Shown here: piece by piece, positions 1-64,000 of the stretch
Numbering within the stretch: position 1 is the stretch's first letter
Layout of the letters: each line of letters begins with the position of its first letter
Notes under the pieces: generated by a model
Told to the model about the DNA's origin: nothing
Seen by the model: only the letters and a program-made list of their open reading frames with translations
Databases searched by the model: none
From: Candidatus Schekmanbacteria bacterium
GTDB lineage: Bacteria; CSSED10-310; JACPHN01
Reading direction: 5' to 3'
DNA length: 64,000 nucleotides
NCBI GenBank assembly: GCA_016188575.1
Contig: JACPHN010000041.1
Location: 47,343 to 111,342, forward strand
Made by a program: the position numbers and the translations under genes

Positions 1-272
1 TTCACGATACCGCGCTTCTGGTCCCGGCGATTGCCGCGTTCGAAGAGCAAGACCAACAGGTCGTCTTCGTGGCCGCGAGCGGCAAGGCTCAACGGCGCGT
101 CGTGATCACGGGATTTTCGGATCGCGGCCTCACGGAAATCGTGTCCGGGGTGTCGGAGGGCGAGCTCGTCGTGGTGAAAGGCCAGCGCAACCTGCGCGAC
201 GGGCTTCCGATCACGTTGGAGGCCAGTGCAGCGGCGCCCACGGTGGCGGCGCCGGCGGAGCCCGAAGCGTGA
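1..272 (+). CDS. RND efflux membrane fusion protein (HlyD family), C-terminal end only
   Basis: This is the last ~90 residues of a gene that begins before the window; the reading frame is open from base 3 to the TGA at 270-272. The visible part runs from a beta-barrel strand (ALLVPAIAAFEE) through a membrane-proximal-type beta region with the GVSEGELVVVKG pattern common near the end of AcrA/MdtA-like adaptors, and closes with an Ala/Pro-rich tail. Such adaptors sit in the periplasm and bridge an inner-membrane RND pump and an outer-membrane channel. The stop overlaps the GTG of the next gene (GTGA), so the three genes to 6510 are translationally coupled. The family call is firm from context and moderate from the fragment alone. 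Confidence 0.8.
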   Translation, partial: HDTALLVPAIAAFEEQDQQVVFVAASGKAQRRVVITGFSDRGLTEIVSGVSEGELVVVKGQRNLRDGLPITLEASAAAPTVAAPAEPEA

Positions 273-3200
273 TCGGCGCTCTGGTCAAGGGCGCGGTCTC
301 GCGCCGCGTCACCGTGCTGATGGCCACGCTCGGCGTCATCGCCTTCGGGCTCGTGGCCATGTCACGCCTGCCGTTGAATCTGCTTCCCGACGTCAGCTTT
401 CCGTCCATCACGATCCAGACTCCATTCCCGAGCGCGGCCCCGGAGGAGGTCGAGAGCCTGGTCACCAAGCCCATCGAGGAGACCGTCGGCGTGCTGAAGG
501 GCCTCAAGGAGATCCGCTCGGTCTCGCGTTCCGGGCTCTCGGAAGTGGTGCTGACCTTCGGCTGGGGCACGGACATGGCGGAACCGGCGGTGGACATCCG
601 CGAGAAGATCGACCGCCTGGAGCTTCCCGAAGACACGGAGCGGCCCGTGGTGCTGCGCTACGACCCGTCGCTGGACCCGATCATGCGGCTGGCGGTATCC
701 GGACCGCAGTCGCTCACCGCATTGCGCTGGTCGGCAGAAAAAGAGATCAAGGAGGCGATCGAAAAGATCGAGGGAATCGCGGCGGCGCGGGTGCGCGGCG
801 GCGAGGAAGAAGAAGTGGCCGTGGATCTCGATCAGGGACGACTGGCTGCGATGGGGATTGCGTTTGCCGAGGTCGCGGAGCTGCTGGCAAGGTCGAACAT
901 CAATCGCCCGGGCGGCGCAATCAAGGGCAAGGAATCGACCTACCTCGTGCGCACGCTCAACGAATACGATGAGCTGGCGGAGATCGCGGACCTCATCATC
1001 ACGCCGCGCGATCGCCCGCCGGTGCGGCTCGGCGAGGTGGCGCGGGTGCGCCGGGCGGTAAAAGATCGCGTGGAAATCACGCGGGTGAATGGCCAGGAGG
1101 CCGTGCTCGTCGAGGTTTTCAAGGAGGGCGACGCCAACACCGTGCGGGTGGCGGCCGACGTTCGGCTGGCGCTGGACGAGCTCGGCAAGGAGCTCCCCAA
1201 GGAGATGAAAGTCGCGCTCGTAGCGGATCAGTCGCGCTTCATCACCACGGCGCTCGCGGAAGTGCGCGACGCCTTGCTGCTCGGAGGCATGCTGGCGATC
1301 GCGGTGTTGCTGATCTTTCTCCGGGACGTGTGGGCGACAGTCATCATCGCCACCGCAATTCCGCTGTCCGTCGTGGCGTCGTTCGTGCTGATGTATCGTC
1401 TTGACGTGTCGCTGAACATCATGTCGCTTGGGGGGCTGACGCTGGGCATCGGCATGCTGGTCGACGCGGCCATTGTCGTGCTCGAGGCCATCCATCGCCG
1501 CCGGGCCGCGGGAGCGACGCGGCGAGCGGCGGCCATCCAGGGTACGGTCGAGGTCGGAGCAGCAGTGACGGCATCGGTGCTGACGACGGTCGCGGTATTT
1601 CTGCCGATCGCGTTCGTGGCCGGGGTCGCAGGTCAGCTTTTCCGCGATCAGGCGCTGACGGTCACCTTCAGCCAGCTCGCTTCGCTCCTGGTAGCGCTTA
1701 CGGTGGTTCCGGCGATGGCGGCCGGCAGAGCCGCGCCGCGAAGCACCACGGCCAGCACCGACAGTGGACCCGCGGACAACTTGCGCGAGGGCAAATGGAT
1801 GGCGGCCACAACCCGCGCATTCGAGATGACCTTGCGGTGGGTGCTCCGGCACCGCAGCGCGACGCTGGGGGTGGCGGCCATTCTGTTCGCCGCCGCGGTG
1901 GGCGGTGTCGTCACCATCGATCGCGAGCTCGTACCCCGCCTGATGGAGGGCGAATTTTTCTTTGAAGTCGGTCTGCCCGAAGGGAGCTCGCTGGCGGCGA
2001 CCAGCGAAGCGGTCGGGCGCATGGAGAAGATGGTGGCCGAGGTCCCCGATATCGCGCTCTCCTACTCCACCGTCGGCAGCCGAAACGTCGCGGGTGGCAT
2101 GGCGCTCAAGACCCAGGACGAAAGTCTCGCGCAGGTGTTTGTCGAGCTCCGGGACCGCAGCGATGAGCGCCAGGAAGACGCGATCGCCGGAGGGCTTCGC
2201 GAGCGATTTGCGCGGCTGCCGGGAGTAAGCACGCGACTGGGGCGGCAGTCGTTCTTTACGCTGAAAACCCCGGTAGAGATTCTCTTTTTCGGCGATGATC
2301 TCGCGGCGCTGCGGTCATACACGACCGCGCTGGTCCCGCGGCTGGGCGAAATCACGGGGCTCAGGGAGGTGCGCGCGTCACTGGAAAGCGGCAACCCGGA
2401 GCTCGCCGTGACCTTCGACCCGAGGCGCCTGGCGCGCCATGGGTTGACGATCGGCGACGTGGCGGATACTCTGGCCGGCCGGATTCAGGGGCGCGTCGTG
2501 TCGCAGCTCCGCACGGCCGAGAAGCAGATCGACGTGCGTCTGCGCAATCGCGCGGAGGACCGGGAATCGCTCGGTGATGTCAACAATCTCGTGGTGGCGC
2601 AGCAGGGAACCGCGCCGATCACGTTGAAAGCGGTGGCCGCAGTCACGCCCGCCCAGGGACCCGCCGAGATTCATCGCATCCAGCAGAGCCGTGCCGCGAT
2701 CATCACCGCGGACGTCGTCAACCGCGGGCTCGCCGCGACAACGGCCGACGTGATGGCGGTGCTGAAGGCGTGGCCGCCGCCGGCAGGGGTCAGCGCGGAG
2801 CTCGCGGGGCAAGACAAGGAGATGCAAGAGTCCTTCGCCAGTCTGCGGTTCGCGATCGCGCTGGCGATCTTCATGGTCTATCTGGTGATGGCGGCGACCT
2901 TCGAAAACCTTGTCCATCCTCTGATCATCGTGTTTTCGGTGCCGCTGGCCCTGGTGGGGGTGGTGGCCGGTCTGTTGGCGGCGGGCTACGCGATCAGCGT
3001 GATCGCGTTGATCGGCGCCGTGCTCCTGGTCGGAGTCGTCGTCAACAACGCCATCGTGCTGATCGATGCGATCAACCGGTTTCGGCGCCAGGGCATGGAC
3101 AAGGTCGAAGCCATCGTGGCGGCCGGCCGGGTGCGCCTGCGGCCGATTCTGATGACAGCGCTGACGACGGTCTTGGGGCTACTTCCGATGGCGTTTGGCT

Positions 3201-3427
3201 TCGGCGAGGGCGCCGAGCTGCGGGCACCTTTGGCCGTGGTCGTGTCCTCCGGCCTGGTCGCCTCCACGCTGCTGACCTTGCTGGTGATCCCGGTGCTGTA
3301 CGATCTCGTGCCGTCCGCGGTTTCCGCGGGAGCGGAACGAGAGCTGGCAGAAGCGCTGCAGCTTGCGGAGCGCTGGCGGGAGGAAGCGGAGGGCATCTCC
3401 GGCGCGACCCCGGAGGCCTCGGCGTGA
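269..3427 (+). CDS. RND-family efflux pump permease (HAE1/AcrB type), first of two
   Basis: The 1052-residue product has the full length and layout of an AcrB-type inner-membrane pump. It shows an N-terminal transmembrane helix followed by the typical SRLPLNLLPDVSFPSI start, two large periplasmic loops and two blocks of transmembrane helices. The proton-relay helix reads GIGMLVDAAIVVLE, so the first Asp is kept and the second is Ala (AcrB has Asp-Asp). The second helix block ends with LMTALTTVLGLLPMAFG, a family signature. It starts with GTG overlapping the adaptor stop and ends overlapping the next pump. The adaptor-pump-pump order resembles MdtABC, where two pumps form a mixed trimer; that assembly is an inference. 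Substrates cannot be read from sequence. Confidence 0.93.
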   Translation: MIGALVKGAVSRRVTVLMATLGVIAFGLVAMSRLPLNLLPDVSFPSITIQTPFPSAAPEEVESLVTKPIEETVGVLKGLKEIRSVSRSGLSEVVLTFGWGTDMAEPAVDIREKIDRLELPEDTERPVVLRYDPSLDPIMRLAVSGPQSLTALRWSAEKEIKEAIEKIEGIAAARVRGGEEEEVAVDLDQGRLAAMGIAFAEVAELLARSNINRPGGAIKGKESTYLVRTLNEYDELAEIADLIITPRDRPPVRLGEVARVRRAVKDRVEITRVNGQEAVLVEVFKEGDANTVRVAADVRLALDELGKELPKEMKVALVADQSRFITTALAEVRDALLLGGMLAIAVLLIFLRDVWATVIIATAIPLSVVASFVLMYRLDVSLNIMSLGGLTLGIGMLVDAAIVVLEAIHRRRAAGATRRAAAIQGTVEVGAAVTASVLTTVAVFLPIAFVAGVAGQLFRDQALTVTFSQLASLLVALTVVPAMAAGRAAPRSTTASTDSGPADNLREGKWMAATTRAFEMTLRWVLRHRSATLGVAAILFAAAVGGVVTIDRELVPRLMEGEFFFEVGLPEGSSLAATSEAVGRMEKMVAEVPDIALSYSTVGSRNVAGGMALKTQDESLAQVFVELRDRSDERQEDAIAGGLRERFARLPGVSTRLGRQSFFTLKTPVEILFFGDDLAALRSYTTALVPRLGEITGLREVRASLESGNPELAVTFDPRRLARHGLTIGDVADTLAGRIQGRVVSQLRTAEKQIDVRLRNRAEDRESLGDVNNLVVAQQGTAPITLKAVAAVTPAQGPAEIHRIQQSRAAIITADVVNRGLAATTADVMAVLKAWPPPAGVSAELAGQDKEMQESFASLRFAIALAIFMVYLVMAATFENLVHPLIIVFSVPLALVGVVAGLLAAGYAISVIALIGAVLLVGVVVNNAIVLIDAINRFRRQGMDKVEAIVAAGRVRLRPILMTALTTVLGLLPMAFGFGEGAELRAPLAVVVSSGLVASTLLTLLVIPVLYDLVPSAVSAGAERELAEALQLAERWREEAEGISGATPEASA

Positions 3428-6400
3428 CCGTGCCGGAGATGTCCATTCGCCGCCCGGTCGCCACGCTCGTGGTGCTGGCCGCCCTGTTCGTGCTCGGCGC
3501 GATTGCGCTCGATCGCCTGCCCCTCGCGTTCATGCCCGCGACGGAGGAGCGCAGCCTGTTCGTCATTGCCGAGTACCCGGGAGCGTCGCCCGCGGCCATC
3601 GAGCGCCTGATCGTGCGCCCCCTGGAAGACGCGCTCAGCGGTATGAGCGGCATGATCCACATGTGGTCCCACTGTGGCGACGACGGCGGGCGCGTGCATC
3701 TGTCGTTCGCTTGGCGGGTGGACATGCCTGCCGCCCGCGCCGAAGTGCGCGACCGCGTCGAGCGTGTGCGCCGCGAGCTCCCTCAGGACCTCGAGCGCGT
3801 CGTCATCTCGCCTTCGTGGGATCCGCGGTCGACCGGGGAGAGCGTCGTGGAGGCGCGCATCGCCTCGGGACGCAACCTGAGCTCCGATTATGACCTGCTC
3901 GACCGCAAGATCGTGCGCCCGCTGGTACGAATTCCCGGCGTGGCTTCCGTCATTTTGGACGGCGTCAATCCCCGGGAGGTGCGCATAAACCTGCGCCAGG
4001 AAGCGCTTCGCAGGTTCAACCTGGACCCGCGCCGGGTGCTCCGATCGTTGCGCGACAATGGCGAGGATCGCTCGCTCGGAGTTGTGCGGGAAGGTGAGCA
4101 GCGCTTTCTGCTGCGCGCGCCGGCGGCCGTGAAAGGGCTCGCGGCGATCGCGGACCTCCCGATCATCGGCACCGCGCTCACGGTCGCCGACGTCGCCGAC
4201 ATCACGTTCGCGGAAGCCCCGCGGGAATACGGCAGGCATCTGGACGGCGCCTTCGCCATCGCGTTGGAGGTCGTCAAGGAACCATCGGCGAACGCGGTCG
4301 AAGTGACCCGGGCAGTTCGCGCGCGGCTCGACTCCATGGCGGAGGACAGCGAGCTCGAGGGCATCAATGTCCTGGTGTGGCACGATCAGGGCGAGGAAAT
4401 CACCAAGACGATCCGGGACCTCGAGCAGACGGGGATCATGGGCGCCGTGCTGGCGAGCATCGTGCTGTTTCTCTTCCTGCGCAGCGTGCCGGCCACCCTG
4501 GTGGCTGTCGCATGCATTCCGCTCTCGCTGCTCGTGGCGTGCGGCGTGGTCTGGCTCCAGGGCAGGACGCTCAACACCCTGACGCTGCTGGGGCTGATTG
4601 TGGGTGTCGGCATGCTCGTGGACAACGCCGTCGTGGTGATGGAGAACGTTCACCGGTATCAGGAAAAAGGCCTCGAGAGCCGCGGCGCCTCGCTGCTCGG
4701 AGCCCGCGAGGTGTCGCTCGCGGTCATCGCCGCCACGCTCACTTCGGTCATCGTGTTTTCGCCGCTCCTGTTCAACAAACCCACGATGATGAACGTCATT
4801 CTCAAGGAGCTGGCCATGACGGTGTGCGCGACCCTGCTCGCCTCGTTGTTGGTGAGCCAGACGCTGATTCCGATCGCCGCCAGCCGCATGGCCACATACG
4901 CCCCCGGCGCCGATCGCGCCAAGCTGCCAATGGCCCGGCTGCAGCGGGCCTACGCAAGAGCAATGCGCCTGACGCTGCGACACCTCTGGCTGGCGCCGCT
5001 GCTCGGGGTCGCCGTGCTCGCGTCAGCAATCTACCCGTTTCAGCACATCGAGAAGAACTTCGAAACCAACCAGAGCGAGATGTTCGTAGGCATCCAGTAC
5101 AACATCAGCGAACCGCTCTCGTTGGATGAGAAGGAGATTCTCGTCAATGCCGTGGAGACGCAGCTCCGGCCGCACCAGAGCGAGCTCGAGGTGAAGTCCA
5201 TCTACAGTTTTTGGAGCGCCGGATTCACCACCACGCGACTCTACATGACGGATGGGCACAACAATGAGGCGCAGATGGCCACGGTGCGAAGCCGGCTTCC
5301 GGAGCTGTTGCCGCAAATCCCGGGCCTCCAGCTCGAGGTCATGGATAGCACGCCGTTCTGGCAGCGCAATCGCGGCAAGCGGATTACGGCGCAGCTCGTC
5401 GGGCCCGATTCCGAGGCGCTCGCAGACCTGGCGGCGGAGGGCCGGAGGCTCATCGAGGCCATTCCGGGGTTCACCAATGCCTATACCTCAACCGAAGGCG
5501 GCAGTCTGGAGATTCACACGCGCGTCGATCGGGAACGGGCGCGCGCCTACGGCATTGCCGTGGAGCAACCTGCCGAAGTGTTGTCGCTGACACTGAGGGG
5601 GCGGGACCTTCCCGTGCTCACCACGCCCTCGGGCGACGTGCGCGTGCGCCTGGTCTTGGAGGACGGCGCCATCCGGGGGCTCGACGACTTGAAGTCGGTC
5701 GCCTTGCTGCGCGCGTCCCTGGCGCCGGTGCCGGTGGAGACCGTGGCCACCTTCGGCGTCGTCAAGTCAGCGGAAGGGATTCAGCGGGATGACAAGGTCA
5801 CCGGAGTCTGGGTCGGCGCCCGTTTCGAGGAGGGGACCAAGGAGGAGCGGACCAAGCAGTTGCAGGACGCGCTCTCCACGATCGCGTTGCCGCCGGGGTT
5901 TCAGTGGGACTTCCTGTCGTTCGCGTCACAACGCGAGGAGAGCCAGCGGGAGTTTCTTACCAACCTGGCACTCGCACTGGGGCTCGTGTTCGCGGTGATG
6001 GCGGCGCTCTTCGAGTCCATGCGGCAGGCGTTGAGCCTCATGGTCGCTCTTCCCTTCGCGGTCGCTGGAGCGTTCTGGGCGCTCTACGCCACCGGCACCG
6101 ACTTCGACCAGCCGGCGTCCGTCGGCCTCTTGCTGCTGCTCGGGATTGTGGTCAACAACGGCATCGTGATGATCGAGCATATCAACCACTACCGGCGCAG
6201 GGGAATGGACCGCCCCGCGGCCATGATCAGAGGGGGCGCCGAACGCCTGCGCCCGATACTCATGACGGCGCTGACGACCCTCATCGGCCTGGTGCCCATG
6301 GCCGTGCAGCAACCGAGCCTCGGGGGCATCTACTACTATTCACTGGCACTCGTGATCATGGGTGGCTTGACGATCTCGACGATTCTGACGGCGCTGCTGT

Positions 6401-6510
6401 TGCCGGCAACCGTGTGTATCGCCGAGGACCTTCCGGCGTGGGCAAGACGCCGCATCCAGGGCGCCGGGCGCCGCCTGTCGCGCCCGTGGCGCCCGGCCAC
6501 AGGGACGTAG
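3424..6510 (+). CDS. RND-family efflux pump permease, second of two
   Basis: This is a 1028-residue RND pump. The frame is open much further upstream, but the GTG at 3424 overlaps the previous stop as GTGA, and translation from it gives the canonical beginning MSIRRPVATLVVLAALFVLG, so it is taken as the start. The relay helix reads GVGMLVDNAVVVME, and the second block carries GIVVNNGIVMIEHIN and LMTALTTLIGLVPMA. It differs clearly from the first pump rather than being a recent duplicate, which fits a heteromeric pump such as MdtB/MdtC. The C-terminus is Arg-rich and cytoplasmic. No outer-membrane channel gene lies downstream, so it must be encoded upstream of the window or elsewhere. Confidence 0.93.
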   Translation: MTVPEMSIRRPVATLVVLAALFVLGAIALDRLPLAFMPATEERSLFVIAEYPGASPAAIERLIVRPLEDALSGMSGMIHMWSHCGDDGGRVHLSFAWRVDMPAARAEVRDRVERVRRELPQDLERVVISPSWDPRSTGESVVEARIASGRNLSSDYDLLDRKIVRPLVRIPGVASVILDGVNPREVRINLRQEALRRFNLDPRRVLRSLRDNGEDRSLGVVREGEQRFLLRAPAAVKGLAAIADLPIIGTALTVADVADITFAEAPREYGRHLDGAFAIALEVVKEPSANAVEVTRAVRARLDSMAEDSELEGINVLVWHDQGEEITKTIRDLEQTGIMGAVLASIVLFLFLRSVPATLVAVACIPLSLLVACGVVWLQGRTLNTLTLLGLIVGVGMLVDNAVVVMENVHRYQEKGLESRGASLLGAREVSLAVIAATLTSVIVFSPLLFNKPTMMNVILKELAMTVCATLLASLLVSQTLIPIAASRMATYAPGADRAKLPMARLQRAYARAMRLTLRHLWLAPLLGVAVLASAIYPFQHIEKNFETNQSEMFVGIQYNISEPLSLDEKEILVNAVETQLRPHQSELEVKSIYSFWSAGFTTTRLYMTDGHNNEAQMATVRSRLPELLPQIPGLQLEVMDSTPFWQRNRGKRITAQLVGPDSEALADLAAEGRRLIEAIPGFTNAYTSTEGGSLEIHTRVDRERARAYGIAVEQPAEVLSLTLRGRDLPVLTTPSGDVRVRLVLEDGAIRGLDDLKSVALLRASLAPVPVETVATFGVVKSAEGIQRDDKVTGVWVGARFEEGTKEERTKQLQDALSTIALPPGFQWDFLSFASQREESQREFLTNLALALGLVFAVMAALFESMRQALSLMVALPFAVAGAFWALYATGTDFDQPASVGLLLLLGIVVNNGIVMIEHINHYRRRGMDRPAAMIRGGAERLRPILMTALTTLIGLVPMAVQQPSLGGIYYYSLALVIMGGLTISTILTALLLPATVCIAEDLPAWARRRIQGAGRRLSRPWRPATGT

Positions 6511-6664
6511 TGGAGCCTGTGGGTGGGCGCGCGACGACGATACCTGGCAGCCCAGCTCCGCTCGGGATACAAATGGAAACAAAGGGATGACGGAGCTGCC
6601 GTCATCGCCGCCCATGATCGCGACGCGGCAGATCGGCCGCTGACGACAGGAGCACTGCGCGCCG

Positions 6665-7534
6665 ATGACAGTTTCCGCAGACAGTAGCGTCCCCCGTGAG
6701 AAGGTCTTCCCTTGGGAGCGCGAGGGCGACCGGATCACGTTCGAGACGCCCGAACAAACGCTGGTCGAGTACGAAATCGCGCCGTTTTCGTCGCGCATCG
6801 CTGCCGCTTTCTTTGACCGGCTCATCGTCAGCGCCGTGGTGCTGGTGATCTGGATCGGCCTGCTGCTGCCGTCGGTGGCGCTCGAGGTCGATCTCGGCGC
6901 GGCCGGCGACGCCCTCGGAACGACGTCGTATCTGATCGCGGCCGCGCTCGTCCTGCAGTTTCTGTCGACGACGTTCTATTTCGTGTGGGCAGAGGTCCGC
7001 GGGTGCGGACAAACGATCGGCAAGCGACTCATCGGCATCCGCACGGTGCTCGCGACGGGCCAGGGGATCACCATCGGCCCGGCGCTGCTGCGCAATCTCG
7101 CTCGGGTCGTGGACGAGCTCCCGCTGCTGTGGCTGATCCCCGCGCTGACGCGGGGAAAGCGGCGCATCGGCGACTATCTCGCGGGCACGTACGTCGTGGT
7201 CGCGGCGCGGGAGGGCTCGGGGCGCAAGACGGCGGCCGCAGAGGCGCTCGGCGCTCCAAGCTACGGAGCCCTGGGCATGCGGCGCTTCTATTTTTCCGCG
7301 GAGACTGCGGCGAAGCTCTACCCCGATGATCTCAACTTGCTCGAGCACGTGCACGAGCGCCTCGGCCACGCGCCGGAATCGCAAACCCATGCAGTTCTTG
7401 GCGAAGTCGCGGAGCGCTACATCGAGCGGCTGGCGCTGCTTGCGGACGCCGATCGTATCCGCGCCGCGCCGGATCGGTTTCTGCTCGAGCTGGAGCTGTT
7501 TCTGCGCGATCGCTTTGAAGGGCAGGCGTATTGA
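6665..7534 (+). CDS. RDD family membrane protein
   Basis: The protein has 289 residues. A polar N-terminus of about 40 residues leads into an RDD domain: FSSRIAAAFFDRLIV supplies the Arg and Asp of the name, and further charged residues lie in the WAEVRGCGQTIGKRLIG segment. Two or three hydrophobic helices lie at roughly residues 45-64, 85-108 and 140-155. The last ~95 residues are soluble and helical, with no family I recognise. RDD proteins are inner-membrane proteins of mostly unknown role; some act in ion transport, and others lie in clusters with MoxR ATPases and DUF58/DUF4129 proteins, none of which is visible here. The gap to the RND operon is 154 nt, so it is probably a separate unit. 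Confidence 0.82.
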   Translation: MTVSADSSVPREKVFPWEREGDRITFETPEQTLVEYEIAPFSSRIAAAFFDRLIVSAVVLVIWIGLLLPSVALEVDLGAAGDALGTTSYLIAAALVLQFLSTTFYFVWAEVRGCGQTIGKRLIGIRTVLATGQGITIGPALLRNLARVVDELPLLWLIPALTRGKRRIGDYLAGTYVVVAAREGSGRKTAAAEALGAPSYGALGMRRFYFSAETAAKLYPDDLNLLEHVHERLGHAPESQTHAVLGEVAERYIERLALLADADRIRAAPDRFLLELELFLRDRFEGQAY

Positions 7535-7561
7535 TTGCGCCGTTGTGGGGGCACGTGGCGG

Positions 7562-7822
7562 TCAGCAGGAGGCGCGCTCGGGAGTTGCGGGCAGGTGGCC
7601 GTGGTCGCGCAGCCAGGCGCGGATCTCGGGAGAGAGCAAGGCGAGCGGCTCGCCGCGAAAAAGCGCCGCGGTGTCGCCGGACGCGAACGCGTGCTCGGCC
7701 TGCGGGAGACGCACCACCTTCAGCGCGACGGTGCGGCCCGTCGCGCCTTGCACGGCGCGAAAGACGCGGCCCATCCCGCCTTCACCCACAAGTGCGACGA
7801 TGCGATAGCCCGGGATTCTCAT
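7562..7822 (-). pseudogene. Serine/threonine kinase N-lobe remnant
   Basis: An 86-codon frame begins at ATG 7822 with MRIPGYRIVALVGEGGMGRV and continues to VALKV. It therefore holds the Gly-rich nucleotide loop (GEGGMG) and the beta-3 Lys of a Hanks-type kinase. After about 38 residues the similarity stops: there is no HRD, DFG or APE motif, and the remaining ~48 residues (from RLPQAEHAF) match nothing I know. A kinase catalytic domain needs ~260 residues, so this cannot be an active kinase. It is either a decayed gene whose tail was replaced by a rearrangement or a small expressed fragment; decay is more likely. Confidence 0.45.
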
Positions 7823-7850
7823 GCGCGGCGCCAGCATGATCGTTTTCGCT

Positions 7851-7935
7851 CCCCTCCCCCAAGCGCTCGGATAAGGAACAGGCAGGCACAAGCGACCTCC
7901 GTCCGCGCGCGGGGGGAGGGTCAGGGTGGGGCGCT
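7851..7935. repeat. GC-rich palindromic intergenic element
   Basis: CCCCTCCCCC at 7851-7860 is complementary to the G-rich run ending GGGGGGAGGG at 7911-7920, giving a long-armed palindrome around a ~50-nt interior, followed by TCAGGGTGGGGCG. Elements with this C-rich/G-rich arm pattern and a 'gggtcagggtgggg' tail are common intergenic repeats in GC-rich Proteobacteria. A similar C-rich/G-rich motif occurs inside a gene at 59873-59960. Function is unknown. Confidence 0.4.
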
Positions 7936-8102
7936 TCACGATGCGCCTCCCGAGCGACTTCCAGTCAAACCTGAGGGCAATTAGAGGTACTGCCGGCCTG
8001 GCGCTTTGGCAACCTCGGCGGGCTGCCTGAATCCTCCACCGCTTGGCCACTGCCCCGTTCGGCGCTATCCTCAAGCCGGGCCTCGCACGAAAGGAGCCGA
8101 CC

Positions 8103-8651
8103 TTGAGCACCGACGTCCAGGAACGTCTGATTAGCGCCGACGAGTTCGAGCGCATCGCGCACCGATACGGTCGCTCCGAGCTCATCGATGGGAGGGTTGT
8201 GGAGTTGCCGCCCGCAGGACTTGAGCATGGCGCTATCGAAAGCAGCATCAGCGCAATACTGCGCGCCTTCATCCGCAAACACAGGCTCGGCTATGTTGGA
8301 ACCGGCGAAGTAGGCTGCAAGCTGCCAAGCGGCCGCGTTCGTGCTCCAGATGTGTTGTTCGTCCGCCAGGACCGCCTCAAGGATGTTCAACTACGACGGT
8401 TCCTCCCCTTCGCCCCCGACCTGGCGGTGGAGGTGGTGTCGCCGGACGACAGCGCCAGGGAGGTTCGCGAAAAGGCCAGCGAATGGATCGCCGCCGGCTC
8501 CGAGCAGGTCTGGGCAGTTGATCCCGGAACCTGCACCGTCACCGTCTACGAGCGCGGCGTGCCGCCCCGCGTGTGCGGCGAAGGCGCGACGGTGGACGGG
8601 AGCTCGATCCTGCCCGGCTTTTCCTGCCCCGTGGCCGAGATCTTCGCCTAG
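8103..8651 (+). CDS. Uma2 family (DUF820) putative endonuclease
   Basis: The 182-residue product has the Uma2 layout. It opens with the ISADEFERIA / ELIDGRVVEL stretch, continues with HGAIESSISAIL, then the catalytic-type region VRAPDVLFVRQDRL, LAVEVVSPDDSAREVREKASEWIAAGSEQVWAVDP, and ends with ILPGFSCPVAEIFA. The Asp in APD, the Glu in VEVVSP and the Lys in REKASEW form the PD-(D/E)XK-like nuclease site known for the family. A TTG at 8103 with AGGAG six bases upstream (8092-8096) is chosen as start; the frame is also open from a TTG at 8043. Uma2 proteins are abundant, often mobile, and their physiological role is not settled. Confidence 0.88.
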   Translation: MSTDVQERLISADEFERIAHRYGRSELIDGRVVELPPAGLEHGAIESSISAILRAFIRKHRLGYVGTGEVGCKLPSGRVRAPDVLFVRQDRLKDVQLRRFLPFAPDLAVEVVSPDDSAREVREKASEWIAAGSEQVWAVDPGTCTVTVYERGVPPRVCGEGATVDGSSILPGFSCPVAEIFA

Positions 8652-8733
8652 CAGGGCAGCGGCCAGATGCTGTCGTTCGCCGCGATCAAGAATGGCCACC
8701 ACGCACCGCGTATCCAGCAGCACCGGCCGCCTT
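8648..8733 (-). pseudogene. PIN-domain (VapC-like) toxin N-terminal remnant
   Basis: Read leftward from about 8733, the sequence encodes RPVLLDTRCVVAILDRGERQ followed by HLAAAL. This is the first strand and helix of a VapC-type PIN domain, with the first metal-binding Asp in LLDT. The similarity ends where the frame runs antisense into the 3' end of the Uma2 gene. No start codon with a ribosome site and no later PIN motifs are present, so it is a short relic of a toxin gene. It is below normal gene-finding size and is called from motif recognition only. Confidence 0.45.
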
Positions 8734-8751
8734 TCGCGGCGCCGTAGCGGG

Positions 8752-10344
8752 ATGCCCGCGATCGTGGTTTCCAGGCGTCGCCGCTCACCCGCATTCGTCT
8801 CCGCCTGCCTGCTGCTTGCAGGCGTCTCGCTGACAGCATGCACCAGTGGTCCGGCCCTGCCCCCGCCCGCGGAAGCCAGTCCCGAGCCGCGCGCCTTTCT
8901 TGGCGGGGCTCCGTTTCCCGCCCTCACCCTCACACGCCTGCCGGGCCAGGCGCCCCCCTACCTCGGCGCGCCGTCCCCCCGGCGGGAGCTCTTCGCGGCG
9001 CCGTCGCTGGCAGGACCGGGCGACGGCAGCCGAGAGTCGCCGTGGACCGACCTGCGTGGAGCGCTTCGCCGGCTAGAACCAGGCGACCACCTCACGCTAC
9101 TGCCCGGCGTGTGGACTGCGGCTATGCACCTGGACGAGCACTGCCGAAACGGCCTTCCCGAGGCCCCGATTCGCCTCTCCGCCGCACCGCGCTCGCGCCT
9201 GGTGCCCCCCGAGGGCGCGCGGTTCGGGCTGTTCGTCGAGCGCTCCTTTTGGGCGATCGACGGCATCGAGGTGTCACCCACGGGCGCCGGCACGGTCGCC
9301 GTGCTTGTCCATGACGCCCAGAACGTCCACCTGTCACGCTGCTTTCTACACGACGGCAAAGCCAACGGGCTCGTGATCGGCCCAGGCGCCCGCAACGTCA
9401 CCGTAGAGCAATGCGAAATCAGCGGCTTCCAGCGGGGCTCCGCCGACGCGCACGGCGTGACGATCCTGCCGGCCACGACCGGCATCCGCTTGGAGAACAA
9501 TCACGTTCACCACAACTCCGGCGACTCCGTGCAAATCGTCGGCCCCGAGCAGCTTGCCACCGACCCGTTCGATCCCCGCCACCTGCCTCTCAAACCTGCG
9601 CGCGACATCACCGTGCGCGGCAACCGGATGCACGAAGACCGAGAAAATGCGGTGGACATAAAGACCGCCACAGACGTGGAGATCTCGCAAAATCGCATCT
9701 GGGGCTATCGCCCAAGCTCTGGCTCGCGTTTCGGCGAGGCGGTCGTCGTCCACTATGGCGCGACCAACGTAACGGTCCGCGAAAATCTTGTCGCTGGCGC
9801 TCATACCGGGATCGTCGTCGACCGCGGCACGCTTGCCGGCCAACCCGCCGCGGCACTACCCCGTCAAATCGTCCTCGAACGGAATTACTTGCGCGGCGAT
9901 GCCCGCGCCGACACGGCCATTTTCGTGATCGACTCGGAGCGCGTCGAAGTCCTCCACAACGTCATCGAGGCCTACCCGACAGCGCTGGTTTTTCTCGGAA
10001 GAGACGGCCGAAACCCGCGTCACGTCGCCGTCAACAATCTCGCCATCGACCCCTCGCGCCTGGCGTTCCGCGCCTCGCGGCTCGCGGATGTCGCGCGTTT
10101 CGAGCATAACGTGTTCGCGCTTTCCGGCTCCGAGCTCCGGTGTCGCGTCGGACGGCAAACCGTGCCGTTGCGCTCCGTGCTCGCCGAGGGCCTCCTGCCA
10201 GCAACCGTCATCGCCGGCTCGGTTCACGTCCCGGGCGGCGACCTCGACCGGATCGCGGGCGTCAGCGTCATTGACCGAGGAGCCCCCATTCCGGGGCGGA
10301 ACTTCCTGGGAGCCGCGCCCGACATCGGGATCGCGGAGCACTGA
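8752..10344 (+). CDS. Secreted lipoprotein with right-handed parallel beta-helix
   Basis: This 530-residue product starts at ATG 8752. An earlier in-frame ATG at 8692 would overlap the PIN relic and lengthen the n-region, so it is disfavoured. The N-terminus has an Arg-rich n-region, a hydrophobic core and a lipobox ending LTAC with the lipidated Cys at residue 30. After a Pro-rich spacer, an opening like that of surface polysaccharide-acting proteins appears (GDGSRESPWTDLRGALRRLEPGDHLTLLPGVW). It is followed by many short repeats such as NVHLSRCFLHDGKANGLVIG and IRLENNHVHHNSGDSVQIVG, typical of pectate-lyase or NosD/PbH1 beta-helix coils. It may bind or cleave a polysaccharide, but no catalytic set is certain. 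Confidence 0.82.
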   Translation: MPAIVVSRRRRSPAFVSACLLLAGVSLTACTSGPALPPPAEASPEPRAFLGGAPFPALTLTRLPGQAPPYLGAPSPRRELFAAPSLAGPGDGSRESPWTDLRGALRRLEPGDHLTLLPGVWTAAMHLDEHCRNGLPEAPIRLSAAPRSRLVPPEGARFGLFVERSFWAIDGIEVSPTGAGTVAVLVHDAQNVHLSRCFLHDGKANGLVIGPGARNVTVEQCEISGFQRGSADAHGVTILPATTGIRLENNHVHHNSGDSVQIVGPEQLATDPFDPRHLPLKPARDITVRGNRMHEDRENAVDIKTATDVEISQNRIWGYRPSSGSRFGEAVVVHYGATNVTVRENLVAGAHTGIVVDRGTLAGQPAAALPRQIVLERNYLRGDARADTAIFVIDSERVEVLHNVIEAYPTALVFLGRDGRNPRHVAVNNLAIDPSRLAFRASRLADVARFEHNVFALSGSELRCRVGRQTVPLRSVLAEGLLPATVIAGSVHVPGGDLDRIAGVSVIDRGAPIPGRNFLGAAPDIGIAEH

Positions 10345-10369
10345 CGAGCTACTCCTCCGCGCGCCGCTC

Positions 10370-10398
10370 GTGAAAAACCATTCCGGCGCGGCTACAAT
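10370..10398 (+). promoter_or_regulatory. Candidate sigma-70-type promoter for the metzincin/sigma-factor block
   Basis: TACAAT at 10393-10398 is a good -10 hexamer upstream of the gene starting at 10449. The only -35 candidate is a weak GTGAAA-like hexamer near 10370 at ~17-18 nt spacing. Weak call. Confidence 0.25.
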
Positions 10399-10448
10399 GG
10401 TCAGGATCGTGTTTCCGCAGCTATCGATTACCGCGTCAAGGAGCTCCC

Positions 10449-12845
10449 ATGCCGACCTGCACAGGCCATCGAGCGCGTCCGCGCCGCGCCCTCGCCTTTG
10501 TCTTGCTCGCCCTCGCCCTGAGCCGCCCATCCTTCGCCGCCGCCGCGGGCGCGGCCGAAGGCGGGCCGCAAGCGCGCTCCGCCACGCCTGTAACGCTGCT
10601 GCCACCGGTCCTCGAAGGCGCCGCCGGCGTACGCCTCACCTGGTCCGAAGCAAGCGCTCCCGATTTTTCCCATTACGCGGTCTGGCGATCCGAAACACCG
10701 CTTCCCGTTCCGTCGCTGGACCTTCTCGGCGCCGTCCTCGCGGCGCTCGGCGTGACCGCGGCGCTGCTCGCGCTCCGCGTCGGGCACCGCGCTCACCCGG
10801 TGCGGCGGCGCGTCGCCACGGCCGCAATTATTGCCGCCCTGGTCGGGCTCTGGGTCATCACCGCCGAGCAGGCCTCCTCGGTCTCCATTGCCGATCTGCC
10901 GCCGGCGCCCGGCGAAGGCGTCTGGCTCACGACCATCGACGATCGCGCCACGACGACCTACCTCGACTCGGCCGTTCCCGCAGGAGTTTATTTCTACCGC
11001 ATCTACCTCTTCACCACCGGCGACGACATGGTGTCGTCCAACGAGCAACCCTTCTACGATCTCGCACCGACGCCGACGCCGACTCCGACCGAAACGCGAA
11101 CCCCCACGGTGACTCCGACCGCCACCCGCACACGCACGCCAATCCAGTCACCGACCCCGTCGCCGACCATCACGCCCACGTCGATCCCCACCATCAACGC
11201 CAACCTGTACCTTGCCGAGCTACGGCTGACACAAGCGACCGACATCGGTCTGTCTCCCAAGGCCAACCTCGGCGCCGTTACCGTCCCGCGCATCGCCGGC
11301 CGGACCGCCGTGGTCCGCGCGTTCGTCGGTGTCAGCGGCTACAGTTACCTCGTTGATTCCGTCTCTGCTCGGCTGCGCGCCTACAGCGGCGGCGACGAGC
11401 TTTCCGGATCGCCGCTTGTGGCATCGATCGACAAGCTGCCCGAATCGGCCAGTGAAGCGGCGTGGAGCGACTCGATCAACTTCACGATTCCTTCGGGGTG
11501 GCTGGAAGAAGGCACGAGCTTCGTTCTGGAGATCGACCCGGACAATGCCTACGCCGAGACCGACGAGACCGACAACCGAGCTCCTGGCTCGGGCACCACG
11601 CCCTTCGAGCTCGTGTCCACTCCCGATCTGGATCTCATGATCGTGCCGGTCACGCATGCCGGCGTACCACCTGACAGCGCCGCCTTCGACGATGTGCAGG
11701 ACTGGTTGCAGTGGACCTATCCGGTCCCGGACGTCAGCAGGCAGATCCATAGCTCGGTGACGTACTCGGGGCCGCCCGTGAGCAGCGATGGCACGAACTG
11801 GGATGCGGTTCTCGACTTCGTGACCGACATCCGCGGGATGGAGACATCCGCGCCGAATCGGTATTACTACGGTGTTTTTTATCCGGGATACGACTACGGC
11901 GTCGTCGGTCTGGGGTGGATGCCGTACTATCCATCCAGTCCGTTGCCGGTGGCCGTGGGCACGGATCGCTCGTTTGCCGCGGGGGAGACGGGAGCACATG
12001 AAATCGGCCACAATCACGGCCGGAGGCATGTGGCGGCAAGCGGCAGTGGTTGCGGGACGCCGTCCGGTACCGATGCAAGCTACCCGTACGCGAACGGCAT
12101 CATCGGCGTGGTGGGTTGGAGAGCCGGCGCTACGGAGCTTTACGGCAAGGCGGCCTACAGAGACTATATGAGCTATTGCAACACGACGTGGATATCTGAT
12201 TATAACTACAAGGCCTTCTACGACTGGGACGCCTATTATAACTCCGCCCGCGGGAGCGCAGCGCCGAACCCGACCTCCGAGCGCGTCTACTATCTGTCGG
12301 GTGTTGTCCGTGCTGGGCGCGCGACGACGACGATGGCGGCCGAGCTCAGGGACCACGCGCCAACACCCGACGAGGGCGCGCTCGTGCTTGAGCTGCTCGA
12401 CGCCAGCGGCGGCGTCGTTGCCCTCCACCACGCCGCTTCGGCACCTGCCGACCACATCACCGGTGTCAGCGCGTTTCAGGTCAAGGTGGCGCTGGGCCGC
12501 GGCGTCGCCGTGTCTGGTTACCGGCTCAGCAGCCAATCGGGCGCCGTCCTCGCGGAGGAGATGCGGACCGGGAAAGCGCCGGAAGTCACGCAGCTCGCGG
12601 CGCGGCGCAGCGTCGGGGAAGACATCGAGATATCCTGGAGCGATTCCGTGGGCAGGGGCGGGCTCGCCGTGGTCATGACCGATACGGGCCCGGATGGGAG
12701 TTTCGAGGTCAGGGCAATCGGCGCCAACACCGGCTCGGCGCGCCTTCGCGGAGGGGTGGGCGAGCTTGCCGCTCGGCATGTTAGCCGCCTGCGCCTGCTG
12801 GTGTCGGACGGAGCTCGCAGCACCATCATGGAACGTCCGCTGTAG
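10449..12845 (+). CDS. Membrane-hairpin-anchored metzincin-type zinc protease with Pro-Thr linker
   Basis: The 798-residue product has a signal peptide (residues 1-30). Residues ~59-205 look like a fibronectin-III-like fold: it opens with VRLTWSEASAPDFSHYAVWR, is interrupted by two transmembrane helices (about 88-110 and 123-139) joined by a basic loop, and resumes with YLDSAVPAGVYFYRIYLF. A Pro-Thr linker spans 207-248. A CARDB-like beta-sandwich follows (~252-390), ending near the DPDNAYAETDETDN segment. The protease domain has HEIGHNHGRRH at 517-527 (HExxHxxGxxH, three zinc His plus the catalytic Glu) and a Met-turn-like YMSYC at 573-577. The rest is beta-rich. The basic loop should face the cytoplasm, placing the protease outside the inner membrane. 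It lies 14 nt before the sigma-factor gene, so probably shares its transcript. Confidence 0.85.
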   Translation: MPTCTGHRARPRRALAFVLLALALSRPSFAAAAGAAEGGPQARSATPVTLLPPVLEGAAGVRLTWSEASAPDFSHYAVWRSETPLPVPSLDLLGAVLAALGVTAALLALRVGHRAHPVRRRVATAAIIAALVGLWVITAEQASSVSIADLPPAPGEGVWLTTIDDRATTTYLDSAVPAGVYFYRIYLFTTGDDMVSSNEQPFYDLAPTPTPTPTETRTPTVTPTATRTRTPIQSPTPSPTITPTSIPTINANLYLAELRLTQATDIGLSPKANLGAVTVPRIAGRTAVVRAFVGVSGYSYLVDSVSARLRAYSGGDELSGSPLVASIDKLPESASEAAWSDSINFTIPSGWLEEGTSFVLEIDPDNAYAETDETDNRAPGSGTTPFELVSTPDLDLMIVPVTHAGVPPDSAAFDDVQDWLQWTYPVPDVSRQIHSSVTYSGPPVSSDGTNWDAVLDFVTDIRGMETSAPNRYYYGVFYPGYDYGVVGLGWMPYYPSSPLPVAVGTDRSFAAGETGAHEIGHNHGRRHVAASGSGCGTPSGTDASYPYANGIIGVVGWRAGATELYGKAAYRDYMSYCNTTWISDYNYKAFYDWDAYYNSARGSAAPNPTSERVYYLSGVVRAGRATTTMAAELRDHAPTPDEGALVLELLDASGGVVALHHAASAPADHITGVSAFQVKVALGRGVAVSGYRLSSQSGAVLAEEMRTGKAPEVTQLAARRSVGEDIEISWSDSVGRGGLAVVMTDTGPDGSFEVRAIGANTGSARLRGGVGELAARHVSRLRLLVSDGARSTIMERPL

Positions 12846-12859
12846 GCAGCACAGGACCG

Positions 12860-13387
12860 ATGCCTGACGTTGACATCAGTGAGCTCGTGCGGCGCTACGG
12901 ACCGATGGTGTTTCGCCGCGCCCGCTACCTGCTCGGCAACGACGCGGAGGCCCAGGATGCGGTGCAAGAAGTCTTTGTCCGGCTGGTCAACAAGATCGAC
13001 TCCTTCCGCGCGGAGAGCCAGCCGTCGACGTGGCTCTACCGGATCACGACGAACTACTGCCTGAACCTCATCCGCGACCGCGGACGGCGCCGGGAGCTTC
13101 TCGAGCAGCATGCGACGAGCACGGAGGATGACCCGGACCCGGGAGCTCCGGATCCCGAGCTCATGGCACTGATGCGCCGGCTGCTGGCCGCCGCCGATCC
13201 GCTGCAGGCGCAAGCGGCAATCTACGTCCACGTGGACGGCATGAGCCACGCCGAGGCCGCGGCGCTACTCAACGTGTCTCGCAGAACGGTGGGTAACCTG
13301 CTCGAACGCTTCGAGAAATGGGCGCGGCGCAACCTGGAGGGGCTCGTGCCCAACAACGCAGCCGGCGGGTCTAACTATACGAAATGA
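12860..13387 (+). CDS. ECF-type RNA polymerase sigma factor
   Basis: The 175-residue product has region 2 (VFRRARYLLGNDAEAQDAVQ to FRAESQPSTWLYRITTNYCLN) for core and -10 binding. After an acidic spacer comes region 4 (MSHAEAAALLNVSRRTVGNLLERFEKWARR), a helix-turn-helix for -35 binding. No extra domains are present. The stop overlaps the next gene's ATG as ATGA (13384-13387), and the next product looks like its anti-sigma factor. The operon sigma - anti-sigma - caspase suggests that an envelope or cell-state signal frees this factor to transcribe, among others, its own operon; the target promoter motif cannot be assigned from one site. Confidence 0.92.
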   Translation: MPDVDISELVRRYGPMVFRRARYLLGNDAEAQDAVQEVFVRLVNKIDSFRAESQPSTWLYRITTNYCLNLIRDRGRRRELLEQHATSTEDDPDPGAPDPELMALMRRLLAAADPLQAQAAIYVHVDGMSHAEAAALLNVSRRTVGNLLERFEKWARRNLEGLVPNNAAGGSNYTK

Positions 13388-14208
13388 GTAACCTGGACTA
13401 TTCAAAGCTGTCGGGCAAGAACCCGGATTGTCCCTCGGAGCTGCTGCTGGATCGGTTCCACGGCGGTGAGCTTCCCAGCGCAGAAAGCGCCGCAGTTGAA
13501 CGGCACAGCGCGCAGTGCCCGGCCTGTACGGCCAGGCTGGCGCTGCGGCAGCGCGGCGCTGCGGCTTTCCCCGCGCTGCGGCTGGACGAGGTCGCCGATA
13601 AGTGCGTGCGCCTGGACGCGCAGCGCCGCGTCTGTAGAACCTACCGCAGCTCGGTGTGGCAGCGCTTTGCGGAGCGGCTCTCGGCGACCAGGCGCGTGCA
13701 CCTGAGCTGGATCGCGGCCGCGGCGACCGCCGCCGCGGCCATCTTCGTGGCGCTCCTGCCGCAGCTTCGTCACGATGGCGGCATCGACGGGACCGGAATC
13801 CACATGAAGGGCGGCCCCCGGCTTCACGTCGTGCGCGAGCGCAGCGGTGCCGTCGCCGAGCTGGCGGACGGCGAGCTCGTGCGTGCTGGTGATCGGCTCC
13901 AGTTCCGAGTCGATCTCCCGGCGGACGCAGAAGTCATGGTGGTTGGCGTCGAATCGTCCGGCGCGATTTACCCGTGTTACCCGCTCGGCGCGTCCGGCTC
14001 CACAGCGGCGCGCGCCGGTGCCGGCATCGCGCTGGCAGGCGCCGTCGAGCTGGACGACAGCGCCGGCGACGAATACCTTCATCTCGTCGTTTGCCCGCGC
14101 CACTTTGCCCTGCACAACCTTTCGGCGCCTGCCCGAGGAGCCATGGCTGTCGCCGGTGGAGACGGGTGTCGGAGTGACTCCATCCACATCGTGAAGGAGG
14201 TACCGTGA
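13384..14208 (+). CDS. Anti-sigma factor: zinc-finger (zf-HC2) membrane protein with DUF4384-like periplasmic domain
   Basis: The protein has 274 residues. The cytoplasmic N-terminus contains the HxxxCxxC zinc-binding anti-sigma signature (ERHSAQCPACTARL, ~residues 39-52), which clamps ECF sigma factors. A single transmembrane helix (about residues 109-125) is Ala-rich. The outside part has the pattern LHVVRERSGAVAELADGELVRAGDRLQFRVDLPADAEVMVVGVESSG, resembling DUF4384-type modules that often accompany caspase-like proteins. It overlaps both neighbours by 4 nt (ATGA upstream, GTGA downstream). Release of the sigma factor would need cleavage or a conformational change; no site-2 protease gene is adjacent. 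Confidence 0.85.
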   Translation: MSNLDYSKLSGKNPDCPSELLLDRFHGGELPSAESAAVERHSAQCPACTARLALRQRGAAAFPALRLDEVADKCVRLDAQRRVCRTYRSSVWQRFAERLSATRRVHLSWIAAAATAAAAIFVALLPQLRHDGGIDGTGIHMKGGPRLHVVRERSGAVAELADGELVRAGDRLQFRVDLPADAEVMVVGVESSGAIYPCYPLGASGSTAARAGAGIALAGAVELDDSAGDEYLHLVVCPRHFALHNLSAPARGAMAVAGGDGCRSDSIHIVKEVP

Positions 14209-15812
14209 GGGCGGTGCGCCTGGTTAGCCCGGCGGCGGTCGCGGTCACCGTAGTCCTGCTGCTGGTCGCCACGGCGGACGCCGCCGCCGGGACGCGCGTG
14301 ATTGCGATCATCGCCGGCAACAACGCCGGCACCGCGGACGACGCCGCGCTCGAGTTCGCGGAGCATGATGCCGAGGCACTCGCGGCGGTGCTGCGCAAGC
14401 TCTCCGGCGTCGCTGCACACGATGCCGTGCTGCTGCTCGGTGACCAGGCCGAAGATCTCAGAAATGCCTTGCTGCAGACCAACGTGCGCCTGCGCTCGCC
14501 GCTGCGCGATCCAGGCCAGGACGTCACCATCCTCATCACCTACTACTCTGGACATGCCGGGCCTGATGGGCTACACATGTCGGGGACGGTGCTTCCTTTC
14601 GAGGAGCTCAAGGCACTGGTGGCCGGCTCGGCGGCCTCCGTACGCGTGCTCATCGTCGACGCGTGCCGCAGTGGAGGTATCACCCGTGTAAAGGGCGCGC
14701 GCGCGGCGGCGCCATTCGACATCGCGATGGAAGACCGCATCACGGCGGAGGGACTCGCCATCATCACCTCGAGCACCGCCGGGGAAAACAGTTATGAATC
14801 GCAGAGCCTGCGCGGCTCTTTCTTCACGCACCACCTCGTAAGTGGGCTGCGCGGTGCCGCCGACACCGACCGCGACCGGCGGGTGACGCTTGCTGAGCTG
14901 TATGACTATGCGTACCGCCAGACGCTGCAATCTTCCGGGAGCACGTCATCACTGCAGCATCCGACCTTCCTGTATGAGATCAAGGGGCGAGGCGAGCTGG
15001 CGATCGCACGACTCGATCGCGATGTGGAACGGATGGCGACGCTGCAGATCGCCTCGCCGGGACGATATCTGCTGCGCGATCGCGCGGAAGACGGTCCGAT
15101 CGCCGCTGAAGTCGAGATTTCGGAGAAGGGTGCTGACATTGTCCTGCCGGCAGGGGAATACTTTGTCCAGCACAGGGGCAAGGCTGCGTTTCGGGAGTAC
15201 GGGGTCGCTCTGAACAGCCGCGCCGCAGTCGCGCTCGAAAAGTTGCCGTTCCGCGAAGTCACGTACGCCCGGCTGCTCCGCAAGGGTGGCGGCGAAAGAC
15301 GCGCCGTCCACGGTTTCTATGCTTTGGCGGCCGGACGAGGCGAAACGCTGGACCGCGAAGGCCCGACTGCGCACGCCGTGCTCGGATATTCTCTGGATCT
15401 GCCCTGGCTTACCTGGGGTGGGCGGTTTCGCTATGCGGACCGCAAATCGACGCTCGCGGGCGCCAGCCTCGAGCAGCGGCACACAGAGTTGGCCTTCGGG
15501 CTCACGGCTCAGCGCTACGTCGACCTGAATCGCATCAGCCTCGCGCTCGGGCTCAGCGCCGAGGCGGTGCGGCACGAGCAGCGCTTTTCCGGCCCCGGAC
15601 GGGCGCCGGCGCGCGCCGCGTGGGGATCGGCGTTTGGCGGGCTTCTGGGGGTGGAGCTGCAACTGGCGCCGCGCCTTGTAGCGCGTGTCGAGCTCGGCCC
15701 GATGACGACGACGTTCACCCGCGCCATCATCGACAACGGCGCCCCAGCGGGCAGCGAAACTGCCTCGGTCTTCACGTGGTGGCTGGCGACCGGTTTCGGG
15801 TGGCGTTTTTGA
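14205..15812 (+). CDS. Caspase-family (peptidase C14) protease, exported, with C-terminal beta domain
   Basis: The 535-residue product starts with GTG in a GTGA overlap and has a signal peptide (residues 1-28). The caspase p20 fold runs from about 30 to 255. The catalytic His is H117 in YYSGHAGPDG and the catalytic Cys is C154 in LIVDACRSGG, both in the conserved setting of metacaspase and orthocaspase proteins; FFTHHLVSGLRGAADTDRDRRVTLAELYDYA is the usual end of the fold. The remaining ~280 residues are beta-rich, with alternating patterns near the end (LGYSLDLPWLTWGGRFRYA, VELGPMTTTFTRA, WLATGFGWRF). The final Phe suggests an outer-membrane-barrel-like or beta-sandwich domain. Bacterial caspase homologues act in regulated proteolysis or cell death; export here would place it in the periplasm. 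Confidence 0.9.
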   Translation: MRAVRLVSPAAVAVTVVLLLVATADAAAGTRVIAIIAGNNAGTADDAALEFAEHDAEALAAVLRKLSGVAAHDAVLLLGDQAEDLRNALLQTNVRLRSPLRDPGQDVTILITYYSGHAGPDGLHMSGTVLPFEELKALVAGSAASVRVLIVDACRSGGITRVKGARAAAPFDIAMEDRITAEGLAIITSSTAGENSYESQSLRGSFFTHHLVSGLRGAADTDRDRRVTLAELYDYAYRQTLQSSGSTSSLQHPTFLYEIKGRGELAIARLDRDVERMATLQIASPGRYLLRDRAEDGPIAAEVEISEKGADIVLPAGEYFVQHRGKAAFREYGVALNSRAAVALEKLPFREVTYARLLRKGGGERRAVHGFYALAAGRGETLDREGPTAHAVLGYSLDLPWLTWGGRFRYADRKSTLAGASLEQRHTELAFGLTAQRYVDLNRISLALGLSAEAVRHEQRFSGPGRAPARAAWGSAFGGLLGVELQLAPRLVARVELGPMTTTFTRAIIDNGAPAGSETASVFTWWLATGFGWRF

Positions 15813-15816
15813 CGAA

Positions 15817-15845
15817 TTGTCCAGACGGCGCGCGGCGAGTAGAAT
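15817..15845 (+). promoter_or_regulatory. Candidate promoter of the hybrid histidine kinase gene
   Basis: TTGTCC (15817-15822) and TAGAAT (15840-15845) are separated by 17 nt and lie 50 nt before the ATG at 15895, immediately after the caspase gene. Both hexamers match the sigma-70 consensus at four of six positions. Confidence 0.4.
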
Positions 15846-15894
15846 AGCAGGCGTTTACAGGCCTGCCCGGTGAACCCCAACTCCGCGTGTAGCG

Positions 15895-18573
15895 ATGAGC
15901 GACTATCGGCTTCTTGGCAAACGCTTCGTGCGCGCGATGCGTCTGCGCTATCTCTCGGCACTCGGGCTGCTGGGCGTGCTTGCGATCTTCAACTACGCCG
16001 GGATGGCCTCCGCCATTCGCGGGCATCGAGTGGACGCGGAAATCGTCAATATCAGCGGCCGCCAACGCATGTTGAGCCAGCGCATCATAAGCGCCGCGAC
16101 GATGCTCGTTCATGGACCGCCCGCTCAGCGGTCCAGTGCGCGCACAGAGATCCTCGAGGCTGCAGGTAGCCTGCTGGAGAGCCAGGCCATCCTCTCCAAC
16201 CTGGCGCCCGCGACCTTTCACGCCTCATCGCGTGAGGCCGCACCGCCGCTTGCAGACGCGGTTCGCGCCTTCGTGGCCCGGGCCCGGGCGCTCGCGGAGC
16301 TCTCCGACGCGCACCTGTCAGAAGGTGTTGGTGGCGGGCTGGCGGAGCAGCAAGCCGCCGCGGCGCAGCTTCTGGTCCGACTGGACGGCGCCGTCGGCGC
16401 CTATCAGGCGATTGCGGACCAGCGCGTAGCGGAGCTTGGGCGGGAGCACCTCAGTGCCCTGCTCACGACCCTCGTTGTGCTCGGCGCCCTCGGTCTCGCA
16501 GTTTTTCGCCCCATGAGCCAGCGGGTTCAACACGACGTCGACAGACTCGTCGGTCTCACGGCGCAGACCGAAGTGCAGGCGAACGCCATCGGCCGAGCCT
16601 ATCAGGAGCTGCAGAAAGAGGCCGCCGACAGGCGCAACGCTCAGGATGCGCTGCGGGAAACCACGGCGCGCTTTCGCAGCCTCTTCAACAACTCCCTTGC
16701 CGGGCTCGGGCGCTTCGAGCTCATGGGCGGCACGCCGATCGAGGCCAACGCGCGCCTCGCGTCGATGTTCGGCTATCCGGATGCCGCCGCCTTCGTCTCC
16801 GGATTCACCTTCGCGGGACACCACACCGACCCCGGCTTTCTCATCCGCCTTCTCGACGAGCTGGAGGAGGATGGCGACATCAGGAGCTTCGAAACGCGCC
16901 TCAACCGCCTGGACGGTACCGAGTTCTGGGTCCGGGCTTCGCTCCGCATCGCCGCCGATCGGGGCTACTTCGAGTGTGTCATGATCGACATCACGGACTG
17001 GAAAACCGCCGAGGAGACGCTCCGGCTGCTGGCCGCCGCGGTTGTCCAATCCGCAGAGTCGATCTTCATCACCTCTACGGATGGCGCAATCCAGTACGTC
17101 AATCCGGCCTTCGAGCAGATCACCGGCTACTCTTGGGCCGAAGTCGCCGGGAGAACGCCGCGCGTTTTGAGCAGTAGCAAGCACGACGACGCCTTTTTCG
17201 CCGAGCTCTGGCAGACAATTACGAGTGGGCGGGTCTGGACTGGGCGGGTCATCAACAAGGCCAAGGACGGTACGCTGCTCGAAGAAGAAGAGACGATTTC
17301 TCCAATTCGCGGCGAGGGCGGCAAGATCAGCCACTTCGTCGCGGTAAAACACAACGTAACGCGCGAGGTTCGTCTGGAAGCGGAGCTGCAGACAGCGCGC
17401 AAGCTGGAAGCAATCGGCCGGCTGGCTGGCGGCGTGGCGCACGACTTCAACAATTTCCTGACGATCATCATGGGCGTCGCCGCCTTGCTAGCCGAGAGCA
17501 TCGCCGGCGACGATCCCCGACAAGCTCACGTCCAAGAGATTCAGCAGGCGGCGAGAATGGCCTCCAACCTGGTCAGGCAGCTCCTTACCTTCGCGCGCCG
17601 GCAGGTAGTCGAAACGGAGGTCCTCGATCTGAACGAGGTGGTCGATAGCGTTCTGGCGGTGCTCGAGCGCGTGCTGACCGGGGGAATCAGCGTCGTGAAG
17701 CACCTCTCTTCGGATCTGGCGCGCGTGAAAGCGGACCGAGCGCACGTCGAGCAGGTCATTCTCAACCTCGCCGTCAACGCCAAAGATGCACTCCCAAATG
17801 GGGGCACGATCAGCATCACGACCGCGAATGTACACTGGGGTACGACCCTGCGGGAGAACGGAACCTCCGGCCTCCCCGACCGCGATAGCGTGTTGCTCGC
17901 GGTCAGCGATACCGGTATCGGCATGGACCGGGCAACGATGTCGCGAATCTTCGAGCCATTCTTCACGACGAAGGCACCGGGCCACGGCACGGGCCTGGGC
18001 CTTTCCACGGTCTACGGCATCGTCAAGCAGTTGGGCGGCGACATCGAGGTGGATAGCACGCTCGCGGAGGGCACCTCCTTTCGGGTATACCTGCCGTGCG
18101 CGGCGCCCCGGGAAGTGGCACCGGCGCGAGCGGGCGTGGCATCGGGAGGCGAGGGCCGCGCTACCCGAAAAGCTCGCATTCTCGTGGTCGAGGATCAGGA
18201 TGGTCTCCGCAACTTGGTGGCCACGGTCCTCAAGGTAGAAGGCTACGACGTCATCGCCGCCGAATCGGCGGAACAGGCTCTCCCCCTTGCCGGCCACCAC
18301 ATCGGCGCCATCGACCTGGTCCTCACGGACGTGATCATGCCGGGAGTGAGCGGTCCCGAGCTCGTGGCCCAGCTCGCTGCCCGCGATGCGTCGCCCCGCG
18401 TTCTCTACATGTCCGGGTATACCGGCGACCTGGATCTGGCCACCTCGACGTCCGCTGTCGGCCCCTACGAGCTCTTGCAAAAACCGTTTACGCCGGAGGA
18501 GCTATTGGACCGCGTGGCCGCGGTGCTTGGCGCCACCTCGACGCGCGACAGCACAGAGACCGCTCCCTCGTAA
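15895..18573 (+). CDS. Hybrid sensor histidine kinase with PilJ-type sensor, PAS domains and receiver
   Basis: The 892-residue product has two transmembrane helices (about 16-37 and 184-202) flanking a periplasmic four-helix sensor that begins with NISGRQRMLSQRI, the PilJ/type IV pili MCP N-terminal signature. Two PAS domains follow (about 255-375 and 380-490). HisKA carries the phosphorylated His at 516 in GGVAHDFNNFL, and the ATPase domain has DTGIGM and GTGLGLSTVYGIVKQLGG. The receiver ends the protein, with the phospho-acceptor Asp at 812 in LVLTDVIMPG. The HDFNN class usually hands phosphate to its own receiver and then to a separate partner; no response regulator gene is adjacent. The next gene encodes a PhnD-like binding protein that could be its ligand carrier. 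Confidence 0.93.
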   Translation: MSDYRLLGKRFVRAMRLRYLSALGLLGVLAIFNYAGMASAIRGHRVDAEIVNISGRQRMLSQRIISAATMLVHGPPAQRSSARTEILEAAGSLLESQAILSNLAPATFHASSREAAPPLADAVRAFVARARALAELSDAHLSEGVGGGLAEQQAAAAQLLVRLDGAVGAYQAIADQRVAELGREHLSALLTTLVVLGALGLAVFRPMSQRVQHDVDRLVGLTAQTEVQANAIGRAYQELQKEAADRRNAQDALRETTARFRSLFNNSLAGLGRFELMGGTPIEANARLASMFGYPDAAAFVSGFTFAGHHTDPGFLIRLLDELEEDGDIRSFETRLNRLDGTEFWVRASLRIAADRGYFECVMIDITDWKTAEETLRLLAAAVVQSAESIFITSTDGAIQYVNPAFEQITGYSWAEVAGRTPRVLSSSKHDDAFFAELWQTITSGRVWTGRVINKAKDGTLLEEEETISPIRGEGGKISHFVAVKHNVTREVRLEAELQTARKLEAIGRLAGGVAHDFNNFLTIIMGVAALLAESIAGDDPRQAHVQEIQQAARMASNLVRQLLTFARRQVVETEVLDLNEVVDSVLAVLERVLTGGISVVKHLSSDLARVKADRAHVEQVILNLAVNAKDALPNGGTISITTANVHWGTTLRENGTSGLPDRDSVLLAVSDTGIGMDRATMSRIFEPFFTTKAPGHGTGLGLSTVYGIVKQLGGDIEVDSTLAEGTSFRVYLPCAAPREVAPARAGVASGGEGRATRKARILVVEDQDGLRNLVATVLKVEGYDVIAAESAEQALPLAGHHIGAIDLVLTDVIMPGVSGPELVAQLAARDASPRVLYMSGYTGDLDLATSTSAVGPYELLQKPFTPEELLDRVAAVLGATSTRDSTETAPS

Positions 18574-18694
18574 CCGTTCGCCCCCTTCCGCTGCGAGGCG
18601 CGTGATGCACAACCATGGCGATTTGGCAGCACGACTGCCGCGTGCCGGTTCGGTCATTTGCATTGACGCGATCTCTCGTCTATTCTTCGCTGAG

Positions 18695-19744
18695 ATGTGC
18701 CGCCCCTCTTTTCACAAACGATGTCTCCAGACGCGCCGTGCCGCCATCGCGGTGGTGGCCGTGTTTGGTCTCTCGATTGGCGCGCCGAGCGCTGCTGCTC
18801 CCGGGGACGACGCCGGTGAGCTGCCGACACCGGCGAATCAGGGGCTGGCGGAGAGCATGCCGCACGCGCGGCTGCTGTTCTTCCAGCCGTATAGCTCCGG
18901 GCTCCCTGTCACCGAAATCGTTCGCGGTCTGGAACGATATGCCGACTACTTTCGCGCGCAGAAGCTCTCGGAGCTGAGCACGCATTACTTCCGCAAGGCG
19001 GAGGACCTCGAGAAATATTTGCAGGTTCTCGACCTGCGCGGCGAGCAGCGCCCGTGGCTTGCCTCCATTTCTGTTCACTACATGCTCATGAAGGCTTTCC
19101 GCTATGGATATGAGCCCGTCCTTTGCGCCGTGTTCGACGGTCGAACCACGACTCGATACTCGGTCATTACGAGGCGAAACAGCTCTGCGCACTCCCTCGC
19201 CGAGCTCAAAGGCAAGTCCATTGCTCTTAGCGACGTCGGACAAGATGCCATAGAATGGTACAACGTCATGTTATTCTCCAACAAGACCGATGTCCGCGAC
19301 TACTTCTCGGAGATCGTGGAGACGGATTCGGCAATGAGCTCGGTCTCTGCCGTCATCTACGGTCAGGTCGACGCGGCCCTGGTGCTGTCCGACGTGTTCA
19401 AGCGGATGAGCAAGCATGCGGCGAAGATCTGGGCGAATGTCGAGCAGGTTCACAGCACCGACGAGATTTCGACCGGCGGCGTCCAGGTGTGGCGTGGTGC
19501 CCCCAGGTGGTTCGCCGAAGAGGTCACCCGCTTGCTGGGTGCTGAGGACCTTCGCTCCCAGCCCGGGGGCGCCGAGCTGCTGGACGTCTTTCGTCTCGAC
19601 GGGTTACGCCCATGCGGCTGGGATCAGTACGATCGGACAGAAGGCGAGCTTCTCCGCCGCGCCGCTGTGTCGCTGACTCAGGGGGAGCAACGCGAGCTCC
19701 TGATTCAGCAAGGCGCACAAGACGTGAGAGAAACGATCAAGTAG
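18695..19744 (+). CDS. PhnD-like periplasmic phosphate/phosphonate-type substrate-binding protein
   Basis: The product has 349 residues from ATG 18695; this start gives a clean signal peptide (RRAAIAVVAVFGLSIGAPSAAA), while the frame is open further upstream. The body has features of type-2 periplasmic binding proteins of the PhnD group: LLFFQPYSSGLPVTEIVRGL near the start, YEPVLCAVFDGRTTTRYSVI, and the characteristic SAHSLAELKGKSIALSDVGQ, followed by a VIYGQVDAALVLSDVFKRM segment. No ABC permease or ATPase gene is nearby. Standing next to a PilJ-sensor kinase, it is more likely a sensory ligand-binding partner than a transporter component. Its 3' end overlaps the convergent gene by 8 nt. Confidence 0.78.
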   Translation: MCRPSFHKRCLQTRRAAIAVVAVFGLSIGAPSAAAPGDDAGELPTPANQGLAESMPHARLLFFQPYSSGLPVTEIVRGLERYADYFRAQKLSELSTHYFRKAEDLEKYLQVLDLRGEQRPWLASISVHYMLMKAFRYGYEPVLCAVFDGRTTTRYSVITRRNSSAHSLAELKGKSIALSDVGQDAIEWYNVMLFSNKTDVRDYFSEIVETDSAMSSVSAVIYGQVDAALVLSDVFKRMSKHAAKIWANVEQVHSTDEISTGGVQVWRGAPRWFAEEVTRLLGAEDLRSQPGGAELLDVFRLDGLRPCGWDQYDRTEGELLRRAAVSLTQGEQRELLIQQGAQDVRETIK

Positions 19745-21563
19745 ATTCCCGGTCGACGGTCCGCCGGTGATCTCGCGGGGCGGCCGCGGCCTCGCCGCCT
19801 GCCCCCGCCGCCCACATGTCGAACGGAGCGCCGCGCATGAGGAGAGCCAGCTTCAGCTCGACTTCGCGTCCCAGCAAGCCTGCTCCAAAGTGGTGGGCGA
19901 GCCGCAGAGCACGGCCAAACATCGCTCGGGCCAGATCAGCCTCGTTGCGCATCCAGTGCAGCTCACCGCGAACGAGCAAAAGGCGCCCGAGCCTGATCCC
20001 GTCTTCCATGGCAACGTAGATGTCTCGCGCTTCCTCGAAGAGGACTTCGCTGCCGTGCCGATCGCCCTGCCGGTCGGCGGCGTGCGCCACGTGCACCGCC
20101 AGATCGGCCTGCAATACCGGGCTCAGCGGCACCGGGGCAGCGGCAAGGGCGCGCTCGAGGTGGTTACGCGACAGGTCGAATCGCCCCATGCGCGTGTAGG
20201 CGTCCGCCAGTGCGCAGTTCGCTCTCCACCGGGCCACCCAATGCCCGGTCTCCGGTATCATCCGCAGCAGTTTCAGCGCGGCGGGTAGGCGGCCATACCC
20301 GATGTTCCAGGTGGCGAGGTCGACCGCAGCCTGCGCCGCCAGTCCGTTCCGAAGGTCGGCCTTCCCGGCCTCGACGCTCGTCTCCAGGCGGCGCATTGCG
20401 TCTACATCGCCGCTGTGGACATGGCGGAGCACCTGACAAACCGGGTCGTCCGCGACTTCTATCTCCCTGTCGCCCCGTATCGCATTGAACAGGTCACACG
20501 CGACTCGCCCCCGGTCATCGAGGGCCGCGTCGTGCAGCGTGAGCGTGGTCGCGAGCTGCGCAGCCCCTGGCGCGCCGAGGAGTACGGCGGCGCGCAGCAG
20601 ATCCCGCGCCGTGAGCTGTCTCCCGGCCGGCGTCACGCCCCTCGTCGCCATGAGCCACAAGGCGTTGGTACGCCATTCACCCGGGCCCTGCCGCGAACCG
20701 AGCGCTGCGACTGCGGCGCGCGCCCACGCCGGGCGGCGCGGCAGTCTCGCGCGCGGCAGATCCCGCAGCTTCGCCCACGCCACGGCCTGGTCCGAGCTGA
20801 GCACATCCGCCAGTCCCAGCCGCGCCAGCGTCCGGGCATGGTCCATCTTCGTAAGTCGGCGACCGCTCGCTGCCAGCACGTCAGTTCCAAGCAACCGGAG
20901 TTGCGCGAGATAGCAAAGGTCCCGCTTGCCGAGGCGGGTGCGGCGGTCTGGCGCCGCGCCCCGCACGCGACCTGGCACCTCAGCCGGTATACCGTCGCGC
21001 CTTGAAGCTGTGAGGTCCGAAGTCTCCAGGTCCAGGCAGCCGACGCCGCGGGGCACCTCGGCGCCGGGATCGCCCTCGGCGACGAAGGTAACCGGAAGGT
21101 GAAGCTTGCCAAGCATGACTGCGTGCAGCAGCGTGCCCCAGACCGGGGCGTTCAAGTCGTCCAGGTCGATGCGGCCGAAGATGTGGACGCCGCGCAGAAG
21201 CAGCGCAGCGCGCAAGAAAAGTCGGGCGCTGACGACGTTGGGTCCGAGCCAGAGGATCTCTGGTTCGAGCTCTTCATCGAGCGGTTCCAGCGGCGCTACA
21301 CGCGCCAGCGCGAGCAGGTGCTGAAGCGGCGCCAACGGGCACCAGGGTTCCGGCGGACACAGCGGCACCACGGAAATTCCCTCGCGCCGCAGCCGGCGCC
21401 GCAGCGCAAGCCGGCCGCGCCGCGATCCGCGGACAGCAAACAACGCCCCACCGCCCGCGGCGCCACTCTCGCGCAGACGTTCCAGAAAGCTGCGAAGCTC
21501 GGCGCTTGCCGCCGGATCTTCGTCGCCACCCTCTGCTTCAGTACCGCCCACGACTATCGCCAT
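19737..21563 (-). CDS. TPR protein with a degenerate STAND-like N-terminal region
   Basis: This 608-residue product is not matched to a named family. The C-terminal ~220 residues hold tetratricopeptide-like helices (LRMIPETGHWVARWRANCAL, YTRMGRFDLSRNHLERALAA, EARDIYVAMEDGIRLGRLLL, MRNEADLARAMFGRALRLAH). The first ~270 residues are alpha/beta and read like the position of a STAND or MalT-type ATPase (ALFAVRGSRRGRLALRRRL then VVPLCPPEPWCPLAPL). However, the P-loop is absent: GSRRGR replaces GxxGxGKS, so ATP binding is doubtful. It is probably a scaffold or regulator. It is very Ala/Leu/Arg-rich and lies convergent to, and 8 nt overlapping, the binding-protein gene. Confidence 0.6.
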   Translation of the reverse strand: MAIVVGGTEAEGGDEDPAASAELRSFLERLRESGAAGGGALFAVRGSRRGRLALRRRLRREGISVVPLCPPEPWCPLAPLQHLLALARVAPLEPLDEELEPEILWLGPNVVSARLFLRAALLLRGVHIFGRIDLDDLNAPVWGTLLHAVMLGKLHLPVTFVAEGDPGAEVPRGVGCLDLETSDLTASRRDGIPAEVPGRVRGAAPDRRTRLGKRDLCYLAQLRLLGTDVLAASGRRLTKMDHARTLARLGLADVLSSDQAVAWAKLRDLPRARLPRRPAWARAAVAALGSRQGPGEWRTNALWLMATRGVTPAGRQLTARDLLRAAVLLGAPGAAQLATTLTLHDAALDDRGRVACDLFNAIRGDREIEVADDPVCQVLRHVHSGDVDAMRRLETSVEAGKADLRNGLAAQAAVDLATWNIGYGRLPAALKLLRMIPETGHWVARWRANCALADAYTRMGRFDLSRNHLERALAAAPVPLSPVLQADLAVHVAHAADRQGDRHGSEVLFEEARDIYVAMEDGIRLGRLLLVRGELHWMRNEADLARAMFGRALRLAHHFGAGLLGREVELKLALLMRGAPFDMWAAGAGGEAAAAPRDHRRTVDREST

Positions 21564-21669
21564 GCTCTCCGCGCTCCGGGTGCTAGTCTATCCGCGCGGC
21601 TGCCGGTTGCCAAGCAAGCCCGTGGCTCTGATTCCACCACCTGTTGCGCACAAGCTGCGCCCTCTCCCT

Positions 21670-21915
21670 TCATGGGTAGGTAACTGGAAGTAAGCGCTTG
21701 GCCATCGCGTTGTCGTAGACCCGGGACTGGCTGTAGCCTTCGCCCTCGGCATCGGTGAGTGGGAGGGCAATCCCGAGATCTCATGCAACGCTCATCTTCA
21801 CGAGCAGGGACAGCAGCCTCTGCCGCCGGGTCTTGCCTTCGGCGTACCGTTTCTGCGCAGTCGCGCCGACGATCTTGGCCGCGTCAAGAACGGCCTTCGC
21901 GCGCTCGCCGACCCG
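21670..21915 (-). pseudogene. Decayed coding remnant, minus strand (possible transposase part)
   Basis: Read leftward, one frame encodes GERAKAVLDAAKIVGATAQK, then RYAEGKTRRQRLLSLLVKMSVA, reaches a TGA at 21781-21783, and continues in the same frame as DLGIALPLTDAEGEGYSQSR and VYDNAMAKRLLPVTYP to a stop at 21670-21672. The helix-like, charged composition on both sides of the internal stop suggests a real gene broken by a nonsense change. I cannot name the family with certainty; the basic AQKRYAEGKTRRQ style and nearby IS remnants suggest a transposase. The rest of 21564-22168 shows no gene I can support. Confidence 0.35.
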
Positions 21916-22168
21916 TCGGCAAGCACAGGGAAACGGGAGGTGCGGCGAGGGTTTCTCTTGCCAATGTCGTCGGCTCTTGGCTGGCCGGCCTTGTCCGGCG
22001 TGGATTGGCGGTCGGTTACTGAATCTGCGCTTTCTTCACGGCGAAGCACAACCGCCTCGCTGAATTTGCGGCGGTAACGTCATGGGGGTCGCTGGCCTCA
22101 TGCTCAGGCGAAGGCTGGTGGAGCCGTACGTCGCACGTGTGATTGCATAGCCGAGGTGAGGCACCCCG

Positions 22169-22644
22169 GAGCCGGTCCGTGTTCATGATTTCATCGACCG
22201 CAAGTTGGGCAAAGTGGCACCATACGGCGTCTACGACTTGACGATGAACACGGGCTGGGTAAGCGTTGGGATCGACCACGACTCGGCCGAGCTTTCCGTT
22301 GAGTGCATTCGGCGCTGGTGGCGCGAAATGGGTGAGGTAGTCTACCCGCGGACCACTCGTTGGCTGATCACCGCCGACCGCGGCGGGAGTAACGGATACC
22401 GTGTACGCCTGTGGCGGCGGGAGCTGGAGAAACTCGCTGACGAGCTGTATCTGAGGTGATAGTGAACCTGATAGGCAATGCCACCACCCGCGAGGGGCTC
22501 CAAATCAAGGCAGCGCTTGACGAACAGACATCTGCACCCGGGGTCAAGGTTTCGGACGAGGAGCTCGCGAGCCTCGCCGTTGAACGGGACGAGTTTCACG
22601 GGGAATGGAACTACCGGCTGAAGCCAAGAAGCCAGGTAGTCTAA
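22169..22644 (+). pseudogene. ISAzo13-family transposase remnant with internal deletion and frameshift
   Basis: From about 22169, one frame reads EPVRVHDFIDRKLGKVAPYG, then VYDLTMNTGWVSVGIDHDSA, ending with ITADRGGSNGYRVRLWRRELEKLADEL at a stop near 22459. This is the middle of an ISAzo13-type DDE transposase. A second frame takes over at about 22456 with VNLIGNATTREGLQIKAALD, then VKVSDEELASLAVERDEFHGEWNY to the TAA at 22642-22644, which is the C-terminus of the same family. In intact members roughly 50 residues separate these parts, so an internal deletion fused them out of frame. The N-terminal half is missing. No terminal repeats were found. Confidence 0.75.
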
Positions 22645-22749
22645 CTAGAATTGTTCGAGTTATTCTTGCTTTCCTCCTTGGGTCTACCCCCCTCTTGCGC
22701 CGCGCCGCCAGCCGACGTAAACCTTGGGGTTGGTGGATCGTTATCGCTC

Positions 22750-22754
22750 GGGAG
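22750..22754 (+). promoter_or_regulatory. Ribosome binding site that decides the start at 22761
   Basis: GGGAG lies six bases before ATG 22761. None of the in-frame TTG codons upstream in the frame used after the TC tract has a comparable site, which argues that ATG 22761 is the true start and that the tract sets the frame. Confidence 0.55.
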
Positions 22755-22760
22755 CTGGGT

Positions 22761-25700
22761 ATGTCGCGTCGCCTCAATTCTCTCTCTCTCTCTCTCTCTC
22801 TCTCTACGCCTCTGGCCGCTGGTCCTGGCGGCCGCCGCGGTGCCGCTCGCGGTGACCCCCCTCCCGGCGGCGCCCGCGCGCGCCGCGGGCGATTCCTTCG
22901 AATCCGGGACCTTCGCCGCCCTGCCGTGGGAGAGGAACCCCGCGGACGCCTGGCAGGTGGTTGCGGGTGACGCCGCCGATGGCGACTTCGCGGCCCGCTC
23001 GGCGCCGCTCGCGGACGGGGACGCCGCGGTGCTCGCGGTCACCCTGGCGCTGTCCACGCCCGGCGAGGTCGCCTTCTGGGTGAAGACCTCGACCGAGGCG
23101 GGCGCCGACGCGCTCGCCTTTGCGGTGGGGGGCGCCTCGGGGACGTTCTACGAGAAGGACCGTTGGTCGGGCGAGCAGCCGTGGACGCGCGTCGCCTGTG
23201 CGCTGGCGAGCGGCACCTGGACCTTTCGCTGGACCTATCGCAAGGACGGCGCCGGCGCGGCCGGCCAGGACGCCGTCTGGATCGACGCGGTGTCGTTCCC
23301 GGACTTCACCGTGCCGCCGTCGCCCACGCCGACACCGAGCCCCTCGCCGACCGCCACCCCATCCCCGAGCGTGACGGCGACCGCCGCCCTGACACCCACC
23401 CCGAGCGGCACGCGCACGGCCACGCCGACCGCGACCCCGACGCCCACCCCCGAGCCACCCGACGAGGACTTCGAAGCGGGCGGCCTCGCGGCCTCGGCCT
23501 ACCCGTTTCGCGTCGCCGCCGGCGAGGCGGCCTGGGTCACCAGCCGCGACGCCGCCTATCTCGGTAGCTTCGCGCTCCGCCCGCTGCCCCTCGCCACGGG
23601 CCAGCGGACCGCGGTCGAGCTCACGCTGGACATCACGGAGAACGGCGTGATCCGCTTTTGGACGAAAACCGAGCTCGCGGACGAGGACGTCTTCACGTTC
23701 AGCATCGACGGCCAGTGGCGCGGCGACATCGCGGGCGCGAGCGACTGGGAGGAGCAACACCTCACGGTGGCGCGCGGGCTGCGGACGTTCCGCTGGGAGC
23801 TCGCCAAGAGCAGCGCGGGGTTTACTGGAAAGGATACCGTGTGGATCGACGCGATCCGCTTTCCGCCGCACGAGATCGCGGCAGTGCCGACGCCGACGGG
23901 GCTGGCGAGCGGCGGCACGCCGCTGTTGTGGGTGATGGCGATCACGCCGAGCACGGCCGCGACGGTTGCCGTGCACCTGGCGTGGACGCGCAGCGACGCG
24001 CCCGATTTCGCGTATTACGCGCTCTACCGTGCGACCGAGGCGTTTTCGGTGCCGGCGCTGGGGCTCGGGGCGGGCGCGGGCGGGGTCGTGCTGCTGGGGG
24101 TCGCGCTCGCGTGGCACCGGCGGCGGCGGGTACCGGGGCGCGGGCGTGGGGGAGGGTGGCGCACGGCCGCCGGCCTTGCCCTGATCGCCGGCAGCGGCGC
24201 GGCGGCGCTCGGCCTGTGGTGGCACCGGGTGGCGGCGATTCCCCTGCCGGAAGGCGAGCCGATCTTTGTGAGCGCGGACCGTGCGGTGACCTCCTACGTC
24301 GACCACGGCCTGTCGATCTACGAGCGCCGCTACCACTACGTGCTCTTCGTCGTGCGCGACGGCGGTGCGAGTAGCTCGTCGGCCGATGCCTGGGTGAATC
24401 CCGGTACGGGAACGAGCGGCGGCATCCGCCTGCTCTACCCGCGCGACGGGATCGTGGTCGGCGACCCCAGGTTGCCGGTGGTCGGCGAGGTGGGGTTCCG
24501 GGTCGACACGGTAGGGTTGCTCATCGAAGCGCCGCAGACGCGGACGTTGCTGTTCCCGGAACGGCGCGCGAGCCCGGACGCGGAAGGCGTGTTCGCCGCG
24601 CTGGTAACGCTGGCTCCCGGGGCCAATGACGTGGTCGCGGTCGCCGATGCCGAGGGCGGCGCGCTCGCCGCGCGGGTACGCGTGACCTACGACGCGGCGG
24701 CGCCGGTGGTGGCGATCACGGATCCGCCGATGTGGAGCGTGGCGCAGGGGGCTACGGTCATCGTCCGCGGGACGACGACCGATCCGGCGGGGCGGGTTGC
24801 CGTGAACGGCATCGCGGCGGTGGTGGAGATCGACGGCACCTTCGCGGCCGAGGTGCCGATCCGGACGGATCGGGCCGGGGCGGTCAACGCCATCCGGGCC
24901 GTCGGCGTCGGGGCCGCCGGGGTACCGGGTCCGGAAGCGGCCGCGGGGGTGCTCACCGGCGCGGCGGCGGTTTCCTCCGGCGCGAGGACCGGGGCGGGGC
25001 GCGCGCCGCTGGACGCCTACGCGGATGCGGTGCGCTTCTGCGGCGCCCTCGACCCCGGCCGCAACAAGAACACCGACTGCACCGCGGCGCTCGGCAACAA
25101 TTTCTCCACGGTGTCGCTGGGCGGACCCGGCGGCTACGCGATCTTCGACATGGGCTTCCTCGGCGAGATCGTCGACCTGCCGGGACCGGACCTGTACGTG
25201 CAGGAAGCTGGCGCGAACACCGCCAAGCGCGAGCCGTTCACGATCTTCGCCATCGGCACCAGCGGCGACGCGGCGCTCGCGGAGACGACGGGCTCCGGGA
25301 CGCTGGATTTCCGCGGCAACCTGTTCCAGGCGGCGCTGGTTGCGGTGGTCGATCGCTCACCGGAGATTTGCGACCAGGACGAGAGCTGTGAACCCGACGA
25401 TACCGGCAACCTGCCGCCGGACTGCTGCACCAGCGGTCTGGTACAGTCGGAAACCCCGGGGTCGGATATCCAGTGGCTGCGAGCGCTGAGCTATGGGCTC
25501 GCGGTCGAGCTCGACGTCCCGAAGGTGCTGCCGGTCGGGGTAGCGGTGCCGCTGCGGTTCGCGGCGACGGTCGAGGGGACGGGCGCGGGGGACGAGGCGG
25601 CGCCGGCGGGCGGGGAAGCGGCCGGGCGCACCCGGGAGGTCGCGCTGCCGGGTACCTACACCTGGGAGGCCGCCGGGCCGGAGCTCGAGCTGGCCGCGGG

Positions 25701-26151
25701 CGAGACCGCGGACCCGGCCAACGAGATCACCGCGCTGCAGGCGGGGGAGGTGACGCTGACGGTGGCCTATATACCGCCCGGCGGCGAGGAGATGACGCTG
25801 GAGGCGGAGCCGGTGGCGATTGGGGTCGCGAGCGTCGGCTGGGAGGGGTACGATCCCGGCGACGGCCATACTGGTTACGAGGCCGCGGACGCGAGCGGCG
25901 CCTGCGGGGCCGCGGCCCGGATCTTCGCCGAGCGGCGGCAACCGCCCGGCCGGGCCTGGGACGACCTGCACGACAAGGTGACGATTCGCACCCAGCTTAC
26001 CTCGGCGCCGCCGGCAGGCGAAACGCTGACCGTGTATTTCCGGGTGCTCGATCCTATAGCGAGGACAGCGGGTTCGACGCCAATGGCGCGGCGCCGGACG
26101 ACAACCTCGCCGCGGGCGGGGACGACGTGGCCGCGGGGGCGACGATCCTGA
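22761..26151 (+). CDS. Large secreted multidomain protein, first part (frame changed at both ends)
   Basis: The frame used from 22806 encodes a signal-peptide core ending APARA, then two homologous ~130-residue jelly-roll-like modules (first ESGTFAALPWERNPADAW, second EAGGLAASAYPFRVAAGEAA, both closing with DxVWIDAxxFP) joined by a Pro-Thr linker. A fibronectin-III-like unit (VAVHLAWTRSDAPDFAYYAL) is split by two transmembrane helices with a basic loop (about 24055-24220) and resumes at TSYVDHGLSIYERRYHYVLF. Ig-like modules follow (GIRLLYPRDGIVVGDPRLPV; APVVAITDPPMWSVAQGATV), then a Cys-containing segment and more beta modules. The frame ends at 26151, but its last ~33 codons look out of frame: a one-base loss near 26054 moves the real frame to the next entry. 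Repaired, the protein would have ~1520 residues. Confidence 0.7.
22779..22804. repeat. (TC)13 dinucleotide tract inside the signal-peptide coding region
   Basis: Thirteen uninterrupted TC units begin 18 nt after ATG 22761. With 13 units the ATG reads out of frame with the long downstream gene and stops near 22970. With 14 (or 11) units it would read MSRRLN, then Ser-Leu repeats, then LRLWPLVLAAAAVPLAV, a normal signal peptide continuing into the gene. This is the arrangement of slipped-strand phase-variable genes; sequencing or assembly slippage could look the same. Confidence 0.85.
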
Positions 26152-27332
26152 ACCCGGAGTTGTTGCCGGGCGACGGCTCGTTTACGCTGCTCGGCGACGG
26201 CGCTACCGATGAGATCGAGATGATCCTGGCGATCTCGGCGCGGCAGCCGGGAAACAATTTCGCGGTGGTGGCGCACACCAGCCAGGAGTACCTCGAGAGC
26301 GTCGGCTTCGCGGCCGACGGGGTGACGCTGGTGGTCGCGGAGACCGGGGCACCGGTGGGCGAGGCCTTCCGCACCCCACTGCTGACCGTGTGGCGAACGC
26401 TGTACGTGGAGCGGGACATCATGGCGGATCCGGATCTCACCCAGGAGCCCGGGCCGAGCCGGATCCCGGCGGGCGCGATCACGGCCAAGGCCGACTTGAC
26501 GATGACCATCGGCGTCGAGATCGATGAACCCGGTGGCACCGATCAGTTTTCGGGCGGCACGATCGCGCTCTACCAGGGTGAAACGCTGCTGAATACCGAC
26601 ACGGTGGTGTTCAACACGACCGGACCCGGCTCGCGGATCGTGGTGCGGTATCCGGTGCCGGCCTTGGCCGACGCCTTCCGCGATCTCGTCGACGACGACG
26701 TGGCGCACGCGGTCACCGCCGCGGACATCATCCCCGACCTGAGCTTGATGGCGTCGCGCTTCCTGCCCGCCTGCGTGCGCGTCGACACCGCCAAGAATGA
26801 CCTCTCCTCCAACAGCTCCGAGTCGGTCGACGACGCCGCGGTGGCGTTCAAGCTCAATGTCGGGACGCTGGGCACCAACGAAAATCAGACGACGGAAAAA
26901 GACGATCTCGTCAAGGCGAACAAGCAGGCTCCTTCTTCACCGGATTTCTGGGTCGCCTACGTACTGGGCGCCTTTCAGGGGCGCGTGGACAAGGATGCGG
27001 ATCCTGACCGTGAGGATTGGATTCTCGGCTTCGGGGGACGCGGGTCGAGCTCCGGCCCATTCGCGCTGCTGTACCGTGAGAGCGTGCGCGACGTTGTCGT
27101 GGCGCCCGGCAGCGGTGTCACGACCTCGGAGGCCGATTTGTGGAGACTGGTTGCCGTGCACGAAGTGGCTCACGAATTCGGTCTGCTGGACAAGGACAAA
27201 GGAGACGACGGTCCGCTGATGAACAACGTCGCGGTGTTGACCGCCGATACCCCGGCGGAGGTCGAGGCGCTGCAATTCAATGGCGTTGGTCTGCGGAAAA
27301 TCGTGGCAGCGGAGCTCTACGGGAGGAATTGA
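26054..27332 (+). CDS. Large secreted multidomain protein, second part: HExxH metallopeptidase domain
   Basis: This frame continues the preceding gene after the -1 shift (VYFRVLDP then YSEDSGFDANGAAPDDNLAA). It encodes NNFAVVAHTSQEYLESVGFA and LTVWRTLYVERDIM, a module seen in large secreted zinc proteins. A beta region and the protease motif VAVHEVAHEFGLLDKD (~27154-27201) follow: HExxH with Glu as base and a Gly-x-x-Asp third-ligand pattern instead of the usual His. It ends with the LQFNGVGLRKIVAAELYGRN tail. It has no convincing start of its own, so it is probably the C-terminal part of the gene from 22761. A paralogue lies inverted at 62933-64000. The next gene begins two bases after its stop. 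Confidence 0.7.
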
Positions 27333-27333
27333 A

Positions 27334-28308
27334 ATGGTTGGCCGGTTATCGGTCTTAAAGGTCTGCGGATATCTGCTGATGGTATCGACGGGCTGCGCCG
27401 CTTCGAATGCGCAGCCGGTTCCCAATGCCATACGACTGAATCTCGAGTGCCAGGATGACAGCATCATCTTTGGAGAACCGGCGCGGTTCTTCGTCTCCGT
27501 GCATAACACCTCAGAGACAACCGTTCATATTTACCCTGGCATTATTTATAACACCAGGTTGCTATGCTCTGTCGACGACAACAAGTATGAAGACTGTATA
27601 TATGGCAGGGAATGGATGGATTTCGGCAAGACACACGAAATGCTTCCGGGAAGCGCCTTGTGGAACGAGCTCGGCTTATATCTGAATGGCACCGTCAGGA
27701 AGGATCTCGAGCGACAAGACGGCTACGTGAATGACCTGGTCTTTCCCCGCCCCGGTACCTACTACGTGAAGGCGGAATCAGATTATGCGGAGAACCTCCA
27801 TTCCAACGCCGTCCGCATCACCGTCGCGCCGCTGCCGGAAAGCGAGCAGCCGGTGATGGAGATCTGGAGCCGTCCGGAGGTTGCCACGTTCATCCAGGGC
27901 TACACCTACAAGGAAGGCGTGGCGCCCCTCGAACGCCTGCTCGATCAGTATCCCGACTCGCTCTATGCGGACCACGCGCGCTACGCGCTCGGCGACTACT
28001 GGGCCGGCCAATACTTTACGAAAATAACTTCCGACCCGCACATCCTCCGCAAGGCGTCGGTGCATTTCGCCGCGGTGACCGAACGCGTGCCCATTCTGAA
28101 GATGCGGGCCTTGTACCAGCAGCTCGTTATCGTCGACCGAAAGCTCTTCATGAGCGACGAGGTCGACTTTGAGGCGCTCGCCCGGGAGCTCGAGCCGCGC
28201 ATGTCGCTCGCGGACCGGATCGGCCTGGGGGAAAAGATACGCGAACGGCTCCCGCGGGTCCTGGCCCGGCAAAAGCCGACCGAAGCGCCGGGAGCGATAC
28301 CGCGATGA
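27334..28308 (+). CDS. Secreted or lipoprotein partner of the large metallopeptidase, unknown family
   Basis: The 324-residue product starts at ATG 27334, one base after the upstream stop, with a strong GGGAGG site at 27321-27326. The N-terminus is a signal peptide with a possible lipobox (MVSTGC, Cys 21). Residues ~30-170 look like an Ig-like beta-domain (FGEPARFFVSVHNTSETTVH; DGYVNDLVFPRPGTYYVKAE). Residues ~195-324 are helical with a TPR-like pattern (LERLLDQYPDSLYADHARYALGDYWAG). I know no family name. Tight coupling to the protease suggests a secretion, inhibitor or substrate role. Local base composition is more AT-rich (27520-27620) than its surroundings, a sign of transfer. A decayed inverted paralogue lies at 62103-62931. 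Confidence 0.75.
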   Translation: MVGRLSVLKVCGYLLMVSTGCAASNAQPVPNAIRLNLECQDDSIIFGEPARFFVSVHNTSETTVHIYPGIIYNTRLLCSVDDNKYEDCIYGREWMDFGKTHEMLPGSALWNELGLYLNGTVRKDLERQDGYVNDLVFPRPGTYYVKAESDYAENLHSNAVRITVAPLPESEQPVMEIWSRPEVATFIQGYTYKEGVAPLERLLDQYPDSLYADHARYALGDYWAGQYFTKITSDPHILRKASVHFAAVTERVPILKMRALYQQLVIVDRKLFMSDEVDFEALARELEPRMSLADRIGLGEKIRERLPRVLARQKPTEAPGAIPR

Positions 28309-28319
28309 TGCGGTAATAT

Positions 28320-28649
28320 GAGGACGAGCACAGTCGCCGCGAGCTGAAGAGCGCTTTGGGCGGCGGTCGAATGCCCTCGGGCGACTTCGGCGAGATCGCT
28401 GCGTGGTGGGCTTGCGCGGTTTTGGCCTACAACCTGAACCAGGACATGAAGCTCCTGACGCTACCGGCCGCGTGGGTAGGAAAGCGACTGAAGGCCATTC
28501 GCGCGCACCTCATCAATCTGCCGGGGCGCGTGGTGACGCACAGCAGGCAACTGGTGATCCGGCTCACGGCTGCTCACCCGTCCAACTGGGTCATCCAGGC
28601 GGTATGCCGCGGGATCGCCGCGCTCGCGCAAACCCAAACCGTCTTATGA
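28320..28649 (+). pseudogene. IS1380/IS4-type DDE transposase C-terminal remnant
   Basis: About 109 codons ending at TGA 28647-28649 read ELKSALGGGRMPSGDFGEIA, then AAWWACAVLAYNLNQDMKLL, LINLPGRVVTHSRQLVIRL and a tail. This is the recognisable last helical part of IS1380-like transposases (xxLPSGxFGANAAWxxxxxLAYNL...INLPGRV). No upstream catalytic region is present, so the element has been truncated at its 5' side. It begins just after the lipoprotein-like gene and ends exactly where the 28648-28870 repeat starts. Confidence 0.65.
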
Positions 28650-28870
28650 GGGACGACATCCACGGCAGCTCCGGCGAGGCTGGGAACGGACAGGTGTGCG
28701 CGGCGCGCCCCATCAGGCACACCGCGACGCGAAGGCGAAAATGACATGAAAAGCGGCAGAGACCCTCCACCATAACGTCTGGCTACCCTTCACAAGCGTG
28801 TCCCGGGGATGCGTTTGGCACCGACTGGACGCAACCGAGAGGAAATGATCCGCGGGCCAGTGAATTTAGG
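28648..28870 (+). repeat. ~220-bp repeat, copy A (inverted copy at 61696-61910)
   Basis: The sequence from GAGGGACGACATCCACGGCA to about TGAATTTAGG recurs in opposite orientation at 61910-61696 with only scattered differences. Shared segments include CCACCATAACGTCTGGCTAC. Both copies lie just downstream of paralogous lipoprotein-like genes. No reading frame is conserved convincingly. It may be the end of a mobile element or simply part of a duplicated segment. Confidence 0.8.
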
Positions 28871-28910
28871 TTCCACGGGGGGCCAGACAATCCTGCGGGG
28901 GAGGCGTGAG

Positions 28911-29078
28911 ATGACTGCTGTGTTGTCGTTTTTCGGTTGCATGTGTGAGGAACCCCTTTTCCGGGGGGAGGTGATTACGGTGAAAAAGCAAGCGACCAAG
29001 GTTCGACCCGAGCAAGTCACGAGCGTCAAGGCAGGGGGCAGCTCGTTCATTGGGGCTTGGGGCAGCGCACAGGCGTAG
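28911..29078 (+). CDS. Small hypothetical protein (55 aa)
   Basis: ATG 28911 has GGGGAGG with a six-base spacer upstream. The product begins MTAVLSFFGCMCEEPLFRGE and ends KAGGSSFIGAWGSAQA. An internal GTG at 28980, also after a GGGGGGAGG run, would give a ~32-residue basic peptide starting VKKQATKVRPEQV. No similarity is recognised, and the ribosome sites are the only evidence. Confidence 0.3.
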   Translation: MTAVLSFFGCMCEEPLFRGEVITVKKQATKVRPEQVTSVKAGGSSFIGAWGSAQA

Positions 29079-29414
29079 GCACGGCGATCGCCCCGTCCGC
29101 CGGGTATCCCGATGAGGCGGCGGTTTCCCGGCGGACGTGACCGCGCGCGGTGATCGGCGAGCCCGGGGCCCCGCGGTCATCCGACCAGGCCCGGGGGTTC
29201 GTGTGTCTCGAGGGGAATCGATCGCGGGCCTCCCGGCGGCCCGATCACGGTCAGACCTTCTCGGTCACTGAGAACGGATCCCCGCCGGCGAGGGCGCCAC
29301 GGGCACGATGACCGCGACCCGACCTTAAGGCGCCTCACCCAGGCACCGGGAGGCCACGCCGATGCAGTGGCCGGACGTGCCGTCGTGCCTCTGTGTCGGT
29401 GCTAGCGTGAGGCC
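29079..29414. other. Non-coding or decayed stretch, nothing recognised
   Basis: This is GC-rich sequence with scattered short palindromes (for example around CCCGGGGCCCCG near 29165) and no frame with coding character on either strand. It separates the accessory island from the GGDEF-kinase gene. Confidence 0.5.
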
Positions 29415-29500
29415 ATGACTCACGATCAGGACACGGCGTGGAAGGACCTGCTCGACGGCTACTTCAAGGCGTTCAACCGCCTGACGGAGCGGTCCCGGCG
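29415..29500 (+). pseudogene. Possible Rpn/DUF4351-type nuclease N-terminal relic
   Basis: ATG 29415 begins MTHDQDTAWKDLLDGYFKAF, which resembles the start of Rpn/PD-(D/E)XK transposase-like proteins. After ~22 residues the similarity is lost, although the frame stays open to 29735, overlapping the next gene. It is called only from N-terminal pattern. Confidence 0.25.
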
Positions 29501-29664
29501 CGACACAGGCGAGGTGACGCGTCGCGCGTGGAACGTCTTGGGCGAGCTGGCAGCAGGCGGTGGATGCTGGTTCTCCCCCTCTGGATTGATCCACCTCGCC
29601 GCGCTACAGTATGCGCGATCCTGTTCTCCTCTTTCCCGCACGCGCGTTGAAGTCGCGATCGCGT

Positions 29665-32193
29665 ATGAGCTCCGGAAAAAACCCGTTCGACGACGACCTC
29701 TTCTCGGAAGAGCTCCTGGGCGGCATGGGAGATGACGCCAGCGAGCCGCTCTTTCCAGACATTTTCGGCGATCAGCTCCAGCTTCTAACGTCCTTCTCCG
29801 CCTTGCTGCGGGCCATGCACTGCGGGGAGAACCGGGTAAACGATCAGATTCTCGCTGCTGTGCGCCAGCTCACCGGCGCCCCTCTCGTGGCGATCTTCCA
29901 GAGTGACGGAGCAATCACGGGCGGCTACGGCGCCATGACCCGGGTCGCGATCCAGCGCGCCGCCGGGGTCGCGGAAAAGTCCATTCCGGACCGTCTGGAG
30001 ATGTTCGAAACGGCGCGCATCGTGAAATCTCCCGAGCTGCATGGGGTCATCTTGCTCTGGGACAGCATCAGCGAGCCCAGTCCCGTGGCCGAGCGGCGGC
30101 GCTGCAATACTCAGCGGCAGCTTCTCGGGCTGATCATGCTTCGCGATCGCCGCGGCAAAGCCTTCGCGCCCGATGCGCAAATCAGCCGTCTCATCGCACA
30201 GATCAGCGCTGCCGCGGTCCGCGGCGAGCAACTGTATCGCGAAGCGACGACGGACCCGCTGACGGGAGTGTACACGCGCAGGCATCTCGAGGCCCTGTTG
30301 CTGCGCGAGGTCGACCGTGCTCGCGCCTCGGCGGAACCACTCTCCATCATCATGCTGGACCTCGACCACTTCAAGGGCACAAACGACCGCTACGGCCACC
30401 CGGCGGGAGACGCCGTGCTGCGATCATTCGGCGGCGTCCTGCGCACGTCCTTGCGCGCCGATGACCTGGCCGCCCGCTATGGCGGCGAGGAGTTCGCGGT
30501 TGTCTTGCCCGGGACCGCGCTCGACGGCGCGGTCACGCTCGCGGAGAAGATTCGCACGCGCATGGTCGAGGTCGAGGTCCCCGCCGGCGCCAAACCGCTG
30601 ACCGTTAGCGCCGGATGCGCTCAGCTCGATGAGGGCTGCTCGTCGCCCCAACTCCTCGTGACGCACGGCGACCGCGCGCTCTACCGAGCCAAGGAGCTCG
30701 GACGCAATCGTGTCGTTTCCTACGACCCCGGGGCCCTCAAGGCGTCGCCCCGAAAAGATGAGCTCGCCGGCGTGTTCACGGGCGACTTTGCGCGCGATCA
30801 TCGCAACGTGTCGCTGTTGCTGCGTGTCAATCACGCCCTGACCCACGTGTCCTCACTTGATGCGCTGCTCGAGGTCGTCGTGGACGCGGCGCTCGAAATC
30901 ACCGACGGCGAGCGCGGCATCATCCTGCTTCTTGACGAGCCGCAGCAGCAGCTCTTCACCAGTATCCGCACGGGGAAACATGCGGCGACGAAAGAGGGCG
31001 GACCGAGCTCACCTGCCACCGTCCGCCCTCCCCGAGGCACACGAGCCGCCGGAGAATCGTCCGGATACCGGTACCGGCTGGCCAGGGGGCGCGGCGGCCG
31101 CACTCTGCCCTGGGTGGAAGGCTTCAGTCGCTCGATCCCCCACCGCGTGCTTTCCATCGGCGAGCCTGTTTGTTTCGAGAGCGTGGACGGCCAGGGTGAA
31201 TCCCCGATGATTCCTCAAAGCGTGCACGATCTCCACCTCCGGCGCGTATTATGCGCGCCGCTGCAGGCCGCGGGGACGATCCTCGGGGCGCTGTACGTGG
31301 ACAGCCACATTCATGCCAGTCAGGTGTCCGACGCTGACTTTACCTTTTTCGTTGCCCTTGCCCGAAACGCCGCCGTGGCGATTTACCACGCATCCCTGGT
31401 CGAGCGCCTGGAAGAAGCCCACCGAGATCTTCTCCAGCTCGAACGCATGAAGAGTGATTTCTTGGCGATCGCGTCGCACGAGCTCAAGACCCCCCTTACC
31501 GCCCTGCTCGGCTACGTGCACCTCCTTCGCAACCAGGATCTCGCTGGCGAGCGCGGCATCATCAAGCGGAGCGTCGAGGTGATTGACCGCGAAACGCAAC
31601 GCCTGGTCGCGCGCGTCCACGACATTCTCAACCTCTCCCGCGTCGGCATGGACTACATCCCACTCAAGCGCACGGTCTTTCCGCTTCAGGAGCTGGTCAA
31701 ACAGGTTGTTGACGAGGTCCGCCCGTTCGCCGAACGGCGGAACCTGGCCATTGAAATGACCCCACGGGAAGCTGGAAACGCGGTCATCGACGCCGAGCGC
31801 GAAGCCATCCGCACGGTCTTGCAAAATCTCCTCCAAAACGCCATCCGCTTCACACCAGACGGCGGCAGCGTCCGCGTGGAGGAACGCATTGTCGCCGCGG
31901 TGAGCGGACCAGCCGTCCGCGTCGATGTGACCGATACGGGGATCGGCATCGCGGCGGAAGATCGCGACAAGGTGTTTGACCGCTTCCGAGTGCTCGAGGA
32001 TGTCTCCCACCATTTTTCGGACACGTACGCATTCCGCTCGGGCGGGATGGGGATTGGCCTGTCGATCGCGAAAGGAATCGTCGTCGCCCACGGCGGTTCG
32101 ATTGGCGTGGAAAGCGAGCTCGGCAAGGGCAGCACATTCTGGTTCGAGCTCCCGCAACCGGGCGGCAACCCGGCGAACGCACCTGGCCGATGA
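29665..32193 (+). CDS. GAF-GGDEF-GAF-histidine kinase hybrid
   Basis: The 842-residue product starts at ATG 29665 (MSSGKNPFDDD). No transmembrane helix is seen, so it should be cytoplasmic. A GAF-like domain (~35-190) is followed by a GGDEF domain with the active-site loop GGEEF at 273-277. RADD lies five residues upstream, matching the c-di-GMP inhibitory I-site (RxxD). A second GAF (~375-560, interrupted by a low-complexity insert around 430-460) leads to HisKA with H605 in IASHELKTPLTALLGYV. The ATPase domain follows with the N box (LLQNAIRFTPDGG), G1 (DVTDTGIGIA) and G2 (GGMGIGLSIAKGIV). The same chain could thus make c-di-GMP and phosphorylate a response regulator. No regulator gene is adjacent; the next gene is apt. 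Confidence 0.92.
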   Translation: MSSGKNPFDDDLFSEELLGGMGDDASEPLFPDIFGDQLQLLTSFSALLRAMHCGENRVNDQILAAVRQLTGAPLVAIFQSDGAITGGYGAMTRVAIQRAAGVAEKSIPDRLEMFETARIVKSPELHGVILLWDSISEPSPVAERRRCNTQRQLLGLIMLRDRRGKAFAPDAQISRLIAQISAAAVRGEQLYREATTDPLTGVYTRRHLEALLLREVDRARASAEPLSIIMLDLDHFKGTNDRYGHPAGDAVLRSFGGVLRTSLRADDLAARYGGEEFAVVLPGTALDGAVTLAEKIRTRMVEVEVPAGAKPLTVSAGCAQLDEGCSSPQLLVTHGDRALYRAKELGRNRVVSYDPGALKASPRKDELAGVFTGDFARDHRNVSLLLRVNHALTHVSSLDALLEVVVDAALEITDGERGIILLLDEPQQQLFTSIRTGKHAATKEGGPSSPATVRPPRGTRAAGESSGYRYRLARGRGGRTLPWVEGFSRSIPHRVLSIGEPVCFESVDGQGESPMIPQSVHDLHLRRVLCAPLQAAGTILGALYVDSHIHASQVSDADFTFFVALARNAAVAIYHASLVERLEEAHRDLLQLERMKSDFLAIASHELKTPLTALLGYVHLLRNQDLAGERGIIKRSVEVIDRETQRLVARVHDILNLSRVGMDYIPLKRTVFPLQELVKQVVDEVRPFAERRNLAIEMTPREAGNAVIDAEREAIRTVLQNLLQNAIRFTPDGGSVRVEERIVAAVSGPAVRVDVTDTGIGIAAEDRDKVFDRFRVLEDVSHHFSDTYAFRSGGMGIGLSIAKGIVVAHGGSIGVESELGKGSTFWFELPQPGGNPANAPGR

Positions 32194-32287
32194 CCCTGGC
32201 ACTGTGCGTCGCGTTCCCGTCCCGGTGCGGCGCGGCGGCCGCGACAAGCCCGCACCCGGCGTTACTGGCACGAGCTGGAGAAAAACG

Positions 32288-32803
32288 ATGAAGGAGCTTC
32301 TTTCTCATATCCGCGACGTCCCCGACTTTCCGCGGCCCGGCATTGTCTTCAAGGACATCACGCCGCTCCTCGGTAACGCGCGGGCCTTGCAGCGGGCGGT
32401 CGACGCGATGACGGAGCCGTTCGCGAATGACGGTGTCACCGTTGTTGCGGGGGTGGAGGCGCGCGGTTTCCTGTTCGCGGCGCCCATTGCCCTCAAGCTC
32501 GGCTGTGGCGTGGCGCTGCTGCGAAAACCCGGCAAGCTGCCGTTTCACACCCACCGCGTCGAGTATGAGCTGGAGTACGGCAAAGATGCCATCGAGATCC
32601 ACCAGGACGCGGTCACCCGCAGCGACCGGGTCTTGCTGGTAGACGACGTGATCGCCACCGGTGGCACCATCCGGGCGGCCGCGGAGCTCGTCTCGGGTCA
32701 GGGCGCCAAGGTCATCGGCCTGACGTTTCTGATCGAGCTGGGCTTCTTGTCAGGCCGCAGCCGCCTCGAAGGGTATCGCGTTCACTCGGTGTTGGCCTTC
32801 TGA
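32288..32803 (+). CDS. apt: Adenine phosphoribosyltransferase
   Basis: The 171-residue enzyme has the standard length. It joins adenine and PRPP to AMP in purine salvage. It begins MKELLSHIRDVPDFPRPGIV with FKDITPLL, carries GVEARGFLFAAPIAL, a flexible-loop region RKPGKLP and the PRPP-binding motif VLLVDDVIATGGT. The start is ATG 32288, after GGAG. The frame is open for another 300 nt upstream over the end of the kinase gene, but that part is not Apt-like. It lies 94 nt after the GGDEF-kinase gene and ends one base before the convergent M48 gene's stop. Confidence 0.96.
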   Translation: MKELLSHIRDVPDFPRPGIVFKDITPLLGNARALQRAVDAMTEPFANDGVTVVAGVEARGFLFAAPIALKLGCGVALLRKPGKLPFHTHRVEYELEYGKDAIEIHQDAVTRSDRVLLVDDVIATGGTIRAAAELVSGQGAKVIGLTFLIELGFLSGRSRLEGYRVHSVLAF

Positions 32804-32804
32804 G

Positions 32805-34793
32805 CTAGGAGCCCGCGCCGTCTTCGCTCCGGAGCTGCTCGATGCGGCGCCGCGCGAGCTCGACGATGTCCCCATCGGGGACCGCGTCAAGCACCTCGTG
32901 GTAGCGTTCGAGCGCCGATTGGGGGTCACCGATCGCTTCGAGCTGCCGTCCCTGGTTGTACACCCGCTGCCCTAGCGACTTCAGACGTTGCTGGGCCAAC
33001 GCTACGGATGCTGGATCAGTGCAGCTCATGACGAATCGCTTGCCGACGGTAAGCTCCGAAAACGTCTTGACGATGATCGCGAGGCGATCATGCGCGAGCT
33101 TGGTGAGCTCGGCATCGGAAGCCCCATTGAGAATCGAAAAACAGATTTTCGGATCGCTGACGATCGTGAGCATGTGCGCCAGCCGCCGGCGCCCCTTCTC
33201 CGACCATTCGCTGCTGCTGCCCGGCGCGAGCAGCTTGAGATAGGTCTCCGCCGCGGTCTCGTCCTGACCACTCAGCCGCAAGTGCTCGCCCAGGCGGAAG
33301 GTCATCTCCGGCGCCGCTGGATCCTCCGGATACGACTTCACAAAGGACTCCAGGATGCGCGTGTCACCGCCTTGGTGACCCAGGGCGGCGCTGAAGCTCG
33401 GCCGTAGCCGGGTGAGCTCATCGGTCAGTCGAGCCCGCTCGCGGTCAAGCTCGGCCACGGTGCCTTTGACCTCGGCATGTGGAGCCAGCAGCTCCGAGGC
33501 GCGGGCGTATCCGTCAATCAAGCCGCGGTAGTCTCGCAGCAGCGGTGCCTTCTGCTCCTCCGCCTCCGTGCGCTCGCGAAGAATCGTCTTGTGTATGGGT
33601 GCCGCGGAGGGCGCGCTCGGGTTCGCGAGCAGCGCGCTTTCCTGCAGGAAGCGCCGCGCCTCGTCCGACCGTTGCACCTGCGCCAGCGCCTCGAGCTTCT
33701 CCTGGATCTCGGTTGATCGATCCGCTGGCGGCGCCGCGTGCTCGGGTCGCTTTGGCAGATCCTTGGCAAGGGTCGTGGTGCGGGCCTCCGCGGCACCGAT
33801 GCGTTCGGAGAATCCCGGGTGCGTGCGCCACCACGTCGCCCCCGGCCATTCGTACACGCGATCGCGCAGCCGTCGCATCATATCCGCGCCGCCCGCCGGA
33901 GAATAGCCAGCAGTGACCGCATACCGCCATCCGGCCGCATCCGCCTCGACCTCCATGTCGCGGCTGAATCCGCGCTGCAGCAGCTCCCGCAGGACCGCCC
34001 CGAATACCGCCGTTCCCTGGATAAGCGCGGCCTTGCCGCTATAGGTCGGTCCCGCGCTTTCCGCCATCATCGCTTCAGCGCTGCCCGGTCGCGCGTTGCC
34101 ATACTGACCCACCTCGGAGGTCATGTTCTTGGCCCCCAGGATCAATCCCGCCAGCACAACCTGGTGCAATACGTCCATCAGGTACGCGCGCCGTTGAAGC
34201 TTCGCGGAATGCTCGAGGCGAGCATGCGCAAGCTCGTGGCCGATGAGATGGGCGAGCTCGTCATCGGTGAGGTCGAGCTTGGTCATTCCCTCGGTGACAA
34301 ACACAAAACCGCCGGGCAGTGCGAAGGCGTTGGGTTCGTCCATCTTCACCACGCGAAACGAGTAGGGGATGGTTGTTTCGCCCGTTCCCGCCGCGACGCG
34401 GTACCCGATGCGGGCGACCCGGGATTCGAGCTCCAGGCTCTCGACCAAGCCAAGCTCTTTCTGAACTTGCAGGGCCACCTCGAGGCCCTGCTCGAAACCC
34501 GGGACCTTTTTCGCCGCGGGCTTCTCGGATTCGCCGTCTGACTGCTCGGAAGCCACGGTTTCCTGCTGGCTTTCCGGTATCGACCTCGTCCACGTGGGCG
34601 GTGTGCCTCCGGTTCGGGCCTCGGCGAAAGCTGTGGCGGCCACCACCAAGGCGGCGCACAGCGAGAGCCGAAGCGTGCCGGCGCCGCGTGCCCGCTCGCA
34701 AAGCGGGCGCCGCCCTCCCGAGCTGGCGGGCGATCCGCCGGGCCACGAGCTCCTGAGCTCACCTTGTTGCCCTGCCGTCTCACTTTTCTCCAT
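32805..34793 (-). CDS. M48-family metalloprotease with TPR-like C-terminus (BepA/LoiP-like)
   Basis: The 662-residue product starts at ATG 34793; the frame is open to 34877 without a better start. After an N-terminal export signal (LRLSLCAALVVAATAFAEA) and an acidic spacer, the M48 domain shows VVKMDEPNAFALPGGFVFVTEGM. The zinc site is HELAH at 186-190, followed by the third ligand Glu in DMEVEADAAGWRYAVTAGYSP. The C-terminal ~300 residues are helical, with TPR-like repeats near the end (ETYLKLLAPGSSSEWSEKGRRRL; QLEAIGDPQSALERYHEVLD). This layout matches periplasmic quality-control proteases such as BepA that monitor outer-membrane assembly. It is read leftward, convergent with apt. Confidence 0.9.
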   Translation of the reverse strand: MEKSETAGQQGELRSSWPGGSPASSGGRRPLCERARGAGTLRLSLCAALVVAATAFAEARTGGTPPTWTRSIPESQQETVASEQSDGESEKPAAKKVPGFEQGLEVALQVQKELGLVESLELESRVARIGYRVAAGTGETTIPYSFRVVKMDEPNAFALPGGFVFVTEGMTKLDLTDDELAHLIGHELAHARLEHSAKLQRRAYLMDVLHQVVLAGLILGAKNMTSEVGQYGNARPGSAEAMMAESAGPTYSGKAALIQGTAVFGAVLRELLQRGFSRDMEVEADAAGWRYAVTAGYSPAGGADMMRRLRDRVYEWPGATWWRTHPGFSERIGAAEARTTTLAKDLPKRPEHAAPPADRSTEIQEKLEALAQVQRSDEARRFLQESALLANPSAPSAAPIHKTILRERTEAEEQKAPLLRDYRGLIDGYARASELLAPHAEVKGTVAELDRERARLTDELTRLRPSFSAALGHQGGDTRILESFVKSYPEDPAAPEMTFRLGEHLRLSGQDETAAETYLKLLAPGSSSEWSEKGRRRLAHMLTIVSDPKICFSILNGASDAELTKLAHDRLAIIVKTFSELTVGKRFVMSCTDPASVALAQQRLKSLGQRVYNQGRQLEAIGDPQSALERYHEVLDAVPDGDIVELARRRIEQLRSEDGAGS

Positions 34794-35328
34794 GAGCCTC
34801 GTCCTCTGTGTGCTCACCCAAGCGCTTACCGTTCCAGACGCGCGGCGCCTGTCGGCCGCCGGCCGAGCGCTGACCAAACCTACCTATCGGCATAATCGAG
34901 CGGTCCCGGGCTTTCCCGTTGCGGACCTGCGGTGCTGAACCGCGGGGGAGCTTGCCGCGATCGCCCGGTGCCGAATCTCGACGTAACAAATCGCCATCGA
35001 TGAATTAACCGCTGACACGGACTTGCGTTGCGTGCTCGGCTGGCCCGGCAACGGGCTCCCACGTAGCGCCTCCGGGGCTCCTCGCGCATGCACACGGGCG
35101 CGTCGCGTTCAGCCGCGGGACCAGCCAGCTCGCGGGCACAGTCGCGACCGCGGCAGACGCCGCGCAAACAGAGCTCGCATCGATCCACTCATGATAGCCC
35201 CGCGATCCCGCAAGGCTCAAGAGTGGGGCACGAAGACCACAACAGCGCGGCGGCGCGGCCCCGCTCGCCGCCGCGCTGTCCGGCGCCGACTGCAGGGAAG
35301 GCGCGGCGGCCACGATGACCGGTGGGAC
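34794..35328. other. Intergenic region between divergent genes, no gene supported
   Basis: About 530 nt separate the leftward M48 gene and the promoter of the rightward gene at 35418. Short frames exist on both strands, but their composition looks like noise. A G/C-palindromic patch lies around 35258-35285 (GCGGCGGCGCGGCC...GCCGCCGCGC). No tRNA or riboswitch was recognised. Confidence 0.5.
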
Positions 35329-35358
35329 TTGACATGGCGAGTAAATTGCAGCTACACA
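35329..35358 (+). promoter_or_regulatory. Candidate promoter of the gene at 35418
   Basis: A perfect TTGACA at 35329-35334 is followed after 17-18 nt by CTACAC/TACACA (35352-35358). This lies ~60 nt before the ATG at 35418, leaving room for an untranslated leader. The -10 is weak. Confidence 0.4.
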
Positions 35359-35417
35359 CTTTCATCTTGATCCTGAGGTTTGTGACCCCCAGAGGAATTG
35401 CAGGGAGACAGGTTCTA

Positions 35418-36632
<1,215 letters not shown>

Positions 36633-36640
36633 TCCCGGAA

Positions 36641-36702
36641 CGGCTCCGCGACGGCGGAGCCGGTAAGGCAGGGAGCGGCGGCACCACGCGGCAGCCGCTC
36701 CC
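36641..36702 (+). terminator. Two strong hairpins after the 35418 gene
   Basis: CGGCTCCGC (36641-36649) and GCGGAGCCG (36654-36662) form a perfect 9-bp stem with a GACG loop. GGGAGCGGC (36671-36679) and GCCGCTCCC (36694-36702) form a second 9-bp stem. Neither is followed by a T run, so they may end transcription weakly, pause polymerase or stabilise the message. Confidence 0.45.
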
Positions 36703-36782
36703 CATCGGTCGTAGACGAGGCTGAGAGCCCAGGTTGCGGCCTATTGGCGGCGGGCACAGGCGCAAGGAGCGGCGAAAGCAAG

Positions 36783-37943
36783 GTGCGTGAGCTTGTGCGC
36801 AGAAGCGCGGCGGCCCTTTTGGCGATCCTCTTGGGACTCTCGATCGCGCTGCTTGCGGGTGAAGCGGGGCTTCGCCTCCTACGCTTCCGCCCGGTCTCCA
36901 TTCTGCGCCCGGATATCCGCAAGACCTACCGGCTGGAACCTGGCGCGCAGTTCCATTACCGCGGCTATTTGCCTGGGAATTTCGAGGATTTCGACAACCT
37001 CGTGACGCTCAATCGCCACGGGTTCCACGACCGCGATTACTCGCCGCAGCGGCCGGTGGCGGGCGCTTTCCGCCTCGTCGTTCTCGGGGATTCGTATGTC
37101 GCAGCCTTCGAGGTGCCGATCGAAGACACCTTTCACAAGCGTTTGGAAGCTCGGCTGGGCGCCGAGGATCCGTTTGCTCGACCGCTTTATGAGGTCATCG
37201 CTCTGGGCCTGCCGCGCAAGGCACAGGCTGACCAGTTGCAGTGGCTGCGCCAGTTTGGCCCAGCCTACCAGCCTGACGCGGTCTTGCTCCTCTTCTTTTC
37301 CGGAAACGACATCCTCGAAAACTCCCCCGCGCTGTTCGGACAGGCCATGGATTTCGCCACGCGCTACATGGCCACCGTGGTTCCGGCGAAGATCGCCTTC
37401 TTTGACTACCTGGACCTGGTGCCAGGCTCGCGTCTCGGCGGCTTTCTCGCCGAAACCGCGACCACGCTCTACGCCAGGAATCTCGACCGCTTCTCGAACC
37501 AGGTATCCCGAGCGGATCTGCTGAGCCCGGAGCTCGGTCTCTATGCCGACCCACTGGCGCCCGGGTGGCGCGAGGCGTGGGAGCGGACCGCATCCTTGCT
37601 CGCCGAGATCGCGGCCACCTGCGAGCGCCTTGGCGCGACATTTCTCGTCGCCGGGCTCTCCGGGCCACAGGCGATCGGCGATGCCAGCAGCGAGCGGACG
37701 TGGTCGTCAGCAGCCACCGGCGCTCTCGACCTCGGGCGCGGCGACCGGTGGATCGCAGCCTGGACCAAGGGCGCCAACGTGCCGTTTCTCCACCTCACGC
37801 CGACGCTGTCGGCCGCCGGCCCGCGGCGCGTGTTCTGGCGGCATGATGCCCACCTCACCGCCCATGGTCACGCCATCGTTGCCGCCCAAGCGTACGACTT
37901 CGCGGTCAAGACTCTCGCCGGCGCCGCCCGCGCACGCCCTTGA
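36783..37943 (+). CDS. SGNH/GDSL-family hydrolase, membrane-anchored
   Basis: The product has ~386 residues from GTG 36783 (AAGGAG at 36764-36769, slightly long spacing; a TTG at 36744 is the alternative). The N-terminal helix (AALLAILLGLSIALLAGEAGLRLL) is a signal anchor, typical of this subgroup along with the following LEPGAQFHYRG and LNRHGFHDRDY. Block I is VVLGDSYVAAFEV (nucleophile Ser), block III is LLLFFSGNDILENSP, and block V is WRHDAHLTAHGHAIVA with the Asp-His pair. Such proteins deacylate or deacetylate extracellular sugars, but the substrate is unknown here. secA follows after 34 nt. Confidence 0.85.
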   Translation: MRELVRRSAAALLAILLGLSIALLAGEAGLRLLRFRPVSILRPDIRKTYRLEPGAQFHYRGYLPGNFEDFDNLVTLNRHGFHDRDYSPQRPVAGAFRLVVLGDSYVAAFEVPIEDTFHKRLEARLGAEDPFARPLYEVIALGLPRKAQADQLQWLRQFGPAYQPDAVLLLFFSGNDILENSPALFGQAMDFATRYMATVVPAKIAFFDYLDLVPGSRLGGFLAETATTLYARNLDRFSNQVSRADLLSPELGLYADPLAPGWREAWERTASLLAEIAATCERLGATFLVAGLSGPQAIGDASSERTWSSAATGALDLGRGDRWIAAWTKGANVPFLHLTPTLSAAGPRRVFWRHDAHLTAHGHAIVAAQAYDFAVKTLAGAARARP

Positions 37944-37968
37944 CAGCGCCCTTACCCGCCGTAAGAAT
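37940..37968 (+). promoter_or_regulatory. Candidate promoter directly before secA
   Basis: TTGACA (37940-37945) overlaps the hydrolase stop and is followed after 16-17 nt by TAAGAAT (37962-37968). The predicted start of transcription would be only a few bases before the secA ATG at 37978, where no Shine-Dalgarno sequence is visible, so a near-leaderless message is possible. Confidence 0.3.
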
Positions 37969-37977
37969 TGAAATGCC

Positions 37978-40674
<2,697 letters not shown>

Positions 40675-40737
40675 GTCCGTCGGCCGTACGTCAAGGGCGC
40701 TAGCGATCCGCTTTTTCAGGAATCGGGGGCGGCGGCC

Positions 40738-42000
40738 ATGACGGCGGCACCCGAGGAACCGATCGAGAACCTCGCTGTCCGCTTCGATCGGTCTATTCCC
40801 GGCGACGTCGTCATGTGGTTCAAGGAGGAGGCGCCGTACGCGATCGTCGTCGCTTCGACTCACGAAAAACCGGCCTGGCTACCGCGGCAGCTCACGTTCG
40901 GCGAGCATAAGCGTCACCTGGGTGCGTGTATCCTCTACGACGGACGCGAGCTCGAGGTCGTGCGCGCGCAAATCGATCGCCGCGGTCACCGCTTTCGCTA
41001 CTTCCTCGCGCCCTGGCCGAAGGCCGAGCTGCCACGCCGTGTGGTGCCGTATGACTACGAGACCGTCCAGATCGAGCGCCGCGAGGTAATCACCGAGGCC
41101 CTGCTCCCGGCTCGCCAAGGTGCCGGCCGACTGCTCGTCCCCCTCTGGCCGCTGCTCGGGCTTTTGCCATTTCGCCTCAAGTGCCGTATCGCCGAGGTCA
41201 TTGTCTTCGATGTCGCCGCGGCCACGGTAGTCAGCGCGGCAATCACCTGCTTTTTCTCAATGTCTGCCACCGTCATGCTCGCCATGAGCCCCGAACGTGT
41301 TGGACACCATTTTCCCCTTCTCGCGCCCTGGCTCGAAAGCTCCGCCATCTACACCGCGCTGCTGACCGTCTCCCTGGTGACGGCGCTTGACATGGGCATC
41401 TCCTTTCTCTCCTGGTTCAGCGACATGCACGGCCGAGGTCTGGTCGTGCTGGAGCTGATTTCGCTCGCCCTACAGCACCGCAGAGGTCGCCGAGTGGGTC
41501 TATACACGGTCAGCGAAACTCCGGAGGCAGCCGCGGCCACGGAAGATGCGCGGATCCTTCAGGCCTTTCGCGGAGGCGATGGCATGGAGAATGGGTATGA
41601 GATGCTTCTCTTTGCCATCCCGGCGGTCTATGGTATGCTCCCGGCACCCGTACAGATGGCCATCCAGGAGTGCCACGACTACGACGCCGCCGAGCAGTCC
41701 AGGCGGTCCGCCTTGATCGAAGTCGCGGCGGGCAGCATGTACGCACTTGTTGTCGTTACTGCCTTGATGTTCTCAGGCGCACTCGCCGGGTCTCCGATCT
41801 CCTCGGCACTGTTCCTTTTCTTGCTGGTCGAGGGTCTCGTCCGCTTGCTGCTGATCCTGCATCACGAAGGGCCGGTGGGCACGCTATTGGCGTCGGTGCT
41901 TCCGCTGCCAGCCCGGTTGCGCTGCGGATTCCCTGAGGTCAAGCCCGGCCAGGAGGCCGCCAGCGCGGTTCAGGAGGCTTCGGATCGCGCCGCCCCGTAG
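40738..42000 (+). CDS. Multi-pass membrane protein of unknown function
   Basis: The protein has 420 residues. The first ~130 are soluble with beta character (GDVVMWFKEEAPYAIVVAST; CILYDGRELEVVRAQIDRRG). Five to seven hydrophobic helices follow (from about residue 140: LLVPLWPLLGLLPF, VVSAAITCFFSMSATVMLAM, AIYTALLTVSLVTALDMGIS, MYALVVVTALMFSGALAG, SALFLFLLVEGLVRLLLIL). I do not recognise the family. It starts 63 nt after secA and its last 31 nt overlap the convergent transglycosylase gene. Confidence 0.65.
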   Translation: MTAAPEEPIENLAVRFDRSIPGDVVMWFKEEAPYAIVVASTHEKPAWLPRQLTFGEHKRHLGACILYDGRELEVVRAQIDRRGHRFRYFLAPWPKAELPRRVVPYDYETVQIERREVITEALLPARQGAGRLLVPLWPLLGLLPFRLKCRIAEVIVFDVAAATVVSAAITCFFSMSATVMLAMSPERVGHHFPLLAPWLESSAIYTALLTVSLVTALDMGISFLSWFSDMHGRGLVVLELISLALQHRRGRRVGLYTVSETPEAAAATEDARILQAFRGGDGMENGYEMLLFAIPAVYGMLPAPVQMAIQECHDYDAAEQSRRSALIEVAAGSMYALVVVTALMFSGALAGSPISSALFLFLLVEGLVRLLLILHHEGPVGTLLASVLPLPARLRCGFPEVKPGQEAASAVQEASDRAAP

Positions 42001-44405
42001 AGCAGCCGATACATCGCCTGGTTCCGACGCACAGAACGGATGAAGTGGCGGGTTTCATCAAACGGGACGAGCTCGGCGAAGAGGTCGCCGTCGACGGCTC
42101 CCCACGTTTCCCACCAGCGGCGCGTGTGGCCGGGACCGGCATTGTACGCCGCGAGCGCACGGGCCCAGTCGCCGTCGAAGCGCTCGCGCAGCGACGCGAG
42201 GTACCAACTACCGAACCGGATGTTCATCGCGTCTTCCCGAAGCAAGCGCGGCTTGAAATGCGTGATTCCCATCTTGCGCGCCACCCACGAACCGGTCGCC
42301 GGCATGAGCTGCATGAGCCCGGTAGCCCCCACAGCGCTGACGGAGGCGGATTGGAATCCGCTCTCCTGCAGGATGACGCCGTACACCTCGCTCGGATGCA
42401 GAGAGCGCGTTGGCGCAAGCTGCTCGACCAGACGCTGGACGTGCTCGCTTGGCGCTGGAAAAAGCGCGGTCCACAGCGTGCGGTCGGCAAGGACCTCCGC
42501 ATCGCCCGCGTTCAGGCCGTTGCGCAGAATGATGGATTCGACCAGACGACCGAGCTGTCGCCGGGCGCCGTGAGCGTCATTTCCTGCGAGTAACAAGTCG
42601 GCAATCCACCGTTCGAACCACGGATGGCTTGCGAGCTCTGGTCGCGTGCGCCGCAGCAGCTCGAGCTCGGCGATCGCCATGCCTGTCTCCGTGGCGGCGC
42701 CGAGCGCCGCAATACGCCCCAGGGACGTCCGTTCCGGCGCCGACAGCGGCGGAGACGCGGATGGTGTCGGCGATGGTGATGGCGAGGGCTGCGCCGCAAG
42801 GCTTGTCGCCTGGCGCAGGACATCGCCGAGCGGATGCGTGCCGGCGGTTCGCGCCAGGAGAGCGCGACGCTCCGACGCCAGCACCGCGAAGTAAGCAGAG
42901 CTGGGCGGCACAAGCAAGCGCCCATAGGCCGCTGCCGCCTCGTCGGGGCGAAGAAGACCCTCCAGAGCTCGGCCGCGAAGGTAGCCGTGCAGCAGGAGCT
43001 CGGCGCCATTCTGGCAGTCGCCCACGGTGCCGTCGAGGATCGCCAAAGCTCGCTGAGGGTTACCCAGCGCTAGCAAGGCCGCAGCCGCGCGGTGTCGGTA
43101 GCGGTTGGCTTCGACGTGCATCAGCGCGCGGTCAAGCCGCAGGCGCGGAGGTAGTCCTACGGCGTCAGCGAGCTCCGCCAGGAGGACAGCGGGCAACACC
43201 GCATGCTCGAGGTCGCTGGCGATCGCGCCCGCATCCTTGCGCCGGTCCGACACCGCGAGATCGAGCTCGACCAACCGCAACGAAATCCACGGGTCTACGG
43301 GAAACGTCTGCCCTACGTGCCGCGAGATCAGCTCATGGGCGGCGTCCCAGCGGCGCTCGGCGACCGCAAGCGCGGCGCTCGCCAGCGCCAGCTCGGGTTC
43401 GCGCAACGCGCCCTCCAGCTCGGCCTCCCGCCCCGAAAGGCGCTTGCCCATGAGCGCCTGCAAGCCGTTCAAGAGCTTTCGGGCCTGACCGGTGCTCCGC
43501 TTCCGCAGGGCGTCCTCGACTTTATCGAGCTGACATCGCCCATACAGGTCGATATCCTGTGCGGCGGTCACCTTTCCGCAGGCCTCCGCCGCGAGGCGAG
43601 CAGCGGCCTTTTCGAAGCCGCGAGCGCGCAACCAGCTCGCGTCCAGCACATTCCGCAGCGCGTCCGCTCGACGCACCTCCGGGCCAAGGTCGGCGCGAAG
43701 ACGGGACCGAAGCTGCGCATAGCGATTCGCGGCCGCCGTTCCGTGCCTGCCGCGCCATCCGGCGCGCAGCGCTCGTTCGAGGAGCGCAACGGCATCGGCG
43801 ACGCGCCCGGCATCGGAGAGAAATCGCGACTTGGCCAGGACGGCCGGGCGAAACAGATCCACTGCCTCTAGCGCGCTACGCGTCGCGGACGCTACAAGCG
43901 GGTCCAGGATCCCGTAGCTCTCGATCTCGGCGAGCAGACTCGCCGGATCCACACGAGAAGCCGTGCGGATCGCCGCCATGAAGACTTCGACAGCCGCCAT
44001 CAAGTGCGCCGCCGGAGCCTGTTGGCGGTCAATTTGTGCGAGCTCCGCAAGCGCCGAGCGGACCCCATCCGCATCCGCCTGCAGCCGGATTAACCGCAGT
44101 CTGGCGTAGGGTGCGAGCGCGCTGGCTTCCGGAGCCCGCAGGACCGCTCGCCACTCCGCGTCGCTCTGGCGGGGCCGCGACCCCGCAGCGCGATACGTAC
44201 GCACCGCCGCCGTGAGCGCGGATGGAACTGCGAGCGGCCCATAGACCGGCTCGGGAGTTGTCGGCGCGGGAGGTCTGGAGCTGTCAGGAGTGGACGACTG
44301 GCCTGGAGCCAATCCCGTCACGACGAGAATCTCCTGGGCGGCGACCCAGGTAGCCAGCAGCAGGAAGAGGCAGTACACCGCCCCGAACGCCCGCTTGGCG
44401 GTCAT
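41970..44405 (-). CDS. Soluble lytic murein transglycosylase (Slt70-like), exported
   Basis: The 811-residue protein starts with a signal peptide (MTAKRAFGAVYCLFLLLATWVAAQ). A long helical superhelix (~60-640) with TPR-like turns follows. The C-terminal SLT domain has the catalytic Glu in YGVILQESGFQSASVSAVGA and the hallmarks TGLMQLMPATGSWVARKMGI, MNIRFGSWYLASLRERFDGD and LAAYNAGPGHTRRWWE. Such enzymes cut peptidoglycan between MurNAc and GlcNAc to leave 1,6-anhydro ends, in recycling or for envelope machines. It is the last gene of the leftward operon cheD - HDOD - DUF4911 - slt, 18 nt after DUF4911. Confidence 0.93.
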   Translation of the reverse strand: MTAKRAFGAVYCLFLLLATWVAAQEILVVTGLAPGQSSTPDSSRPPAPTTPEPVYGPLAVPSALTAAVRTYRAAGSRPRQSDAEWRAVLRAPEASALAPYARLRLIRLQADADGVRSALAELAQIDRQQAPAAHLMAAVEVFMAAIRTASRVDPASLLAEIESYGILDPLVASATRSALEAVDLFRPAVLAKSRFLSDAGRVADAVALLERALRAGWRGRHGTAAANRYAQLRSRLRADLGPEVRRADALRNVLDASWLRARGFEKAAARLAAEACGKVTAAQDIDLYGRCQLDKVEDALRKRSTGQARKLLNGLQALMGKRLSGREAELEGALREPELALASAALAVAERRWDAAHELISRHVGQTFPVDPWISLRLVELDLAVSDRRKDAGAIASDLEHAVLPAVLLAELADAVGLPPRLRLDRALMHVEANRYRHRAAAALLALGNPQRALAILDGTVGDCQNGAELLLHGYLRGRALEGLLRPDEAAAAYGRLLVPPSSAYFAVLASERRALLARTAGTHPLGDVLRQATSLAAQPSPSPSPTPSASPPLSAPERTSLGRIAALGAATETGMAIAELELLRRTRPELASHPWFERWIADLLLAGNDAHGARRQLGRLVESIILRNGLNAGDAEVLADRTLWTALFPAPSEHVQRLVEQLAPTRSLHPSEVYGVILQESGFQSASVSAVGATGLMQLMPATGSWVARKMGITHFKPRLLREDAMNIRFGSWYLASLRERFDGDWARALAAYNAGPGHTRRWWETWGAVDGDLFAELVPFDETRHFIRSVRRNQAMYRLLYGAARSEAS

Positions 44406-44423
44406 CGCTCGTCCCCATCGGCT

Positions 44424-44750
44424 CTAAGGGCGCACTGAGAGTCGCCCCCACCAACACGGAATGCCCATGGCAGCATCGACAACGTGAAAATCGACCTCCT
44501 CGGCCAGAGATTCCGACAGGCAAACGAAAATCCCGAGCTGCTCTCGCGGAACCGTCGCCTCCAGGAGCGTTCCGCGCGGCAGGCAGGTGCGAATGGATGC
44601 GACTCCGCCGTACGCCTGAATCGTCGTCGAAAAGTAGGAAATATCATGCCGTGGAACATACAGATAGAGTACGAGCGTCTCGCCCCACCAGCACCCTGCG
44701 CGCAGCACCGTTTCCAGCAAAGGGGCACCTTCTAGCATCTTATCGCCCAT
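44424..44750 (-). CDS. DUF4911 family small protein
   Basis: The product has 108 residues from ATG 44750 (a TTG at 44765 is also in frame). The core ETLVLYLYVPRHDISYFSTT, IQAYGGVASIRTCLPRGTLL and VPREQLGIFVCLSESLAEEV fits DUF4911, a small family found mostly in deltaproteobacterial-type genomes, where it senses nothing known. It sits 39 nt after the HDOD gene and 18 nt before the transglycosylase gene, so is co-transcribed with them. Confidence 0.75.
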   Translation of the reverse strand: MGDKMLEGAPLLETVLRAGCWWGETLVLYLYVPRHDISYFSTTIQAYGGVASIRTCLPRGTLLEATVPREQLGIFVCLSESLAEEVDFHVVDAAMGIPCWWGRLSVRP

Positions 44751-44789
44751 ACTCGATTGCCTCAACGCGGCTCAACACCCGCAAACCCG

Positions 44790-45641
44790 TCACCCTCCCT
44801 TGAGCATGGCGAACAGCTCCTCGGCAGTGTCCACGGTCCTGCTGGCGACGGTGTCGAGCACGTCATGAGTCACGCCGAGACGCGCTGAGGCAGCCGGCGA
44901 TGGCAGATGGGCGAGGCCTTCCCAGGCGACTCCGAAACCGAGCATGAAACAGAGGACATCAGCGAGGTGGATGACGTCGGTCAGTGGCGAAGCCTGGCCT
45001 GAGGAATCCGGGTCGTGGTGCCAGCGCACCGCCATTACCACGTGTGCGGGGAGTGACCACTGCCGCAGCAGATACGCCCCGACCTCACCATGGCCGACGC
45101 CGATAACGGCCTCTTCGGCCTGCTCGAGTGTTGCCCCTGCGGCAACGCGTGCCTGCACACCCGGGAGCTCTGCCGCCAGGAAATCGGCGAGAACCATCTT
45201 CCCGATATCATGCAAAAGCGCGGTGGTAAAGGTCTCGGCCACGTCGCGCAGGCCGAGCTCCCTGGCGAGCTCTTCGGCGGCTATCGACACCGCGATGCTG
45301 TGATGCAGTAGCTCGCCCGGCTGGAGCTCGTATCCGGGCACGGTGCGCGCCAGCACATCGCGCAGCGAGGCCGCCACCACGACCTCTGACAGCTTCCTCC
45401 AGCCAAGTAGCGTCACCGCATGGCGAATGGAGCTGACCTTACCAGGTAGCCCGAGATACGCCGAGTTCGCGACACGCAGCACCATCGCCACCAGGTGTGG
45501 ATCGAACCGCAGGACCTGTTCCGCGTCCGTGGCCCGGGCATTCGGGTCGTCGCGCAGCGCCAGGATTCTGGTGGCCGACCCCGGTAGCGACGGCAGACTC
45601 GCTGCCTTCTCGACGGCATCTGCCGCCGTCAGACGAATCAC
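44790..45641 (-). CDS. HDOD domain signalling protein
   Basis: The 283-residue product is almost entirely an HDOD domain, a relative of HD phosphohydrolases that usually lacks full metal-binding activity. It reads LPSLPGSATRILALRDDPNA, AEQVLRFDPHLVAMVLRVANSAYLGLPG, IRHAVTLLGWRKLSEVVVAASLRDV and HDIGKMVLADF, and later HGEVGAYLLRQWSLP and WHHDPD. The start is GTG 45641, overlapping the cheD stop as GTGA. HDOD proteins act in nucleotide second-messenger, chemotaxis and stress circuits; coupling to cheD points to chemotaxis-like adaptation. Confidence 0.92.
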   Translation of the reverse strand: MIRLTAADAVEKAASLPSLPGSATRILALRDDPNARATDAEQVLRFDPHLVAMVLRVANSAYLGLPGKVSSIRHAVTLLGWRKLSEVVVAASLRDVLARTVPGYELQPGELLHHSIAVSIAAEELARELGLRDVAETFTTALLHDIGKMVLADFLAAELPGVQARVAAGATLEQAEEAVIGVGHGEVGAYLLRQWSLPAHVVMAVRWHHDPDSSGQASPLTDVIHLADVLCFMLGFGVAWEGLAHLPSPAASARLGVTHDVLDTVASRTVDTAEELFAMLKGG

Positions 45642-46111
45642 AGCAGCTCCTCCCTGCCGCCGATCCGCAGCGCCAGCCGGCCGCTGGACACCTCGAAATG
45701 GACGGTTCTGCTAACGCTTCCGCCGACGGATTCGGCGGTCAATCCCAGACTGTTCTTCTCGATAATTTTGATGAGAATTTCGTAGTTTCTGCGGCCAACA
45801 TCGAAGACCATATTCTCGCCCAGAGGGCTGCCGCATCCTGCTGCCTTCAGGATGAGTCGCTGCTTTTGCGCTCCCAATGCAAAGAGCCCATCGAGAAGCG
45901 ACATGAAGCCCGAATCCACGAACATGTGCGGGTTTTCGGCCGCGCGTTTCTCGTTCAGTCGGGACACCGGCAACATGGCATGAAGCAACCCGCCAATTTT
46001 CGCAATCGGATCGTGGGCGACCAGGCCCAGACAGCTCCCTAGCGCATGGGTAACCAGAACGTCCCCGGCGAGCCCAATTGCCAGGTCACCGACTCCTACT
46101 GTATGAATCAT
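45638..46111 (-). CDS. cheD: Chemoreceptor glutamine deamidase CheD
   Basis: The 157-residue product has the CheD layout. The N-terminal strand GDLAIGLAGDVLVTHALGSC supplies the catalytic Cys in LGSCLGLVAHDP, and the His is in KIGGLLHAMLPVS. Then come RLILKAAGCGSPLGENMVFD and a glycine-rich end. CheD converts receptor Gln side chains to Glu and can be bound by CheC. No receptor, CheA or CheR gene is in the window, so it works with proteins encoded elsewhere. It is the first gene of its operon and lies divergent to 46298. Confidence 0.93.
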   Translation of the reverse strand: MIHTVGVGDLAIGLAGDVLVTHALGSCLGLVAHDPIAKIGGLLHAMLPVSRLNEKRAAENPHMFVDSGFMSLLDGLFALGAQKQRLILKAAGCGSPLGENMVFDVGRRNYEILIKIIEKNSLGLTAESVGGSVSRTVHFEVSSGRLALRIGGREELL

Positions 46112-46297
46112 CCCGTCCGCTCACATCCGTCGCCGTCACTTTCAGGCTCCGCCAACGCGCGAGGAGGCCTGTATCGTACCTCGACAGGCGCCCCAAAAGC
46201 AGCGGACGGACCGCCCATGCACAGGTGGCGCAACAGTTGCAACGGTATCCGCGAAAAGAGTACTGCACGATCCCACAGGGGAGGGAACCTGGTTACC

Positions 46298-47116
46298 ATG
46301 AACCCTACAGCAAACACCGCTTCACAGCAATCCACTTCGAGCTGCGAAATGCTCGCGGATCACGGATGCCACCGGTTGCGCGGCATGGCTTTGGCATTTA
46401 TCGGGCTGATTCTTGTCACGCTTGGAGTCTTCGCGGATCGCTTCGATGGGCTCACGGGGCGCGCCATCGGCGACAAGTGGACCGATGTCCCGTTGGACGA
46501 CTGTATGGGCGCGGCGGATCGGGCCTGTCGCGATGCAAGTGCGAACCGTTCGACGAGCAAACGGCTGCAATCGCCGCTGTATGGCGAGGTGGAGATCGTG
46601 TCGCGCGCTGGCGAGCGCGCCCTGTCCGAACGCGTCGTTGCGCGTGCTCCCGACGGTAGCGAACGCATGCTGCTCGCTACGAGTGAGCCGCTACGCGACC
46701 TCGTAGCGCTCGACGGGGGCTTGATGGTGGTATCCGATCGCAGCTTGTGGATTACGCAGGGGCCCACGGTCAACTGGCGGAAGTCTGACATGCCGGGTCG
46801 TTTGGTCACGGCGAGCTGGTGCGGGGAAAAGCGCTACGTGGCCGCCCTGGAAAGCGGCGAGGTGATGTGGACTACCGATGGCAGCCAATGGTGGGGGCCG
46901 CAGCGCGCGGTTCACCCAGACGACGAAATCGCTGCCGTCCGCTGCGATGGCAGCTCCCTGTGGGTTAACTGCCGCTATGGCCACGTCCTGCGGTACGAGT
47001 TTGGGAGCACGGGGCTGGCGACGATGGCGGTTAGCGAAGCGGCGGCTCCCGGGCTACTTCCGGGCCGCGGTTCGGCCGCAGTGGCGGCACCCGGTGTCGA
47101 GCGAGTGGGCTCGTAG
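46298..47116 (+). CDS. Membrane-anchored protein with propeller-like outside domain, unknown family
   Basis: The 272-residue product from ATG 46298 (GGAGGG about 12 nt upstream) has one helix at ~35-52 (GMALAFIGLILVTLGVFADR) with the N-terminus inside. The outer ~215 residues have repeated strands ending in Trp/aromatic turns (LVALDGGLMVVSDRSLWITQ; YVAALESGEVMWTTDGSQWW; CDGSSLWVNCRYGHVLRYEF), like a partial beta-propeller of BNR or YCF48 type. It is divergent to cheD, separated by 186 nt, and convergent to the L,D-transpeptidase gene with a 4-nt gap. Confidence 0.55.
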   Translation: MNPTANTASQQSTSSCEMLADHGCHRLRGMALAFIGLILVTLGVFADRFDGLTGRAIGDKWTDVPLDDCMGAADRACRDASANRSTSKRLQSPLYGEVEIVSRAGERALSERVVARAPDGSERMLLATSEPLRDLVALDGGLMVVSDRSLWITQGPTVNWRKSDMPGRLVTASWCGEKRYVAALESGEVMWTTDGSQWWGPQRAVHPDDEIAAVRCDGSSLWVNCRYGHVLRYEFGSTGLATMAVSEAAAPGLLPGRGSAAVAAPGVERVGS

Positions 47117-47120
47117 CGCG

Positions 47121-49412
47121 TCAGGACCGCCCCGCCGCCGCGGCCGTACTCGCGGGATCGGGCGCAGCCTGCGGTGCTTCGTCGCTGCGGGCCGTGGAGG
47201 CGTTGAGGTCAGCCAATCTATGCAGGGCGATTTGCGCCCCGTCCTTCCCGAGGATCTCCACCCATAGCTCGCCGACCTGGCCGGCGGGGGCGTCAAACGA
47301 CAGGGCCTTGAAGCGGCGGATCTTGAAAGGGTCTCCGCGCCCGGCCGCGGGCGCCACGGCGGAGGCCGGGTAGACGGAAATCCGCGCGCGGCTCGCGTCG
47401 CGCAGGAACACGCGGCACCAGCCTGACACGGGTTCTTCGCCATAGGGCTCGCGTTCCAGCCAAAAGCTCACCCGCGTCTGTCCAGCCCCCGATTCGGCGA
47501 GGGAAAGGTGGCTCAGCTTGATGGTTCCGCTACCGTTGGCCGCTCGCCGCGGCGCGGCCACCGGTAACACGTCAGCTTGCGGGACAGGTGCCGGCGCGAC
47601 GGCAGCAGCGTCTGGCGCCGCAGCTTCCAAGGTCGTGTCGCCGACCCAGTGCCACGCGCTGGGTCGCGAGGACTCGGGGTCCTCCGTCGCGGCGTGGAAA
47701 TAGACGGCGATCGGCGGACCGTCGGCTTCAGGTGCGGGAACGAAGGCTACGAGCTGATCACCAGCGAGCAGAATCGTCGCGTCCGAGGCCCGCCCGACAG
47801 GCCACGCGCTCTCGATCCGCTGCCGCAGCTCGCCCAGCGCCTGAGCCGACACCCGATGGCCTGGCGCCGCATCAGCGGCGGTCACAGACGAACCGAGTAT
47901 CGAATAAAGTTGCTGGGCCTGACGAAAGTATGCCCAGTCTGCAATCATCTGTTCGGCTTCCTGCGCTGCGGGCTCCTCAGATCGCGCCGTCGATGGCAGA
48001 ATTATCACGGGGGCGGTCGTCTGCAGAAACGGCTCGCGCAGCGCCTGCAGGTCCCTGTCATCCATGGTGATACAGCCCCGCGTGACGCGAACCGCCTCGC
48101 CGGGCGTGTAGTCGCTCGTGCCGTGAATCCAGATTCCATTGCCGGTCCGACCCGCTGCGGTGTCGGCGGGGTTGGGATAATCGAGGGGGTATGCACCGAA
48201 GCCGTACTCGGCCGCAATCGCCGGCGGCTGCAGCAGGCCATGGGTGAGATAGACACCTGTCGGCGTCCGGAGATCTCCTTCCTCTCGCTTGGACCCATCC
48301 ACCATGCCGAAGGCGACGGGGAACGTGCGAACCACGTCAACGGAGCGATCGACGGGGTGCACGCGGAAGTGGTACAGCTTGGCGCTGTTGCGGTCGACAA
48401 CGAAGATGTTGGGGGTGACGCTTCCGGCCCGCACGATCGCAGCGCGGGCGGCGCGCATCTCGTCGAGCTCGGTGCGCGCAGCCGCGACGCTCGCGAAACG
48501 CGGGCGCAGGGCAGACTGGCCCTTCTCGTCTGCGATCGCCAAAGCATCGCCGGGCGGCTGCAGTGCGGCAATCTCCGTCGCGGTGCGGCCGCCGAACCGC
48601 GGCGGAAGCTCGACATCATGCTGAGTAACCGCAACGCGACTCATCTTTTCGAGCTCGTTCGAGCCGACGCCCTGGAGCAGCCGGCTCACGGGGCTTCCCG
48701 CGCTGCCGAAAAACGCCCCCACGGCCGGGAGAATGGCGGCAGAGGACGCCAGACCGGCAGCAACCACGGCCACCCGAAGCCATCGCGACCCACTGAGACG
48801 ATCGCCCGAGCCGCGTTTTGGAGCGTCCGCTGTCGCCGCCGCTGCCGCCGCCGGTGCGCCAGCCCTGCCGCGATAGGTAGCAGCCGCGGCCTCCGCCGCT
48901 CTCAGATGGCGGGTCAGATCGCACCGCGCGACGCTCCAACTTCGCCCCATCGCCACGCTCCCCGGGACGAATCGCCAGCGCGCTGCCGGCAGCTCGAGCA
49001 AGAACGAGAGGGTGTCCCGCGCCGAAGTCTCGACGGCGCGACGAACCTCCGCGGCACCAGCAGTCCCGGAGGCGGTGAGGCGGGCCGCAAGGGACTCGCC
49101 AGCGGCGGGCATGAGCGACGAGAGCTTGGTCGCGAGTCTCCTGAGGTGCGACCGCCTGGCCAGCGCCGACAGAAATCCCCGCTCGGCATCCGATGAGCTG
49201 ACGCCGGCGACTCGGCCGCGGCGCATCACGATCTCCGCACGCAGGACGGGGGCCGCGGTGGATGCGGCAGCGGCCGGCCATCGCAGGAATAGCACGCCGG
49301 TGGCCCGACGGCGCTGCAGCCGCTGCAGAAGCTCTCCCGCGTCCCCGCTTTCCCACCGGGGCGCAGGCGATTGCAACGGTTCGTTTGCCTTGATTCCGAC
49401 GTCTGGTGTCAT
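47121..49412 (-). CDS. L,D-transpeptidase (YkuD) fused to a DUF4388 domain
   Basis: The product has ~763 residues from ATG 49412 (a GTG one codon earlier is possible). The cytoplasmic N-terminus (~20-165) fits DUF4388 (LQRLQRRRATGVLFLR; GRVAGVSSSDAERGFLSALA). An Ala-rich linker and one transmembrane helix (~210-232) follow. The YkuD catalytic domain lies near 320-460, with the conserved His in WIHGTSDYTP and the nucleophile Cys near residue 447 in RVTRGCITMDD. Further C-terminal domains are beta-rich. YkuD enzymes form 3-3 crosslinks or attach proteins to peptidoglycan. It lies 24 nt after the aminotransferase gene, in the same leftward unit. Confidence 0.88.
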   Translation of the reverse strand: MTPDVGIKANEPLQSPAPRWESGDAGELLQRLQRRRATGVLFLRWPAAAASTAAPVLRAEIVMRRGRVAGVSSSDAERGFLSALARRSHLRRLATKLSSLMPAAGESLAARLTASGTAGAAEVRRAVETSARDTLSFLLELPAARWRFVPGSVAMGRSWSVARCDLTRHLRAAEAAAATYRGRAGAPAAAAAATADAPKRGSGDRLSGSRWLRVAVVAAGLASSAAILPAVGAFFGSAGSPVSRLLQGVGSNELEKMSRVAVTQHDVELPPRFGGRTATEIAALQPPGDALAIADEKGQSALRPRFASVAAARTELDEMRAARAAIVRAGSVTPNIFVVDRNSAKLYHFRVHPVDRSVDVVRTFPVAFGMVDGSKREEGDLRTPTGVYLTHGLLQPPAIAAEYGFGAYPLDYPNPADTAAGRTGNGIWIHGTSDYTPGEAVRVTRGCITMDDRDLQALREPFLQTTAPVIILPSTARSEEPAAQEAEQMIADWAYFRQAQQLYSILGSSVTAADAAPGHRVSAQALGELRQRIESAWPVGRASDATILLAGDQLVAFVPAPEADGPPIAVYFHAATEDPESSRPSAWHWVGDTTLEAAAPDAAAVAPAPVPQADVLPVAAPRRAANGSGTIKLSHLSLAESGAGQTRVSFWLEREPYGEEPVSGWCRVFLRDASRARISVYPASAVAPAAGRGDPFKIRRFKALSFDAPAGQVGELWVEILGKDGAQIALHRLADLNASTARSDEAPQAAPDPASTAAAAGRS

Positions 49413-49436
49413 CACGTTGACGCCCCGCCTCCGGGC

Positions 49437-50624
49437 TCATCGGCGAGCCAAATTCTCTACAGCCTGCCGAATGCGCTCGATTCCTGTTCTCAGGTTCGCC
49501 AGCGATGTCGCATAGGAGATCCGCAGATGGCCGGGTGCTCCAAAAGCATCGCCTGGTACGACTGCCACGCGGGCTTCTTCTAGCAATATCCGTGCCATCT
49601 CCAGAGAGCTATCCATGACGCCGCGCGTGGACGGGAAGACGTAGAATGCGCCGCTCGGTGCGCCGCAGGAGAAGCCGGGGACAGCCGCGAGGAGCTCGAG
49701 AACAATTTTCCGCCGCTCGGAAAAAGCTTCCCGCATCGACTCCACAACCGTCTGATCGCCGTCCAAGGCGGCGATGGCGGCCCACTGAGCAATCGTGTTG
49801 ACGTTTGAGTTCGAGTGGCTTTGCAGGGTGCCGATCGCCGTGATCACGTCCTTGGGAGCTGCCAAAAACCCGACGCGCCATCCCGTCATGGCGTATGTTT
49901 TCGACAGCGAGCTGGCGATCAGGATCTGATCTCGCAGGTCGGGCGCGATCTGGGCCGGGCTAAAATGCTCGGCGCCGTCAAAGACAAGCCGCGAATAGGT
50001 CTCATCGGACAGGACCCAGAGGGGTTGGCCGCGGTGCCCGCGCACCACGTCCAGTACCGACTCCAATGCCTGCCGCGAGTAGACCGCACCGGTTGGATTG
50101 CCGGGCGAGTTCAGCACGATCACCCTGGTGCGCTCGGTGATCGCCGCACGCAGGGCCTCCGGGTCCAGCGCAAACCCGGTCTCGGCCGGGCAGTCGACGA
50201 TCACGGGAACGCCATCCGCCAGGCGCACCTGCTCCGGAAACGAGACCCAATAGGGGGCGGGAATGATCACTTCGTCGCCGCGTTCGAGAAGTACTTGAAA
50301 GGCGGCGAACAGGGCGTACTTGGCGCCGGGCGACACGACCACCTCGGCGGGGGTGAAGGAAACTCCGATCTCGGCGCGCAGTCGGCGGCAAATGGCCTCC
50401 CGGAGCTCGACCAGCCCCACTGCCGCCGTGTACGTGGTTTTTCCGGCTCGCATGGCGGCAATGGCGGCATCTACCACATGCGCCGGAGTCGGAAAATCCG
50501 GCTCGCCGGCCGCGAAGGACAGCACGTCGATACCCTGCCTACGCATCTCCGCGGCGCGCGCGCTTACCGTCATTGTGGGAGAGGGCGGAAGTGACGAGAT
50601 GCGATTGTTGACTCTGACGCTCAT
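49437..50624 (-). CDS. Pyridoxal-phosphate aminotransferase, class I (aspartate type)
   Basis: The product has 395 residues from ATG 50624; a longer frame to 50723 adds an Arg-rich, unlikely extension. It begins MSVRVNNRISSLPPSPTMTV and has the class I fold: FAAGEPDFPTPAHVVDAAIA, VVSPGAKYALFAAFQVLLE, NSPGNPTGAVYSRQALESVL, then the PLP-binding Lys at 242 in SSLSKTYAMTGWRVGFLAAP, and the end VPGDAFGAPGHLRISYATSL. This is the AspC/Ib subgroup, converting aspartate and 2-oxoglutarate to oxaloacetate and glutamate, often also prephenate. It is separated from pgsA by a divergent 125-nt gap. Confidence 0.92.
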   Translation of the reverse strand: MSVRVNNRISSLPPSPTMTVSARAAEMRRQGIDVLSFAAGEPDFPTPAHVVDAAIAAMRAGKTTYTAAVGLVELREAICRRLRAEIGVSFTPAEVVVSPGAKYALFAAFQVLLERGDEVIIPAPYWVSFPEQVRLADGVPVIVDCPAETGFALDPEALRAAITERTRVIVLNSPGNPTGAVYSRQALESVLDVVRGHRGQPLWVLSDETYSRLVFDGAEHFSPAQIAPDLRDQILIASSLSKTYAMTGWRVGFLAAPKDVITAIGTLQSHSNSNVNTIAQWAAIAALDGDQTVVESMREAFSERRKIVLELLAAVPGFSCGAPSGAFYVFPSTRGVMDSSLEMARILLEEARVAVVPGDAFGAPGHLRISYATSLANLRTGIERIRQAVENLARR

Positions 50625-50749
50625 GCGGCTCCTCGGGGATCTGGGTTTGTCGCGCCGCGCAAACGGCGCGCGGAATTGACACCGTCGAACTGGTGATGAT
50701 AGGACACCGATGAACCTGACCACAACCCCGGAGCGCTTCCGCTCGCCTT

Positions 50750-51340
50750 ATGAACACGCCTACCAAGCTCACTCTCGCGCGTATCTTTGTGGTACCGGTG
50801 CTGATCGTCGTGTTGCTGACCGAAGTCAGGTCGGACGTGCGCACCTGGCTCGATTACGTCGGCGTGCTGCTATTCCTGGCGGCAGTAGCCACAGACGGGC
50901 TCGACGGGTATCTGGCCCGCAGGCGAAACCAGGTCACCACCCTTGGTATACTGCTCGACCCGATCGCCGACAAGCTCCTGACCTCCGCCGCCCTCATCTC
51001 GCTGGTCGAGATGGAGCGTGCGCCTGCATGGGTCGTCTGCGTGATTATCGGCCGCGAGTTCGCCGTCCAGGGGCTCCGCTCGATTGCGGCCACGCGCAAC
51101 GTTGTCATCGCCGCCGAAACCCTCGGGAAGTGGAAGATGGTCGCCCAGATCGTGGCCATATCCTTGCTCATTCTCAACGTCAAGGTGCTCAAGGCCTATT
51201 TCATAGGTCAGCTCGCGCTGGGCGTGGCGACGATCCTGGCCATTGTTTCGGGGATCAGTTACTTTCTCTCATTCTGGTCGGTCGTGTCACCGGACCTCGA
51301 CGCCATCGGCCCGGTAACACAGCAGCAGGAGCTGGAATGA
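50750..51340 (+). CDS. pgsA: CDP-diacylglycerol-glycerol-3-phosphate 3-phosphatidyltransferase
   Basis: The 196-residue inner-membrane enzyme makes phosphatidylglycerol-phosphate, the committed step to phosphatidylglycerol and cardiolipin. The CDP-alcohol phosphatidyltransferase motif is seen as DGLDGYLARRRNQVTTLGIL followed by LDPIADK, with the metal-binding Asp residues. Hydrophobic helices surround it (VGVLLFLAAVA; AWVVCVIIG; MVAQIVAISLLIL). The start MNTPTKLTLARIFVVPVLIV is typical. The stop overlaps the next ATG (ATGA). Confidence 0.95.
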   Translation: MNTPTKLTLARIFVVPVLIVVLLTEVRSDVRTWLDYVGVLLFLAAVATDGLDGYLARRRNQVTTLGILLDPIADKLLTSAALISLVEMERAPAWVVCVIIGREFAVQGLRSIAATRNVVIAAETLGKWKMVAQIVAISLLILNVKVLKAYFIGQLALGVATILAIVSGISYFLSFWSVVSPDLDAIGPVTQQQELE

Positions 51341-52914
51341 GCGGGTCGGCCCCGGAACCTGCCGCACCAACGGGAGTCCGAGGCCGCCACCGCCTTCTGC
51401 GAGCGATTCTGCTGTGCGCGTGGTGCGCGCTGACGGGCGCGCACCCACCGGTAGCAGCGGCGCCGTCCGCAACAACCGTTTCGTGGGTACGCATCGACGG
51501 CGTGATCAGCTCGTTTTCCGCGGAATACCTCGCGGAGGCCATTCGGTCGGCGTCGGCCATCCCCGGTGCCGCTGTGGTGATCGAGCTCGACACGCCCGGC
51601 GGGCTGCTAGACGCAACGCGTGCAATGGTGAAGTCCATCCTCGGCTCCCCGGTGCCTGTAGTGGTGTGGGTAGGTCCGGACGGCGCCCGGGCAGCGAGCG
51701 CCGGGACGTTCATTACCCTCGCCGCGCACATCGCGGCGATGGCCCCCGCGACCAACATCGGCGCCGCGCACCCCGTGCAGTCTCACGAACGCCTCATTCC
51801 CACGCTCCCGGGTGAGGACCAGGGACAGGACACCCCTGCGGCGCCGCCTCCGGCGCGGACTCCGAGCGAAGCGCCCGCGGCCGGCGGCGACGGGGCGCCG
51901 CCCCCCAAGCCAGCCGGTAGGACCAGAATGTCGACACCTCTGGACGACAAGGTACTCGCCGATACGCTGGCCTGGATTCGCGGCATCGCTGCCCGACGCG
52001 GCCGCAATGTGACTTGGGCCGAGCAAGCAGTGCGCGACTCGCGTTCCTCGACGGCGGCCGAGGCGCTCGAGCTCGGTGTCATCGACTTCATCGCTCCAAC
52101 GCCGCAAGACCTCTTGCGCGCCGCCAACGGTCGCTCCGTCGAGGTCGGCACGAGAACGGTAATTCTCGATCTGGAGCACGCCACGATCGCGGAGGCTCCC
52201 GCCAGTCTCGCCTATCGCGTGCTGCGCTTCGTCGCGCATCCCAACGTGGCCTATGTGCTGCTCATTCTCGGGTTCTGGGGACTCTTCTTTGAGATTTCGC
52301 ATCCCGGCGTCATTTTCCCTGGCATCTTTGGCTCGGTGTGCCTGGTGCTGGCGTTTCTCGCCTTCCAGGTACTTCCCATCAACTTCGCTGGAATCCTCTT
52401 CTTGCTGCTCGCGATGGCCTTGTTTGTCGCCGAGGCAATGATTGTTAGCCACGGTCTGCTCGCGGCGGGCGGAATCCTCTGCCTGGCGCTGGGGTCAATC
52501 CTGCTCTACGACAGCCGGATTCCGGCGCTGCGGGTCGACCCCTGGCTGATCGCGTCCATTACCGGCTCGACGGCAGCCATTGTGCTGAGCATCGCGTCCG
52601 CGCTCGCCCGCGCCGCGCGGCTTCCCCCGCGGACAGGTCTTCAGGACATGGTCGGTGCGACCGGAACTGTCGTCACCCGCATCGCCCCCGAGGGTCAAAT
52701 CTCTACACGCGGCGAGCTTTGGCGAGCCGTCGCGCTCGATCCCACGGCGGCTCCGATGGAACCAGGGCAAGCGGTCAGAGTCGCTTCCGTCCAGGGGCTC
52801 ACCCTGCTGGTCACCGCCCCAAATCACTCAACGGTGCCATTTGCACCCGAGCAGGCGGGCGATTTAGAGCTCCCCGCCCCGGCTCCTGACGACACGGCGC
52901 GCCACCGAGAGTAG
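51337..52914 (+). CDS. NfeD-family membrane-bound serine protease (ClpP class)
   Basis: The 525-residue product starts at ATG 51337, overlapping the pgsA stop. A signal helix leads to a ClpP-like protease domain: WVRIDGVISSFSAEYLAEAI, ELDTPGGLLDATRAMVKSIL, the nucleophile Ser in GARAASAGTFITLAAHIAAM, and the general-base Lys in PLDDKVLADTLAWIRG, as in archaeal 1510-N. A Pro-rich insert (~160-205) is unusual. Four to five transmembrane helices follow (FVAHPNVAYVLLILGFWGLF, GIFGSVCLVLAFLAFQVLPI), then a soluble OB-fold NfeD domain (GLQDMVGATGTVVTRIAPEG). The long form normally pairs with the slipin encoded next, which it is thought to cleave or regulate. Confidence 0.93.
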   Translation: MSGSAPEPAAPTGVRGRHRLLRAILLCAWCALTGAHPPVAAAPSATTVSWVRIDGVISSFSAEYLAEAIRSASAIPGAAVVIELDTPGGLLDATRAMVKSILGSPVPVVVWVGPDGARAASAGTFITLAAHIAAMAPATNIGAAHPVQSHERLIPTLPGEDQGQDTPAAPPPARTPSEAPAAGGDGAPPPKPAGRTRMSTPLDDKVLADTLAWIRGIAARRGRNVTWAEQAVRDSRSSTAAEALELGVIDFIAPTPQDLLRAANGRSVEVGTRTVILDLEHATIAEAPASLAYRVLRFVAHPNVAYVLLILGFWGLFFEISHPGVIFPGIFGSVCLVLAFLAFQVLPINFAGILFLLLAMALFVAEAMIVSHGLLAAGGILCLALGSILLYDSRIPALRVDPWLIASITGSTAAIVLSIASALARAARLPPRTGLQDMVGATGTVVTRIAPEGQISTRGELWRAVALDPTAAPMEPGQAVRVASVQGLTLLVTAPNHSTVPFAPEQAGDLELPAPAPDDTARHRE

Positions 52915-52988
52915 CGAAGAGCGACCGCTGATGTTAATACTACGACGAGGGATAAAACAACCAAGACTTACGTGCTGGGAGAGATGAC

Positions 52989-53795
52989 ATGGGTGGCTTG
53001 ATCGTTTTCGCGAAGATCTTTCTCGCCATCGCCGGGCCCATAGTCGCGATCGTGGCCGCCGCGCTCAAGGTCATCAACGAATACGAGCGCGGAGTGCTCT
53101 TCCGCCTTGGCCGCATCCTCCCGTCTCCCAAGCTGCCGGGACTCAGGCTTGTCATCCCCTTCGTCGATCGCATGGTCCGCGTCAGCCTGCGCCTCATCGT
53201 GATGGACGTTCCCCCCCAAGATATCATCACCCGGGACAATGTCTCGGTAAACGTCAACGCGGTCGTGTACTTCCGCGTGGTCGACGCCAATAGCGCCGTG
53301 CTCACCGTGGAAAACTATATCGAGGCGACCTCGCAACTGGCCCAGACAACCCTGCGGAGCGTGCTCGGTACCGTGGACCTCGACGAGCTCCTCAGCCAGC
53401 GCGAAAAACTGAATGCCAAGTTGCAGGAGCTGCTGGATCGTCACACGGATCCGTGGGGCATCAAGGTCACCAATGTGGAGGTCAAACACGTCGATCTGCC
53501 GACGGAAATGCGGCGGGCCATGGCGCGCCAGGCGGAGGCAGAGCGGGAGCGGCGCGCCAAAGTCATCGCCGCCGAAGGCGAGTTTCAGGCCGCGCAGCGC
53601 ATGACCGACGCCGCCGAGATCATGGAATCTCATCCCATGGCGCTGCAAATGCGCTATCTACAAACTCTAGCGGAAATCGCCACGGAGAATAACTCCACCA
53701 CAATCTTTCCGCTGCCGCTCGATCTGATCGCGCCCTTTCTTTCGAAACTCCCACAGACGAAGAGCCGCCATTCCGCTCTAGAGACCGAAGACTAG
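52989..53795 (+). CDS. Slipin (SPFH/stomatin-like) membrane protein
   Basis: The 268-residue product has one N-terminal helix ([19 protein letters not shown]) and the SPFH domain ([80 protein letters not shown]), then a charged coiled coil ([20 protein letters not shown]) that drives oligomerisation. The [16 protein letters not shown] end is typical of slipin 1. It starts at ATG 52989 after GGGAG, 74 nt from the NfeD gene. Slipin-NfeD pairs organise membrane domains and respond to envelope stress in several bacteria. Confidence 0.95.
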
Positions 53796-53897
53796 ACCAC
53801 GGATAGGATTACAACGAGATGCAACTGCATAAGCAAACGCCAACCATAATCACCTTCGTCTCCGCTCGGCGTTTCTTGAACCGGAAAGGTTCCACAC

Positions 53898-55616
53898 ATG
53901 CGATATGGACATTTGTATCAGAACCTGATCTCACTACTTCGTCCGAAGCATCTGGAAATCGTGCTTGCAAGCAAACTTTCTCACCGCGAGCTGGTGAATA
54001 TCGTAAATCGCACCAACATCAGTTTCAATGGAATGCGGACCCACTCCATACCCTCAGAAGAGCTTGTGGGGGCACTGGGTCGTGATTTTTTTCGCGACGC
54101 GGAGACCGCATGGCCCATCATCAAGGCGCTTGTCAAGAAGAATCAGCCGCTTATCGAGCAGGTGGAGCAATCGTCAGCGCCCGACCTGCGCATGACCTCC
54201 GTCGAGATCGAGGCGATGTTCCGCGAGGGACGTCTTGGCCCCTTGCTGTGGGCACTGGCCGTCGACCGCCGGGAGGATGTACAGTCAATCGCCAGGGCGA
54301 TTTGCGACAGCCTCGAGTCCCTTATTGAAGTCGAGGTCTCCCAACCGGAGCCAGAGCCGATAGCCATGGAAAACGAAACAGACGATTCCAACCTCTCCAG
54401 GGCCTTTCCCGATCTCCCTCGCAATCGCGCCGAAGCGCGCCCCGCACCACGGCGCGAGGGCGAACCAGAGGATGATTTCGACCTCGATGAGATCGATAGC
54501 GAAGAGACCGTCGTGCTGTCGGTCCGAAACCTCACGCAGTGGGCCGATGATCTGGACGATGAGCTTGAGCCGGAAACAGGATCCGAGACCGAGGAGCTCC
54601 GGTCGAAGCTGGTACAGCAGGAAAGCGCTTTGCTCCGGGTGCGCTCGGAGCTGAGCTCGAGCCAGCGGCGGCTCAAGCGGGCGCAAGAGCAGCTCGCGGA
54701 TCTCGAGGCGGCAAGTGGCCAGCTTCGCCGCGAGCGAAACCGCCTTGTCGACACCAACGCCGAGTTGCGCGAGGACCTGCGGCGCGCGGAGACCGAGCTT
54801 GGCCTGCTGCGCTCGGGGACGCACGACACCGCGGCGAGCGCGGGCCTGCGCCGGGAGAACGAACGCCTGCGGGAACAACTTCTGGAATGGGAGCGCCGGC
54901 TGCGCTACGTCGAGGATATCGAGGCCGACAAGCGCCGGCTGACGCTGGAAACCGAAGGACTCAAGCACCGAATTCTGATGATGATCCGGCGGTCGCTGCG
55001 CGGCCAACAGGAGATCGCGCAGATTCTCGCCACGGCGCGCGCGGCGGTCGATGAAACCGTGCTCTACTTCCAGGAGGAGCGCAGCCTGCAGGTAGATGAA
55101 TGGGCCGAAAAGAACAAGAACGGCCGTCGCCGCCTCGGCGTGTTTGTCGATGTCCAAAACATGTTTTACGCCGCGCGCAGTCAGTTTCATGGCCGCCTGG
55201 ACTACGAATGCCTGCTCGAAACCCTGCAGCGCGACCGCGACGTGGCGATCGCGGTCGCGTACACCATTCAGACACCGGACGTCGACCAATCCTCCTTCAC
55301 ATCGTTCTTGGAGCACTGCGGCTATACCGTCAAGACAAAGGCGTTGCGCACTCGCCTTGACGGCTCGGCCAAGGGCGACTGGGACATGGAGATGGCGCTC
55401 GACATCATCAGCTTCATCGGCCAGCTCGACGTCGTCACGCTGGTCAGCGGCGATGGCGATTTCGTTCCCCTGGTCAAGCTGTTGAAACGCCACGGCATCG
55501 AGGTAGAGATTGCGGCTTTCCGGTACAATACCGCCGTGGATCTGCGGGAGAACGCCGATCACTACTTGCCCATCGGCGAAGAGCTCATCATCGACCAGAC
55601 GAGCAAGACAGGATAA
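53898..55616 (+). CDS. NYN-domain (LabA/DUF88-type) nuclease with long coiled coil
   Basis: The protein has 572 residues. The N-terminal ~150 are mixed alpha/beta and unrecognised (VLASKLSHRELVNIVNRTNI). An acidic segment (~185-235) leads to a coiled coil of ~170 residues (~235-405; LRSKLVQQESALLRVRSELS, RRLKRAQEQLADLEA). The C-terminal ~150 residues are a NYN domain, a PIN-fold RNase with conserved acids in GVFVDVQNMFYAARSQFHGR, KGDWDMEMALDIISFIGQLD and TLVSGDGDFVPLVKLLKRHG. It probably binds or cuts RNA, with the coiled coil making an assembly. argS starts 68 nt later. Confidence 0.85.
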   Translation: MRYGHLYQNLISLLRPKHLEIVLASKLSHRELVNIVNRTNISFNGMRTHSIPSEELVGALGRDFFRDAETAWPIIKALVKKNQPLIEQVEQSSAPDLRMTSVEIEAMFREGRLGPLLWALAVDRREDVQSIARAICDSLESLIEVEVSQPEPEPIAMENETDDSNLSRAFPDLPRNRAEARPAPRREGEPEDDFDLDEIDSEETVVLSVRNLTQWADDLDDELEPETGSETEELRSKLVQQESALLRVRSELSSSQRRLKRAQEQLADLEAASGQLRRERNRLVDTNAELREDLRRAETELGLLRSGTHDTAASAGLRRENERLREQLLEWERRLRYVEDIEADKRRLTLETEGLKHRILMMIRRSLRGQQEIAQILATARAAVDETVLYFQEERSLQVDEWAEKNKNGRRRLGVFVDVQNMFYAARSQFHGRLDYECLLETLQRDRDVAIAVAYTIQTPDVDQSSFTSFLEHCGYTVKTKALRTRLDGSAKGDWDMEMALDIISFIGQLDVVTLVSGDGDFVPLVKLLKRHGIEVEIAAFRYNTAVDLRENADHYLPIGEELIIDQTSKTG

Positions 55617-55684
55617 CTCACCCGGTCAACCGATTGCGCAGCACATCGGCGCGCCGCCGCGTCCAACGCTGCCCAGGACTGCAG

Positions 55685-57418
55685 ATGAAAGACTACATCC
55701 ATAGTGCCTTGCGCGAGGCGCATGCGCGCTGCCGCGAGCAGGGCCGGCTCAGCGCCGAGTGCCCGCCGTTTCTGGTGGAGGAATCGCGAAACCCAGAGCA
55801 CGGCGAGCTGTGCTCGAACATCGCGCTGGCCGCGGCAAAAGCCGAACGCAAGGCGCCCAGAATGATTGCCGATGCGCTGCTGGAGAACCTTCCGGACGCC
55901 GGACGAAGGTTCACGCGCGCCGACGTCGGTGGCGCCGGATTCATCAACTTTGTGCTCACTTCGACGAGCTGGCATGAGGAGCTGCGCCGCCTTCTTGCCG
56001 CGTCCGACCCCATCCTGAATACCTCGGCCCCATCGGGGAAGCGCATCCAGATCGAGTTCGTCAGCGCCAACCCCACGGGCCCCCTCAATGTCGTCAATGC
56101 TCGCGCCGCCTCGCTCGGCGACAGCCTTACGCGCATTCTCCGCGCTCTGGGCGAAACGGTGGATCGCGAGTTCTACATCAATGACGCAGGCCATCAGGTC
56201 AAGCTTCTCGGTGCCTCGGTCGAGGCTCGCGTCAGAACGCTTGCCGGGGAGCCGACCAGCGTCCCCGAAGGTGGATATCACGGCGAATATCTGCGCGATC
56301 TCGCCGCCGAGATCCTCGCGCGAGAGGGCCACGCCGCGTTGGAGCATGCGGATTCTGTCGAGCACTATCGAGACCTGGCGGTGCGTTTCATGGTCGCTCT
56401 TCACCGCCGCTCGCTCGAGCAGCTCGGGGTCACTTTCGAGCGCTGGTTCAGCGAGCGCGAGATGCACGAAGATGGGCGCGTCTGGGCGGCCCTGGAACGG
56501 CTGCGCGCGCTCGGGCATACCTACAGGACCGATGCCGCCAGCGCCGAGGACGACGATGCGGCGGGGGAAGCAGAAGGCCCGCCGCCGCCGACCGCCGCGG
56601 CCGGCAGCGCCGAGCTGCTGCGCACAACGGCATTCGGCGATGACAAGGACCGCGTCCTCGTCCGCTCCGACGGTCGTCCGACCTATTTCCTTGCTGACAT
56701 CGCCTACCATCTCGACAAGCTCAATCGCGGCTATGACCTGCTCCTGGACATCTGGGGACCTGACCACCACGGCCACATCGCACGCATGAAAGCGGCGCTC
56801 GCCGCCCTTGGCAAACCCGCAGACGCCTTCGACGTCCTGATTGCGCAACAGGTCAACCTGATTCAGAATGGCGAGCGACTAAAAATGTCCAAGCGGGCCG
56901 GCAAGTTCTTCGAGCTCGACGCCCTGGTCGGCGTGACAGGCGCCGACGCCGCGCGCTTCTTCTTCGTCAATCGCCGCTTCGACAGCCACCTCGATTTTGA
57001 CGTGGACCTGGCGACGTCGCAAACTCAGGACAACCCGGTGTACTACATTCAGTACGCTCACGCCCGCATCGCGAGCGTCTTCACCGTGTACGAGGAGCGG
57101 CAAGGTGCGCCGCTCGCTCTCGTCCCCACGCTCGGCGCTCTCGAACCGCTCGCCCTCCCGGAGGAGCTCGGTCTGATCCGCGCACTGGTCAGCTATCCGG
57201 ATACCGTCAAGGCGGCGGCCGCTGCCTACGAGCCCCACCGGATCGCCACGTTTCTGCACGAGCTCGCCACCAAGCTTCAGCAATACTACCAGCATCATCG
57301 GTTCATTGTCGAAGATGAGGCGCTCACGGCCGCGCGCCTGTACCTCGTGCGGGCTGTGCAGAACGTGCTGCGCCATGGCCTGGGGCTGCTCGGCGTCAGC
57401 GCTCCTGACCGGATGTAG
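55685..57418 (+). CDS. argS: Arginyl-tRNA synthetase
   Basis: The 577-residue product charges tRNA-Arg. It begins MKDYIHSALREAHARCREQG with ESRNPEHGELCSNIALAAAK. The class I active site has FVSANPTGPLNVVNARAASL (~residues 125-144), so the usual HIGH element (HVGH) is NVVN. FYINDAGHQVKLLGASVEAR follows, and the second signature is KMSKR at 400-404 with AGKFFELDALVGVTGADAAR. The end is the DALR anticodon-binding domain. Some ArgRS branches (seen in Acidobacteria and Gemmatimonadetes-like sequences) naturally have this changed first motif, so it is read as functional. The next gene starts directly after the stop. Confidence 0.93.
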   Translation: MKDYIHSALREAHARCREQGRLSAECPPFLVEESRNPEHGELCSNIALAAAKAERKAPRMIADALLENLPDAGRRFTRADVGGAGFINFVLTSTSWHEELRRLLAASDPILNTSAPSGKRIQIEFVSANPTGPLNVVNARAASLGDSLTRILRALGETVDREFYINDAGHQVKLLGASVEARVRTLAGEPTSVPEGGYHGEYLRDLAAEILAREGHAALEHADSVEHYRDLAVRFMVALHRRSLEQLGVTFERWFSEREMHEDGRVWAALERLRALGHTYRTDAASAEDDDAAGEAEGPPPPTAAAGSAELLRTTAFGDDKDRVLVRSDGRPTYFLADIAYHLDKLNRGYDLLLDIWGPDHHGHIARMKAALAALGKPADAFDVLIAQQVNLIQNGERLKMSKRAGKFFELDALVGVTGADAARFFFVNRRFDSHLDFDVDLATSQTQDNPVYYIQYAHARIASVFTVYEERQGAPLALVPTLGALEPLALPEELGLIRALVSYPDTVKAAAAAYEPHRIATFLHELATKLQQYYQHHRFIVEDEALTAARLYLVRAVQNVLRHGLGLLGVSAPDRM

Positions 57419-58468
57419 ATGAGCGCGCACGGCGAGACATTTGCCCGAGAGGTCTCGGTGGTAATCGCGGTCCGCAACGGGATGCCCATCCTACCGCGAT
57501 GCATCGATCATCTGCGCCAGCAGACGTGCCCGCCGCTGGAGATCATTGTCGTTGACGACGGCTCCTCTGACGACACGCCTGCCTTTCTCGAGCACCTGCA
57601 GAGCGAAGCCGGCAGGCCCGCGGTCATCTTTCTCCGCAACCCGGGAAAGGGTCCGTCCGCGGCGCGCAATGTGGGAATCGAGCGGGCCCGCGGCGAGCTC
57701 GTCGCGTTCACGGACGCCGACTGCCTACCCGCCGCCGACTGGTTGCAGCGGCTGTGCGAAACCTACGCTTTGCATGCCCACGAGAAGACCGCCGGCGTCG
57801 GGGGTGGGCAGATCTCGCCACCGGACGAGTGCGAGTTCGGCCGCACGGTTCAGGTTTTTCTGGTCGCGGTGGGTTTCCTCGCGGACTACGCGCGCGAGGT
57901 CGCCAGCGGTTCCGTGCGCGAGGTACCTCACAATCCCTCCTGCAACTCGCTATACCGCCGCGACGCGCTGCTGGAGGAGCAAGGTTTTCTCCCCGGGCTG
58001 TTTCCGGGCGAAGACACCGATCTCGATCGGCGCCTGGCGCAACAGGGCTGGCACCTGTATTTTCAGCCACGGGCTCTGGTCGCTCACTACCGGCCGCGCG
58101 ACGTGACGGCCTTGCGCCGGATGATGCGGCGCTACGGTTGGGCCCAGGCGGTGCTCGTGCGACTGCATGGGCCCTTCCGCCTGCTCCATGCCGTTCCGGC
58201 CATCATGCTTGCGATAATCGCCTTTGTGCTCATGGGGGGAGCGAGAATTCCGGTCCGTCTCCTGTATGTCGCTGGCCTGTCGCTGCTCGGAGCCTGTGCC
58301 CTGTTTGCCGCGCGCAAGGTGCCCGTGCCCGCCTGGCCGCGCTTCCTGTGGCTGCTCATGATCACTCTCTACGAGTGGCACCGCGGCTTTTTCGCCGAGC
58401 TGCTCGCCCCTACTGGGCCGCGCACTGGAGCGCGGAACGTCGAAACCGAGATTGGGAATGGAACTTGA
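57419..58468 (+). CDS. Glycosyltransferase family 2, membrane-associated
   Basis: The 349-residue product has a GT-A domain: VSVVIAVRNGMPILPRCIDH, EIIVVDDGSSDDTPAFLEHL, FLRNPGKGPSAARNVGIERA, FTDADCLPAADWLQRL. The DAD is the metal-binding DXD and GEDTDLDRRL supplies the base and acceptor region. Two or three C-terminal helices (AVPAIMLAIIAFVLMGGARI, LLYVAGLSLLGACALFAA) anchor it. It starts immediately at the argS stop and overlaps the next gene. It probably builds a cell-surface polysaccharide or glycolipid; the sugar is not predictable. Confidence 0.9.
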   Translation: MSAHGETFAREVSVVIAVRNGMPILPRCIDHLRQQTCPPLEIIVVDDGSSDDTPAFLEHLQSEAGRPAVIFLRNPGKGPSAARNVGIERARGELVAFTDADCLPAADWLQRLCETYALHAHEKTAGVGGGQISPPDECEFGRTVQVFLVAVGFLADYAREVASGSVREVPHNPSCNSLYRRDALLEEQGFLPGLFPGEDTDLDRRLAQQGWHLYFQPRALVAHYRPRDVTALRRMMRRYGWAQAVLVRLHGPFRLLHAVPAIMLAIIAFVLMGGARIPVRLLYVAGLSLLGACALFAARKVPVPAWPRFLWLLMITLYEWHRGFFAELLAPTGPRTGARNVETEIGNGT

Positions 58469-59786
58469 CGACCTGACGGTTGCGGAGGCCGACAGCCCGA
58501 CCTATCGGCTCTCGGGCAGCGACGCGCCCGCCGGCGTGTATTTCGTGCAGGGATCGAAAAACACCGCGCTACCGGCCATCGCCGCGGCCTTGCTGCCGGA
58601 AAAAGGCGCCACCATTCTGCGCAACGTGCCGCCGCTGAACGACGTGGTACTGGCGCTGCGCATCGCGCGCGTGCTGGGAGCGCGAGTCGACTACTACCCC
58701 GCCGAGCAGATTGCCGTCATCGACGCAGCCAACCTGCACAGTGCCCCGGTGCCAGCCGCGCTCACCAGCCGGTTGCGAGCCTCCGTGCTTTTCCTCGCCC
58801 CTCTACTCGCGCGGCTCGGCGAGGCGCACATCGACACGATCGGCGGCTGCTCGCTCGGCGACCGGGGCGTTGATTTCCACTACCGGGGCTTCGTGCGGAT
58901 GGGAGCCGTTCAGGAGCCGGACCTGGCGCTGAAGCTGACGGAGCGGCGGCTCCGGGGTGCGACGACCTACCTCGACGTCCCCAGCCACACCGGCACCGAG
59001 AATCTCATGATGGCCGCCGCGGTGGCCGAGGGCACAACGATCATCGAGAACGCCGGCTGCGATCCAGAAATCGCCGATTTTGCCGAGATGCTGCGGCGCA
59101 TGGGCGCCCACATCCACGGAACCGGCTCACGCACCGTGCGCGTGGAAGGCGTTACTGCCCTGCGGCCCACCGAGTATACGATTCCGCCGGATCGCCTGGA
59201 CGCCGGGTTCGCGGCCGCCCTGGCGACGATTCGACCCGATGCCGAGATTGCGATCATCGGCTTCGAGCTTGACCGCCTCCGCCTCGTCGCCGAAAAGCTC
59301 AGCCAGATGGGCGCTCATTTCCACGTCAATGGCCAGATTACGATGGTCTCGCGGCGCGGAAAGCTGCGGCCGATCAACATTGTCACGCACCCCTACCCGG
59401 GCTTTGCTACCGACTTGCAGCCCGCGGTCATGGCGTTGGCCTGCATCGCGGAGGGCACGAGCTACATCCGGGAAGAAGTGTTCAGCGACCGCTTCAGCCA
59501 CTCGGAAGAGCTCGGCAAGATGGGCGCCGAGATCTCGATCGAGCAAGGCAATAGACTCGCCGTCGTGCACGGCGTCGCGCGGCTCGTAGGCGCTCACGTC
59601 ACCGCGCACAACATTCGCGCCGGAATCGCAACGCTGCTCGCCGCCACCGCCGCCGAGGGCGAAACGGTCATCGACAACGCGTATCAGATCGAGCGGGGTC
59701 ACGTCGATCTGCCCAGAAGGCTTGCGGGGCTGGGCGTCAACCTTCGTCGCGAGCTCCCGAACGTACAATCGGAACCGCATGTCTGA
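58458..59786 (+). CDS. murA: UDP-N-acetylglucosamine 1-carboxyvinyltransferase (MurA-type)
   Basis: The product has 442 residues from ATG 58458, with an 11-nt overlap with the glycosyltransferase gene. MurA attaches enolpyruvate from PEP to UDP-GlcNAc, the first step of peptidoglycan building. The substrate Lys-Asn is in VQGSKNTALPAIAA, and the PEP-binding Cys is at 131 in TIGGCSLGDRGVDFHYRG, where E. coli has GGCTIGARPVDLH. Later parts match (GTENLMMAAAVAEGTTIIENAGCDPEIADFAEMLRRMGA; THPYPGFATDLQPAVMALAC; EEVFSDRFSHSEELGKMGAE). The sequence is somewhat divergent and lies between two glycosyltransferases, so it could be a second copy with a special role. Confidence 0.9.
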   Translation: MELDDLTVAEADSPTYRLSGSDAPAGVYFVQGSKNTALPAIAAALLPEKGATILRNVPPLNDVVLALRIARVLGARVDYYPAEQIAVIDAANLHSAPVPAALTSRLRASVLFLAPLLARLGEAHIDTIGGCSLGDRGVDFHYRGFVRMGAVQEPDLALKLTERRLRGATTYLDVPSHTGTENLMMAAAVAEGTTIIENAGCDPEIADFAEMLRRMGAHIHGTGSRTVRVEGVTALRPTEYTIPPDRLDAGFAAALATIRPDAEIAIIGFELDRLRLVAEKLSQMGAHFHVNGQITMVSRRGKLRPINIVTHPYPGFATDLQPAVMALACIAEGTSYIREEVFSDRFSHSEELGKMGAEISIEQGNRLAVVHGVARLVGAHVTAHNIRAGIATLLAATAAEGETVIDNAYQIERGHVDLPRRLAGLGVNLRRELPNVQSEPHV

Positions 59787-60918
59787 TCAGCAAGGAGCGG
59801 TCTCGGAACCCGGCCTGAATCCACCGGAGGTGCGACTGCAAGCTGCGGGGAAAGTGCATCACGAAGACCGCCGACCTCACCTCCCCCCGCAAGCGGGGAG
59901 CGGGACGGAGAGGGGCATTCCACCTGATCTCACGCCGCAAGTGGGGGGAGAGACCGAGGCGGGAGCTGTCGCGGCGACGTCGAACAGGCGGTGGATTCCG
60001 GGCGAGGAAGTCCATTGCGTTATTTGCACGTTCAACCGCCGCGACGACGTCTTGCGGTGCGTGGCGTCGGCGCTCGATCAATCCTACCCGCGCACACGCG
60101 TCGTCGTTGTCGATAACGGCTCGACGGATGGCTCGGCCGACGCCTTGCTGGCGCGATTTGGCGATCGCATTACCGTGCTGGAGAATCGAGAGAATCTGGG
60201 CGGTGCGGGCGGCTTCAACACCGGCGTGCGGTGGTCCTGCGCTCGCGGGGCGGTGCTCGTGCACCTCCTGGACAGTGACGTCGTGCTGCATCGCGACTGC
60301 GTCGCCGAGCTCGTCAGGGCGCTTGGCGAGAGCCCGGCGGCGGGAGCGGCCGGGTCCAAGTCCTACTTCTGGAGTGACAAGGAGCGTCTGTGGTGTGCCG
60401 GCGCCGTCTACCGCCGGATGTTCAACTACACGTTTCACATCGGATACGGAAAACGCGATGGCGCAGCGTTCAACAGCGCCGGGGTAGTCCCCTACATGCC
60501 CGCCTGCTCGCTGATGGTCAAGCGCGAGGTCATCGACCGCGTGGGGCTCATGGACGACGCGCTCTTTCTCTACCAGGATGACGTCGACTGGTGCCTACGC
60601 ATGAGCGGAGCGGGTTACGACGTACGCTACGTGCCGTCGTCGGTCGTGTGGCACGACGTCTCGCCCCGTGCGGACGCGATCACGCCGCTTGGCATGTACT
60701 ACGCCAGCCGCAATCTGCTGGTGCTGTTTTCGCGCTATCGGCGCTCACGCCTCGAATACGCCGCGATGTGGCCCGCATTTCTGGCGCGACGGTCTGGCGC
60801 TGCGCTGATCGCGTCACGAAAGGGGCGCGCCGGCGCCCGCCGGCTGCTCCGCTCGCTCGCCTACGCGGTCGTCGACTTTGCAGCGGGGCGGCTCGGAAAG
60901 ACGCCGCGAGTCCTTTAG
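59779..60918 (+). CDS. Glycosyltransferase family 2 (rhamnosyltransferase-like) with repeat-derived N-terminal extension
   Basis: The product has 379 residues from ATG 59779, overlapping the murA stop by 8 nt. The catalytic domain starts only at about residue 77: VHCVICTFNRRDDVLRCVAS, VVVVDNGSTDGSADALLARF, NLGGAGGFNTGVRWS, LLDSDVVLHRDCVAELVRAL, and GLMDDALFLYQDDVDWCLRM. It is the GlfT2/WbbL-like style of single-domain transferase. The first ~75 residues are Pro/Gly/Glu-rich and overlap DNA that looks like an intergenic palindromic repeat (59873-59960). The true start could be downstream, but no site supports that. The gene closes the pgsA-to-GT run. Confidence 0.82.
   Translation: MSDQQGAVSEPGLNPPEVRLQAAGKVHHEDRRPHLPPQAGSGTERGIPPDLTPQVGGETEAGAVAATSNRRWIPGEEVHCVICTFNRRDDVLRCVASALDQSYPRTRVVVVDNGSTDGSADALLARFGDRITVLENRENLGGAGGFNTGVRWSCARGAVLVHLLDSDVVLHRDCVAELVRALGESPAAGAAGSKSYFWSDKERLWCAGAVYRRMFNYTFHIGYGKRDGAAFNSAGVVPYMPACSLMVKREVIDRVGLMDDALFLYQDDVDWCLRMSGAGYDVRYVPSSVVWHDVSPRADAITPLGMYYASRNLLVLFSRYRRSRLEYAAMWPAFLARRSGAALIASRKGRAGARRLLRSLAYAVVDFAAGRLGKTPRVL
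59873..59960. repeat. Palindromic GC-rich repeats inside the glycosyltransferase reading frame
   Basis: Two imperfect copies occur: CTCACCTCCCCCCGCAAGCG with GGGGAGCGGGACGGAG, and CTCACGCCGCAAGTGGGGGGAGAGACCG. The first contains the CCCCGC-AA-GCGGGG hairpin. Such units are normally intergenic in GC-rich bacteria; here they are read in frame as PHLPPQAGSGTE and DLTPQVGGETE. Confidence 0.55.
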
Positions 60919-60921
60919 GGT

Positions 60922-60941
60922 CCGTCCCGGTTACCGGACGG
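60922..60941 (+). terminator. Hairpin between convergent genes
   Basis: CCGTCCCGG (60922-60930) pairs with CCGGACGG (60934-60941) with one bulge and a TTA loop, three bases after the glycosyltransferase stop. No T run follows. It may act for both converging units. Confidence 0.4.
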
Positions 60942-60991
60942 GCTTCGCCGCCGCGCCGGCCCGGCGCGCGCGGCGGCGGCAATAGCGATTC

Positions 60992-61585
60992 CTATGGCCA
61001 GCGCGTAATGTAGACGTTGGAGCGCTCCGCCACACTGCGCTCGCCGAGGCGTGCCAGCCCCGAAACGATGAATCCGAGCTGCTCGCCCGACTTCGGCTTC
61101 CAGGTATCCAGAGGCGCCACCTTGATGTGATTCCCCTGAACCGTGGACATCGGCTTGCACATGGATCCCGCCCTCATCCATTCGAAGGTCGCCGCATACC
61201 AGGTGCCGCCGAGATTGACGACTACCCAGGAGTTGACGTTTACGCCATTGACTGTCGGCCACACATTAGACTTGTTGTGATTGAGGCAGATATTCCCGGC
61301 ACCGTCGAAGGAGACCGTCATGGTCGCGGTTTCCGCCCAGCCGCTGATGTTGGCATCGCGCGGCTCGCTGAACACGGCGGTGTTGAGGTCAATGGCACCA
61401 CCTTCCGGCGTGGGCGTCGCGGTGGGGGTGGGAGAAGCAGTGGCGGTTGGCGTTGGCGTCGGAGTCGCTGTGGGCTTGGGATCGTCGTCGCTGTCGAACC
61501 AGTCGCAACTGGTGGAACCGACGCTCAGAAGAGCGCCCAGCAGCACGAACAAGGCCAAGGCGGGCAAGGGAGAGAAGCGGCTCAT
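60992..61585 (-). CDS. Lipoprotein with Pro-Thr linker and the domain shared with the 35418 protein
   Basis: The 197-residue product from ATG 61585 has a lipobox with Cys 27 (LSVGSTSCDWFDSDDD), then a Thr-Pro linker (~36-62). A ~130-residue domain follows: NICLNHNKSNVWPTVNGVNV, TWYAATFEWMRAGSMCKP, NHIKVAPLDTWKPKSGEQLG, FIVSGLARLG, and AERSNVYITRWP. It matches the end of the protein at 35418-36632 along its whole length but lacks most of that copy's Cys residues. Here the domain is held by a lipid anchor instead of a membrane hairpin. Function is unknown; a wall or glycan-binding role is a guess. Confidence 0.75.
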   Translation of the reverse strand: MSRFSPLPALALFVLLGALLSVGSTSCDWFDSDDDPKPTATPTPTPTATASPTPTATPTPEGGAIDLNTAVFSEPRDANISGWAETATMTVSFDGAGNICLNHNKSNVWPTVNGVNVNSWVVVNLGGTWYAATFEWMRAGSMCKPMSTVQGNHIKVAPLDTWKPKSGEQLGFIVSGLARLGERSVAERSNVYITRWP

Positions 61586-61695
61586 CAAAGAGGGACCTCA
61601 GAGTGGGGGGGTTGGACAGCCGACCAAGCGGCATCGAGACAGTGGAGATAGCAGCATAGCCGGGATGAGGGGCTGCAGCAAGCCATGACGCCTTC

Positions 61696-61910
61696 CTAAA
61701 TCCACCGGCCCGCGGGCGACTTTGCTCGGTTGCGTCCAGCTTGTGCCAAACGCATCCCTGGGACACGCCTGTGAGGGGTAGCCAGACGTTATGGTGGAGG
61801 ATCTCTGCTGGTTTTTCATGCTTTTTCGCGTCGCGGTGTGCCTGATGAGGCGCGCCGCGCACACCTGTCCGTCCCCAGCCTCGCCGGAGTTGCCGTGGAT
61901 TTCGTCCCTC
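61696..61910 (-). repeat. ~220-bp repeat, copy B (inverted relative to 28648-28870)
   Basis: Read leftward from 61910, the sequence starts GAGGGACGAAATCCACGGCA and ends near GGTGGATTTAGG at 61696. It matches copy A with scattered differences and a few small gaps. Here no transposase remnant adjoins it. It lies between the decayed lipoprotein-like gene and the lipoprotein gene at 60992. Confidence 0.8.
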
Positions 61911-62102
61911 TGATCGGAAACTCGAGTTGCGAGGTCGTCCGTTTCATCCGGCGCGGGTCGGCGGTGCTGGTGTGGAACTGAGGGGGACGGAACCCTAGAT
62001 TACCGCTCAGCGATCGCGTCGATTGCTTGGGGCCGGCCGGCCAAGCCAGCGCGCGGTTCACGACGAGAGGCCGGTCAGGCGGCGCCGAGAATCACCTGCT
62101 GC
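61911..62102. other. Spacer between the repeat and the decayed paralogue, nothing recognised
   Basis: This 192-nt stretch occupies the place where copy A has 339 nt with a transposase remnant. Apart from a short leftward frame ending MKRTTSQLEFPI before the repeat, no feature is visible. Confidence 0.4.
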
Positions 62103-62931
62103 TCATGGTTGCGTCGCCGTGGGCGCCTCGGTCGGCTTTTCCCGGGCCAGGACGCGCGGGAGCCATTCGCGTATCTTCTCCCCAAGGCCGACGCGGTCCG
62201 CGAGGGGCATCCGCGACTCGATCTCCCGAGCGAGCGCTTCCAAGTCGACCTCGTCGCTCATGAAGAGCTTTCGGTCGACGATAACGAGCTGCTGGTACAA
62301 GGCCCGCATCTTCAGAATGGGCACGCGTTCGGTCACCGCGGCGAAATGCACCCTTCGAGGTGTAGCCCTGAATGAGCCTCGCGACCTCCGGACGGCTCCA
62401 GATCTCCATCACCGGCCGCTCGCTTTCCGGGAGCGGCGCCACAGTGACCCGGACGGCGTTGGAATGGAAGCTCTCCGCATCGCCTGATCGCGCCTTCACG
62501 AAATACGTGCCGGGGCCGGGAAAGACCAGGTCATTCACGTAGCCGTCTTGTCGCTCGAGATCCTCCCTGACTGCACCTTTTAGATACAACCCGATCTCCT
62601 TCCATAAGGCGCTTCCGGGAAGCATCGCGTGTTTTTCCATGGTATCCCCCCACATTCGCCAATTGACACAACGAGAATACTTACTGCCGTCAACAGAGCA
62701 TAGTAATATGGAGTTGCCAATGATGCTCGGGTAAATATGGATGGTTACCACTGAGGTGTTATGAATAGATATAAAAAAGCGCGCTGGTTCTCCAAAGGTG
62801 ATGGTGTCATCCTGGCACTCGAGATTGAATCGTATTGCATCTGGAATCGGCTCTCCGTGCGCCACGGCCCAGCCCATCGATACCATCAGCAGACATCCGC
62901 AGACCTCTGAGACCGATAACCGGCCAACCAT
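62103..62931 (-). pseudogene. Decayed paralogue of the lipoprotein-like gene at 27334
   Basis: The first ~195 codons from ATG 62931 match the gene at 27334 closely (MVGRLSVSEVCGCLLMVSMG; FGEPARFFISIHNTSVVTIH; DGYVNDLVFPGPGTYFVKAR; EIWSRPEVARLIQGYTSK). After IQGYTSKG, about 55 codons are missing and the frame shifts. The C-terminal part then continues in another frame as VHFAAVTERVPILKMRALYQ to REKPTEAPTATQP, ending at 62103. The lipobox Cys of the other copy is Trp here (MVSMGWAV). The original frame reads on as Arg-rich nonsense to 62092. Part of it is AT-rich, as in copy A. Confidence 0.85.
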
Positions 62932-62932
62932 T

Positions 62933-64000
62933 TCAATTCCTCCCGTAGAGATCGACTGACACGATTTTCCTCAGACCAACGCCGCTGAATTGCAGCGCGT
63001 CGAGCTCCGCCTGCGTGTCCGCCGTAGCGATGGCGACATAGCTCATCAGCGGGCCATCGCTCCGGTTGTCTTCCAGGTCGAAGTGGTGAGCGATTTCGTG
63101 AACGGCCACCAATGCCCAGTAGTCGGCTTCGGAGGTGGTGCCTCCTGCCGAGGAGCCCCCGAATCCGTCGCGCACCGTCTCGCGGTACACGAGAGCGTAT
63201 TGGCGGTTGGCCACTCGCCCGCCGATCCCATTCCGGGCTATCTCTGTGTAGGGATCGTTGTCTTCGTCCACTCGCCCCTGATAGGCCCCCAGGATGTAGG
63301 AGACCCAGAAATCCGGGGAAGAGCCGGCCTGCTTGTTCGCCCCTACCAGATCGCCTATTTCCGTCGTCTCATTCTCGTCCGTCCCCAGCGTCCCGACGTT
63401 CAGCTTGAACGCCACGGCGGCGTCATCGACGGACGCGGTGCTGTCGGAGGCGAGGTCGGTCTTGGTGGTGTCGACGCGCACGCAGGCGAACAGGAACCGC
63501 GACGCCATCAGGCTGAGGTCGGGGATCATGTCCGTTGCGGTGACCGCATGCGCCACGTCGTCGTCGACCAGGTCGCGGAAGGTATCGGCCGTCGCCGGCA
63601 CCGGATAGTGCACCACGATCCGCGAGCCGGGTCCGGTCGTATTGAACGTCACCGTGTCGGTCGCGAGAAGAGTCTCGCCTGCGTAGAGCGCGATCGCGCC
63701 GCCCGAGAACTGATCGGTGCCACCAGGTGGATGGATCTCGACGCCGATGGTCATCGTCAAGTCGGCCTTCTCCGTGATCGCGCCCGCCGGGATCCGGCTC
63801 GGGCCCGGCTCCTGGGTAAGAACCGGTTCCGCCATGGTGTCCCGCTCCACGTACAGCGATCGCCACACGGTCAGCGTCGGGGTGCGGAAGGCCTCGCCCA
63901 CCGGCGCCCCGGTCTCCGCGACCACCAGCGTCACCCCGTCGGCCGCGAAGCCGATTCCTGCGACGTACTCCTGGCTGGTGTGCGCCACCACCGCGAAATT
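62933..64000 (-). CDS. Large secreted metallopeptidase, C-terminal part (paralogue of 26054-27332), cut by the window end
   Basis: The frame is open to the window edge; the last bases encode NFAVVAHTSQEY, identical in pattern to the copy at 26.2 kb, so the gene starts beyond 64000. About 355 residues are seen: the LTVWRSLYVERDTM module, beta regions, then the protease motif VAVHEIAHHFDLEDNRSDGP, and the end LQFSGVGLRKIVSVDLYGRN. The motif is HExxH, with Asp where the Gly of the other copy stands. It is followed after one base by the decayed lipoprotein-like gene, the same order as in copy A. This copy has no frameshift in the visible part. Confidence 0.8.
   Translation of the reverse strand, partial: NFAVVAHTSQEYVAGIGFAADGVTLVVAETGAPVGEAFRTPTLTVWRSLYVERDTMAEPVLTQEPGPSRIPAGAITEKADLTMTIGVEIHPPGGTDQFSGGAIALYAGETLLATDTVTFNTTGPGSRIVVHYPVPATADTFRDLVDDDVAHAVTATDMIPDLSLMASRFLFACVRVDTTKTDLASDSTASVDDAAVAFKLNVGTLGTDENETTEIGDLVGANKQAGSSPDFWVSYILGAYQGRVDEDNDPYTEIARNGIGGRVANRQYALVYRETVRDGFGGSSAGGTTSEADYWALVAVHEIAHHFDLEDNRSDGPLMSYVAIATADTQAELDALQFSGVGLRKIVSVDLYGRN

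Follow-up and report, generated by a model that had tools for sequence, protein, structure and literature searches.

Proteins of Candidatus Schekmanbacteria bacterium carry a fibronectin type III (FN3) domain that probably houses an internal exosortase-type sorting signal, which would hold the precursor at the inner membrane and then be cut at a V-P motif. According to the structural model, the FN3 domain is interrupted in its C-C' loop by a transmembrane hairpin, the first helix of which is the sorting signal. Three such proteins are encoded in the window, that is, in the whole stretch of 64,000 nucleotides that was analysed, and the coordinates of their parts are collected in Table 1.

Translation of the reading frames confirmed the order described in the first-pass annotation (strand motif, helix, Arg-rich loop, helix, strand motif) in all three window proteins. 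In terms of the FN3 fold, strands A-C are followed by V-P and the first helix, the Arg-rich loop, the second helix and strands C'-G. The protein starting at 10449 has, from N- to C-terminus, LTWSEA...FSHYAVWR, then LPVPSLDLLGAVLAALGVTAALLALRVGHRAHPVRRRVATAAIIAALVGLWVITA and then TTYLDSAVPAGVYFYRIYLF, and its domain spans 10581-11069. The second copy is embedded in a large protein and is preceded there by domains and a Pro-Thr linker.

Table 1. Features of the three interrupted FN3 domains and their proteins (window positions)
Feature	Position	Strand	Basis
Signal peptide, 10449 protein, MPTCTGHRARPRRALAFVLLALALSRPSFAAAAG	10449..10550	+	sequence
FN3 first half, strands A, B, C (V-x-L-x-W ... F-x-x-Y-x-V-x-R), 10449 protein	10581..10691	+	model strands E6-12, E16-21, E29-37
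V-P motif of internal sorting-type signal, 10449 protein	10707..10712	+	
First membrane helix, sorting-signal type, 10449 protein	10716..10781	+	model helix 46-67; hydropathy; TM1 profile
Arg-rich loop, net charge +5, predicted cytoplasmic, 10449 protein	10776..10811	+	
Second membrane helix (predicted re-export), 10449 protein	10812..10874	+	model helix 73-98
FN3 second half, strands C', E, F, G, 10449 protein	10911..11069	+	model strands E113-118 to E156-160; FN3 match covers both halves
Pro-Thr-rich linker, 10449 protein	11070..11195	+	sequence
Metalloprotease-like motif region HEIGHNHGRRH, 10449 protein	11976..12071	+	weak M12B reprolysin-like matches below Pfam cut-offs
(TC)13 tract between ATG 22761 and signal-peptide-like segment, second protein	22779..22804	+	
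Second copy, protein 22651/22761	23941..24402	+	FN3 halves and hairpin; profile E 3e-56
V-P motif, second copy	24049..24054	+	
First helix, second copy	24052..24126	+	
Arg-rich loop, second copy		+	
Second helix, second copy	24154..24234	+	
Signal peptide, 35418 protein	35418..35513	+	
Third copy, 35418 protein	35577..36080	+	FN3 halves and hairpin; profile E 7e-61
V-P motif, third copy	35724..35729	+	
First helix, third copy	35733..35786	+	
Arg-rich loop, third copy	35787..35825	+	
Second helix, third copy	35826..35879	+	

The earlier proposal that the two flanks form a single FN3 sandwich was borne out by an AlphaFold model of the 10449 domain, for which just the three window sequences were used. 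In the model, two helices are flanked by strands on either side; block pLDDT is about 65-79 for the strands, and the mean of the model is 66.5. When the top chains found by Foldseek were aligned with it, single FN3 domains (e.g. of PelI, neogenin and Robo3) superimposed with Z of 10-11 and rmsd of 2.1-2.5 over 86-95 residues. This structural alignment runs from residue 1/2 to 160/163, across both halves of the domain. Since it extends over both flanks, the halves are predicted to pack as one sandwich with the hairpin in the C-C' loop. A model of the most divergent copy (P0002) had the same order of elements and was poor (pLDDT 57, Z up to 6.8 to FN3); being by itself too poor to settle the packing of the flanks, it was excluded as proof. 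The intact window copies gave no match to Pfam fn3 (PF00041, gathering score 25 bits). After the hairpin was excised from the sequence, 3 of 10 copies passed this score (36.6, 29.6 and 28.4 bits, over nearly the full profile) and three more reached 12-22 bits, with none for window copies P0002 and P0003. Across 17 copies from this genome, the FN3 strand-B Trp and strand-F Tyr never vary.

The inter-helix loop has a net charge of +3 to +7 in all 19 hairpins that were measured. A positive loop of this kind predicts that the loop is cytoplasmic and that both ends of the protein lie outside, and the charges thus support, as the natural topology, the one put forward earlier from the Arg-rich loop.

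Judged from sequence, the first helix is the exosortase-type sorting signal of this genome. It is tripartite, with V-P, helix and Arg cluster arranged as in a C-terminal exosortase sorting signal. Of 19 copies, 14 have a [VI]-P motif, which was absent from the first description of the domain, in the stretch before the first helix, where shuffled sequences would give 4.5 (P about 1e-6; this value and the P values below treat the copies as independent and, the copies being related, are optimistic). A clean V-P is missing in a few copies, e.g. those of contigs 45 and 33. A profile of the first helix only (TM1), built from 16 internal first helices, was run against this genome. Besides the FN3 hairpins there were 13 matches among the inspected best, 11 of which lie at 0-56 residues from the protein C-terminus, mostly within 20 residues of the end (e.g. 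PPVPVLWGTAGVAAFVLAGIMARRRRR), and most of these C-terminal matches share V-P, helix and Arg cluster. Such proximity to the C-terminus is expected for 19-27% of matches (P 8e-7 to 3e-5), a rate taken from all membrane helices in an 884-kb sample of the genome. The remaining two matches are further internal hairpins. Since a profile of internal first helices finds C-terminal tails, the internal helix is the usual end-of-protein signal of this genome.

C-terminal sorting tags are taken to occupy the ends of proteins. The present signal resembles IPTL-CTERM (TIGR04174) and other C-terminal tripartite signals in its Pro motif, membrane helix and Arg cluster, and this genome has C-terminal examples with the same V-P as the FN3 hairpins. 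It differs from them in its placement, which is internal in all FN3 copies of this genome, with a second helix and more protein to follow. When curated sorting-signal models were applied to the window hairpins, scores were weak or absent and none reached its cut-off.

A single exosortase was found in the genome, a protein of 227 amino acids on contig 106 (G000:C106:10760-11443). It passes the exosortase H model TIGR04177 with 86.5 bits, just above the cut-off of 86, and has the Cys, Arg and His of the family (SGCTG, NVVRLV and YSHEYLW), which we take to be the catalytic residues. Exosortase-H-like proteins occur in 7 of the 7 other genomes of the phylum, and C-terminal IPTL/VPTL tails scoring above the curated cut-off occur in this genome, G001 and G003.

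The first-pass annotation knew of no named domain with such a build. That view has to be corrected, for NCBIfam contains a sibling family, midcut-by-XrtH (NF033207), to which the hairpins gave repeated weak matches; we take the meaning of 'midcut' from the name of the family and its model. The score is at most about 13 bits for the window hairpins and about 16 for any FN3 copy, with a cut-off of 45, and no genome of the set, including those of the phylum, has a match above the cut-off. In both forms, a sorting-type signal in mid-protein precedes a second membrane helix, and the genomes encode exosortase H, as expected of the midcut family. On inspection, the matches below cut-off in the phylum proved to be the same hairpin design in other hosts. 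In G006, G007 and G002, a carboxypeptidase-regulatory-like sandwich is interrupted by IPTL-like or V-P hairpins. These weak matches therefore also break a beta-sandwich at a loop, with a carboxypeptidase-regulatory-like host where the window proteins have FN3. Further weak matches lie between cohesin and dockerin, or before a beta-helix, and in G003 hairpins lie between domains and have a second helix that is a classic signal peptide. The best reading is that the FN3 form is an FN3-hosted variant of the exosortase "midcut" element, while by score it is no member of the family. In the literature searched, we found no publication on midcut-by-XrtH or on lipo-invert, nor any that describes an FN3 domain carrying a transmembrane hairpin.

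Two hairpins of this design in other hosts lie in this genome. One (L192, region of G000:C102:163660) is a V-P hairpin in a carboxypeptidase-regulatory-like domain, and there is one stop codon just after the hairpin. The other (L158, G000:C138:12764-12991) has a hairpin with IPALSVM and RYRRRVR between cohesin-like and dockerin domains. Matches of single hairpins to membrane families, including T7SS EccD (17.8 bits against a cut-off of 95), were rejected as effects of composition.

The phenomenon is larger than first noted. A profile of five copies, in line with the check first suggested, found more full-length copies, with E down to 1e-66, which puts the build well outside what chance would give. 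In the 9.2-Mb genome it gave 30 matches at E up to 1, the weak ones being mostly plain FN3 or chance. By inspection, the complete build is present at 20 or more places in this genome (the three of the window together with L010, L011, L014-L024, L029, L030, L032 and L183), and two more are partial (L007 and L025). The FN3 domain follows directly after the signal peptide in about half of the copies; in the others, propeller, jelly-roll-like or Pro-Thr regions are N-terminal to it. Two copies were found in G002, among the seven other genomes of the phylum examined. When ten candidates per genome were scored in 386 genomes of many families, full-length matches were restricted to this genome (G000), G002 and G070, so that the distribution seen for the FN3 form is a minimum. 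No relatives were found in GTDB contigs or viral contigs by a scan with two close copies.

The copy of G070, which belongs to another phylum, is a look-alike at a protein C-terminus, and it was the only one when all 24 genomes of that phylum and both of the G247 phylum were searched. In the G070 genome there was no match to exosortase H, which indicates that the build is not dependent on this enzyme in every case. The locus (L073, G070:C4:217356-217775) has a C-terminal FN3, a V-P helix, an Arg loop and a second helix ending in the lipobox-like AFASC-GGG. Lipo-invert (NF058595) is similar in that it has a membrane hairpin near the C-terminus, and the look-alike scores 26-27.5 bits with it, below the cut-off of 37. 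The window copies, unlike lipo-invert, are without a lipobox Cys and give no match to it.

Internal signals of this class have precedents. The archaeosortase ArtA cleaves an internal signal of HVO_0405 in Haloferax volcanii (PMC7157517), and an internal MYXO-CTERM signal is on record in MXAN_5598 (PMC11980579). Both carry an internal tripartite signal, and cleavage by an exosortase-family enzyme has been demonstrated for HVO_0405. They differ from the present proteins because their signal lies between two domains and stems from single gene fusions, and here it lies inside one domain. In an engineered split monobody, an FN3 cut in the CD loop (which corresponds to C-C') reassembles, and this was reported as the most efficient split (PMC11666773). 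The cut site is thus in the very loop that holds the natural hairpin, and the halves come together again, although the split monobody is engineered and has no membrane helices. Cleavage of HVO_0405 by ArtA and reassembly of the split monobody together lend plausibility to a cut within the FN3 domain.

In the favoured reading, the signal peptide would export the protein and FN3 strands A-C would emerge outside the inner membrane. V-P and the first helix would stop transfer with the Arg cluster in the cytoplasm, and the second helix would restart export, with strands C'-G and the rest of the protein ending outside. The FN3 domain would then close over the outer face of the inner membrane. Exosortase H would probably recognise V-P, helix and Arg cluster and cut next to V-P inside the C-C' loop, and the cut FN3 halves would stay together without a covalent link. 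Should the exosortase carry out a transfer like that of sortases, the C-terminus newly made on the first half would become attached to an envelope acceptor; strands A-C would make up the entire N-terminal product in about half of the copies. The C-terminal part would remain membrane-bound via the hairpin or, given an additional signal peptidase cut behind the second helix, would be released. Starting from the fold, its position, the copy number, the topology signals, the motif, the identity of the first helix, the exosortase H gene and the second host fold, we infer that exosortase H recognises and cuts the signal, and likewise what becomes of the halves and that they are located at the cell surface.

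A stronger form of this model, which we regard as possible with the balance leaning against it, is that the hairpin is excised, by exosortase H at V-P and by signal peptidase I after the second helix. The outcome would be a nicked FN3 domain that leaves the inner membrane held by its own strands. In 13 of 19 copies (68%), the second helix ends with an A-x-A-like site. The corresponding share is 35% among 51 comparable helices from polytopic proteins (p = 0.006) and 59% among N-terminal signal peptides. Two sister hairpins between domains end as classic signal peptides (GTGFAQ and ATLAQS). However, the site matrix is crude and the genome Ala-rich, and several copies are without a good site.

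Alternatively, the hairpin may never be cut and may serve as a permanent two-helix anchor that fixes an intact FN3 domain and its cargo on the outer face of the inner membrane. Topology and fold fully fit such an anchor, and the curated sorting-signal models do miss the hairpins at their cut-offs. What it leaves unexplained is the match of the first helix with the C-terminal sorting signals of the genome, the conservation of V-P before that helix, and the recurrence of the hairpin in other domains within a phylum where every genome examined has exosortase-H-like proteins. The simple anchor originally proposed is therefore not supported as stated, because the first helix is, by its features, an exosortase-type signal and exosortase H is encoded, and we consider it unlikely. 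A cut-and-clasp surface display would be the most elaborate version of the favoured processing: exosortase H would cut FN3, the N-terminal half would go to an envelope acceptor, the C-terminal half with its cargo would be held by strand complementation, and signal peptidase would remove the hairpin. Such a display in full seems unlikely; were it true, one domain would be membrane tether, processing site and non-covalent clasp. Fusion of a protein ending in a sorting signal with one starting with a signal peptide, at a junction without present function, would account for a C-terminal tag followed by a signal-peptide-like helix, is how HVO_0405 and MXAN_5598 are read and could fit some members of the phylum with a hairpin between domains, but it is very improbable here and is rejected as the whole explanation of the FN3 copies, since a single FN3 fold spans both flanks, the junction lies at a fixed loop inside one domain in the FN3 and carboxypeptidase-regulatory-like copies, and both halves are kept in about 20 diverged copies, where a simple fusion would not flank the junction with the halves of one domain.

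Here a sorting tag appears to be housed in a loop within a folded domain, and this in two sandwich folds that are unrelated. With about 20 such proteins in one genome, internal processing may be one of the principal ways in which proteins of this lineage reach the surface. The copies are ready substrates for testing exosortase H on internal signals, and for learning if a domain, once cut, can persist as a clasp. Annotation pipelines would call such proteins two-pass membrane proteins and would miss both the FN3 domain and the signal.

Some features of the window proteins outside the interrupted domain deserve mention. Signal peptides had been placed before the domain in all three proteins; a signal-peptide-like segment is indeed present in each, but the (TC)13 tract shifts the ATG at 22761 out of the frame of its protein. 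Another number of TC repeats would bring this ATG into frame with the signal-peptide-like segment. The start of the second protein therefore seems to be subject to phase variation, barring an error of assembly in the length of the tract or a start at TTG 22651 instead. At 25900-26151, the tail of the same protein is Thr/Arg-rich (RRRTTTSPRAGTTWPRGRRS), unlike its remainder, and an open reading frame at 25473-27332 overlaps its end, where a frameshift is possible. The 35418 protein (35577-36632) and the copy on contig 45 (L003/L010) have in common a domain of some 130 residues at the C-terminus (DLHQV...WEWLRPG...VCGD), which in the window copy gave no Pfam match. Downstream of the first copy, at 14205-15812, a protein with a caspase domain (Peptidase_C14) is encoded.
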